From a virus, in IMG/VR virus record IMGVR_UViG_3300036832_001201, positions 1-37,937 of that record: a stretch of 37,937 nucleotides of DNA; one strand, 5' to 3'. The notes beneath the pieces are model-generated. The model was not told where the DNA came from, did not search any database, and saw nothing but the letters and a program-made list of their open reading frames with translations. The position numbers and the translations under genes are program-made. Positions 1-37,937 of this stretch are shown here, piece after piece. Within the stretch, counting starts at the first letter, position 1. Each line of letters starts with the position of its first letter.

Positions 1-843
1 CGCGACGTCAAGGCATCGCACGCCAAGCGGCTCGCCGGCATCGCCGATGCGCGCTGGACAGTGGCGATGGTGACGTTGCTGGAAAACGAACGGAGGAAAG
101 CATGCCGAGAATTTATGGACCCAATCCACAAGCTCGCATTGCAGGCACGTTCCACAAAGCAAAAACGTTCGACACTTATTGGGTGCCTGAACCAAATAGT
201 GGCTGCTGGTTATGGCTGGGACCGGTCTACAAGCACGGCTATGGGTACTACTCAGAGGCAAGAGGCGCAAAGCCCCGCAACGTTTCGGCTCACGTTGCCA
301 CTTTCCGGCGCTACTGTGGCCCTATCCCAGCCGGATGCGACTTGCACCACGCATGCAGGAATCGCCTCTGCGTTAACCCGGATCATATGGAAATCATTAA
401 CCGCAAAACCCACAAGCAAATGCACGCCAACGAAAGACGCGACCCAACTACCGGAAGGTTTACACCTAAATTACTACTTTAGGTGGCATGATTCGGGAGA
501 CCTCCAGAGCGTCGAACACCTGACAAAGATATGCGCCGTAGCCGCTGCGACTCCGCACATCCGGCACTGGTTGCCGACGCGGGAAGTGGGGATTGTGAAG
601 CAGTATGTGCGGCAGGGCGGCGTGGTGCCGGACAATTTGCTGATACGGATATCAGCGACAATGGTCGACGGCGCGGCAACCAAGACATGGCCACACACCA
701 GTGGCGTACATACAAGCCCTCTCGGAGACGATACCCCAAAGCAGGGCCACGAATGCCCTGCCCCAAAGCAAGACGGCAAGTGCGGCGACTGCCGCGCCTG
801 CTGGTCGCACGACGTGCCGCACACGAGCTATCACAAACATTGA
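1..843 (+). CDS. Gp88-family phage protein, 5'-partial, interrupted by an HNH gene
   Basis: The frame is open from base 1 to the TGA at 841-843, so the true start lies before the window. The first part (AKRLAGIADARW, then AMVTLLENERRK) and the last part (FRWHDSGDLQS, HWLPTRE, a C-terminal KCGDCRACW cysteine cluster) read as the two halves of one Gp88-like phage protein. This family is small, cysteine-containing and of unknown function. The two halves would normally be almost adjacent. Here they are separated by about 375 nt (roughly 100-474) that contain an HNH gene in another frame. The inserted stretch stays open in this frame, so a read-through protein with about 125 extra residues is possible. 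The inserted residues look like an out-of-frame shadow and no intein junction residues are seen. Family assignment is from memory of conserved motifs. Confidence 0.7.
   Translation, partial: RDVKASHAKRLAGIADARWTVAMVTLLENERRKACREFMDPIHKLALQARSTKQKRSTLIGCLNQIVAAGYGWDRSTSTAMGTTQRQEAQSPATFRLTLPLSGATVALSQPDATCTTHAGIASALTRIIWKSLTAKPTSKCTPTKDATQLPEGLHLNYYFRWHDSGDLQSVEHLTKICAVAAATPHIRHWLPTREVGIVKQYVRQGGVVPDNLLIRISATMVDGAATKTWPHTSGVHTSPLGDDTPKQGHECPAPKQDGKCGDCRACWSHDVPHTSYHKH
102..482 (+). CDS. HNH homing-type endonuclease nested in the Gp88-like gene
   Basis: This 126-aa protein has the HNH_3 pattern: GCWLWLG near residues 34-40, then AHVATFRR, a CDLHHACRNRLCVNP core at about 79-93 with the HH pair at 82-83, and a following DHM. 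Such proteins are usually selfish homing nucleases that nick DNA. The start ATG at 102 follows GGAGGAAAGC, which itself codes for ERRKA of the interrupted gene. Its stop TAG at 480-482 lies in bases that also encode FRW of that gene. The ORF therefore fills nearly the whole insertion and leaves no room for a group I intron. It appears to have landed directly inside the host gene and to borrow its SD and stop sequences. Confidence 0.85.
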   Translation: MPRIYGPNPQARIAGTFHKAKTFDTYWVPEPNSGCWLWLGPVYKHGYGYYSEARGAKPRNVSAHVATFRRYCGPIPAGCDLHHACRNRLCVNPDHMEIINRKTHKQMHANERRDPTTGRFTPKLLL

Positions 844-950
844 TGCGCTGGTGACGCGGCGGCAATCACGCCGGCCTAGTGGAATAGGCAAGCACAGTCT
901 TGCCGAAGCAAGCAAACAGTAAAGCGAGAAGTTTCTATCTGAAAAGCAAA

Positions 951-977
951 GGGGGCACGGGTGGAAACCGCGCCCCC
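951..977. repeat. Inverted repeat (GC-rich hairpin) after the Gp88-like gene
   Basis: GGGGGC at 951-956 pairs with GCCCCC at 972-977, with an inner CGG/CCG pair around GTGGAAA. It lies in the 206-nt gap between the Gp88-like gene and the next start. No T-run follows, so it is not a standard intrinsic terminator. It could be an RNA processing or partial termination structure. Confidence 0.45.
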
Positions 978-1049
978 ACGGCCAGCGCGAAAGGAAAGGA
1001 AAGCGCCAGGCCGTTCCCACTAACTTAGAAAGGCGAAAGGAAAGACACA

Positions 1050-1214
1050 ATGACTAAGATAGATTTATGGTGCGGGCTTGTCGCTATCGCCATGGCCGGG
1101 CTAATCGGCCTCGCCCCGCTCATCGTGGCGCGGCTGCTGGAGCCCGCTGGATCGAGCTATCGCATGCCAGTCGAATGGAGCGTTCCCGCTCTCCCAATCG
1201 AGCGGAGGGCGTGA
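1050..1214 (+). CDS. Small single-TM protein
   Basis: This 54-aa ORF begins with ATG at 1050 after a purine-rich SD (GGCGAAAGGAAAG) and ends with TGA at 1212. It has one hydrophobic segment (GLVAIAMAGLIGLAPLIVA, residues about 9-27) followed by a short charged tail, so it probably sits in the inner membrane. The lipoprotein gene starts 1 nt after its stop, so the two are likely translated together. No family is recognised. A membrane peptide beside a lipoprotein could be an accessory lysis or superinfection-exclusion pair, but that is a guess. Confidence 0.65.
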   Translation: MTKIDLWCGLVAIAMAGLIGLAPLIVARLLEPAGSSYRMPVEWSVPALPIERRA

Positions 1215-1215
1215 C

Positions 1216-1470
1216 ATGGGCCGCGCAATGTGGAACTGCCGGTACCCAGCGTGGGCTGCTTCGGCAGCGTGTCTCATCGCCGCTGCGCTGTCGCTTTCAG
1301 GTTGCGCCCAATACCGGGAATACCTCGCAGCAAAAGATGACGCCAAGTGCGTTTCCTATGGGGCTGCACAAGGTGATCCGAGCTACGTCCAGTGCCGCGC
1401 CACACTCGACGCGGCGCGCACCACAGCCAGCGCAGTCGGATCATCAGTCACCGTCATCAATCGAAGATAG
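1216..1470 (+). CDS. Small putative lipoprotein
   Basis: This 84-aa protein has an N-terminal hydrophobic stretch (AASAACLIAAALSLSGC) ending in a lipobox-like LSGC, so Cys about 29 would be lipidated after signal peptidase II cleavage. The mature part contains DDAKCVSYGAAQGDP followed by YVQCR, a pattern seen in short alphaproteobacterial lipoproteins with two cysteines. ATG at 1216 lies 1 nt after the previous stop. It could be an outer-membrane spanin-like subunit with the preceding membrane peptide, but it lies far from the endolysin and is not proline-rich, so I do not assign that role. Confidence 0.7.
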   Translation: MGRAMWNCRYPAWAASAACLIAAALSLSGCAQYREYLAAKDDAKCVSYGAAQGDPSYVQCRATLDAARTTASAVGSSVTVINRR

Positions 1471-1482
1471 GGAAAGGTCGCC

Positions 1483-1794
1483 ATGCCAATCTATGGACCG
1501 TGCGAGCGCTGCGGCCGCGAGACCATGCTTTCACTCGCGCTTTCAGCGCTCGCCTGCGAGCACTGCGGCGCGCAGCGCCAGCGCCCTGCAACAGTGCGGG
1601 AGATACGCGCATACTGGGGGCACGGCAAGGGCAACCGCAAGGTTGCCGTCAATAAGTACAGCGGGCGAGTGCGATGGCGGGGCGGGCTGGCGGCGCTGCC
1701 GCTCGAGGACGACGACCACGCGTGGTGGCACGAAGCGGGTTGCCGCGAGGACTACTTCGTCGATGCAAAGGGAAACGTCCATGGGCCAATCTAA
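1483..1794 (+). CDS. Zn-ribbon protein of unknown function
   Basis: This 103-aa protein has two CxxC pairs at its N terminus (CERC at about 7-10 and CEHC at about 25-28), typical of a small zinc ribbon. A region rich in basic residues (GHGKGNRKVAVNKYSGRVRW) and an acidic C-terminal part follow. The ATG follows GGGAAAGGTCGCC, a good SD. Its last 14 nt overlap the next gene, which supports operon expression. No named family is recognised. Nucleic-acid binding is inferred from the zinc ribbon and basic stretch. Confidence 0.65.
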   Translation: MPIYGPCERCGRETMLSLALSALACEHCGAQRQRPATVREIRAYWGHGKGNRKVAVNKYSGRVRWRGGLAALPLEDDDHAWWHEAGCREDYFVDAKGNVHGPI

Positions 1795-2077
1795 CAGCGC
1801 GGACGATTACGACAAGCTCCGCCAAGACCTCGAAAAGAATCTGGATGCCAAGCTCAACCTGTTGCTAGCGGACACCATCGACCTTTTCACAACTGCAGAA
1901 ATTGCTACCCCCGAAATAACCGCCGCCATAACGATGGTCCTGGTCCGCAAGCTGGTCGTCCTCCTCGGAACGACCACGGTCGACCCTGTCCTAATATTCC
2001 AGACTATCATTCCGAGGGTGAAGGAAGCGCAGGAAAGGTTCCGCAAAGCCGCATCCAGCTTTGAAAAGGAAAACTGA
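1781..2077 (+). CDS. Helical hypothetical protein
   Basis: This 98-aa protein starts at ATG 1781 (MGQSNSADDYDKLRQDLEK) inside the 3' end of the Zn-ribbon gene. The sequence is mostly helical, with an acidic/basic amphipathic N terminus, a hydrophobic centre (AAITMVLVRKLVVLLG) and a charged C-terminal helix. The frame is open much further upstream, to 1067, but that part is antisense to or overlaps recognised genes and is not coding. No family is recognised. The tight spacing to the HTH gene that follows (its ATG directly abuts this TGA) suggests co-translation. Confidence 0.6.
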   Translation: MGQSNSADDYDKLRQDLEKNLDAKLNLLLADTIDLFTTAEIATPEITAAITMVLVRKLVVLLGTTTVDPVLIFQTIIPRVKEAQERFRKAASSFEKEN

Positions 2078-2275
2078 ATGTTCATGGAGCCCGAGGAATA
2101 CCTCGACCTATTGGCGGACCTCGGGCTCGACATCAAGAGCGGCGCCGACGCTATCGGCGTCCACTGGCGCACCAGCTATCGGTATGCGTTGGGCGAGCAA
2201 CGCATCCCGGCGCCGGTGGCCAAGCTGTTGCGGCTGATGGCGGCGGTCAACAGGCCATCGCGCGCTCGCCGCTAA
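2078..2275 (+). CDS. Small helix-turn-helix DNA-binding protein
   Basis: This 65-aa protein has a single HTH: KSGADAIGVHWRTSYRYALGE, then RIPAPVAKLLRLM. This fits the XRE-like or DNA-invertase-like short HTH proteins common in phage early operons, where the recognition helix is around WRTSYRY. It starts immediately after the preceding stop (TGA ATG) and is the last gene of the rightward cluster. It converges on the DnaA-like gene 33 nt away. It probably regulates early transcription, but no operator can be assigned. Confidence 0.7.
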   Translation: MFMEPEEYLDLLADLGLDIKSGADAIGVHWRTSYRYALGEQRIPAPVAKLLRLMAAVNRPSRARR

Positions 2276-2307
2276 TCGCGCGGCGTTGGCGCGCAATCGC
2301 GACGGCG

Positions 2308-2862
2308 CTACGGCGCGCCGCACTGCTGCCGCTCTACTTGCCGCCGCACCGCGGCTGTCAGGACATGGAGCGATGCATAAGGTCCTACCTCGCCGGCCGC
2401 CGTCTGGTATGCGCCGGCATACTTCTGCACTCCGTGCAACACAGTCGTATGGTCCTTCCGGTTCAGCGCTCGCGCAATACGCGGGAACGACAACGTCGTC
2501 AAATGGCGCGCCAGCGTCATCACCACATGGCGGGGAACGGTGCCGCGGTGGAATCGACGCGACGACAGTATGTCCATCACATCGACGCTCCATTCGGCTG
2601 CCACCGCCGCAATGATCTCGCGCATAGTGATGCGCCGCTCAAGCACAAATGGAGATTGCAGTTCGGCCGGCGGCACCGGCAGCCAACAGTCGGCGGCGAG
2701 GAGACCGGGCCAGATGAAGCCCGCGGGCGGGAGCGCAGGCGGCGGAGGCGGCGCCTCGGGCGCCGGCGCTACCGGGCGCACTGGCCAGCCATTGCGCAGC
2801 TCCAGCGGTCGATCGGGCACAGCATTGGGCGGATTGAACAGACGGGAACGCAACGTATTCAT
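2308..2862 (-). CDS. DnaA domain IV-like DNA-binding protein
   Basis: The C-terminal half (residues about 80-148) carries the DnaA domain IV pattern: RHVVMTLARHLT, FPRIARALNR, then the signature KDHTTVLHGVQK, which in DnaA contacts the DnaA box. There is no AAA+ ATPase domain. The first 70 residues are proline/alanine-rich (APAPEAPPPPPALPP) and look disordered. The protein probably binds DnaA-box-like sites, either as a phage replication or regulatory factor or to compete with host DnaA. ATG at 2862 is preferred because GGAG lies 8 nt upstream. A GTG at 2883 in the same frame is possible. It lies downstream of the VRR-NUC gene. Confidence 0.85.
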   Translation of the reverse strand: MNTLRSRLFNPPNAVPDRPLELRNGWPVRPVAPAPEAPPPPPALPPAGFIWPGLLAADCWLPVPPAELQSPFVLERRITMREIIAAVAAEWSVDVMDILSSRRFHRGTVPRHVVMTLARHLTTLSFPRIARALNRKDHTTVLHGVQKYAGAYQTAAGEVGPYASLHVLTAAVRRQVERQQCGAP

Positions 2863-2917
2863 ACGCGGCTCCGGCAAGGCCACTCGGGGAGTGGCTTGCC
2901 GACACCCGCCGTCACAA

Positions 2918-3319
2918 TCAACCTATCCGTTGGTTTGCCTTCTCCAATGAGCGCGAAGGGCGGAGTAGCCCCCAGCCCTCGAGGACGCGCAATGCGTCGT
3001 CCAGGCCGACGGCGACGGCCGTCAGCGCGCCGGCGGAGCGCAGCGAGGCGAGCGTCTGCTCTTGCGCCGGCGACACCTGGCCGCTAGGCGTCTTGAGCTC
3101 CAGCCCATAGAAGCGGCCGCCGTGGACGATGATGAGGTCGGGCACGCCAGCACGCACGCCGAGGCCTTTGAGGATGGCGCCCTCGGTCGCCGTGCGGGCC
3201 CCACCATTGGGCACGTGAAACCAGAAGGTGTAGGGGGCCGCGCGCACTTCCAGATGCGCTAATACCGCTCGCTGCAGCTGGCTCTCGGGGTAGCGGTCAT
3301 GCTGGGCGAGGGTAGCCAT
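2918..3319 (-). CDS. VRR-NUC domain nuclease
   Basis: This 133-aa protein matches the VRR-NUC fold of PD-(D/E)xK nucleases: E12 in PESQLQ, HVPNGG at 35-40, GVPDLIIV at 58-65 with D61, and the catalytic ELK at 74-76, then a QVSPAQ helix. Stand-alone phage VRR-NUC proteins act as structure-specific nucleases, resolving branched replication or recombination intermediates. The start is supported by AAAGGCG just upstream. It sits between the DnaA-like protein and the excisionase-like gene in a leftward cluster. Confidence 0.9.
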   Translation of the reverse strand: MATLAQHDRYPESQLQRAVLAHLEVRAAPYTFWFHVPNGGARTATEGAILKGLGVRAGVPDLIIVHGGRFYGLELKTPSGQVSPAQEQTLASLRSAGALTAVAVGLDDALRVLEGWGLLRPSRSLEKANQRIG

Positions 3320-3373
3320 CGCCTTTAGATGGGGTCGCCACGGCCATAGGAAGGCCGCTGGTGCGTTTTTTGA

Positions 3374-3403
3374 GGGGGGCGCTATCAGACCATAGCCCCC
3401 CCC
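3374..3403. repeat. Strong GC-rich inverted repeat
   Basis: The arms 3374-3385 (GGGGGGCGCTAT) and 3392-3403 (ATAGCCCCCCCC) pair at 11 of 12 positions around a 6-nt loop. It lies between the 39-aa ORF and the VRR-NUC gene on the leftward transcript. A T6 run lies before it on the + strand (A-run after it on the - strand), so it does not fit an intrinsic terminator in either direction. An mRNA-stabilising or attenuating hairpin is more likely. Confidence 0.6.
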
Positions 3404-3416
3404 TTGGCCTGCGGCC

Positions 3417-3536
3417 CTAGCTCGGCGGGAGAGGTTGCGGGACCAGCACCTTACCCACGCCAGGGTAGTCCACGATTATGGCGGGCGGTTCGACTAGCCA
3501 CCCTTCCCGGGCGGTGGTGGTGAACACCCGTCGCAT
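3417..3536 (-). CDS. 39-aa hypothetical peptide
   Basis: This short ORF reads MRRVFTTTAREGWLVEPP, then AIIVDYPGVGKVLVPQPLPP. It has the composition of a real beta-rich small protein rather than a shadow. The ATG at 3536 follows GGCGG and lies inside the 3' end of the excisionase-like gene (43 nt overlap), so expression would be coupled to it. It ends with TAG at 3417. No family can be named with certainty. Conservation among related phages would settle whether it is real. Confidence 0.5.
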   Translation of the reverse strand: MRRVFTTTAREGWLVEPPAIIVDYPGVGKVLVPQPLPPS

Positions 3537-3751
3537 CCGCCGGTGCCCGCGGTCCGGTTGCGCACGGGCTCTACCTGCTGATCTCTGATCCAGGCGAGGA
3601 CAGCCGCGCGTTCATAATAAATTGTTTTGCCGACCCGAATGTACGGCGGCCCGATGCCCTGTTGACGCCAGTTCTTCAGCACGCGCAGGCATTTATTGAT
3701 GCCCGCGGCCGTGTCGTGTTCGGTATCGTAGCCTTCAAGGAGGTTCAGCAT
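3494..3751 (-). CDS. Excisionase/AlpA-like HTH protein
   Basis: This 85-aa protein contains a winged-helix HTH of the MerR/excisionase type: CLRVLKNWRQQGIGPPYIRVGKTIYYERAAVLAWI in sections (helix, wing IRVGKTIYY, second helix). Such proteins bind DNA as excisionases or small repressors. ATG at 3751 has GAGGGC just upstream. A TTG at 3781 is an alternative start. The C-terminal tail ends in CDGCSPPPPGKGG, which overlaps the 39-aa ORF in another frame. It faces a second gene of the same general type across a repeat-rich control region. Confidence 0.75.
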   Translation of the reverse strand: MLNLLEGYDTEHDTAAGINKCLRVLKNWRQQGIGPPYIRVGKTIYYERAAVLAWIRDQQVEPVRNRTAGTGGCDGCSPPPPGKGG

Positions 3752-3807
3752 GCCGCCCTCGCGTTCATAAACGATGCGCAAGGGTGCACTGAGATACCCG
3801 GAACTAC

Positions 3808-3848
3808 CCGGGACATTCAGATGCTATTTTAGGGGTCGAATGTCCCGG
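3808..3848. promoter_or_regulatory. Candidate operator: 11-bp inverted repeat
   Basis: CCGGGACATTC at 3808-3818 and GAATGTCCCGG at 3838-3848 form a perfect 11-bp inverted repeat. A further TACCCGG lies at 3795-3801, just beside the left arm. The site is in the divergent region between two HTH genes and is a likely binding site for one or both products. Confidence 0.55.
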
Positions 3849-3861
3849 TCGCTGGAGGAAG

Positions 3862-3960
3862 ATGCCGGCCGAGCAGCAGCAGGCGCATATTGAATCTCGC
3901 CGAAGGGACTGGAAAAAACTTACCGGGATAGAGCCCAAAAAATCTGCAACATCCCGGTAA
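3862..3960 (+). CDS. Possible 32-aa leader peptide
   Basis: A strong SD (GGAGGAAG) precedes ATG at 3862. The ORF encodes 32 residues, starting MPAEQQQAHIESRRRDWKK, and ends at TAA 3958-3960 inside the second inverted repeat. It could be a leader peptide of the gene at 4036, or chance. The main support is the ribosome binding site. Confidence 0.25.
   Translation: MPAEQQQAHIESRRRDWKKLTGIEPKKSATSR
3920..3960. promoter_or_regulatory. Candidate operator: 10-bp inverted repeat
   Basis: TTACCGGGAT at 3920-3929 and ATCCCGGTAA at 3951-3960 are perfect inverted copies. Both share the CCGGG/CCCGG core with the repeat at 3808-3848, so the region carries a set of related sites, as expected for a cooperative regulator binding between divergent genes. 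Confidence 0.55.
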
Positions 3961-4035
3961 AGCCTGATCCGCACGCCGTGCTTAGGTGCCTCTCAACGCG
4001 GTGCATCCGCATGTCATGATGAGAGGTACCCTCCT

Positions 4036-4233
4036 ATGTCCGAAGACCTCGACAGCGTCCGGGTTATCAGCCGCAACGACGCGATCAAGCTGGCCGGCGT
4101 ATCGACCAGGACGTGGGACCGGATGGAGGCCGCCGGCATGCTCCCCCCGAAAACTCGGATCAGCGAGCGACGGATCGGCTACCGCGTGGCCGATTTGAAA
4201 GCCTGGCTCGACGCGCGCCGGGTCTGTTGTTGA
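4036..4233 (+). CDS. AlpA/excisionase-type HTH regulator
   Basis: This 65-aa protein has the compact MerR-like HTH of AlpA and excisionase proteins: NDAIKLAGVSTRTWDRMEAAGMLPPK, in which the recognition helix is STRTWDRM, then a wing (RIGYRVADLKAWL). These proteins typically act as small transcription activators or excision factors. ATG at 4036 has GAGAGG 9 nt upstream. It is divergent from the other excisionase-like gene and is followed by a good intrinsic terminator, so it is probably transcribed alone. Confidence 0.8.
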   Translation: MSEDLDSVRVISRNDAIKLAGVSTRTWDRMEAAGMLPPKTRISERRIGYRVADLKAWLDARRVCC

Positions 4234-4273
4234 CGACGGACTCGATGCTCGATATTTCTGTTGTTGTGGTCAT
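4160..4273 (-). CDS. Possible 37-aa peptide antisense to the HTH gene
   Basis: AAGGAGAATAAC directly upstream of ATG 4273 is one of the best ribosome binding sites in the window. The peptide begins MTTTTEISSIESVVNN and then runs antisense through the 3' end of the gene at 4036, where it turns Arg-rich. It may be a remnant of a gene cut by rearrangement, or a real small peptide. Only the SD and the plausible N terminus support it. Confidence 0.25.
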   Translation of the reverse strand: MTTTTEISSIESVVNNRPGARRARLSNRPRGSRSVAR

Positions 4274-4288
4274 GTTATTCTCCTTGTG

Positions 4289-4328
4289 CGACCCGCCGGG
4301 AATCCCGCCCGTGCGGGTCGTTTGTTTT
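4289..4328 (+). terminator. Intrinsic terminator
   Basis: The 8-bp stem CGACCCGC (4289-4296) / GCGGGTCG (4313-4320) is followed at once by TTTGTTTT on the + strand. It lies about 55 nt after the stop of the small HTH gene and is the clearest intrinsic terminator in the window. Confidence 0.75.
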
Positions 4329-4372
4329 GCCGCCAGTTGCATTCCGTTCGTCGCGTGGCGGCGGAGCGAGAG

Positions 4373-4969
4373 TCATGTCAGGTCTCCTCCACAGTGGGGG
4401 CAGCGCCGCTTCTTGACAATGCCAGCAGCGATCCCAGCCGCGCGGGCCGATCGGTACTCCCCCCGGGCAAGCGCTGCTGCAATCTCGGGATGGTCGCGCT
4501 TGAGCCGGCGAACGATGTAGGCGGCGGCATTGCTGCCGCGCCCCTTCAAGGTGCCATCGGTCAAGGTGCCATCGGCACCTTGCTCCGTACGATCACCGCC
4601 ATGCTGTGCCGCCGGCCTCACATCCGGATCAGCGGCGAGGTCTTGCGCGCGCCTGCCGAAGAAAATGGCAAGCTTGTATTTGATCGGCTCCTCCGGCGGA
4701 TTGAGCCGCAGCCACTCAACCGCAACCGCTACCTCATCGGGCTCCAAGCCATACCCATCGCGAATCAATGCCTCCGGCGTTTCAAAGCCAAGCTCACCAA
4801 ACATTTCTTGCGCATCGTTGACGAACTGCACGAGGCACCGGCAATCATAGGAAAGTTTGATTTCCAGGAATTGCCGGCGCGCAAGCATCAGCTCCCGCCA
4901 CTTCCCCCGCGGAACATGACGCAGCTGGTCGTCAGCCTCGATCGGACCTGAATTTATAGTGACAGCCAT
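4373..4969 (-). CDS. Phage hypothetical protein with C-terminal Zn motif
   Basis: This 198-aa protein has a helical C-terminal part of the type YIVRRLKRDHPEIAAALARGE, then SARAAGIAAGIVKK, followed by CPHCG near the very C terminus. The first part resembles short phage proteins found next to replication genes. The helical segment looks DNA-binding, but no named domain is certain. A tandem 15-bp repeat in the DNA gives the duplicated DGTLTDGTL. Its start overlaps the 3' end of the helicase gene by 16 nt, so it is the last gene of the leftward replication operon. Confidence 0.7.
   Translation of the reverse strand: MAVTINSGPIEADDQLRHVPRGKWRELMLARRQFLEIKLSYDCRCLVQFVNDAQEMFGELGFETPEALIRDGYGLEPDEVAVAVEWLRLNPPEEPIKYKLAIFFGRRAQDLAADPDVRPAAQHGGDRTEQGADGTLTDGTLKGRGSNAAAYIVRRLKRDHPEIAAALARGEYRSARAAGIAAGIVKKRRCPHCGGDLT
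4546..4575. repeat. Perfect 15-bp tandem duplication
   Basis: TCAAGGTGCCATCGG occurs twice in a row (4546-4560, 4561-4575). Because 15 is divisible by 3, the reading frame of the surrounding gene is kept and five residues are duplicated. A recent slippage event is the simplest explanation. Confidence 0.85.
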
Positions 4970-6783
4970 GAGGGCAGGCTCTTTCGTTCACGCAGATCAC
5001 GATCCAATGCAACGCACCATCCATAGTGTTTTTTCAAAATATCAATATCGTTCTCAACTGCGCCAAATAGAGTTTTCTTTCTGCGGTTGATTTTTTCCTT
5101 TATGATTCCCCTCCACTGCTTTATTTCTTTTTCGTCGCACGGTTGGCGATTCAAAAGAATTACAACAATTGACGTCAACGACGTTACCGAGTAAGTGACT
5201 TTGTCACGCCATTGCTCGATGACCGCGCGCTCATCATGGGCCTCCGCTTCGATCTTGCGAAGCGTTCGATAGGAGGCGATGACGTGCCGCCAATCTGGAT
5301 GGTTTTTGTCCGCCTGCATTTCATCGAACTTCAACGTCGCCCCATGGTGCTGCATCACGCGGCCCATGAGTTGAACGCCTTCCGTTCCGCTATCTATATG
5401 CAACAATTCAATGTTCTCGATCCTTATAACCGGATCGGTTGGCGGCTCTGGCGGCCATTGATCATCACCGTCATCGTCCGGCTCCTCATCTGGATCGGCG
5501 CTTGGCGGCGCTAAATCCATAGCATCCATAATCGCCCTACCAACGTATTGCTTCACTGCAAATTCAGACGACGAGTCGAAACTCACATTGCACGCAACAT
5601 CAGGAAGACATCGCGCCCCACGCCCGATGATCTGAAGAATGCGATTACAGATAGAGGCATTGCAAAGAAGAACAACCTCACTAACGTGGATCGAGTCCAG
5701 CCCCTCACCCGCCATACCGACATGCACGAGCACATCGAGTGTCGGATGACGCTGACCATCCTCATCTTTTTTTGGGCAAAATTGCCTTAGCACATCCTTA
5801 TTCTCATCGTCGGATCGGCCAAACTCTCCTGTCCCAACCCAATCGACGCGCAGCTCTGGATACATCGCAGAGACTTGTTCGCACACTAGCTTTGCATGCG
5901 AAACGCACATCGCGCTGATCAGCACTTGAAGTTTCCATCCAGTCGCAGTCCGCTCTCGCAGCATACGTTCAACAGGAATCGAGACTAGCGGAGAGACATA
6001 TCGCGGCGACCATCGCATCTTGCGCTTGATGCACAACCTTTCTATCGCATCCGGCGCATCACTTCCAGCTTCCTGCACTAATTCATCGGTAGTCCAAATT
6101 TCAGTTTTAAGGTTTTCGTCGCTAGTTGTTTCAATGCGATAGCTGTATGCATGCCCAATGAGCTTCTTGATGACTCCTTCTTCCTTGGCTTCACGATACT
6201 TCACCTTAACATGTGGAGCGCCAAAGGCGCTGTCATCATTTGGACGCATCGGCGTAGCGCTCATAGCGAGCAAGAATGCGCGATTGAGTCCGAGTACTGC
6301 GCGACCCCAAGTTTTTTCAATTCCATAATGATGGTACTCATCAACTACGATCATCCATTGTCCAATGGATAGGAGATTAATGACGTTATCCATTCCGCGC
6401 CGCTCAACAAGCGACTGGATTGTGATTGCGAACACTTGTTTGAGATTCATCTTGTGGTCGCGCAGCGACCGCGATCCAGCGTGGCGCACATCCACAATCG
6501 TATTTGGTCCGTCAACACCAGCATCCGTGAGATCTCGATGCCCATCGAGAACGAATTGATCCAATTGAGCGTCTGTTGGAAAGATAACAAGTAAACGATT
6601 ACATATGCCTAACTTCATTTTTAATGAATATACATAACATGCTGCTAATGTCTTACCGTATCCGGTCGGCAACTTTGCATTAACCATCAAACGATCTTTG
6701 CTCTCTTCGATGACCATCCTCTGGCCGATGCGCGGCTTTTTCGGGAATGACATTTCTGGCATAGCGGTTGCAGGTTCCACCAT
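4954..6783 (-). CDS. SF2 DEAD/DEAH-type helicase
   Basis: This 609-aa protein has the superfamily 2 motifs in order: PRIGQRMV (Q-motif-like, about 18-24), Walker A LPTGYGKT (38-45), motif II VVDEYHH (146-152), motif III SATPMR (175-180), motif V GMAGEGLDS (356-364) and motif VI QIIGRGAR (384-391). It is most like ResIII/UvsW-type helicases that unwind branched DNA, or the translocase part of restriction-like enzymes. The N terminus overlaps an upstream HNH ORF by 97 nt in the -1 frame. The DNA is visibly more AT-rich than its neighbours, which suggests separate acquisition. Confidence 0.9.
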   Translation of the reverse strand: MVEPATAMPEMSFPKKPRIGQRMVIEESKDRLMVNAKLPTGYGKTLAACYVYSLKMKLGICNRLLVIFPTDAQLDQFVLDGHRDLTDAGVDGPNTIVDVRHAGSRSLRDHKMNLKQVFAITIQSLVERRGMDNVINLLSIGQWMIVVDEYHHYGIEKTWGRAVLGLNRAFLLAMSATPMRPNDDSAFGAPHVKVKYREAKEEGVIKKLIGHAYSYRIETTSDENLKTEIWTTDELVQEAGSDAPDAIERLCIKRKMRWSPRYVSPLVSIPVERMLRERTATGWKLQVLISAMCVSHAKLVCEQVSAMYPELRVDWVGTGEFGRSDDENKDVLRQFCPKKDEDGQRHPTLDVLVHVGMAGEGLDSIHVSEVVLLCNASICNRILQIIGRGARCLPDVACNVSFDSSSEFAVKQYVGRAIMDAMDLAPPSADPDEEPDDDGDDQWPPEPPTDPVIRIENIELLHIDSGTEGVQLMGRVMQHHGATLKFDEMQADKNHPDWRHVIASYRTLRKIEAEAHDERAVIEQWRDKVTYSVTSLTSIVVILLNRQPCDEKEIKQWRGIIKEKINRRKKTLFGAVENDIDILKKHYGWCVALDRDLRERKSLPSWLSL

Positions 6784-6923
6784 TTTGTCGGCCCTCCCTT
6801 ACTGAATTGAACCAGGTGATCTATCTCAAAATCTTCCGGAAGTTCGCATTCGCAAATCGCGCAGAGTCCATCGTAAAGATGGAAAAGCATGTCCCGCTCC
6901 GCTCTGCTTGCGAAGCGTTTCAA
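6687..6923 (-). CDS. HNH nuclease overlapping the helicase gene
   Basis: This 78-aa protein is a compact HNH domain: CAIC at 21-24, EIDHLVQFSKGG at 33-44 with DH at 35-36, NLQPLCQKCH at 50-59. The start is TTG at 6923. ATG at 6890, preceded by GGAGCGGG, is an alternative. The frame ends at 6687, well inside the helicase gene. The part after CQKCHSRK lies in overlap DNA where the helicase frame also has its conserved start, so this frame's C-terminal tail is probably not functional. The pair may act together, either as two proteins or as one frameshifted product. Confidence 0.75.
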   Translation of the reverse strand: MKRFASRAERDMLFHLYDGLCAICECELPEDFEIDHLVQFSKGGPTKWWNLQPLCQKCHSRKSRASARGWSSKRAKIV

Positions 6924-7052
6924 GTTGCGTCAGTTGTGTTATGGGATGTCTCGGGCATGGCGGCCGGTCCCTTCGGTTGCCGCGTCAAGTCCCGGCTCGC
7001 CGTTTACGCGGCAGCCGGGGCGCACCCATCCTCCACCATCAGCCCCGCCGAG

Positions 7053-7577
7053 TCAACGCGCCGCGACCAGGCCTCGCCCATGGAACAGCGGCCCGCGCTT
7101 GTGCCTCACATGGAACCGACACCACGCGTAGTTATCTTTACCGGTGTGCGGCGAGCCCTCAATCCAGCGCAAGCGGCCGATCGCCACGATGTCGGAGCAC
7201 GACAGCATGAACGGCACGGCTTGCTGCGTCGATAGCCAATCAGCCTCCAGCAGCAGCCACGTCGGCGCGATACGCTGAAAGTGCCCGATCAGCTCATGCA
7301 TCACCTCGCGGGTGTAGGGCGGATTCGAAATGATCGAATCGGCCGCGCCGTAATGATCGCGCGCAAGCGCATTCTGGCCGGTCTGCAGATCGCCGGCATA
7401 GACGCAGTGCAAGCCGAAGGTCGCCAAGTGCCCGACCAGCGCCCCATCGCCCGCACACGGCTCGGCGAAGGTGCGAACCTGACGCCCCCGAAGGTGCGGG
7501 ATCAGCGGCGGCACCGCGGCGTACGGGGTCGGATAGAAATCAGCCGCCCGACGCTCGAAGCTCGATCGCTTGCTCAA
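7053..7577 (-). CDS. DNA adenine-type methyltransferase
   Basis: This 174-aa protein has the SAM-binding motif I FAEPCAGDGAL (37-47) and catalytic motif IV SNPPYTR (84-90), the NPPY form typical of N6-adenine methyltransferases. DFYPTPY at 13-19 resembles the substrate-side motif of phage orphan methylases. It is short and has no evident target-recognition domain. TTG at 7577 overlaps the previous TGA (TTGA), so translation is probably coupled. It may protect phage DNA from host restriction or mark it for regulation. Confidence 0.85.
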   Translation of the reverse strand: MSKRSSFERRAADFYPTPYAAVPPLIPHLRGRQVRTFAEPCAGDGALVGHLATFGLHCVYAGDLQTGQNALARDHYGAADSIISNPPYTREVMHELIGHFQRIAPTWLLLEADWLSTQQAVPFMLSCSDIVAIGRLRWIEGSPHTGKDNYAWCRFHVRHKRGPLFHGRGLVAAR

Positions 7578-8134
7578 CGCCGCCTCCGCATCAGCTCGAT
7601 CAGCTCAGCCGATGCCACGAGGGGTGCGTCAGCCTTTAGCCGAAGTCGCTCCAAATCCGCCCCTCGCCGAGCCTCTTGCGGCCGGGCGGCAGCCGCAGAC
7701 AGATGTGGCAAATCCTTCCCCGTTGCCTCGCGCGCAGCACCTATAGAAGAGTAAGTAAGAGAAGTATTATCTTCTTTCTTAAGCGGGCGCGCGCGCGAGT
7801 CCGGAAACTTGGCATTGTTTTCGTTGATTTTTTTTGCCCTATTGGTGCTCCCTATAGATGACACCATTGGCTTGGCCAACCGTTTGGAGAACCGTTCGAC
7901 CGATGCCACCCACAGGTTGTCGATCAGGGGCATCACCATGTCCCTGACTTTCGGCCAATGAAACCGATGAACACCTGTAATGCGCCTCAAGGCGCCATCG
8001 CTCTTCGGCAACGAGCCATCCAGAAAACGATGCACCAGCAGGAGCAGGCAGGCCCCCTTCTCCTGCGTCGTCAGATCTCGGGTTATGACAAGAAAGTCGT
8101 CGGTGTAGAGCGGCATCCACGGTCGTCTTTCCAT
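7574..8134 (-). CDS. DUF1376 (YdaU-like) replication-associated protein
   Basis: The N-terminal 75 residues match the DUF1376/YdaU pattern: PWMPLYTDDFLVIT, TTQEKGACLLLL, HRFLDGSLP, then a winged-helix region. Such proteins are often encoded in phage replication modules and resemble replisome organisers that bind the origin. The C-terminal half is low-complexity and basic. ATG at 8134 is chosen because GGAGGCGAGG sits just upstream. The ATG at 8146 lacks an SD. It is the first gene of the leftward replication operon and is divergent from the RHH gene. Confidence 0.8.
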   Translation of the reverse strand: MERRPWMPLYTDDFLVITRDLTTQEKGACLLLLVHRFLDGSLPKSDGALRRITGVHRFHWPKVRDMVMPLIDNLWVASVERFSKRLAKPMVSSIGSTNRAKKINENNAKFPDSRARPLKKEDNTSLTYSSIGAAREATGKDLPHLSAAAARPQEARRGADLERLRLKADAPLVASAELIELMRRRR

Positions 8135-8148
8135 CCTCGCCTCCATTT

Positions 8149-8178
8149 TTGACTCGACGGCATGTCGGCAATTATGCT
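8149..8178 (+). promoter_or_regulatory. Candidate sigma70-type promoter for the recombination operon
   Basis: TTGACT (8149-8154) and TATGCT (8173-8178) are separated by 18 nt. The -10 box overlaps a possible leftward -10 (CATAAT on the other strand), as expected for a short divergent control region. Downstream lies the RHH gene. No experiment supports it here. Confidence 0.45.
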
Positions 8179-8192
8179 ACAGCGGGTTATCA

Positions 8193-8216
8193 CATGTAGT
8201 CGGGGTTGCCTACATG
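8193..8216. promoter_or_regulatory. Inverted repeat overlapping the RHH start codon
   Basis: CATGTAG (8193-8199) and CTACATG (8210-8216) are perfect inverted copies, and the second includes the ATG at 8214. A ribbon-helix-helix product could bind here and repress its own operon, or the hairpin could hide the start codon in RNA. Confidence 0.5.
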
Positions 8217-8402
8217 CCACGTCGGAAATTAATGGCTACCAGGCTCGACGAGAAGCATGAGAGAGCGCTGGAGGCAGCCGCGTTGGCCGACGCGCGGCCA
8301 GTCGCAAGCCTCATCAGGCTGATCCTCGTCCAGTGGCTTGAGGAGAAAAGGCCGGTTCCTCGCCCGGCCAGCCGTCGCAAGCAGTCCGAGGACCACGCCT
8401 AA
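8214..8402 (+). CDS. Ribbon-helix-helix (CopG-like) regulator
   Basis: This 62-aa protein fits the RHH fold: a short basic strand (MATRLDEKH), helix ERALEAAALADARP, turn, then helix VASLIRLILVQWLEEK. RHH proteins are dimeric repressors that place the strand in the major groove. ATG at 8214 lies in a possible operator. A second ATG at 8232 (MATRLDEK) could be the true start. The gene heads the rightward recombination operon, so autoregulation is likely. Confidence 0.7.
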   Translation: MPRRKLMATRLDEKHERALEAAALADARPVASLIRLILVQWLEEKRPVPRPASRRKQSEDHA

Positions 8403-8418
8403 CCCACCGGAGCAGCGT

Positions 8419-8622
8419 ATGCGTGACCGCGTCCCAAACACGCCTTGGCGTGACTTTGCCGCCTATCTCGACCGCGTCGCACACCACCTACGGGACGGCC
8501 TCGATCTCATCGCCGCCCGCAACGCCGCCGCAGAGGAAATGCACCATGCTGACGAAAGCCCAATTGGACGCGAGAGCCGGCAAACTCACTGCGTCGCGCA
8601 TCAAAGTCCTGATGACCGGTGA
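8419..8622 (+). CDS. Small hypothetical protein
   Basis: This 67-aa ORF begins MRDRVPNTPWRDFAAYLDRV with GGAGCAG upstream of ATG 8419. Its first 45 residues are helical and plausible (HHLRDGLDLIAARNAAAEEM). The last part overlaps the exonuclease gene by 77 nt and looks like a shadow. No family is recognised. Its position between the RHH gene and the exonuclease suggests translational coupling into the exonuclease. Confidence 0.5.
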   Translation: MRDRVPNTPWRDFAAYLDRVAHHLRDGLDLIAARNAAAEEMHHADESPIGRESRQTHCVAHQSPDDR

Positions 8623-9328
8623 CGCCGCCGGAATCCTGCGCCTTTACGAGGAAATGATCGGCGAGCGCGAGGAGGAAGATCTCTCGCAGGTCTGGCCAGT
8701 GCGGCTCGGCGAGGCGACCGAGCAGCTCAATCTCGACTGGCTGGAGATGGGCGGGCTGGCGCTGAGCCGGCGCGGCGAGGTGGTGCAGCACAAGCGGCAC
8801 GATTGGGCCGCCGCTACCCTCGACGCTTGGTGCGACGAGCTCGCCTGTCCGGTCGAGGCCAAGCATGTCGGCGGCCGCGAGCCGCTCGAGGTCGTCATCG
8901 ATCGCTACCAACCGCAGATGCAGTGGCAAATGGCGGTCACCGGCGCCTCGAAATGCCTGCTCACCGTGATCATGGGCGCCAATCCGCCACTCGTTGAACA
9001 CATCGAACGCAGCGAGCCCTACATCAGGGAGATGCTGGCGCGCGCCAGCCAGTTCATGCTTGCAGTGGCCCGCCACGCGCCGCCCGTCACGCTGCCCGCA
9101 GTGCCGTCTCCAGTCATCGCCGAGAAGACCTACGACATGGCCGGCAATGCCGCTTGGGAGGCCGCCGCCGATCGCTGGATGCAGACGCACGGCGCGGCGG
9201 AAGCGGCGAAGGATGCGGAAAAGGCGCTCAAGGGCATGGTGCCGGCCGACGCTGTGAAGGCGTTTGGCCGTGGCGTGCGAATTACGAGAAATAGGGCAGG
9301 AGCGTTATCGCTGCGGGAGGACAAATAG
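8546..9328 (+). CDS. YqaJ/lambda-exonuclease-type recombinase nuclease
   Basis: This 260-aa protein has the YqaJ pattern: GKLTASRIKVLMTGDA near the N terminus, GEATEQLNLDWLE, the active-site region DELACPVEAKHVGG (PD-(D/E)xK core with D and ExK), and YQPQMQWQMAVTG. It degrades one strand of double-stranded DNA ends to expose single strands for annealing. ATG at 8546 has AGAGGAAA upstream. The stop at 9326 lies next to the start of the annealing-protein gene, giving a classic two-component phage recombination module. Confidence 0.9.
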   Translation: MLTKAQLDARAGKLTASRIKVLMTGDAAGILRLYEEMIGEREEEDLSQVWPVRLGEATEQLNLDWLEMGGLALSRRGEVVQHKRHDWAAATLDAWCDELACPVEAKHVGGREPLEVVIDRYQPQMQWQMAVTGASKCLLTVIMGANPPLVEHIERSEPYIREMLARASQFMLAVARHAPPVTLPAVPSPVIAEKTYDMAGNAAWEAAADRWMQTHGAAEAAKDAEKALKGMVPADAVKAFGRGVRITRNRAGALSLREDK

Positions 9329-9329
9329 T

Positions 9330-10139
9330 ATGGCTGTACCTGCGAAACCACCGGCAAATGGCGACATCATCGAAAGCGTGCTCATTAAGGGCGACCTTGC
9401 CAAACTCACGCCAGATGAGCGCATGCAATATTACAAGGAAGTTTGCAAATCGCTTGGACTAAACCCACTTACCCAGCCGTTTGCTTACATCATTCTTAAT
9501 GGAAAACTGCAGCTCTATGCCCTGCGCGCCTGCGCCGATCAACTGCGCAAAATACATGGCGTCTCGCTGGAGATCGTCAGCCGCGATGTCGCCGACGACA
9601 TCCTGACAATCCATGTCCGCGCCAAGTTGCCGGACGGCCGCGTCGACGAGGATCTAGGATCGGTGGCGTTCTCCTCCGCCCTCAAGGGCGAGGCGCGCGC
9701 CAACGCCGAACTCAAGTGCGTCACAAAGGCAAAGCGGCGCGCAACGCTGTCGATCTGCGGCCTCGGCTGGCTTGACGAGACCGAGGTCGCCGACATCCCG
9801 GCCAAGGCCAAGACGGCATGGCAGCCGTCGGCGCCTGCACCCAATCCTATGCAGACCATCCCATGCGATCCTACCACCGGCGAGATCATCGATCCCTTCC
9901 CCACTGACTCGGGGAAGGGGGCGGCTGCCGTAGCAGCCCCTACTGACGCGGCAGCCGCCTTCGACCTCGCCGAGGAGGCCCACGAGGCCGCCAACCGTGG
10001 CGAAAAGACTTTCAAATTCTTCTGGAAACGCCTGACGAAGGTCGAACGCGATCAGCTTCTGCCAATGCAAAGCGAGTTTCGCCGGCTAATGGATGAGGCC
10101 GACAGGGCGGCAAGGTCCGACCAAGAGGCGGAGCGATGA
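9330..10139 (+). CDS. Putative single-strand annealing/recombination protein
   Basis: The 269-aa protein starts at 9330, 1 nt after the exonuclease stop, with GGGAGGAC upstream. The N-terminal 170 residues form a conserved phage domain: LIKGDLAKLTPDERMQYY, VCKSLGLNPLTQPF, LYALRACADQLRKIH, then KAKRRATLSICGLGWLDETEV. This family is regularly encoded next to YqaJ nucleases, which fits a RecT-like annealing role. The C-terminal part is alanine-rich and variable. Function is inferred from gene order and remembered family members, not shown directly. Confidence 0.7.
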   Translation: MAVPAKPPANGDIIESVLIKGDLAKLTPDERMQYYKEVCKSLGLNPLTQPFAYIILNGKLQLYALRACADQLRKIHGVSLEIVSRDVADDILTIHVRAKLPDGRVDEDLGSVAFSSALKGEARANAELKCVTKAKRRATLSICGLGWLDETEVADIPAKAKTAWQPSAPAPNPMQTIPCDPTTGEIIDPFPTDSGKGAAAVAAPTDAAAAFDLAEEAHEAANRGEKTFKFFWKRLTKVERDQLLPMQSEFRRLMDEADRAARSDQEAER

Positions 10140-10378
10140 TCGACGTTTGGCCTAGCGATAGTCAAAAAGCGTTGGACGAAATCAAAACCCTTCGTGCCGC
10201 CCTCGCCGAAGCAACGGTCCGCACTGAGCGAGTTGAGACAGAGCTCGTCATCGTACGGGAAGTGCTGGGAGCGATTATCGAGACCGCCGAATTTCGACAC
10301 ATCCATGTTACGATTCAGATGATGGTCCGCGCCTTTCTTGAGCGCACCGCCCCACCCCAACCAGAGGCAGAACAATGA
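10136..10378 (+). CDS. Coiled-coil hypothetical protein
   Basis: This 80-aa protein begins in an ATGA overlap with the annealing-protein gene. Residues about 8-50 form a heptad-rich helix (ALDEIKTLRAALAEATV, then RTERVETELVIVREVLG), followed by a less regular C terminus ending PPQPEAEQ. No family is recognised. Coupling to both neighbours supports its being real. Confidence 0.6.
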   Translation: MIDVWPSDSQKALDEIKTLRAALAEATVRTERVETELVIVREVLGAIIETAEFRHIHVTIQMMVRAFLERTAPPQPEAEQ

Positions 10379-10557
10379 GCGCGCAAGAGCGGATCTGCTG
10401 GTCGTGCCTTGGCAAGGGTGGCTGGCCCAAGCCGTGCCCCGTCTGCGGCAAGATACGCAAGCCGCGGTTCCTTCTCGCCGGGTGCGGTGCTAGCGGCGCT
10501 GCAGCTCACGCCCCAACCGGGTCTCCAGTATCTGCACCCGTGCCTCCAGCTGCGTGA
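10375..10557 (+). CDS. Small Zn-knuckle protein
   Basis: This 60-aa ORF starts in an ATGA overlap. Two CxxC pairs (CWSC and CPVC, within the first 25 residues) around a GKGGWPKP turn look like a DnaJ-type or rubredoxin-like zinc knuckle. The C-terminal 25 residues are Ala/Pro-rich. The 3' end overlaps the last gene of the leftward lysis operon by 68 nt in antisense. No terminator is visible between the two convergent operons. Confidence 0.55.
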   Translation: MSAQERICWSCLGKGGWPKPCPVCGKIRKPRFLLAGCGASGAAAHAPTGSPVSAPVPPAA

Positions 10558-10651
10558 CGCGCTCGATCAGTCCGGCAATTGAGCGCATGAGGGCATCGAC
10601 TGTCGACTTCAACGCGTCGCTTGGCCCGCTCGGCTTGCTCGGCTTGCTCAT
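10490..10651 (-). CDS. 53-aa coiled-coil protein, end of the lysis operon
   Basis: The ORF reads MSKPSKPSGPSDALKSTVDA, then a heptad helix LIERVTQLEARVQILETRLG and ELQRR. It starts in an ATGA overlap with the 113-aa membrane protein gene and ends with TAG at 10490. The overlap and regular coiled coil strongly suggest that it is real despite its length. The function is unknown. It may oligomerise with the preceding membrane protein. Confidence 0.65.
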   Translation of the reverse strand: MSKPSKPSGPSDALKSTVDALMRSIAGLIERVTQLEARVQILETRLGRELQRR

Positions 10652-10989
10652 CGCCTCGCCTCCCGCGGGCGCGGCAATGGTATGGGCTCAAGCGCCAAGC
10701 CGTTCGTATCGATCGCCACGATCGCATGGCGATAGGCCGCGACAGCCTTGCGCACACCGGCAGCGGCCCGGCCAGGCTGGCCGGTCGGATCCCGCATCCA
10801 GCCGGCGAACAGAATTTCCACCTGATTCTCGAAGGCGTCATCCAATGCATGCTGGATGATGCCGCGGACGTGCTCGTCGCTGCCACGCGGCGCCTCAGCA
10901 CCGTGGGCAAGATGGGAGATCCAAAAGAAGAACAGTAGGCTGATCAGGCCAATTACGGCCATCAACGTCAGGAGCTCGCGGGTCGTCAT
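10648..10989 (-). CDS. Membrane protein of the lysis cassette
   Basis: This 113-aa protein has one N-terminal TM helix (LLTLMAVIGLISLLFFFWI, residues about 6-24) followed by a soluble region with HALDDAFENQVEILFAGW and RKAVAAYRHAIVAID. The AGGAGG SD overlaps the endolysin stop (TAGGAGGCGCC ATG), so it is made with the endolysin. The position and topology fit a spanin-type or holin-type accessory protein, but the soluble part is not the long coiled coil of an Rz protein. The role in lysis is inferred from its neighbours. Confidence 0.65.
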   Translation of the reverse strand: MTTRELLTLMAVIGLISLLFFFWISHLAHGAEAPRGSDEHVRGIIQHALDDAFENQVEILFAGWMRDPTGQPGRAAAGVRKAVAAYRHAIVAIDTNGLALEPIPLPRPREARR

Positions 10990-10997
10990 GGCGCCTC

Positions 10998-12218
10998 CTA
11001 TGGTGCAAATCTCCAGCGCACCTTCCCCTTCCCGCTTATCCCGACTGCGTTAGCAACCCGCGCCGTCAAATCTATCCCGGCATCATTGGTCGGCACTTGC
11101 CCGTTTTGCGCCGGTATCCGGTTCTTGTATTGCTTCTCGGCCAGAGGCCTCTGACCTTGATTTACGTACGATGGGTCGTTTGTGTTCCATGGGCCAAGAT
11201 CGACAATGTCGACCGTCACCGTCGATCCATTTGGCCCCTGCACCTCGACTTGCGGGCGCGGCGTCGTCTTCCACTTCAATGGCAGCGCAATGCCATAGGT
11301 GTCCTCGGTGATCCAATCGATGTCAGGGTAGGCCGAGTCCTGCTCATCGCTGCCGCCGCCGAACTCGGTCGCGGTGATGTTCTCACGCCACATGTCAGCC
11401 ACCGGGACGTCGCCAGCGATCTGGACATACTGCGCCGAGCACCAGCCGAAGATGGCGACATCGGCGCCTTCGGCGCGCCCAAACTGCACGCGCAGCCACC
11501 TGGTATTGCCGTTCCACCCCTCGCCGACAATCGCCAGTTCATCCCCGTTCTCGGCCGTGCCGATGATGATGGACGAGCTCGACGAGCTGGCCCTGATATT
11601 CAGCACGTCGCCGGCAACGAGATCATGCACGGTGCCGCGCCGAACCGGCAGCGCCGGCTGCTCGGCGTCTCCTCCATCGCCCATGTACACGCGCACATCA
11701 TCTATGTACTCGGCCTTGATCATATTGGAGCCAGGGCAGGCATGGCTGGTCGCCGGATCCTCGTAATGGAATTTGAGATTGCCCGGATCCCATCCGAAGA
11801 AATTGCAGCACTCGCCGCAGAGCGTGTGCCCCATCTTCATGACCTCGGCGCCCATGCCGGTCTCGTCGCTCTCGGTGTCGTAATCGCCGACGTGCTCGAA
11901 CCCAAGCATGCTGCCGTTCCAGGACGGCGAGTGGACGCCCTTGACCCAGAAGTCGGTCATGATCCACCACGACTTGCCATCGATGAAGCAGTGCGGGCCG
12001 CTCGACCAGCCCATGTCGTTGTAATAATAGTCCTTCAGGTTCTCCATCCGCTGGGCCGGCGGCACGCTGTGCCACCACTGATAAAGCGTCGGCGAGGCGG
12101 TGTTGTGGACGACGAAGTTCGATGGGCGCCAGTTGTTGTAGTTGCCGCCGCGGATGTACGCCCGCAGATCGTCAATCGATTTGATCTCAAGCGCCGGGTC
12201 GCGTCCATTCCAGCCCAT
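10998..12218 (-). CDS. N-acetylmuramoyl-L-alanine amidase endolysin
   Basis: This 406-aa endolysin has three parts. Residues about 30-165 form an amidase_2/PGRP domain: zinc ligands are likely H38 (FVVHNTAS), H151 (FHYEDP) and C161 (HACPG), with LGFEHVGDY in between. Residues about 190-275 look like an SH3-type wall-binding domain (VLNIRASSSSSSIIIG, GWCSAQYVQI). The C-terminal 110 residues (VDIVDLGPWN, AGIDLTARVANAVGI, KVRWRF) resemble an RlpA-like double-psi beta-barrel. It cuts the peptide from MurNAc in peptidoglycan at lysis. AGGAGA precedes the ATG. No signal peptide is present, so a holin is needed. Confidence 0.9.
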   Translation of the reverse strand: MGWNGRDPALEIKSIDDLRAYIRGGNYNNWRPSNFVVHNTASPTLYQWWHSVPPAQRMENLKDYYYNDMGWSSGPHCFIDGKSWWIMTDFWVKGVHSPSWNGSMLGFEHVGDYDTESDETGMGAEVMKMGHTLCGECCNFFGWDPGNLKFHYEDPATSHACPGSNMIKAEYIDDVRVYMGDGGDAEQPALPVRRGTVHDLVAGDVLNIRASSSSSSIIIGTAENGDELAIVGEGWNGNTRWLRVQFGRAEGADVAIFGWCSAQYVQIAGDVPVADMWRENITATEFGGGSDEQDSAYPDIDWITEDTYGIALPLKWKTTPRPQVEVQGPNGSTVTVDIVDLGPWNTNDPSYVNQGQRPLAEKQYKNRIPAQNGQVPTNDAGIDLTARVANAVGISGKGKVRWRFAP

Positions 12219-12227
12219 GGTGATCTC

Positions 12228-12416
12228 CTATTTGCTTGTCTCCTGTAAGCGCTTCTCCAGGTCCGCAACCTTCTTCTGCAACTCGACATTGACGGCCGAG
12301 CATTGCGCCAGCAGATCCATCGCGCTGTTGCGCTGCGCTTGGTAGTAGGGCATGAGATCTGGCGTCTGCGCCATCAGCAAAACGACAACGACGATCAGCA
12401 AAATGTATTTTATCAT
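12228..12416 (-). CDS. Small TM and coiled-coil protein upstream of the endolysin
   Basis: This 62-aa protein has one TM helix at its N terminus (IKYILLIVVVVLLMAQ, about 2-17) and a C-terminal coiled coil (AVNVELQKKVADLEKRLQE). The ATG at 12416 overlaps the TGA of the upstream gene (ATGA). An ATG further upstream at 12458 is possible but less likely. Its place directly before the endolysin and its topology make it a candidate holin or inner-membrane spanin-like subunit. Sequence alone does not decide. Confidence 0.65.
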   Translation of the reverse strand: MIKYILLIVVVVLLMAQTPDLMPYYQAQRNSAMDLLAQCSAVNVELQKKVADLEKRLQETSK

Positions 12417-13468
12417 GGCACCGTCACTTGCACCCAGGCGCCGCCAGTATGCACCCATAACTTGCCAGTGCTATCTAAGTTGATCGAGCCATCCGCCGCC
12501 GTAACGCTCGGAGTTCCGTTGCTAAAAAATATTCCGAAATTAGCAGTGTTCGATATCGTCATTGCTACGGCGCCATTGGCGGGCGGAGCGGTTGCTTCAA
12601 CAATATTGACAACTCCACTCTGCCGCACACTGAAGCGACCTGCGCCAACGGCGTCAAATGCCGCTATCATGGTGCCGTTAGGAATTATCGGTCCAGTTGT
12701 GCCCAGCTGAAGATTGATGCCATTTCCGTTGTTCTGGATCACAACCGAGGTGGCGCTAGCGCCGGATGATTGAGAGTCAATAAACAATCCATACTGCGCA
12801 AACGATTGCGGGCTGAAATACATTCCGGTGTTGAATACGGCAGGCGACCCTCCTTCATTGGATAGAACAACGCCAATTGATGGGTTGTTGCTTCCGCCAG
12901 CCGTAACCTGGACGGCATTGCATACGACGTCTGTCGACCCAATGCCTTGATTGGGCGGCAAATGCGTTGTCGGCGGCTGCCCAGAATTGTTGCGGCAGGT
13001 GAACTCGGAGGCAATGCCAGCGCCTCCGCCGGCTACGGCTATTTCACCGAGACCAAAGATGCCGAACGCAGTATTTCCCTGCGTGGTGACCTTTCCATAA
13101 CCGGTTGTTCCTGTGGGAAATGCCAATATAGGCATAGGCGAGTCATTCAAGGCATAGCCGACTATCGCATTCTGAAATCCTCCATGCGTCGCTGCAATTA
13201 TCACCGGCACGCCAAAAGCCATCCAACTCGTATCTGTCGTCTCCAGAATGCTAAGCCCCGTCGTTCCTGTCGGGGGAGTGGAAGTCAGCAGAAGCGGAGT
13301 CAAATAAGAGAACGGGATAGCTTGGCCAGGTCCGGCGCTGACGCCAAGACGCCCGAAAACGGTGTTCGGCGGCATCGTCTGCGGGAAGTTCTGCGCTTGC
13401 GTGAACGCCAGCGGGACGCCGAGGAACAGCGCGAGGATGATCGGGGCGATGGCAACGCGAAGCTTCAT
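12413..13468 (-). CDS. Secreted-type tail appendage/fibre-like protein
   Basis: This 351-aa protein begins with a clear signal peptide (IAPIILALFLGVPLAFTQAQ), then FPQTMPPNTVFGRLG and AGPGQAIPFSYLTP. That block is common near the start of phage fibre-like proteins of alphaproteobacterial phages. The remainder is Gly/Thr/Asn-rich and beta-rich (VVIQNNGNGINLQLG, GTTGPIIPNG), ending with a small C-terminal sheet module (GKLWVHTGGAWVQVTV). It is ATGA-coupled to the 1620-aa gene upstream and to the small TM gene downstream. A signal peptide is unusual for a virion protein. Confidence 0.65.
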   Translation of the reverse strand: MKLRVAIAPIILALFLGVPLAFTQAQNFPQTMPPNTVFGRLGVSAGPGQAIPFSYLTPLLLTSTPPTGTTGLSILETTDTSWMAFGVPVIIAATHGGFQNAIVGYALNDSPMPILAFPTGTTGYGKVTTQGNTAFGIFGLGEIAVAGGGAGIASEFTCRNNSGQPPTTHLPPNQGIGSTDVVCNAVQVTAGGSNNPSIGVVLSNEGGSPAVFNTGMYFSPQSFAQYGLFIDSQSSGASATSVVIQNNGNGINLQLGTTGPIIPNGTMIAAFDAVGAGRFSVRQSGVVNIVEATAPPANGAVAMTISNTANFGIFFSNGTPSVTAADGSINLDSTGKLWVHTGGAWVQVTVP

Positions 13469-16400
13469 GGTGTCGCTCCTATTGGCGGCCGGTCTCTCAG
13501 CCTCGATGGCTTGATCCCATTGATCTGATCCATCTTGTCTTCAGCTCTCTGCTGGAAAATCTCAGGATGCCGCGACTCGATAATTGCAGCCGCCCCCCTT
13601 TTCCCGCGCGCATTCTCGATGATGGTCTTGATTTCAAGGCGCTTCGCAGCGTCCGACAGCGTGTTCCAGCCAGGAGAATTTACAGCGCCCGTGAGCGCGG
13701 TTTTCACCAACTGACCGGCTTGCTGCTGATATTCATCATACATCAGCGGCGGCAGCGTGACATTGTCAATACGCTTCTCCGGGGCGGCCACAGCTATGTT
13801 GAGCCTAAGCATCTCCATCTTCGCTGGATCGGTGTCTACTGGCGCCTGGCGACGGAACCCGAAGCGGCCGAATCCCATATTTTGAAGCGATCCCGGATTG
13901 GGCAGCGGCTCGCCATAGAGAGGATCGAGCTTGGGCGGCAAGGTTCCGCGCAGGCCAGGTATCTTGTACTTAACCTGCGAGAGCACATCGTTTGCCTGCC
14001 GCATCTCCGGGTCCAGGAAGCTGGCGGTCTGTCCCACGAAGGATGAGAACGGAATGAGAGATGATATCTCCTGCCCGATAAATCGCATGGCGGCATTTTC
14101 GTCCCTGCCCTCGATCATCTCGGTGAGATGCTTGAGAGTTTGGAATCCGGTCTCACTCCCGACGCCATTCCCGATCCCGCTCATCAGCGCTATTAGCGCT
14201 TTGCCAAAGTTCTCACTCGCGTTCTCCATCCAAGTTGCCTTTGGATCATTGTGAGCATGCTCATAGATGGACGCAACTGTTGCGCCCGCGTGGAACATGG
14301 CGCCGACCGGCGGGAACCGGTCCAGATTGACCCAGTACGAACCGACCTTGATCGAGTTCTCCGGCTTGTTCTCTAGTTGCCAAGCCTGACGCTCTTTCTG
14401 ATCCCTCGGATAATCCCCGGTGAGTTCACCCGCGAGGTATTTGTGCACGGCGTACCCAAGAACAGATCCACCGACGACCATCTTGGCCACAGCAAGGTTG
14501 CGGGCCGGTTCTCCCAATCCGCCAAGCAGAGCATCCCGCGTGGAAGGGAGCAACAAGTTCAGCGCAGGCGTAGCTTCGAGGCCCTTTTTCACGGCGTTGA
14601 AGGGGATATGCATGAATGGGAAAAATGCCTTCACAAAAGTATCTTGGAGAGCATGGGCGGCTGCCCCTGTCTTCTCACCAAGCTTCTCCATCAACGCGCC
14701 GCTATAGGCTTCCGTAGTCCCCTCTTTCAGCGCCTCGTCGGTGGGATTCTCCAAGTGATACTTGTAGCGCGCCCAGAATTTATCCCCCGTCACACCATCC
14801 GCATGGGCGGCTTCGAATGCCTTGGTGGACATAGCCGCTCGAAGACCAAGGGTCTTGAAGAGCGTATGAATGCTATTCGCCATACGCTGCGGCCACCCGA
14901 GCGCGACCGCTGCCGCATCGAGTTGGGTCTCGTTGAATACGCGCTTCCACATACCCCATTCCGGTCCAGGGGCTAGGAAAGGCGCCGCCACCCCCTTCGC
15001 CTGGGGCGACTCCTCGCCGCGCTCGAATAGCCTCAGCTCGCTCGCAAGGGGAACACGATTGCCGGTCTTAGCCGCCTCCCAGGCAGCGCTGAGAGCCTCT
15101 GGCACCGCTTTGACCATCGACAGGCTGCCGTAGATAGGCGCCATGACCGAAACATTTTGGCCTCTTACTTTTCCTATTCCAGCGGCTGCCGCCGGATATA
15201 TCCCACGCTCAAGGCCGAGCAGAAACGTATTCACCACCGCATAGCCCGCGTGCGTGACGGGCCCCGAAAGGAGCCAGTTGAGCCACGCAAATACAAACCA
15301 ATGCGGCCTTCCCTCCTCTGGCGAGTTCCTGATCTTCTCCAGAACCTTTGCCACCCGATCCGGTGTCATGCCCTTGACGCTGCTCGCCAGCCGCTCCTGA
15401 TCGGCTACCGTGCGTCCGGTGCGGGCAAGCAATTCGGCAGCCTTCTCGGCCTTTGTAATGCCACCGAACCGATCGACCACACGCCCGGTCTTATCAACAA
15501 GCCCCTGGAGCTCGGGCAGCAATGCCTCGGCCGGCTCCTTGACCGCTCCCGTCTTGACCATATCGGCGGCCTGCTTCTCGGCCTGCTCGACCAGCCTGTC
15601 GAGGACCAGCTTCTGCTCGGCGCCCAACTCCTCGGCCGCGGTCTTGGTCTGCTCAAGCAGGTCAGTGATGTCCGGTGGGAGCGGTGGCCTCTCTCCCGGG
15701 GCAGCCTTGAGATCGGCCTCGGCGAGGCGGCGGGCAGCCCCCATGACGACATCATGCTCGACCGGCGGCCTGGGCAAGCCGGGCTCGCGCTTGCCCTCAG
15801 CCTCGACCAAGACCTTCGCGGCAGCCTGCGCCGCTTCTGCATTGCCCTCGCTCAGGGCGCGTCGCAACTCGGCGAACTCAGGATAGCGGCCCATCGTCTT
15901 GAGCGTGCCGACTGCCTGCCGGGTCGCCTCCATGAGGCGCTGCGTCTCCGCTGGCACACCTGCCTTGACCTCTGGCTCAAGCTTGTCTGCAGCCGCCACG
16001 AGGCGTTTGGCGGCCCCCATGAGCTTGCCGCGATCGGTCGGCGGCTTGGGCTCCTTCCCAGCCTTCGGCTTCTCCTCCTTCAGGAGGTCGCGGGCGCGCT
16101 CCACGACATCGCCGAGCTTGCCCTCGCCGGATGCAAGCCTGTCCAGTTCCTCCCGGAAGGCATCGAGCTGGGCGTCTTTGTCGGCGCCGAACCGTTTCAG
16201 CACCTTCTTGGCCTCGCCGACGAGACCTTCCAGTTCCGGTGGCAGGGACACCTTTTCCGGTCCCTCGGCGCCTTTCCTTGCGTTCTCCACGAGGTTTTTG
16301 GCCTGTGTGATCAGCTTCTGGATGCCGAGTGGCCTTGCTTCCTTTGGCTTTTCACCCGGCTTGGGCTCCTTCGCGACATCCCGGAGATTGTCCTCTACTT

Positions 16401-18327
16401 CCTTGACGGCATCGACCAATGGAACGGTCCCCTTCGGCGCCTCTCCTGCCGCCTCCTTCTTTGTCAGATCAACAACCGCATTGGTGTGCTCGGCCTGCCT
16501 TACCAAGGCCTCCTTGAATATGTTCAGCGATCTGCCGGCCTCGGCCCGCTTCCCGAGGACGTACTCAACAACATGACCAAGGCGCAGCTCCTGCTCCAGC
16601 ATCGCCGCCGCATTCTCTGGCGACGGCTCATTTGCCATCTTCTCTGAAGCGGCAGCAAAATCTCTCTTCACCTGCTCGAGCGCCTGGACAACAGCGCGGA
16701 CCTTTCCGTCATTATCGAAATTCGTTGAGAAGTAATCGTTGTTGAGTTCCTTTGGATCGATGCCCGCCGCCTCGGCCACGGCGTCACGAGCAGCTGGAGA
16801 GGCGGCGCCACCTCGGGCTTCAGGGTAATAATCATGGTCCGCCGCTATCTTCTCGATCACATCGCGGACATCTTCGGGCGCATCGATCTTGTCGATCCAC
16901 TCCTTGCCGCGCTTGTCATACTCGCCGGGCTTATGACCTGGCGGTCGCTCTCTCTGACCAAGCGGCGTGCGCGCCGAGGATAGGCTCGCAGGCGGGGGGA
17001 ATGCGCTGTCGGCGATGTCGGACGGCGAGTCTTCGAATGTTGGCTCCGGTTTATCTGGTCCAATGAGGCCGACGTCGCGAGCGTCGTCCACGGTGAGAGT
17101 GTTTTTCCTGTCCTCCAAAAGCTTTCGCGCTACAGCAGCGCGCCCGCGTTCGACCGCCTCCAGCGTCGGTTTGGCGATCGGACCGGGTCCAGCCTTTGCG
17201 GGATCGCCTCCTGGATAGGTGCCGCGGAATAAATCGGGGGGCAATTGAGAAGCCGGACGCAGCTCATCAAGCGGCGCGCGTTCTGCGAGCTCTGCCGCGC
17301 GCTTGCTCGCGACCTGGTTCAAGTTCGGAGTCAGCTGCGCCTCGACATCTGCCGGGTCCATGCCGTGGGCGGCATAGAACGCGTCCTCCGCCTTCTCGCC
17401 GAACTCCCAGAAAGAGACACTGAGCGCCTCTTCCTCGTCCATGCCAGCTTCACGCATTGCCTTGATGGCAAACTGTTCCATGTTCTCATGGACGGCCGAC
17501 CCTTCTGCCGTATCCAGCGTGACGCCCTTACTGGTCACCTCCTTTAGACCGAGCGGGTCTTGATAGATTGTCGGATTGCCGAGCGGCTCCGAAGCGCCAT
17601 CGGTATTGGGAATGATCTTGGTCCTATCGACGATCGGGTTGTTGATGTTGTTATTCACCACAGGATGGTCGCTGACGGCGTCGATCAGAGGATCGCCAGT
17701 CTTGGCCATTTCGCTGCGCAATACAGCAGGGCTTGGCGAGCCTTCTGCTGGCTTAATCGGCGACGGGATAACGGACGGTAATGGCGGAACGATAGGCGTG
17801 GGCGGCCTGGAAAACTTGGATGCCCACCAGTTCCCGTATAGATACGGCGCGGCTGGACCGCCGCCAGGGATGGCGCGCGGACCGGCAAATGTGTGCCCAC
17901 CCTGGAGCGCAAGCGCCATTCCAAACGGAACGCCCTCCATTGTCGGATCAAAGTCAGGATCAGTCAGCGCACGGATAGGCGCGGTCCCCAGCTTCTGGAA
18001 TTGCTCGCCAAAATGTCCAGCGAGTTCCTCAATCCCGGCGCCCATCCCGGTCGTCACTTCGCTTGGACCGGTCAACGAACGCTGCACCGCCCGCCGCGTT
18101 CGGCGAGCCGCCGCGACAGATGCCTCATTCACGGCAGCATTGGCGACCGCGTATGTCACCCCATCAGCATATGGGTCCATCTCGGGCCTGGGATGATCGG
18201 GCTCGTCGAATTGATCGAATGGATTTGCGCTCGGGAGATCGAATTGATCGAACGGGTTTGCTTCCGCCTTTTCGGGCGGCGCAGCGGGCGCCTCATCCTC
18301 CGACGGAAAATCGAATGCGTTTGTCAT
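13465..18327 (-). CDS. 1620-aa internal virion (DNA-ejection) protein
   Basis: Size and position after two other ejection-protein genes match the large internal virion protein of podoviruses (T7 gp16 position). Residues 1-60 carry short NPFDQFD-type acidic repeats. The middle (about 660-960) consists of repeated long-helix units with a shared pattern (LMGAAKRL, VMGAARRL, then Pro, then LLEQTK or LMEATR). A hydrophobic part at about 1010-1045 (WFVFAWLNWLLSGPVTHAG) and the segment KMVVGGSVLGYAVHKYLAG (about 1284-1302) may insert in the membrane. No lysozyme or transglycosylase motif was found. It probably enters the cell at infection. Confidence 0.75.
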   Translation of the reverse strand: MTNAFDFPSEDEAPAAPPEKAEANPFDQFDLPSANPFDQFDEPDHPRPEMDPYADGVTYAVANAAVNEASVAAARRTRRAVQRSLTGPSEVTTGMGAGIEELAGHFGEQFQKLGTAPIRALTDPDFDPTMEGVPFGMALALQGGHTFAGPRAIPGGGPAAPYLYGNWWASKFSRPPTPIVPPLPSVIPSPIKPAEGSPSPAVLRSEMAKTGDPLIDAVSDHPVVNNNINNPIVDRTKIIPNTDGASEPLGNPTIYQDPLGLKEVTSKGVTLDTAEGSAVHENMEQFAIKAMREAGMDEEEALSVSFWEFGEKAEDAFYAAHGMDPADVEAQLTPNLNQVASKRAAELAERAPLDELRPASQLPPDLFRGTYPGGDPAKAGPGPIAKPTLEAVERGRAAVARKLLEDRKNTLTVDDARDVGLIGPDKPEPTFEDSPSDIADSAFPPPASLSSARTPLGQRERPPGHKPGEYDKRGKEWIDKIDAPEDVRDVIEKIAADHDYYPEARGGAASPAARDAVAEAAGIDPKELNNDYFSTNFDNDGKVRAVVQALEQVKRDFAAASEKMANEPSPENAAAMLEQELRLGHVVEYVLGKRAEAGRSLNIFKEALVRQAEHTNAVVDLTKKEAAGEAPKGTVPLVDAVKEVEDNLRDVAKEPKPGEKPKEARPLGIQKLITQAKNLVENARKGAEGPEKVSLPPELEGLVGEAKKVLKRFGADKDAQLDAFREELDRLASGEGKLGDVVERARDLLKEEKPKAGKEPKPPTDRGKLMGAAKRLVAAADKLEPEVKAGVPAETQRLMEATRQAVGTLKTMGRYPEFAELRRALSEGNAEAAQAAAKVLVEAEGKREPGLPRPPVEHDVVMGAARRLAEADLKAAPGERPPLPPDITDLLEQTKTAAEELGAEQKLVLDRLVEQAEKQAADMVKTGAVKEPAEALLPELQGLVDKTGRVVDRFGGITKAEKAAELLARTGRTVADQERLASSVKGMTPDRVAKVLEKIRNSPEEGRPHWFVFAWLNWLLSGPVTHAGYAVVNTFLLGLERGIYPAAAAGIGKVRGQNVSVMAPIYGSLSMVKAVPEALSAAWEAAKTGNRVPLASELRLFERGEESPQAKGVAAPFLAPGPEWGMWKRVFNETQLDAAAVALGWPQRMANSIHTLFKTLGLRAAMSTKAFEAAHADGVTGDKFWARYKYHLENPTDEALKEGTTEAYSGALMEKLGEKTGAAAHALQDTFVKAFFPFMHIPFNAVKKGLEATPALNLLLPSTRDALLGGLGEPARNLAVAKMVVGGSVLGYAVHKYLAGELTGDYPRDQKERQAWQLENKPENSIKVGSYWVNLDRFPPVGAMFHAGATVASIYEHAHNDPKATWMENASENFGKALIALMSGIGNGVGSETGFQTLKHLTEMIEGRDENAAMRFIGQEISSLIPFSSFVGQTASFLDPEMRQANDVLSQVKYKIPGLRGTLPPKLDPLYGEPLPNPGSLQNMGFGRFGFRRQAPVDTDPAKMEMLRLNIAVAAPEKRIDNVTLPPLMYDEYQQQAGQLVKTALTGAVNSPGWNTLSDAAKRLEIKTIIENARGKRGAAAIIESRHPEIFQQRAEDKMDQINGIKPSRLRDRPPIGATP

Positions 18328-20309
18328 GTCCGGTCCCCGGACATTGGCTGGGGCGCAGGCTTGCGCTCGGACTTAGGTCTGCCCAGGATAATGTTGGAGG
18401 GATGTGGATCGTCCTTAGTGCCATACTTCCTATCATAGTCATCCCGGTATAGCGGATTACTACGAAGGAAACCTCTGGCTCTCTCATCAGGCACAGGCGG
18501 TCCTGCGGCCGGAGCAGCGGCAGGCTGCGGCGAGTCCGACAGTGGCGGGCGCTGGAATCGGGGCGCTGGAATGGTCCGCACCGCATGCGGCTTCAGCGGC
18601 TCATCGGACACGGGCTGTGGCGCAGCCTGCGGCACTTCCATGGTTTGTCCGCCGGCCCTTATCGTTGTCGGCTTGACTCCCGTTTCCCGCTCAATCGCCG
18701 TCGGTCCCGCCGCCGGTCCCGCCGCCGGCCTCGCCGTTGGCGCCGCAGCGGCAGGAGGCGTCATGGTCTTTGCTATATCGGCCGCAAGGTTTGGAGGCAT
18801 CCCCTGCCTTACAAGCTTGCTGTACAGGATTTCGGTTGGGCTCGGCGCGTGCCCCTCCAAAAGCTTCCTGACAAGGCTATTCGGATCAGCGAGGTTCAAT
18901 GCTTCGGCGCGCTTATCAGCAGGCAGAGCCGTATATGCCGGAATAAATTGCTGATCGAAATTGGCGCGGCGTTCGTGGCCGTCGAACACGGAGCCAACCC
19001 CCAGTTTTTCATTCACTGCAGCCATAGCGCTTCTGAAGAGTGGCGACTTCATGTCCTGGCCCTGGGTCGCCTTAAGCAACTTGGTCAGGTCGGAATATTG
19101 CCTGTCGTTTATCTTTCCCGCGTAGTGCAGTTCAGCAAGCGTGGCGGCCGTCGTTGGATTTTCCGTACGATACAGGCCGTCGTGGGCGTCCTGGAGAGCC
19201 TCGGGGTCAAAGGCGTTCTTGTTGCGCTTCTCCGATAATATGCCCTGCGCCAAGTTGATTTGATGCTCGATATCATTGCGGGCCGCCCTTGAAATTCCGG
19301 GGCTGTTCAACAGCTGTGTCAGGTCTTTTACCACTCCAGGCCTGACATGGAGCGCGCTAGTCGCCTCATCTGCGTATACCCCCTTGCCCATGATTTCGGT
19401 GACCTTACTTGACGCTGCTTCATCTATTTTGTGTTGCTCCTCCCTGTCGATCGCGGCTTGGTTAATCCGATTTGCGCGTTTTTGCGATCTCTCTTCATTG
19501 GCATACTTGTCAGCCTCTGCCTGGGTCACATACTGCGCGTTATCCTTGACGACTCCATCGTATGGCTTACCGTCCCTGATCAGCCCCTGAATAGCCGCAT
19601 TGACCAGTTTCTTTTTTGCTTCTTGGGTGAATCTGATTGAGACATCTGCGGCATCCTTGTCGTTCATCCGGCTGGTGGGGACGAGTCCAGGAACAACCTT
19701 GCCGTCCTCCCCTTTGCCGCCATTGATGTAATGGTCAATGGCTGTGATAGCGATGCCGAGTTGGCTGGGGTCCGCATAAACGTTGCTTGTCCATGTGTTA
19801 ACAGTCCCCGCCGCGGATGCCTTGACCTGATCGCCCGCGAGCGACGACATGTCGGCAGCTGTCTTGTGATACATGTGCTCGCGGAACTGATTGATCTGGT
19901 GGTCGGCCCAATTCTGTCCGGCTTGCGTCACAAACCCGCTGCGAAATTTCTCAAGCGCCGGCTCTAGATGCTGCTCGTTAAAGCGTTGATCCATACCGGC
20001 AACGGACGCGTCGGTAGGGTCGGCGAGCGCTGTTTTGTATTGCTTATTCCAATTGTCGTCAGCCTCCGCAGCGGCTTGCGCAAAAGCGAGACCTCCTCGC
20101 GCAATCTCATTGTTCGCGATGTGCTGTTGGACGACATCGCCAGCCTCACGCAACGCCCCACCGAGCCTGATGCCGGTAGTCTGCTGCGCCTGGCCGGCCT
20201 GATTGTAGAAGGCGCCGATGCGCCGGCCGGTCGCGGCCGCGGCCTCCGGCCCCATGTCGGATGGGCGAAATGCGATAACGCCGGCATCGATCGGCTTGAT
20301 GTTCGGCAT
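18324..20309 (-). CDS. Internal virion protein (gp15-like position)
   Basis: This 661-aa, almost wholly helical protein follows the gp14-like gene and precedes the 1620-aa one, the order of the T7 ejection proteins. It has many Gln/Ala-rich helices (FNEQHLEPALEKFRSGFVTQ, IDREEQHKIDEAASSKV) and a proline/alanine-rich C-terminal 150 residues (PTARPAAGPAAGPTAI). The AGGAGGGCAC SD overlaps the stop of the upstream gene. It ends in an ATGA overlap with the large ejection gene. No enzymatic motif is visible. Function is by gene order. Confidence 0.7.
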   Translation of the reverse strand: MPNIKPIDAGVIAFRPSDMGPEAAAATGRRIGAFYNQAGQAQQTTGIRLGGALREAGDVVQQHIANNEIARGGLAFAQAAAEADDNWNKQYKTALADPTDASVAGMDQRFNEQHLEPALEKFRSGFVTQAGQNWADHQINQFREHMYHKTAADMSSLAGDQVKASAAGTVNTWTSNVYADPSQLGIAITAIDHYINGGKGEDGKVVPGLVPTSRMNDKDAADVSIRFTQEAKKKLVNAAIQGLIRDGKPYDGVVKDNAQYVTQAEADKYANEERSQKRANRINQAAIDREEQHKIDEAASSKVTEIMGKGVYADEATSALHVRPGVVKDLTQLLNSPGISRAARNDIEHQINLAQGILSEKRNKNAFDPEALQDAHDGLYRTENPTTAATLAELHYAGKINDRQYSDLTKLLKATQGQDMKSPLFRSAMAAVNEKLGVGSVFDGHERRANFDQQFIPAYTALPADKRAEALNLADPNSLVRKLLEGHAPSPTEILYSKLVRQGMPPNLAADIAKTMTPPAAAAPTARPAAGPAAGPTAIERETGVKPTTIRAGGQTMEVPQAAPQPVSDEPLKPHAVRTIPAPRFQRPPLSDSPQPAAAPAAGPPVPDERARGFLRSNPLYRDDYDRKYGTKDDPHPSNIILGRPKSERKPAPQPMSGDRT

Positions 20310-20318
20310 TGTGCCCTC

Positions 20319-20807
20319 CTAGAAGAGACTGGCGATGGAAGCGACGGCCTGGACGCCACCGGCAATGAATGACCCCGTGGACGCCGTCTTCTGCGCGCTA
20401 GCAGCGAGATCAGCAGCCTGCGCCATGTTCTGATAGCTCTGCGCCTGCTCCTTGTAGCCCGCCTCGGTGATGAGGCCCTGGCGCTCCAGCACTGACTTCG
20501 TCAGTGCGCCCTGCGAGGCCGAGTCGCGCAGGAGGTCGAGCGCAGATCCGCTTTCGGCGAAACCGGCGCTCGCCTGCTCGGCGGCAATCCCTCCTAGGCC
20601 CAGTGCGGTTTGCCGCTGCTGCTGGAAGGCTTGTATCTTCGTGCTCTGCTCGGTGAGCTTCGCCTCCTGCATCGCGTATTGCGCGGCCAGTCGATAGTTC
20701 TGGGCTTCGATGATGTCGCCCTGCGCCTTGGTGAGGTCGCCGAAGCCGGCGAAGATGTCGCTGACAGCGCTGCCGGCGGCCGTAAAGGTGCTCGATCCGA
20801 TCGCCAT
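20319..20807 (-). CDS. Internal virion protein (gp14-like position)
   Basis: This 162-aa protein starts MAIGSSTFTAAGSAVSDIFAG with ATG at 20807, in a TGATG overlap with the tail-nozzle gene, and is Ala/Gln-rich and helical (LAAQYAMQEAKLTEQSTKIQ, AGGVQAVASIASLF). Small amphipathic proteins with terminal Gly/Ala-rich helices at this position in podoviruses are ejected first and form a pore in the outer membrane. The longer open frame upstream to 20879 lies within the nozzle gene and is not used. Role by gene order. Confidence 0.75.
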   Translation of the reverse strand: MAIGSSTFTAAGSAVSDIFAGFGDLTKAQGDIIEAQNYRLAAQYAMQEAKLTEQSTKIQAFQQQRQTALGLGGIAAEQASAGFAESGSALDLLRDSASQGALTKSVLERQGLITEAGYKEQAQSYQNMAQAADLAASAQKTASTGSFIAGGVQAVASIASLF

Positions 20808-23800
20808 CACTTGTCCATCGTCATGAGGAACGCCTCGATCGCGATGATGTTGGCGGGATAAGGCCGCGTGATCTGCCAACTGATCATCGAGTCGTAACTG
20901 TAGTTGTCCGTCAGCGCATCCCAGTAAACGCCGCTGAAGATCTGATTGACCAGGTACTTGGTGTCGTCCGGGAAACGCAAGCGGACCGGGTCGACCTTGG
21001 CGAAACTCGTCCCAAAGCTGATGCCCTGCGTGCCCTCAAGCTGCGCCGCATACTGCATGCTGCGCCGCTTCTTGCCGAGCGCGGGACCGGAGCGCGCGCC
21101 GGACTCAACCGGCGCATTTGGCCTCACCATCTGGCCCTGCGAGGTGAACGTAAACCCGATCCAACCGATTGGGTTTTCCGTCCAGGCCGCGACTGTAAAG
21201 AGGCCATTCGCGGTCCCGGCCGAGATGCCATCGCCATAGGGAACGCTGATGGCGCCATTAACGACAGGATAGTCGCCGCAATCGAGGCCGGCGAGCCACG
21301 CGGTGACGGTCTGGCCATTGAGGTGCCATAGGCCGTGGCAGATCAATCCTCCCATCGGGAATCCGATTGGGGTCGCACCCGTGTTGTAGACATAGAAGGT
21401 GACGCCATCCTCGTCGGTGAATGAGGTGATGCCGTCATCGGCAACGTAGACATCATCAGGGCTTGGGATGAACGCCGGCGCCTGGGCGGTCGACGAGGGC
21501 ATCACGGCGTCATCGACATAGGCCGCATCGAATAGCGTGGCCCCCTCCTCAATGAGGTCGGTCAGCACCTCGACGTGGCAGACCGAACCGTCCGTCGTCA
21601 CCATGTAGAGCGAGTCCAGCTCGCCGCCGACCGATGGCCCGACCGCAATCGAGATCACGGTGCGACCCGAGCCGAGGTCATGGCGGTGGAAGCCGGCATA
21701 GGTCGGGCCCTGGCTCGTCGCCAGCGTATCTCGCTTGTAGGTGATCCCGCGCAGCTGTCCGTCCGCCGTCCGAAACCAAATGATCGGCACCACGGCCTGC
21801 TGATACGCAAGCTCGGCAATCGACGGCGTTGTCAGATGCATCGCCCACTGGGCGACATTGGGCGCCGTGAACTTGCCGCTGTAGACGTCGGCGAAGTATT
21901 CCATCAGCTTCCTTCCATACCTCTGGACGAAGATGACGGTGTGCTCGGTGCGGCGCGGCTCGATGTTGGAGCAGCCAATCCTGGTGACGCGGCGCGCGGC
22001 AATGTTGGTCGGCGCGATTGCGCCGGGCGTCGGTGGAGAGACCAGGAACTCGCCGCTCAGCGTGCCCATGAGGACGCCCTGCTGGTCGGCCATCATCCAC
22101 AGGATCGGGTTGACGCCGTCGCTGGTGAGGGTTTCCGAGACGCCCGATGCCGGGGTGACCTGGCCGAACTGGTCGGTCGGAGCCCAGTTGACCGTACCAT
22201 CGACGATCCCCCCGGCAACCGAGGCATCAAAGCGATTTGGTCTGACCCCACCAAGCCATAGGCGGCCCTCATGGTAGCAGCCGCAGGTCGGCCAGCCGGT
22301 TGTGTTCGAAAACACTCCAAACTGCCAGAGAGTGATCGGGGTCGTGTAGAGCAGTGGCGGCCCGAGCAGCTGCACATTGATCGCGTTGCCACTTCCACTG
22401 CTGCTGGATGGCGGAGCAAAGAACTGGACCTGCGAGGTAAACACGAAATTGGTGGTGCCGGAGATGAATGATGCAACGGTCTCGAACCACGCATATGCCC
22501 ACAGCGTCGTCTGATCGGTAGACGTAATCGATATCGGCGAGGTCTGGTTGGTGAGCGTGCCACTCGTGCCTAGCAATGCGCCATCCGAAGAAGAGGCCGG
22601 CAGTGACATCTTGCCACGCAGGTTGACCACAACATGCTTGAGAAATTTGGTGTTCAAGTTTGCGCCAGGCGGATGCCCGGCGCCAAACCCAAAATCAGTC
22701 GACGGGAAAATTGTGGCCGAGAAAATAGCCTGCGGGGAAGTAAATTGAGTGCCAATGTAGGCTAACATTATTTGCTGCGTGCTGGATCGGTTCGCGCACG
22801 CGGCCCCGTTTTTGCTTACGATGCCGTCGAAGGCCGCGCTAAGAGGCGCCTCATTTCCAAAGGGCGTCCCTCCTCCGCCGCCTCCGCCGCCGCCGATCAC
22901 GCTGCCGATGCTCGTAACCTTACCCCATGTCCACTGCGCCACATTGCCGGGCGCAAGCGCCCAGTTGGTCAGATCGGCGCCCGGAACGTGACCGGTGTTG
23001 GATGCAACCAATGAGGTCCAATAGGTTGAGCCGCCTGGAATGCCACTCGGGTTATAGGCGACCACCGCGTCCTTGGCGTAAGTCGTGGCAGCCGTCCACT
23101 GTGCCGGCTCCGAAAAAAGCCTCACCAAGCGCCCGACATCGGTGCCGAGAAAGCCATGACCGTCATTGATGGCGGATGCAGCGCCGGTCGCGAGCCAATT
23201 CGCCGATGGCGGGGCAGTCGTGTTCTGATCGACCAATGACTCGTAATTGGTGCCGCCGGACGTAACGAATGCGCCCTTGGGATAGACGGTGGTCGACACA
23301 TAGGCCGGGAACGACAGGCTCAGCTGCACGATGCCGGTCTTCTGATTGGGGTTCAGCGTCGCCCCGTTGATCGGCGGGTCGAGGTAGGGACCATCGTTGA
23401 AGATGGCGGACGCGAGCGCAAACTGCGCATCGATGCCAAGCGACGGCAATGTCGTTACCGTGAGCGCCTGTGGCGGCGTCTTGGGCTCGACCAGGAAAGC
23501 CGAGGCCTCGGCCTGGATCGAGCGTACGTCAATCCAGGAGCCGCCGACATATGGCGTAGCGGTCTCCTCGATGTGCGATACGGTTGCGCCGGATGGAGGG
23601 GCCAGCGCGCTGCCGTTGATCGAGGCGCCCGTGATCGGATCGGACAGTGCGAAGCTCGAGCCGCTCCCAACGATGATGAATTGCCGGTTTTGCAGGATCG
23701 GGTCAACGCCGCCCGAGAACATGACCATGTCGCCCGTCGCCCACGTCGTCGCGCCCGCGGTCGTGAGCACGGCAGGATTGGCGGTGGAGATGCCGGCTAC

Positions 23801-24109
23801 CGTCTGATCGTCATTGGTGGTTGCAAGCGCCGTTCCGCTTCGATATCGCAGCACGCCATCGGTGAACTCGAGCACGTACGCCGCCGAGGCCTCGAAATCG
23901 AACTTGATGAGCCGTCCTGGCGCGCCCCCGCGCGTGGTGCCTGCGAAGCGCGAGCCCGGCCGGCGGGTGAGGGCCCCGCTTTCGATCGGATGCATGTTGA
24001 GGCAGACGTTTAGGCAGGTGCGGTAGTCCTGACGATCATACCGCCCTTGAGCGAACTGACCGATCTCGCCGCCAAGGAACGATGTCGCGAGGTATGATGC
24101 GTCACCCAT
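20807..24109 (-). CDS. Tail-tube protein B/nozzle (gp12-like) with carbohydrate-binding-like inserts
   Basis: The start YLATSFLGGEIGQFAQGRYD, then YRTCLNVCLNMHPIESGALTRRPG matches the conserved N terminus of podovirus tail nozzle proteins, which close the tail tip. At 1100 aa it is larger than T7 gp12. Two modules with the W-x-TY-x-G-V-Y-x-S-x-NTG-x-P-x-W pattern of CBM5/12-type domains lie at about 270-305 and 336-385. A nine-glycine run follows at about 405-414. No SD is seen before ATG 24109, so translation probably restarts from the 28-aa gene just upstream. Confidence 0.85.
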   Translation of the reverse strand: MGDASYLATSFLGGEIGQFAQGRYDRQDYRTCLNVCLNMHPIESGALTRRPGSRFAGTTRGGAPGRLIKFDFEASAAYVLEFTDGVLRYRSGTALATTNDDQTVAGISTANPAVLTTAGATTWATGDMVMFSGGVDPILQNRQFIIVGSGSSFALSDPITGASINGSALAPPSGATVSHIEETATPYVGGSWIDVRSIQAEASAFLVEPKTPPQALTVTTLPSLGIDAQFALASAIFNDGPYLDPPINGATLNPNQKTGIVQLSLSFPAYVSTTVYPKGAFVTSGGTNYESLVDQNTTAPPSANWLATGAASAINDGHGFLGTDVGRLVRLFSEPAQWTAATTYAKDAVVAYNPSGIPGGSTYWTSLVASNTGHVPGADLTNWALAPGNVAQWTWGKVTSIGSVIGGGGGGGGGTPFGNEAPLSAAFDGIVSKNGAACANRSSTQQIMLAYIGTQFTSPQAIFSATIFPSTDFGFGAGHPPGANLNTKFLKHVVVNLRGKMSLPASSSDGALLGTSGTLTNQTSPISITSTDQTTLWAYAWFETVASFISGTTNFVFTSQVQFFAPPSSSSGSGNAINVQLLGPPLLYTTPITLWQFGVFSNTTGWPTCGCYHEGRLWLGGVRPNRFDASVAGGIVDGTVNWAPTDQFGQVTPASGVSETLTSDGVNPILWMMADQQGVLMGTLSGEFLVSPPTPGAIAPTNIAARRVTRIGCSNIEPRRTEHTVIFVQRYGRKLMEYFADVYSGKFTAPNVAQWAMHLTTPSIAELAYQQAVVPIIWFRTADGQLRGITYKRDTLATSQGPTYAGFHRHDLGSGRTVISIAVGPSVGGELDSLYMVTTDGSVCHVEVLTDLIEEGATLFDAAYVDDAVMPSSTAQAPAFIPSPDDVYVADDGITSFTDEDGVTFYVYNTGATPIGFPMGGLICHGLWHLNGQTVTAWLAGLDCGDYPVVNGAISVPYGDGISAGTANGLFTVAAWTENPIGWIGFTFTSQGQMVRPNAPVESGARSGPALGKKRRSMQYAAQLEGTQGISFGTSFAKVDPVRLRFPDDTKYLVNQIFSGVYWDALTDNYSYDSMISWQITRPYPANIIAIEAFLMTMDK

Positions 24110-24118
24110 CGCATGGCC

Positions 24119-24205
24119 CTAGCAATTCTCGTCCCATGCCGCCCAGGCATATGCCGTGACAAGAGCGCATATCGTCAGGAAAATCACCGTGTGAGTGTTG
24201 ATCAT
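24119..24205 (-). CDS. 28-aa membrane micro-protein between tail-tube genes
   Basis: ATG at 24205 sits in an ATGA overlap with the tail-tube A stop, and TAG at 24119 lies 9 nt before the nozzle gene start. The peptide is a single TM helix (THTVIFLTICALVTAYAWAA) with an acidic end (WDENC). The exact fit between two genes and the good hydrophobic helix argue against chance. It may serve to couple translation of the nozzle gene, or act as a small membrane peptide. Confidence 0.6.
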   Translation of the reverse strand: MINTHTVIFLTICALVTAYAWAAWDENC

Positions 24206-25713
24206 AGCCTGCACCTGACGAAGTCGTCCTCCGCGGGCTCGACCGGCCCGGTTTCGATGCCGTTCACAGTGCGCGCCTCGCCGCCGAACTGCTTGTACAT
24301 CTGCGCGATCGTGCCGAGCTTGGCGCTCGATTGCGTCAGCGGCTCGCATACTTCCAACCCAATCCGCAGCGCGATCAGCTCACAGAACATATCATCCATC
24401 GCGCTGACATCGGTAATGTCGGCGACGAAGCGATAGACCATCGCACCGACCTCGCGCGTGACGATGTAGTTCCCCTCGTAACGCCAATCGAGATAGCTCA
24501 AGGCGGTCGAGGCGCCGAGCTGCGAGGTCGAGCCGGCCGTGGGATCCTGCGGCGCCTCGCGCAGAAAGCCAGATGGCAGCCGATAGACGTTGCGCGTCCC
24601 GGTCTGCGAGACCGGCCCGGCATTGAGGGGATACACGAGATTGGGCGTGGTCAGCGTCACGCCGAACGGAAAGGCGGCGCCGCCGATCTGCGTCCACTGA
24701 TTGTTGCCGACGCCCTGCGGGAATGCCGTCGTCCACTGCGTAGGGCTGCTGGCTGGCGGGTTGCCAAGATTGAGCGGGATCAAGCTCATGTATGGCGTGC
24801 CGCCGGTCAGCCGCGCCCAGAAAGTCGAAGCAGGCGCATTGGGGAACTTACCAGTGTTGCCAGTGCTGATGATGGCCACGTACTGCGCGCTGTTGAAGAT
24901 GACGACATTGCCGACCGTATACGTGCTCTCGTAGCGCCACTCCTGCACGGGCGATGAGGTCGGCGGAAACTGGATGTTGGGCGAGATCGGCACGGGCTGC
25001 GTGTGTAGCGTCAGCGTCGGCACCAGCGCCCAGAAGCTGGGGAAGGATGGCGGCGCGAGGCCAGTGTTGCCGGCGCCCAACGAGGCGTAGACATTGCCAT
25101 CGGTGTAGGTGACAGTCGACCCAATGGGATAGGTCAGCGTGACATCCCAGGCCGGATAGGCAATCACGACCTGATTGAGCTGGTAGACGGTGCCCGCATT
25201 CCAGAGGTTTGGCAGCGCCGGATGCACGAAGTTAGAATTGACCAACGACATGTAGATGTTGGCTGTGCCGTCGCCGGCAGCCGTATAGACGACCTCGCCA
25301 GCGAAGTAGCCATAGGTCGAATCGTAGAGGCTCACACTCAGCGGACCGAAATAGGGCTCCCATGCAGCCGGCACGGTGCCCGGCTCATAGCCGAGGTTGT
25401 TTGGCAGCCGCGACGACCACAGGTTTCCGGCGCTGTCGCTCACGACAGATCCGACGAAGTAGGTGGCGAACGACGACCATAGTGACGGCGCCAGGATCAT
25501 CGTGTTGCTATCGATAGGGCGCAGGCAAGCTTCGCGGATCGCAAACCGCCACACGTTGCGGCGCAACTCGGCGCGGCGCGCCTTGTCATAGACGAAGCCG
25601 GTCTGCCGCCCGACCTTGCCATCGGCGAACCCGAGCGACGTGTCCATCATCTCGGCGCCGACGTGCTGGAGCGCGCGATTGCCGATATCGATCGGTAGCT
25701 GGAATGCGGTCAT
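24202..25713 (-). CDS. Tail-tube protein A (gp11-like) with four carbohydrate-binding-like modules
   Basis: The N terminus (LPIDIGNRALQHVGAEMMD, RRAELRRNVWRFAIREA) and C terminus (MFCELIALRIGLEVCEPL) match podovirus gatekeeper/tail-tube A proteins, which link portal and nozzle. The family is normally about 200 aa; this is 503 aa. The extra length comes from four similar 40-45 residue modules at about 79-121, 130-172, 189-230 and 259-302. Each has TY-x-G-V, Y-x-S and NTG-x-P-x-FW features like CBM5/12-type sugar-binding domains. They may decorate the tail and touch capsule or LPS. Confidence 0.8.
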   Translation of the reverse strand: MTAFQLPIDIGNRALQHVGAEMMDTSLGFADGKVGRQTGFVYDKARRAELRRNVWRFAIREACLRPIDSNTMILAPSLWSSFATYFVGSVVSDSAGNLWSSRLPNNLGYEPGTVPAAWEPYFGPLSVSLYDSTYGYFAGEVVYTAAGDGTANIYMSLVNSNFVHPALPNLWNAGTVYQLNQVVIAYPAWDVTLTYPIGSTVTYTDGNVYASLGAGNTGLAPPSFPSFWALVPTLTLHTQPVPISPNIQFPPTSSPVQEWRYESTYTVGNVVIFNSAQYVAIISTGNTGKFPNAPASTFWARLTGGTPYMSLIPLNLGNPPASSPTQWTTAFPQGVGNNQWTQIGGAAFPFGVTLTTPNLVYPLNAGPVSQTGTRNVYRLPSGFLREAPQDPTAGSTSQLGASTALSYLDWRYEGNYIVTREVGAMVYRFVADITDVSAMDDMFCELIALRIGLEVCEPLTQSSAKLGTIAQMYKQFGGEARTVNGIETGPVEPAEDDFVRCRL

Positions 25714-25714
25714 C

Positions 25715-28570
25715 TCATCTCAACTCATATGGGAACAGCGGGAAAGTTCCGGTAAACGGGGCGGGAAATGCGCCAGCTCCCGTCACAGGCATTTGCATCA
25801 CTGCGGAGCCGCCTGGAGCAGCTCCATTTGTGACAGCGCTCAACTGAGCGCCCCATGGCGCCGTGCCGCCTCCAGCGTTGGTGAGCGGGTACTGCGCTGA
25901 GGCTGACACGTTAGCAGCGCCGCCAGCAGGAGTGACGCCGCACCACGAAACGCCATACATCAGATCGCCGTTCTGATAGTAAGTCGTAAACGCAGTTCCA
26001 TCGCCATCACCTCGGTTTATATTAGAGATAGTGGTGCTGGCAGCAGTATATGTGCCATAGTAAAGCACCGAAGGTATCCATATATTTGTCTTGATAATAG
26101 TCATAAGGCCAGTATTTAACTGCGATGCAGTAATCAAATTCGCCACAAACGCCCCTGACCCATGCGGATCAGTTTTCAAATTGTTCTGCTGATGGGCTAT
26201 ACTTGCCCGCAAGCCTGCTCCGCCAGACCCAGACGCCCCCACCGAAGTCACAATGAAGATTGTGCCGGTGGTCTCATGGAACAGGATATCTCCCGGAGCA
26301 ATAGCGAAAAAAATCCCACTAGCCATAAGGCTATCAGAATAGTTGAAATGCAGCATATCATCATTACCGGGATATGCCGCGCTCAGCGTAGAAAAGTCGA
26401 CGGGCTGTTCGCCGGGCACCGTCATACGCCAATTGCGCCCTTGGCTGTCCACATATTGTGTCGACATCTGGCTCATTTGGCGACGCGATGGCGGGGTGAC
26501 TTTATTCATAATAGTATCGTGATAAATCGTATTTACATTATTTGTGGGCGTTGAAAAGAATGATCCGCGCAAGTTAGTTGCCGTGAATGATCTTGCGCCA
26601 AAATTGGCGTTGAACCGAGGACATCCCAGCAACAACCCGCCCGTATAATTCACAGCCAGCTGATGAGGCGCATCCTGCGTTTGTAGGAAACTGACACCCG
26701 TAGCGGCGCACTGCCAAATACCGCCAATAATATTCAGACTGCAAGCCACCCCCGGCGACAGCGCCCCCGCAAGCTGAGTTATTCTCGTATGCCCAAGGAT
26801 TGCTGTATTAATGATAATGATGTCAACTCCGGAAACGCCTATGATGGACTTCGGTATATTGCCATGCCCTCCTTGATCGCCTAGAAAGAAATTGCAATCG
26901 TGCATTGTTACGCTGGGACCTGTTGCTGATCCCGTAATATCTCCTACCCTGACAACATCCTCAACATATGTATGAGACATATCCACATTTCCAGAAGTCC
27001 CTATGTAAAGGTCAATTGTCTGCCAACACTGGCCCCCATGATTATTATCAATTGGACCATACATTCCACCTCCTTGTGCGCCAAAATATTTGTTAGTAAT
27101 CATAGTATGATGGTATTGATACAAGCCATTCCTGATTTCAACGCTTCTTGACTGTGTATTGCAAATCACAATTCCATATGGCGAACAGAGCGTGCTGCAT
27201 TGCCTGAATCTCGTGAAGTCTCCATTGCCGTCCTGATTTGGTTGGTTGACAATGCATGCAGCAAAGCCGCCAACCTCACAGTCCTCGAATATCACTTCCG
27301 ACGAAAAGGCCGTAACATTGACATTGGAAGCGTTCCACCCATTGGGCCAATTATATCCCAGCGCCTGCACCCACGCCGGAATAGTTCTAGGCGGATAATT
27401 CGTCGCCTGCGGAACAGCGCTATACGCGTCCACCGTTATACCGGCATACGGCGTGTACCGCGTCAGACCGCCAGGATTGGACCCAGTTGGGTTCAACTCA
27501 GGCGCGAGCCAATCAGCCGCAGTCCCAGACCGATTAAAATATCCCTGCGCTTGGGCAATACAATAATTGATATTAAGCCCGGTAATCTCGATCCCCTTGA
27601 CGCCGCCCCTGCGAGAGCCCTGCACGTTGATGGCGGGACGATCCGTCTTCGTCGGGTACAAAATTGGATTGCCGCTGCCAACTCCTCCCAAATAATTCGG
27701 CCTTGAGGCCCCCATCAATGTCAACTCGCATGGAGTGTTGCCCCATCCAACATGCAGAGTATCGTCGATACGGTACTTCCCGTAAGGAAGCTTCACCACT
27801 GAGCAACCGTTCTGGATGGCAAAGTCGATTGCCTGCTGGATCATGGGCGCATTGTTGGTTCCTGTCACAAAACCAATGCTGTTATAAGTCGTGAACTTTA
27901 TCGCCCCGGACCCAAGCACGGCAGCGCTGAGCGTGATGGTTGTCGTAGTCTTGCTAAGCACCGTCACGCTGACCTGCGGAGCGAAGCCGCTCCCAAGTGC
28001 GGCATAATTGACAACAGCGAATTGCTGCCCAACCTGAATGCCGGACGTGTCGGATGGCCCATTGAACTGTGAGATTGCGGTTATAGTCGCTGTGCCATTC
28101 GCCGTCCCGAAGAACCCGGGACCAGCAAAATTCTGCACCGTCGCCCCATCGGAGACCAACCCGAACTCGCCGGCATTGACCGGATTGCGGGCATAGATCG
28201 GCTCCCACACCTGACCGCCGACCGTGACGTTCCCAAATAGCGTCGAGCTAGCGACCCTCCGATACGTTAGTGGAATATTCTCTTGACCCGCGGGCGCCGG
28301 AAACGTCCCAACATTCTGCACATACACGTAGTCAATGTCCGCAGGAACAACACCCCCGCCCGTGAAGGCCGACTTGGATGTGAAGGTCTTCGTATTGGCG
28401 GTCCCACTCCCTCCGCCACCTCCGCCACTGCCGCCGCCACCGACAACTGCTGCAATTTGTGAGAGCGACCAGAGCTGGTCTGTCGCGGCAGAGCGCACGC
28501 CGACAATCTGATCGCTCAGCGCGGGCTGAGTAGTGGCTGGAGTGATCTGAGAATGTCGCTTGCTGGCCAT
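25715..28570 (-). CDS. Beta-helix tail spike
   Basis: This 951-aa protein begins with a short virion-anchor region, then glycine linkers (residues 44-54) and GTANTKTFTSKSAF. A pectate-lyase-like entry segment (APMIQQAIDFAIQNG, VVKLPYGKYRI) and Asn/Gly-rich strands follow, the pattern of a right-handed beta-helix. Such trimeric spikes bind and often cut capsule or O-antigen polysaccharide. Catalytic residues cannot be named from sequence alone. The gene is more AT-rich than its neighbours, consistent with exchange of receptor-binding genes. It ends 1 nt before the tail-tube A gene. Confidence 0.85.
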   Translation of the reverse strand: MASKRHSQITPATTQPALSDQIVGVRSAATDQLWSLSQIAAVVGGGGSGGGGGGSGTANTKTFTSKSAFTGGGVVPADIDYVYVQNVGTFPAPAGQENIPLTYRRVASSTLFGNVTVGGQVWEPIYARNPVNAGEFGLVSDGATVQNFAGPGFFGTANGTATITAISQFNGPSDTSGIQVGQQFAVVNYAALGSGFAPQVSVTVLSKTTTTITLSAAVLGSGAIKFTTYNSIGFVTGTNNAPMIQQAIDFAIQNGCSVVKLPYGKYRIDDTLHVGWGNTPCELTLMGASRPNYLGGVGSGNPILYPTKTDRPAINVQGSRRGGVKGIEITGLNINYCIAQAQGYFNRSGTAADWLAPELNPTGSNPGGLTRYTPYAGITVDAYSAVPQATNYPPRTIPAWVQALGYNWPNGWNASNVNVTAFSSEVIFEDCEVGGFAACIVNQPNQDGNGDFTRFRQCSTLCSPYGIVICNTQSRSVEIRNGLYQYHHTMITNKYFGAQGGGMYGPIDNNHGGQCWQTIDLYIGTSGNVDMSHTYVEDVVRVGDITGSATGPSVTMHDCNFFLGDQGGHGNIPKSIIGVSGVDIIIINTAILGHTRITQLAGALSPGVACSLNIIGGIWQCAATGVSFLQTQDAPHQLAVNYTGGLLLGCPRFNANFGARSFTATNLRGSFFSTPTNNVNTIYHDTIMNKVTPPSRRQMSQMSTQYVDSQGRNWRMTVPGEQPVDFSTLSAAYPGNDDMLHFNYSDSLMASGIFFAIAPGDILFHETTGTIFIVTSVGASGSGGAGLRASIAHQQNNLKTDPHGSGAFVANLITASQLNTGLMTIIKTNIWIPSVLYYGTYTAASTTISNINRGDGDGTAFTTYYQNGDLMYGVSWCGVTPAGGAANVSASAQYPLTNAGGGTAPWGAQLSAVTNGAAPGGSAVMQMPVTGAGAFPAPFTGTFPLFPYELR

Positions 28571-28604
28571 GGCCGAGTCCTGCTCCTATGACGAGCGCGG
28601 CCGG

Positions 28605-28844
28605 CTAGATGAGCCCCACCAGCAGCGTCGCTGTGGTCAACGTGGCTTTGACCAGCTTGGTCTGGATTGGCACCACGGTGCCGACCGGGACTGCAGTGAA
28701 GGTCACGGTCGACCCGGCCAAAGTTACCACAGTCACGTTTCCAGCACCGCCAACATAGACGCCACGCGTCACATTGGGGGCCGTATCGCTCGGCGTAATC
28801 GCGAACGCATCGGCTGCCGATGTGATGGGCGGGTTGAGATTCAT
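28605..28844 (-). CDS. Small conserved virion protein
   Basis: This 79-aa protein has the pattern ITSAADAFAITPSDTAPNV, RGVYVGGAGNVTVVTLAG, VTFTAVPVGTVVPIQ and KLVKATLTTATLLVGLI. I recall short proteins of this form in many alphaproteobacterial and other phage genomes near head or tail genes. The fold looks like a small beta-sandwich, possibly a head decoration or tail-spike tip protein. It is ATGA-coupled to the gene upstream. Confidence 0.7.
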   Translation of the reverse strand: MNLNPPITSAADAFAITPSDTAPNVTRGVYVGGAGNVTVVTLAGSTVTFTAVPVGTVVPIQTKLVKATLTTATLLVGLI

Positions 28845-29059
28845 AGACCGGTCACACCAAGAGCACGCAGCGCTGTCATTGCCGGCTCAACGCCAACGCC
28901 ATTGGCGAGGCCGGAGCGCACGACGGCGCGGTTGAACTTGATGGCCGCGGCATTGACCTGGGCCTGTGTCGTGGCTGCCGCGACCTCAGCCTGACGGACA
29001 CCCTCAGCCAAGCTCTGGGCGGCATTATGGGTCGGATTGTTGGTGTTCGGGGCGCTCAT
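28841..29059 (-). CDS. Small helical hypothetical protein
   Basis: The 72-aa protein starts at ATG 29059 (MSAPNTNNPTHNAAQSLAEG) in an ATGA overlap with the gene before it, and it ends in an ATGA overlap with the next. The frame is open to 29218, but that part overlaps the neighbour and is not used. It is mostly Ala/Val/Gln helix (RQAEVAAATTQAQVNAAAIK), typical of small virion proteins. No family is recognised. Confidence 0.6.
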   Translation of the reverse strand: MSAPNTNNPTHNAAQSLAEGVRQAEVAAATTQAQVNAAAIKFNRAVVRSGLANGVGVEPAMTALRALGVTGL

Positions 29060-29406
29060 GGCAATGGCACCGGTCCGTAGGATCGCCATGCGGCGCCCAT
29101 CACAACGGTGCTCGGACTGATGGCGGACATGCCCAGATTGCCCAGCACGGTGCCGGCGAGCGAGGCAGCACCCGCCGGCCCGAGCTGGCCGGGCGTTGGG
29201 AGGCCGACCGGCCCGCAAGTGTTGGCGGCGCTGTTGACGGCCGTGATGAAGGCGTTGTCGGCGGTCTCTAGCGCTGTGACGTAGGTCGTGAAGGCGGCGC
29301 CCTGCCCATAGGCCCAGGTGGCGAAGGCGGCAGCCTTGGCGGACTGGCGAATGCCCTCGGCCTTCTGGACGGCCTGGGTGAACGTGAGCTCGCTGAGCAT
29401 TGCCAT
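29056..29406 (-). CDS. Hypothetical virion-region protein
   Basis: This 116-aa protein starts MAMLSELTFTQAVQKAEG after AGGTGCCGCC. The first half is helical (SAKAAAFATWAYGQGAAFTT) and the second half is Gly/Ala/Pro-rich. It is coupled by ATGA to the 72-aa gene. No family is recognised. Its place between the capsid and tail-spike genes suggests a minor head or tail component. Confidence 0.55.
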   Translation of the reverse strand: MAMLSELTFTQAVQKAEGIRQSAKAAAFATWAYGQGAAFTTYVTALETADNAFITAVNSAANTCGPVGLPTPGQLGPAGAASLAGTVLGNLGMSAISPSTVVMGAAWRSYGPVPLP

Positions 29407-29414
29407 GGCGGCAC

Positions 29415-29627
29415 CTATTTCAATCCGCCGCCGATCGCGCGCTTGCGCATCGCGGCGATGGCGCTATCCCAGGTGTTGAGGTTGGTCACCACGGCCGAGT
29501 CCCAGGACACCGTCATGTCACCGGCAGCAGCGGCGCCTCCCGTGACGGAATGCACATGGTCGCGCTTGTCCGGGATGTTCGCGGAGTTCTTCCCAACTGC
29601 CGTATTGAGCCAAGTGTTCTGCGCCAT
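29415..29627 (-). CDS. Small protein, paralogue-like of the upstream gene
   Basis: This 70-aa protein (MAQNTWLNTAVGKNSANIPD) has a C-terminal part SWDSAVVTNLNTWDSAIAAM, which closely resembles AWDSAVVLTNDQLRACVAAM of the gene just upstream. The two genes are separated by 3 nt. A tandem duplication followed by divergence is the likely origin. The function is unknown, but the location suggests a small virion protein. Confidence 0.6.
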   Translation of the reverse strand: MAQNTWLNTAVGKNSANIPDKRDHVHSVTGGAAAAGDMTVSWDSAVVTNLNTWDSAIAAMRKRAIGGGLK

Positions 29628-29630
29628 TGC

Positions 29631-29831
29631 TCATGGCCCTGTCAGCTGTCCCTGTGCTGTCTGCAACATCGCAGCCACACAAGCTCGCAACTGATCGTTC
29701 GTGAGAACAACCGCGGAGTCCCAAGCAAGAGTTGCGTTCAAGCCAGTGCTCCCTGCCGCCACGTTGGAGGCGCGCGGGTTTGCATTGGTGGCCGTATTAA
29801 GGGTCGAGTTGACGAAACGATCGATAGCCAT
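29631..29831 (-). CDS. Small protein, paralogue-like of the downstream gene
   Basis: The 66-aa protein starts MAIDRFVNSTLNTATNANPR at ATG 29831, after GAGGTCGCG. The frame extends upstream into the 189-aa gene, but there is no need for that start. Its second half matches the neighbour at the WDSAVV and AAM positions. Asn/Thr/Ala richness fits a small structural protein. Confidence 0.6.
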   Translation of the reverse strand: MAIDRFVNSTLNTATNANPRASNVAAGSTGLNATLAWDSAVVLTNDQLRACVAAMLQTAQGQLTGP

Positions 29832-29838
29832 CGCGACC

Positions 29839-30408
29839 TCATACGCAGTACTGCACTTCGACCGCAACATCGCCGCCGGTCGTAAAGCCAGTCCCGACCT
29901 TCAGCACGATATCGAAGAAGCCGCCGGGATCGCTGGTGAACTGGGTTGCGCCGAGGTTCACCAAGCATTGCCACAGTGGGATGTTGACCATGTCCGTCGT
30001 GAAGGTGTTGCCGAATGTGACGGGAAGGTAATCTCCGGTGGCCGGAACAGCCGCGGCAAGCGATGTCGCGGCCCCGAATAGCTTGTTGTCGACCGGACCG
30101 GTGAGCTGGACGATGCCGCCGGCAAGCGATTGGTTGGTGCCGTCCACGGTGGAGTCGGAGAAGGCGACGTCGATGTCGACTGTGCCAGCCGTCTGGGCCA
30201 CCGATTTCAAGAGGACATGCTTGACCTTGGCATTGGTGGGAATGCGGACGAGCCGATAGGTCGAGTTGGTGCTGGCGGCGGCGCTCGCGGCCACATGGCC
30301 ATCGACGCAGCGCATCATCCCATCGTCACCCTCGCCCGTCGTGTTGGTGACGACCGGGAAGGAGTCGAGGTTGACGATCGGGTTCGATTTCAGATTTTCG
30401 AGTGCCAT
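29839..30408 (-). CDS. Putative head decoration or minor virion protein
   Basis: This 189-aa protein is mostly beta with few charged stretches (MALENLKSNPIVNLDSFPVV, YRLVRIPTNAKVKHVLLKSV, DIVLKVGTGFTTGG). It lies two genes after the capsid, where decoration or head-completion proteins often sit. AGGAGCCTACG precedes the ATG. I recall similar proteins as virion components of related phages, but no domain name can be given with certainty. Confidence 0.6.
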   Translation of the reverse strand: MALENLKSNPIVNLDSFPVVTNTTGEGDDGMMRCVDGHVAASAAASTNSTYRLVRIPTNAKVKHVLLKSVAQTAGTVDIDVAFSDSTVDGTNQSLAGGIVQLTGPVDNKLFGAATSLAAAVPATGDYLPVTFGNTFTTDMVNIPLWQCLVNLGATQFTSDPGGFFDIVLKVGTGFTTGGDVAVEVQYCV

Positions 30409-30417
30409 CGTAGGCTC

Positions 30418-30660
30418 CTAATCCAGCAAAACGAACCCGAAACTGGGAGGCACAGCGGGATCGGTATCATAGAACTGCGGGTTTTCCATAGCGCGGGCGA
30501 AGGCCTTCAGCGCCTTGATCACTTCAAGGCGGCGGAACGAGCCGTCATCGACTCGCAGCTCGATAACGGGGGTCGTGCCGGTTGTGGCTGTCCCGGTCGT
30601 GTAGTCGGTTAGCTGGAACCCATCCACACCCTTGGGCAGCGCCATGAAGTGAGCAGCCAT
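30418..30660 (-). CDS. Small hypothetical virion-region protein
   Basis: This 80-aa protein starts MAAHFMALPKGVDGFQLTDY after the excellent SD GGGAGGCGAG and has alternating strands, then a helix (RRLEVIKALKAFARAMEN). It lies 10 nt after the capsid gene. No family is recognised. A head-tail joining or capsid-associated role is possible from position only. Confidence 0.6.
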   Translation of the reverse strand: MAAHFMALPKGVDGFQLTDYTTGTATTGTTPVIELRVDDGSFRRLEVIKALKAFARAMENPQFYDTDPAVPPSFGFVLLD

Positions 30661-30670
30661 CTCGCCTCCC

Positions 30671-31594
30671 TTATGGCGTCACGTCCGCGGCTGCGCTGGT
30701 ATCGGCGCACAGGCACTGCAGCAGCCGGCCAGGCTCCAGACGGGTTGCACCGGAGGACATGAGCGTCGCCACCTGGTACGGCAGGCCGCTGAGGTCGATG
30801 CGCCGATCAATGCTATTTTCCGTGTCCTTCCAGACGCCGAGATAGAGGCCTGAGCGCACGAACACAATGTTCTGCCGCACATTCGACGTGCTGATCAAAC
30901 GCTCGCTGTACTTGATGTCAAAGCCCATGAAGCGAACGACCTTGCCATCCTGGAGGACGGGCCGGTCCTTGCCAGAAAAGTCCGTGTTGGTGACCTGCAC
31001 CTGGTTGAGAAGGTCGCTCTCGCCCTGGCTGTTGGTGACCCAGCACATCGACTCCTCGTCGACCTGCACCTGCGCCTTGCGGAACAGACGCTTGGCCTCG
31101 ATCATCTTCGGGACAGTCAGGCCGACAGCGGCGCTGGCGCCGAAGTTGGAGGCAACCTGGTAGAGCGAAGTATTGAAGCTTTCGCTCGAGAGCCCGCCGG
31201 CATCGGCGCCGATCTGGGCGGTCGCGAAGGCGGCGCCGATCAGGCGGTCATCCCACTCGCGCGCGACGGCCGCGGCGGCGACATCGCTGTATTGCGATGT
31301 GGGGTCCATGATCAGCTTTAACTTGTCGAAGGTATCAATGTACTGGAAAGCTTCCTTGTCGACCGGGAAGACCCAGCGCCGGGTGAAGTCGACGTCTTGC
31401 CGCTGGATGGGCGCAAAGCGGCCAGCCGGGGCGCGCATCTGAATGGCGCCGATGTATTGGATGGGCGCGGCTTGCTTGCCGTAATGGTAGCCCTCCATGA
31501 CATGGGGCCGCAGCATGCTCATCGTCTGCTGCAGTTTGAGCTTGAGAATGCTGGAAAATTCTTCGACGAACAGCTTCGGGAGGTTTTCGGACAT
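30671..31594 (-). CDS. Major capsid protein
   Basis: This 307-aa protein has features of podovirus major capsid proteins: an N-terminal helix (LFVEEFSSILKLKLQQTMS), DVDFTRRWVFPVDKEAFQYI and DKLKLIMDPTSQYSDVAAAA in the HK97-fold core, and FMGFDIKYSERL plus IVFVRSGLYLGVWKD near the C terminus. It forms the icosahedral shell over the scaffold encoded just upstream. ATG 31594 is chosen by comparison with usual N termini. The frame is open 22 codons further. The SD is weak, and the long leader holds a hairpin and a candidate promoter. Confidence 0.85.
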   Translation of the reverse strand: MSENLPKLFVEEFSSILKLKLQQTMSMLRPHVMEGYHYGKQAAPIQYIGAIQMRAPAGRFAPIQRQDVDFTRRWVFPVDKEAFQYIDTFDKLKLIMDPTSQYSDVAAAAVAREWDDRLIGAAFATAQIGADAGGLSSESFNTSLYQVASNFGASAAVGLTVPKMIEAKRLFRKAQVQVDEESMCWVTNSQGESDLLNQVQVTNTDFSGKDRPVLQDGKVVRFMGFDIKYSERLISTSNVRQNIVFVRSGLYLGVWKDTENSIDRRIDLSGLPYQVATLMSSGATRLEPGRLLQCLCADTSAAADVTP

Positions 31595-31704
31595 GTGGCT
31601 CGCCCGCTCTGAGATACGGAGTTCCGAAAGGCGGCCGTGCCTCCTACGAGGGGCCATCAACTTTCGGCGTATCCAGGCGATCCGGGGGCCGTCTTGAGCC
31701 GCTG

Positions 31705-31732
31705 CCGACCGTGCCCCTGATAGGGGGATCGG
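31705..31732. repeat. Hairpin in the capsid leader
   Basis: CCCCT (31714-31718) and AGGGG (31722-31726) form a short stem with a 3-nt loop, bordered by CCGA (31705-31708) and TCGG (31729-31732). It lies in the 182-nt untranslated leader of the capsid gene and might serve RNA processing or stability. Confidence 0.35.
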
Positions 31733-31749
31733 TTATGCGACACACTCTA

Positions 31750-31779
31750 TATATACACCTCGCCGCGCTGGCCTGTCTA
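31750..31779 (-). promoter_or_regulatory. Candidate internal promoter for the capsid gene
   Basis: On the - strand TAGACA (31779-31774) and TATATA (31755-31750) are 18 nt apart. They lie about 155 nt before the capsid ATG in the longest gap inside the leftward operon. A separate promoter would explain high capsid output. The -10 box is only a partial match. Confidence 0.35.
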
Positions 31780-31962
31780 GTAACCGCCCTTCTTGGCATG
31801 CTTCGCGAGCTTGCCAATCTTCCTGCCGGTGTCGGCCTTCATGAACTCGTTGGCGACGCCGGCCGGGGCTGGCTTCTTGCCGTGCTCGCGCAACTTACGG
31901 CGGCCGGCCGCGGTGCGGCTCATGGCCATGAATCCGTGCTGAGCTTGGCTGGTCGAGGGCAA
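31777..31962 (-). CDS. Small basic protein with TTG start
   Basis: This 61-aa protein starts with TTG at 31962, 5 nt after AGGAGGT, a near-perfect SD that overlaps the stop of the upstream membrane-protein gene. It is rich in Lys and Arg (SRTAAGRRKLREHGKKPAPA, KIGKLAKHAKKGGY). It may bind nucleic acid or act as a packaged basic peptide. Internal ATG codons further in lack a good SD. Confidence 0.6.
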   Translation of the reverse strand: MPSTSQAQHGFMAMSRTAAGRRKLREHGKKPAPAGVANEFMKADTGRKIGKLAKHAKKGGY

Positions 31963-31971
31963 GGTGACCTC

Positions 31972-32133
31972 CTACGGATGAAGAAGCGGACCAAAGACGT
32001 GCCACCCCAACAGGGCGAACAGCACCCAGATGAGGGCGTTGTTGACGTAAGGGCCATAAGGTGGCCCTGGCGTCCAGAACCACGACAGCGCCCACAGGAT
32101 CATGAGCATTGCGAACAGAAGTGCGAATGACAT
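31972..32133 (-). CDS. 53-aa two-TM membrane protein
   Basis: The ORF begins MSFALLFAMLMILWALSWFW, followed by TPGPPYGPYV, then a second hydrophobic helix (NNALIWVLFALLGWHVFG). Two TM helices joined by a Pro/Gly turn give a holin-like topology. The stop codon TAG at 31972 overlaps the SD of the next gene, and it follows the 128-aa gene by 3 nt. Its place in the head-gene region makes a lysis role uncertain. Confidence 0.65.
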   Translation of the reverse strand: MSFALLFAMLMILWALSWFWTPGPPYGPYVNNALIWVLFALLGWHVFGPLLHP

Positions 32134-32136
32134 GGA

Positions 32137-32523
32137 TTACCCCATCTCGATCTTCTGGTGCTGGATGAGCTTCATGGCCTTTTCGTACCGTTCCATGACC
32201 GCCCGGTTGGTCCGCAAGACCGCCTGCGGGCCGCCGAAGGAAGGATGCGCGCAGACATTGATGCCGCTGATGACGCACCGGTCGACGGTGCAATCGTAGG
32301 GGCAGACCCGCGCTGTCAGGCCGCCGAGATTGGCGGAACCGGCCCATCTGGCCTCCTCCTCGCGCTGCTTCTGCTCTTCTTCCAGCTCTCGTATCCGCTC
32401 CTCTTCGGTCTTGCGCCACTGGTTGCGCTTCACGGCCTGGGCATCGCGCATCTTGCGCATCTTCTCCTTGACCGCGGCGATCTGCTCCGGCGTACGCAGA
32501 TCGCGGGGTGCTTCATCACTCAT
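32137..32523 (-). CDS. Helical hypothetical protein with Cys cluster
   Basis: The 128-aa protein starts at ATG 32523 in an ATGA overlap with the scaffold gene. A long charged helix (IAAVKEKMRKMRDAQAVK, EEERIRELEEEQKQREEE) is followed by RVCPYDCTVDRCVISG, which could bind a metal, and a C-terminal helix (VMERYEKAMKLIQHQKIE). No family is recognised. Location just after the scaffold suggests a minor head or assembly protein. Confidence 0.6.
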   Translation of the reverse strand: MSDEAPRDLRTPEQIAAVKEKMRKMRDAQAVKRNQWRKTEEERIRELEEEQKQREEEARWAGSANLGGLTARVCPYDCTVDRCVISGINVCAHPSFGGPQAVLRTNRAVMERYEKAMKLIQHQKIEMG

Positions 32524-33350
32524 GCCGCTTCTCCATGGATGAGCTGCTGGAGGTCGTGCCACTCACGCTTCTCCTGGGCCCCACCCTTGAGGAAGCGGGC
32601 AACCCACTCCCTGTCTTGCTCCAGTTCGGCCATACGCGCCTTGGCGCTGTTGACGGTGGTCGGTGGCCCGCCCTGCTTGCTCTCGACGAACGTATCCTCC
32701 GTCGTCCCGGCGCCGATGCGGCGGAACAGCTCCATGGTGCGATCGTATCCCAGCACGCTTTCGAACCGGGCGACGTCCTCCGGTGTGGCGCCGACGCGCT
32801 TGGCCCCTTGCATAGCGGTCAGACGGTTGAACTCGGCGTTGGTTCCCCAATTCTTCAGGAGTTCGGCGCGTTCAGTCTGCCGCTTGGCGGTGGTCTCCAC
32901 GGCCTCGGCCGCCTCGGCGTCGGCGAGGTATTTGACGACCGCGCGGACGACATCGGGGGCCTTTTCCTTAATGACGCCCGCCTTGTGCAATGCACCTCGC
33001 ATAGTTGAGGCGAAGCCGGGCTCGAGGTCATTGTCGCCGAACTTGACGCCGGTAAAGTCGTAGTCCTCGGCCTTGTTGGGGACACCGAGGCGCGCATATA
33101 CGGCCTTCCAGCCGTCTGCGTCGTCGGCGCCCTTTGGTAGGCGCAGGATCTGATCCGGCGGCGCGCCGATAAACGACTGCGCCTGCATGGCGCTCTTGGT
33201 TGCTTCGATGGCGACGGTAATGGGGTCGGCAGCGTTGTAGCCCTTGTTCTGCCAGAAGCCTAGTTGCTCCGGCGTTGCCTTGCCTTCGTACCAAGTGGCG
33301 GTCGGCGGGGTGGCGGCTACTGCCGGCGCAGCAACAGCGGGATCAGGCAT
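32520..33350 (-). CDS. Putative head scaffolding protein
   Basis: This 276-aa protein has an Ala/Pro-rich N terminus and a conserved part WYEGKATPEQLGFWQNKGYN, then LGVPNKAEDYDF, seen in scaffold-like proteins next to podovirus portals. Charged helices follow (VVKYLADAEAAEAVETTAKR, RMAELEQDREWVARFLKGG). It would guide capsid assembly and be lost or cleaved later. It overlaps the Bbp19-like gene by 8 nt and lies before the capsid gene, as expected. Confidence 0.75.
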   Translation of the reverse strand: MPDPAVAAPAVAATPPTATWYEGKATPEQLGFWQNKGYNAADPITVAIEATKSAMQAQSFIGAPPDQILRLPKGADDADGWKAVYARLGVPNKAEDYDFTGVKFGDNDLEPGFASTMRGALHKAGVIKEKAPDVVRAVVKYLADAEAAEAVETTAKRQTERAELLKNWGTNAEFNRLTAMQGAKRVGATPEDVARFESVLGYDRTMELFRRIGAGTTEDTFVESKQGGPPTTVNSAKARMAELEQDREWVARFLKGGAQEKREWHDLQQLIHGEAA

Positions 33351-33627
33351 CTTCCGGTCTCCTTATATATCTGCCGGCTTGGAGCGCGGCTTGCTCCTCG
33401 ATGGTGAAGTTCATGAAGAGAGAGATGGCCAGGAACACCTGACGACGACCTTCATAAATGAGGCCGAGATCGCGATCTCCTGGAACGAATGTGGTTTGAA
33501 CGACACGACAAAACCGCGCGAGGTCGTTGAGCACTGCGACGCCAGCGGGCGAACTGAAGCAAAGCTGATAGGCACGCTTGAGCTGCTGGTTTTGCGCGGC
33601 AAGTTCCTCAAGCTCCTCATCGGTCAT
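33343..33627 (-). CDS. Bbp19-like phage protein
   Basis: This 94-aa protein matches the small Bbp19 family named from Bordetella phage BPP-1: FSSPAGVAVLNDLARFCRVV, YEGRRQVFLAISLFMN and a Gln/Leu-rich start. The family has no proven function but lies beside the portal in many podoviruses. ATGA overlap with the portal gene supports co-translation. Confidence 0.75.
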   Translation of the reverse strand: MTDEELEELAAQNQQLKRAYQLCFSSPAGVAVLNDLARFCRVVQTTFVPGDRDLGLIYEGRRQVFLAISLFMNFTIEEQAALQAGRYIRRPEDA

Positions 33628-35378
33628 GCGGCCTGCGGCCCTCCGAGCCCCTGCGTGCCAAGGCCGGGCTGGTTCTTGGCAACAGTCGCCTGCGCCTTGA
33701 GCATTGCGGCCTGTGCCGGCATTGCCTGTATCTGCGCCTGCTGCTGCTGCGCCTTCGCTCGCGTCTGACGTTTGGCAGCGATCTGATCCGGATCGGCCAT
33801 CCAGCGCTCGGGCACGGCTTGGATGGCGGCGATCTCGGGGATGGCGACGTCGAAGTCGAATGGGTCGAGATAGCTGGGATCCTGCGTGATGTTCGCAATC
33901 TCCTTCGCCGTCTCGACGGTGCGGATGAAGCCAGCCGCCTGGTTTGCCCTTTGGCTCAACGCCAGCGGGCTGGTGTAGACGACCTGGTACTCGCCCTGCG
34001 CCTCACGCAGCCGCGGAGGCATCGGAGGGATCAGACCGAGCGACATCAGCACATCGATCTCGCGATCGATCATGGGCCCGAGGTACTCGGTTTCCTGCCG
34101 GCCGAGGGTGGGGGCGACCAGGATGCCCTTCTCGTTGACGATCTCGATCACCTGGGTCGCGGTCATATCCGGGTGCTCTGTCAACACCTTAAACAATGAC
34201 ACAAGAAACATATCATCGATGATGGCGCGCTCCTGCTGCATCATCTCGATGGCGACCTGGATGTTTCCGGTCGGCAGCGTCTTGACCAGCTCGCGACCAT
34301 CGGCGGTGACGCCGCCTTTGTTCATCGCCCCCGGCCGCAGATCCATCCCGACCAGTCCGTCATCCGCCATCAGGAGGACGGGGTCGGCGTTGCGGTGCGC
34401 CTGCTTGAGGTACGTTTTCTTCTGCGCATTCAAGGTCTTCAGAGACGGCAAGACCTTTTGGGCAGGCCCCCTGCCATACACCTCATTCGGTGCCTGATCG
34501 TACCGCGATACCGCAAACGGGAAAGTGCGGTAGCCGCCCTCCGGAGCCATGAGGCAATCGCCGTCAATCGAGACGTAATAGCTTGCATAGGGCAGCCCTT
34601 TCACATCGATGCGGCGCGGGTCGTAGTCCTGCCGCGGGCCGACGTAATGGAGGAAGTTGTGCCGCCACTGGCTGTTTTGCTGGAGTGGGGCATGCAAGTT
34701 CGCCGGCAACCGCTCGATGCCCCACTTCTGCACGGCCTGGTACGGCGTTAGCCGGAACCACCGGATCATGCGGTCCACTTGACCTTGATGATTTTCCCCG
34801 AAGAACGTCTCGCCCAGTGACAGGGCGCGATAGCGCAGACCGCGCGCGCCATGGTGCTGGCGGCCGTCGAAGGCATCGATGAACATGGTGGCATTGCCGA
34901 GGGCCCCCAGCGATCGCCAACACGCACTATTCTGTCCTCTGAAATTCGCCAGCGGGTTCCGCCGATACTTGAACAGCAGCCTTGTCAGCGAGTCGAACCA
35001 CAGGCGGGTGTCGCGGTCCTTCATGACGTATTCGCTGGACGCCTCCAGCGCGTGCCACATGGAATTGGCGGGGGTTAGCAGGCTATCGACAATGGCTGTG
35101 AAGCGCTCGAGCGCCAACATTCCCGACGCGTCGATCTGCTCGTCGGTCTTCTTCTGCCCCGGCCAATTGAAGGTGCCATAGTAGAAGGTATTGCGCTGCT
35201 CCGGCCACAGGATGCGGGCGGTCTCCTCCCACTGCCCGGCGAACACGTTCCGCCAGGTGACCATCTGGGAGAACTCTTGCATGACCTCGGCGACGATCTT
35301 CCGCTCCTCCGACGAGGGCTGGCGCAGCTTGCCGACTGCATTCTTGATGGTCGTCAGTGCTGTGGCTTCGGCAGGCAT
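33624..35378 (-). CDS. Portal (head-to-tail connector) protein
   Basis: This protein of 584 aa matches the podovirus head-to-tail connecting family: MQEFSQMVTWRNVFAGQWEE, LERFTAIVDSLLTPANSMWH, RPGAMNKGGVTADGRELVK, and the typical Gln/Ala-rich C-terminal tail that lines the DNA channel. Twelve copies would form the portal through which DNA is packed and ejected. ATG 35378 overlaps the stop of the preceding gene (TGATG). A TTG one codon earlier is also possible. Confidence 0.9.
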   Translation of the reverse strand: MPAEATALTTIKNAVGKLRQPSSEERKIVAEVMQEFSQMVTWRNVFAGQWEETARILWPEQRNTFYYGTFNWPGQKKTDEQIDASGMLALERFTAIVDSLLTPANSMWHALEASSEYVMKDRDTRLWFDSLTRLLFKYRRNPLANFRGQNSACWRSLGALGNATMFIDAFDGRQHHGARGLRYRALSLGETFFGENHQGQVDRMIRWFRLTPYQAVQKWGIERLPANLHAPLQQNSQWRHNFLHYVGPRQDYDPRRIDVKGLPYASYYVSIDGDCLMAPEGGYRTFPFAVSRYDQAPNEVYGRGPAQKVLPSLKTLNAQKKTYLKQAHRNADPVLLMADDGLVGMDLRPGAMNKGGVTADGRELVKTLPTGNIQVAIEMMQQERAIIDDMFLVSLFKVLTEHPDMTATQVIEIVNEKGILVAPTLGRQETEYLGPMIDREIDVLMSLGLIPPMPPRLREAQGEYQVVYTSPLALSQRANQAAGFIRTVETAKEIANITQDPSYLDPFDFDVAIPEIAAIQAVPERWMADPDQIAAKRQTRAKAQQQQAQIQAMPAQAAMLKAQATVAKNQPGLGTQGLGGPQAA

Positions 35379-35815
35379 CAATGCACCAAGCGTTTGGCGT
35401 CGGGGTCGGCGGGATTCATGTGCGGATCAAGCCGGTAGTCGCACACCACCCACCTGCGGACACAGGCGAACAGCTCGATGTGATCGGCATCGCTGAGCTT
35501 GAGGAGGTCAGCGAGATCGCGGAATCGATCGCGCAGCTCCTGTTCGTCATCGAATAGCACAACGGCGACGGCAATGCGGTTCCAGGCTACCACTACATCG
35601 GCAGTCACCTCGCCGCTGTGCCGGATGCGCGCGGCGGTGCATAAAAATGGAATTTGGACCACTCGACCGCAGGCGCGCAGCAGCGCGGGCATGGCGTCGT
35701 CGAAGTTGTGGGCGAGGACACTAAGAACGACGGCACCCATCAAGCCGTCGGTCGAGCAGAGGCAGCGGCCTTGCCAGCTAGCGCGGAGCGCCTCGGCGTC
35801 ATCGCGCGGGTCCAA
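35378..35815 (-). CDS. Hypothetical protein upstream of portal
   Basis: The 145-aa protein starts with TTG at 35815, after GGCGGAGCAGGCC, and overlaps the previous gene by 17 nt. An ATG start before that would be wholly inside the preceding gene. It contains SVLAHNFDDAMPALLRACGR, NRIAVAVVLFDDEQELRDRF and DADHIELFACVRRWVVCD, with several Cys and hydrophobic strands. No family is recognised. Coupling to the portal gene points to a head-related role. Confidence 0.55.
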   Translation of the reverse strand: MDPRDDAEALRASWQGRCLCSTDGLMGAVVLSVLAHNFDDAMPALLRACGRVVQIPFLCTAARIRHSGEVTADVVVAWNRIAVAVVLFDDEQELRDRFRDLADLLKLSDADHIELFACVRRWVVCDYRLDPHMNPADPDAKRLVH

Positions 35816-36044
35816 GGCCTGCTCCGCCAAAGAGATTTTGCACAGCGAGCGAGCCGGTCTGCTGCGTGGCGGACAAGCCAAGCCGCTTCCGACGCCTCTC
35901 CTCTTCAGTCTCTTCGCCGACTTGCTCGCGCAGGGCATCGCCGAGCCCGCCCAACGACATGTTGCCGCGCAGGCCGCCGAGGAGGTTGGAAAGAGACAGA
36001 TCGGCACTCGCAACACCAGTTAATCCAAAAGGACTGCGGGGCAT
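35799..36044 (-). CDS. Small protein, first gene of the structural operon
   Basis: The 81-aa protein (MPRSPFGLTGVASADLSLSN) starts with ATG 36044, 5 nt after GGAGG. Its pattern NMSLGGLGDALREQVGEETEEERRRKR, split by a short helix, then QTGSLAVQNLFGG, recurs in small proteins beside podovirus portals. It may be a minor head protein. A candidate promoter lies about 85-110 nt upstream. Confidence 0.65.
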   Translation of the reverse strand: MPRSPFGLTGVASADLSLSNLLGGLRGNMSLGGLGDALREQVGEETEEERRRKRLGLSATQQTGSLAVQNLFGGAGLGPAR

Positions 36045-36109
36045 TGGGGCCTCCAAAGGGCCGGGGACGATGCCGGTCGCCCCCGGTCAAGGCTAGGATA
36101 CGTGGGAAG

Positions 36110-36130
36110 GATATGTCACGCCCACATATC
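36110..36130. promoter_or_regulatory. Inverted repeat at the structural promoter
   Basis: GATATGT (36110-36116) and ACATATC (36124-36130) are perfect inverted copies with GTGGG and CCCAC beside them. The right arm overlaps the candidate leftward -10 box, so a bound regulator could block late transcription. Confidence 0.4.
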
Positions 36131-36156
36131 GTAGGACCAATCGGTAACGGTAACAA
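36128..36156 (-). promoter_or_regulatory. Candidate late promoter for the structural operon
   Basis: On the - strand TTGTTA (36156-36151) and TACGAT (36133-36128) are 17 nt apart, in the only large divergent gap before the structural genes. CGGTAA occurs twice in a row at the upstream edge and may be an activator site. Both boxes are partial matches. Confidence 0.4.
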
Positions 36157-36179
36157 TGGGTTGCGTGGTGTGCGAGAAA

Positions 36180-36210
36180 TTGATCATTCCTCTTTAAAAC
36201 CGTTTACAAT
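36180..36210 (+). promoter_or_regulatory. Weak candidate promoter for the right-end genes
   Basis: TTGATC (36180-36185) and TACAAT (36205-36210) lie 19 nt apart in an AT-rich stretch just before the rightward gene. The -10 box is good but the spacing is long. Confidence 0.3.
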
Positions 36211-36237
36211 CGTCCAAAATTGCTTGATGATATCGGC

Positions 36238-36459
36238 ATGCGGCGGTTGAGCACCAAAGATGAGGAGATTTTGAACCGGATTGATCGTCTCAGTGACGAC
36301 ACGCTGGTGAGCGTCAGAATTGCGTCTGTGATGACGAGCTTATCAGAGGCGGTCTGGCGCAAGAAACCTCCGATCAAGGTGACCAAGTTCGGGCCGCAGA
36401 AATGGGTAGTGAATCTCGGACAACTCCGGCGGTTCATTAGAAATGGAGGCGACAAATAG
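36238..36459 (+). CDS. Small hypothetical protein
   Basis: This 73-aa protein begins MRRLSTKDEEILNRIDRLSD. A TTG at 36220 in frame is an alternative, and neither has a clear SD. A possible DNA-binding part follows (LVSVRIASVMTSLSEAVWRK, then KVTKFGPQKWVVNLGQLRRF), which has the length and layout of an excisionase-like winged helix, but the match is weak. It ends where the first patch of pentanucleotide repeats begins. Confidence 0.5.
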   Translation: MRRLSTKDEEILNRIDRLSDDTLVSVRIASVMTSLSEAVWRKKPPIKVTKFGPQKWVVNLGQLRRFIRNGGDK

Positions 36460-36469
36460 CAGAGCTGAG

Positions 36470-36535
36470 CCAACCGTCGGTCGAGCAGACGCAAAGCAGG
36501 CAAAGCGGCGCGGAGAAGCCTGCAAAATGGGAAGG
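36470..36535. repeat. Short patch of NNNGC pentanucleotide repeats
   Basis: Units such as ATAGC, AGAGC, TGAGC and AAAGC follow one another between the small gene and the 229-aa gene. GCAAAGC occurs at 36491-36497 and 36500-36506. The pattern is the same as in the long tract at the window end. In the + frame it reads as a false N-terminal extension of the next gene. Confidence 0.6.
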
Positions 36536-36544
36536 ACAAATCAA

Positions 36545-37234
36545 ATGAAACGCAAGACGATCGCCAAGAAGACAACGACGGATGAAGTCAAGAAATCAAC
36601 ACCAATTCTCAAACCAGCAGATGCCTCAATAAGAATCAAGGCGCCGAACTTTGCGCGTGCGACTGTGACCATCGTTGGCACCGCGCCATACTTGCAGAAC
36701 CGCTTCAGTTCGGAGAACAGAGCAAAAATGGAGGAAACACAAAAAGCTGGCAGTGCAGCCAAGAAAGTAAAGCGCGCCAAACCGCCGAAGGACTTTGAGA
36801 AAGTATACCAAGGCTCGCTGCACATTAGTCAGAAGGGTTGGCACGGCATTCCTGCAACAGCCATACGTAATGCGCTAATTGAAAGTTGTAGATTAACAGA
36901 AATGGAAATGACGCGAGCGCGCATGTGTATTTTTGTTCTCGAAGATGGCTTGGATCGTGATGATCTTTCGCCGTTAATAAAGATAGATGGCAAACCAGAA
37001 ATGCACGTCGAGCGCGTGCGCATCGGCATCAACTCGACGGACCTCGCAGCGCGCGGCATCTTCAAGAAATGGTCGGCGAAGGTGACGCTGGAATGGGATA
37101 ACGATGTTTTCAAAGCCGACGATGTTTACAATTTGCTGGCGCGCGCCGGACGGCAAGTTGGCATTGGCGCTGGCCGACCATTGAGCAAGACATCGGGCGG
37201 CACCGGCAAGGGCACTTTCAGAGTGGAGATGTGA
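36545..37234 (+). CDS. Conserved phage protein of unknown function
   Basis: The 229-aa protein starts at ATG 36545 after GGAAGGAC. The frame is open to 36443, but the extra residues are translated repeat. Conserved blocks are TVTIVGTAPYLQNRFSSENR, HGIPATAIRNALIESCR, a region with EMHVERVRIG, then FKKWSAKVTLEWD and RAGRQVGIGAGRP. I recall related proteins in many unrelated phages, often beside a partner like the next gene. No function is established. The glycine-rich GIGAGRP near the C terminus and mixed alpha/beta pattern merit structure prediction. Confidence 0.75.
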   Translation: MKRKTIAKKTTTDEVKKSTPILKPADASIRIKAPNFARATVTIVGTAPYLQNRFSSENRAKMEETQKAGSAAKKVKRAKPPKDFEKVYQGSLHISQKGWHGIPATAIRNALIESCRLTEMEMTRARMCIFVLEDGLDRDDLSPLIKIDGKPEMHVERVRIGINSTDLAARGIFKKWSAKVTLEWDNDVFKADDVYNLLARAGRQVGIGAGRPLSKTSGGTGKGTFRVEM

Positions 37235-37235
37235 G

Positions 37236-37709
37236 ATGAGCATCAAGGACGAGTTGCTGGCGATCAAGGGTGATGAGGATTTCCTGGTGCCATTGGATGC
37301 GGTCGAATGGGCAAAGGATAATCCTAAGTCCGATCTTTATGCGGCGCTGGAGTGGAATGACAGCAAGGCGGCGCACGAGTATCGACTTTCTCAAGTGCGT
37401 CACTTAGTTAGAATACACCTCGTTTTCGAAGAAAGCAACGTGAGGTCATTCGTGTCTCTTTCGATTGATCGCTCGCGTGATGGTGGCGGCTATCGTGAGG
37501 TCAATGATGTTTTGGCCAGCGAACAGCTGCACGAGATCCTGCTGAGGGATGCATTGAATGAGCTTGATCGCGTGAAAAGACGTTATGGGCAGATAAAGGC
37601 GCTTCAGCCAATTTGGCAAACTCTCGGCAAGGTGCGAAAGTCGCAGAAGGCTAAGCAAAGCAGAAGGCGACGAAAGGGAGGTGGGAGCGCTCACATTGGC
37701 GCAGCATAG
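37236..37709 (+). CDS. Conserved phage protein, partner of the 229-aa protein
   Basis: This 157-aa protein has the pattern LEWNDSKAAHEYRLSQVRHL, VSLSIDRSRDGGGYREVNDV and a C-terminal coiled helix (LRDALNELDRVKRRYGQIKA). I recall similar proteins next to relatives of the 229-aa protein in other phages. Its start is 1 nt after that gene's stop. The last about 20 residues (AKQSRRRRKGG and on) are encoded by repeat-tract DNA, so the tract seems to have spread into the gene end. Function unknown. Confidence 0.75.
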   Translation: MSIKDELLAIKGDEDFLVPLDAVEWAKDNPKSDLYAALEWNDSKAAHEYRLSQVRHLVRIHLVFEESNVRSFVSLSIDRSRDGGGYREVNDVLASEQLHEILLRDALNELDRVKRRYGQIKALQPIWQTLGKVRKSQKAKQSRRRRKGGGSAHIGAA

Positions 37710-37937
37710 CAGGCGATGCGTAGCAAAGCTGAGTCTTGTTTAGCGACGCAAAGCACAGCAGGCTCAGCCTGGCGTGGCACAGCTAGGCGGCGCATGGCTG
37801 AGCAAAGCAGGCATGGCGAAGCGCTGACTGGCAAAGCAGAGTATCGCAATGCATAGCGGAGCAAAGCAGGCGTAGCGTTGCAAAGCAAAGTCCAGCAAAG
37901 CTAAGCGGAGCAGGCAAAGCAGAGTTTGCTTTGCAAC
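37650..37937. repeat. Degenerate pentanucleotide (NNNGC) repeat tract
   Basis: From inside the last codons of the 157-aa gene to the window end, the sequence is a near-continuous run of 5-nt units ending in GC, such as AAAGC, ATAGC, TAAGC, GGAGC, GTAGC and ATGGC, with some 4-nt AGGC units. GCAAAGC occurs nine times (37655, 37723, 37748, 37802, 37831, 37861, 37880, 37895 and 37914). The units vary too much for simple slippage, and no regular spacers are present. No gene is evident in 37710-37937. The tract continues off the window. Confidence 0.8.
37914..37934. repeat. Hairpin at the end of the repeat tract
   Basis: GCAAAGCA (37914-37921) and TGCTTTGC (37927-37934) form a perfect 8-bp stem around a 5-nt loop. 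It is the only inverted copy of the common GCAAAGC unit. No T-run is seen after it before the window ends. Confidence 0.55.

Follow-up and report, generated by a model that had tools for sequence, protein, structure and literature searches.

The closest described counterpart of the locus reported here is VIPR, a CRISPR-like, RNA-guided DNA-binding system of phages described recently in a preprint (PMC13142463). Its parts are the Vipr proteins, a set of accessory genes (vap1–6) and vrRNAs made of GGY/NN pentamers that are read with a one-base skip; the constant triplet is given as “GGY or a related consensus”, relatives of Vipr bind the repeat as RNA, and seven types are distinguished (PMC13142463). 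Type II is exemplified by Escherichia phages SUSP1 and SUSP2 and by a Pseudomonas fulva prophage, and four vrRNAs were reported for SUSP1, one upstream and three downstream (PMC13142463). Applied to the SUSP2 locus, a hidden Markov model of the kind used below found four NNGGT tracts, each with about 9–13 repeats and two on each side of the gene pair; they agree with the SUSP1 vrRNAs in kind and number and not fully in placement.

The DNA analysed (the window) is a virus record from IMG/VR, 37,937 bases long, and by its structural genes (head-tail connector, capsid and internal virion protein) it belongs to a tailed, podovirus-like phage. Near its end a conserved gene pair is followed by a pentanucleotide tract, inside which the record stops (Table 1). 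This tract is very probably the start, a quarter of a kilobase, of a VIPR vrRNA array, that is, guide-RNA genes of the phage. The VIPR kind is known already; what is new is its A-repeat (AGY) variant.

Table 1. Positions of the vipr, vap-like and array features in the window
Feature	Position	Strand	Evidence or remark
Short array-like remnant upstream of vipr (GCAAAGC-A^GGC-AAAGC)	36490–36520	+	Other loci also have upstream arrays
vipr gene (229 aa, predicted RAMP-fold protein, phrog_4652)	36545–37234	+	Profile search, hhalign, AF2 model, PHROG
Codon of Vipr residue N52	36698–36700	+	No AGY-type Vipr has an acid here
Codon of Vipr residue A209, in glycine-rich loop GIG-A-GRP	37169–37171	+	Acidic (E or D) in 83 of the 85 distinct Viprs of GGY type
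vap-like accessory gene (157 aa, phrog_15946)	37236–37709	+	3′ end overlaps array start
Probable vrRNA array (NN-[A/G]GY pentamers, 4-nt A^GGC step between units)	37697–37937	+	Periodicity, HMM, unit parsing; cut by contig end
Array unit 1 (9 repeats)	37712–37760	+	NN = GA GT AA TG CT TT GA AA AC
Array unit 2 (9 repeats)	37761–37809	+	NN = TC CT GT AC TA GG AT TG AA
Array unit 3 (11 repeats)	37810–37868	+	NN = AT GA GC CT AA AG AT AA AT GG AA
Array unit 4 (8 repeats)	37869–37912	+	NN = GT GT AA AA CC AA TA GG
Array unit 5 (incomplete)	37913–37937	+	Last 13 nt inverted

A first-pass annotation of this DNA had called the gene pair one of unknown function. An 11-row profile of the 229-aa protein was run by hmmsearch against the PDB and had one match, 36pp (“SUSP1 Vipr protein”, E 5e-5), and hhalign aligned the protein to SUSP2 Vipr over its full length (probability 93%, E 2.6e-7). 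Two Gordonia phages, UmaThurman and Pipp, were matched by both Vipr families and so form a link between them. The AF2 model, of modest confidence (pLDDT 71), had its best PDB matches among the Cmr, Csm and type VII Cas7 RAMPs. With homology to known Viprs and a predicted RAMP fold, the two marks of a Vipr, the 229-aa protein is identified as a Vipr (RAMP) protein. Pfam gave at most weak, scattered matches to it (best E 0.024), and PADLOC gave nothing. The 157-aa partner is conserved adjoining vipr, the position of the accessory gene in VIPR systems, and was designated vap-like. No homology to the SUSP2 accessory protein was detected by hhalign (probability 0.2), and a fold search returned winged-helix matches that were weak and non-significant (MecI, E 0.42), none of them convincing.

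The same annotation had claimed a 5-nt rhythm for positions 37650–37937, and this was borne out. Lag-5 identity was 0.477, compared with 0.271 ± 0.028 in dinucleotide shuffles (z 7.2, 0 of 1000 as high). GC..GC pairs at a spacing of 5 reached 27 per 200 nt, the maximum of the window, against a window mean of 2.4, and exactly nine copies of GCAAAGC, the number first given, lie on the plus strand. The strict rhythm runs from about 37697 on; positions 37650–37696 belong to the 157-aa gene, at its 3′ end, and hold scattered units. Lag-3 identity showed no rise (0.249), in accord with the earlier view of the tract as non-coding, and a coding role was dropped on this ground.

Among the 40 pentamers of the window, position 4 was G in every case and position 5 was C or T in 39, while position 3 was A in 26, G in six, T in five and C in three; positions 1 and 2 varied freely, 14 NN dinucleotides being seen. 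Training a five-state cyclic hidden Markov model on the window together with its closest relatives gave the consensus N-N-[A 0.54/G 0.27]-G(0.82)-C(0.88), with 0.06 and 0.01 bits of information at the two variable positions and 0.40, 1.05 and 1.35 bits at the three constant ones. The unit first written as NNNGC thus keeps its pentamer period but is better written NN-[A/G]GY; the looser form had been seen because AGY is relaxed in some members of the window's clade. Long intergenic pentamers beside vipr, with a constant triplet and hypervariable NN, are the kind of tract by which VIPR is recognised. Here the triplet is AGY/DGY, and it was accepted as VIPR because the description admits a “related consensus” (PMC13142463).

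The rhythm is broken mainly by steps of 4 nt (A^GGC), at 37712, 37761, 37810, 37869 and 37913, splitting the array into 9, 9, 11 and 8 repeats and one cut unit. As had been noted, the tract enters the 3′ end of the gene pair, the array starting in the region of the 157-aa gene's stop codon (TAG, within ATAGC-AGGC). Complete units numbered 396 across 54 loci, and 345 of them were 4 modulo 5 in length (5n+4 nt), most with 7–13 repeats. The array architecture described here is compact, its exact 5n+4 units being set head to tail. The last 13 nt (37925–37937, TTTGCTTTGCAAC) are the reverse complement of 37877–37889; they are probably an artefact of the contig end, and a hairpin is possible. On folding single units, unit 2 alone did far better than shuffles, indicating that the units have no common hairpin. 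No match above the gathering score, hammerhead ribozymes included, was obtained with Rfam 15 in the window or nine related loci, and the tract contained no identical direct repeats with unrelated spacers between them, as looked for in a CRISPR array test.

A DNA-only pattern search of viral contigs recovered 18 records, 14 of which encode a homologue of the 229-aa protein (42–71% identity). Protein-profile scans for relatives matched 246 in one case and at least 481 in another, which assigns a large set of environmental phages to the VIPR kind, itself newly described. At 105 of 108 loci with distinct genes, an array lay no more than 700 nt from vipr or vap, and a single array was farther off than 2 kb. 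The order seen most often was vipr-vap-array, the same as in the window. That the tract belongs with the conserved gene pair, a prediction whose test had been set beforehand, was thus upheld both by these loci and by the DNA-only search. Two of the three loci lacking an array are cut 324 and 558 nt past the gene (L064 and L065, respectively); the third (L178), a distinct vipr locus with ample flanks in which the model found no array, is unexplained. Arrays also adjoined homologues in Cyanophage Cy-LDV1, Gordonia phage Ecliptus and Mycobacterium phage Donkeykong, and in Azohydromonas aeria and Rhodoplanes serenus plasmid 1, which were the sole relatives found in the genome collection and among plasmids, respectively.

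Several loci deserve separate mention. AGY arrays were present on three contigs (L009, L017 and L123) with no vipr gene detected, one of them (L009) having vap; these are probably fragments cut at the array, and arrays without a vipr of their own are possible. Rhodoplanes serenus “plasmid 1” (NZ_LR026982.1, L240) carries phage head and tail genes, a VIPR-like locus and a GGY array (6057–6377), and looks like a phage or phage-plasmid. In Donkeykong (NC_051648.1, L024), gene 48 (3447–3833), annotated as a hypothetical protein, lies almost wholly over a vrRNA-like array (3465–3811) and is probably not a real gene.

The locus resembled VIPR type II in its homologous Vipr RAMP with a G-loop, its small adjoining accessory gene, its carriage by a phage, and its tandem pentamers of two hypervariable and three constant bases with a similar number of repeats per unit. 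It differed in several respects. The type II triplet is GGY, whereas that of the window is AGY, relaxed to DGY; type II has separate RNAs with a long structured 3′ tail, whereas the units here follow one another head to tail, joined by 4-nt A^GGC steps, and have no such tail; and the SUSP2 accessory protein (vap1-like) is unrelated to the 157-aa vap-like protein. Because of the missing long tail between units and the unrelated accessory protein, the locus was not assigned to type II. The loci of Cy-LDV1, Ecliptus, Donkeykong, Rhodoplanes serenus plasmid 1 and Azohydromonas aeria had a Vipr homologue, adjoining head-to-tail arrays and A^GGC steps in common with the window, but unlike the window all have GGY and an acid at Vipr position 209 or 52. 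Class 1 CRISPR-Cas systems (Csm, Cmr and type VII Cas7 RAMPs) share the RAMP fold and, presumably, protein copies along a guide RNA; they have CRISPR repeats with contiguous spacers, whereas the window array would inform by two bases in every five.

Most relatives use GGY, and the window's clade uses AGY, partly relaxed. The first constant base was A 0.54, G 0.24, T 0.14 and C 0.08 at the window locus, and A 0.37 and G 0.40 in a much relaxed relative (L040). On the Vipr tree, AGY occurred in the window's clade and, separately, in L021 and L126. Alignment columns were first ranked on 83 rows, and the final set held 100 distinct Viprs (15 AGY, 85 GGY). Position 209, in the glycine-rich loop, was picked among several perfect or near-perfect columns since it is followed by L021, which lies outside the main clade. 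An exception to 209 alone was L119, with A209, E52 and GGY, and a two-site rule, linking GGY with an acid at either 209 or 52, was formulated after L119 had been seen. Later data were concordant: L124 and L126, reached through a search for AGY arrays, had C209 and C52, and L138, found last, had A209, E52 and GGY. In all, an acid at 209 or 52 was present in every GGY-type and no AGY-type Vipr, with 0 violations in the 100 distinct Viprs. Column 61 paired with 209 also gave zero errors. Arg168 was absent in all AGY Viprs and missing from some GGY Viprs too.

One or two amino acids of Vipr appear to determine the letter of the repeat, and the acidic residue may be what reads the guanine. Position 209 is the better supported part of the rule, and 52 is less certain. 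The tree counts only 4 changes, and with all four independent contrasts concordant a sign test gave p 0.125, so that the co-variation of acid and scaffold, seen in sequences with only 3–4 independent switches, is suggestive. Base composition or shared ancestry might instead account for the AGY/GGY difference in a VIPR array, with no contact between the protein and this base. Most AGY Viprs do fall in one clade and the independent switches are few, as this would predict. On the other hand, L021 and L126 switched outside the main clade and lost the acid there too, L119 and L138 retained GGY with A209 but carry E52, and an acid rule on a single column made 2 errors at 209 against at least 9 at any other column. 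We regard composition or ancestry alone as the less likely account, though one of some weight. What is on offer is a concrete protein-RNA rule: a Vipr with an acid at 209 or 52 is accompanied by a first constant base G, and a Vipr without one by A. If true, it would make the scaffold specificity of these RNA-guided proteins explainable, and testable by single substitutions.

The first-pass annotation had allowed a role for the tract as DNA or as RNA. The RNA side of that proposal has been strengthened and narrowed to a guide-RNA (vrRNA) array, while a replication, recombination or DNA-binding array found no support. As a cis-acting element, the pentamer tract would be bound as DNA by Vipr and/or vap at an origin of replication, a partition site or a recombination site. 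Its constant place beside the gene pair would suit such a site, as would the ATPase gene that follows the tract at one locus (L002). However, NN is hypervariable while the unit borders are exact, there are many units per genome (tens in L045), and Vipr is homologous to RAMPs and has relatives that bind the repeat as RNA (PMC13142463); a DNA array is accordingly very unlikely. A functionless pentanucleotide microsatellite decaying after replication slippage would fit the low-complexity rhythm and the AAAGC units that are common in the window, but can practically be dismissed, since Tandem Repeats Finder made no call in the tract, across 108 distinct loci in several host groups the drift falls mainly on two positions out of five, the 4-nt step recurs, and the identity of the constant base tracks a protein residue; the earlier statement that the period is kept while the letters drift, as in no plain microsatellite, agrees with this.

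Beyond what was directly observed (the array anatomy, the vipr/vap link, the homology and RAMP fold of Vipr, and the co-variation), a mechanism for the vrRNA array can be proposed, largely by analogy with type II. Transcription of the array would follow the direction of vipr and vap, and the transcript may be cleaved, or divided in some other way, at A^GGC into RNAs of about 8–16 pentamers, a step proposed here from the array itself. Copies of Vipr, a small Cas7-like RAMP, would each bind one constant triplet and hold the variable NN outward; these bases would pair with double-stranded DNA, one target base being skipped per repeat, and the complex would block transcription of competing phages or prophages, an anti-phage function. 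The window's clade would have A (partly relaxed) rather than G as first constant base because its Vipr lost the G-reading acid, at 209 in the G-loop or at 52.

Targets were sought in three ways. When 737 decoded guides were compared with a 2.1-Mb pool (0.85 Mb earlier), a 1-nt skip gave no clear excess over skips of 0, 2 or 4; units 1 and 2, written as exact 1-nt-skip patterns, matched nothing in viral contigs; and a 14-repeat Azohydromonas guide, with up to 3 mismatches allowed, gave nothing above chance in 300 relatives. Since the prey may be unsequenced or absent from the DNA searched, the missing targets neither support nor refute the model.

The relaxation of the first constant base in the window's clade raised the idea that this base has itself joined the code. 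Three bases per repeat would then be readable and recognition nearly contiguous, which would bring the VIPR code closer to a CRISPR-like guide; we consider this improbable.

Some faint pentamer-like letters (AAGC, ACAGT, AAAGC) were also seen in non-coding DNA at 880–1040 of the window, and these may be what is left of an array that has decayed. In other phages of the window's clade, arrays were very long and ran to tens of units: at 5517–6777 and 6983–8110 in L045 (about 2.4 kb in all), at 5211–6404 and 7794–8597 in L044, and at 5316–6527 in L040. The guide sets of these phages are far larger than that of the type II example.
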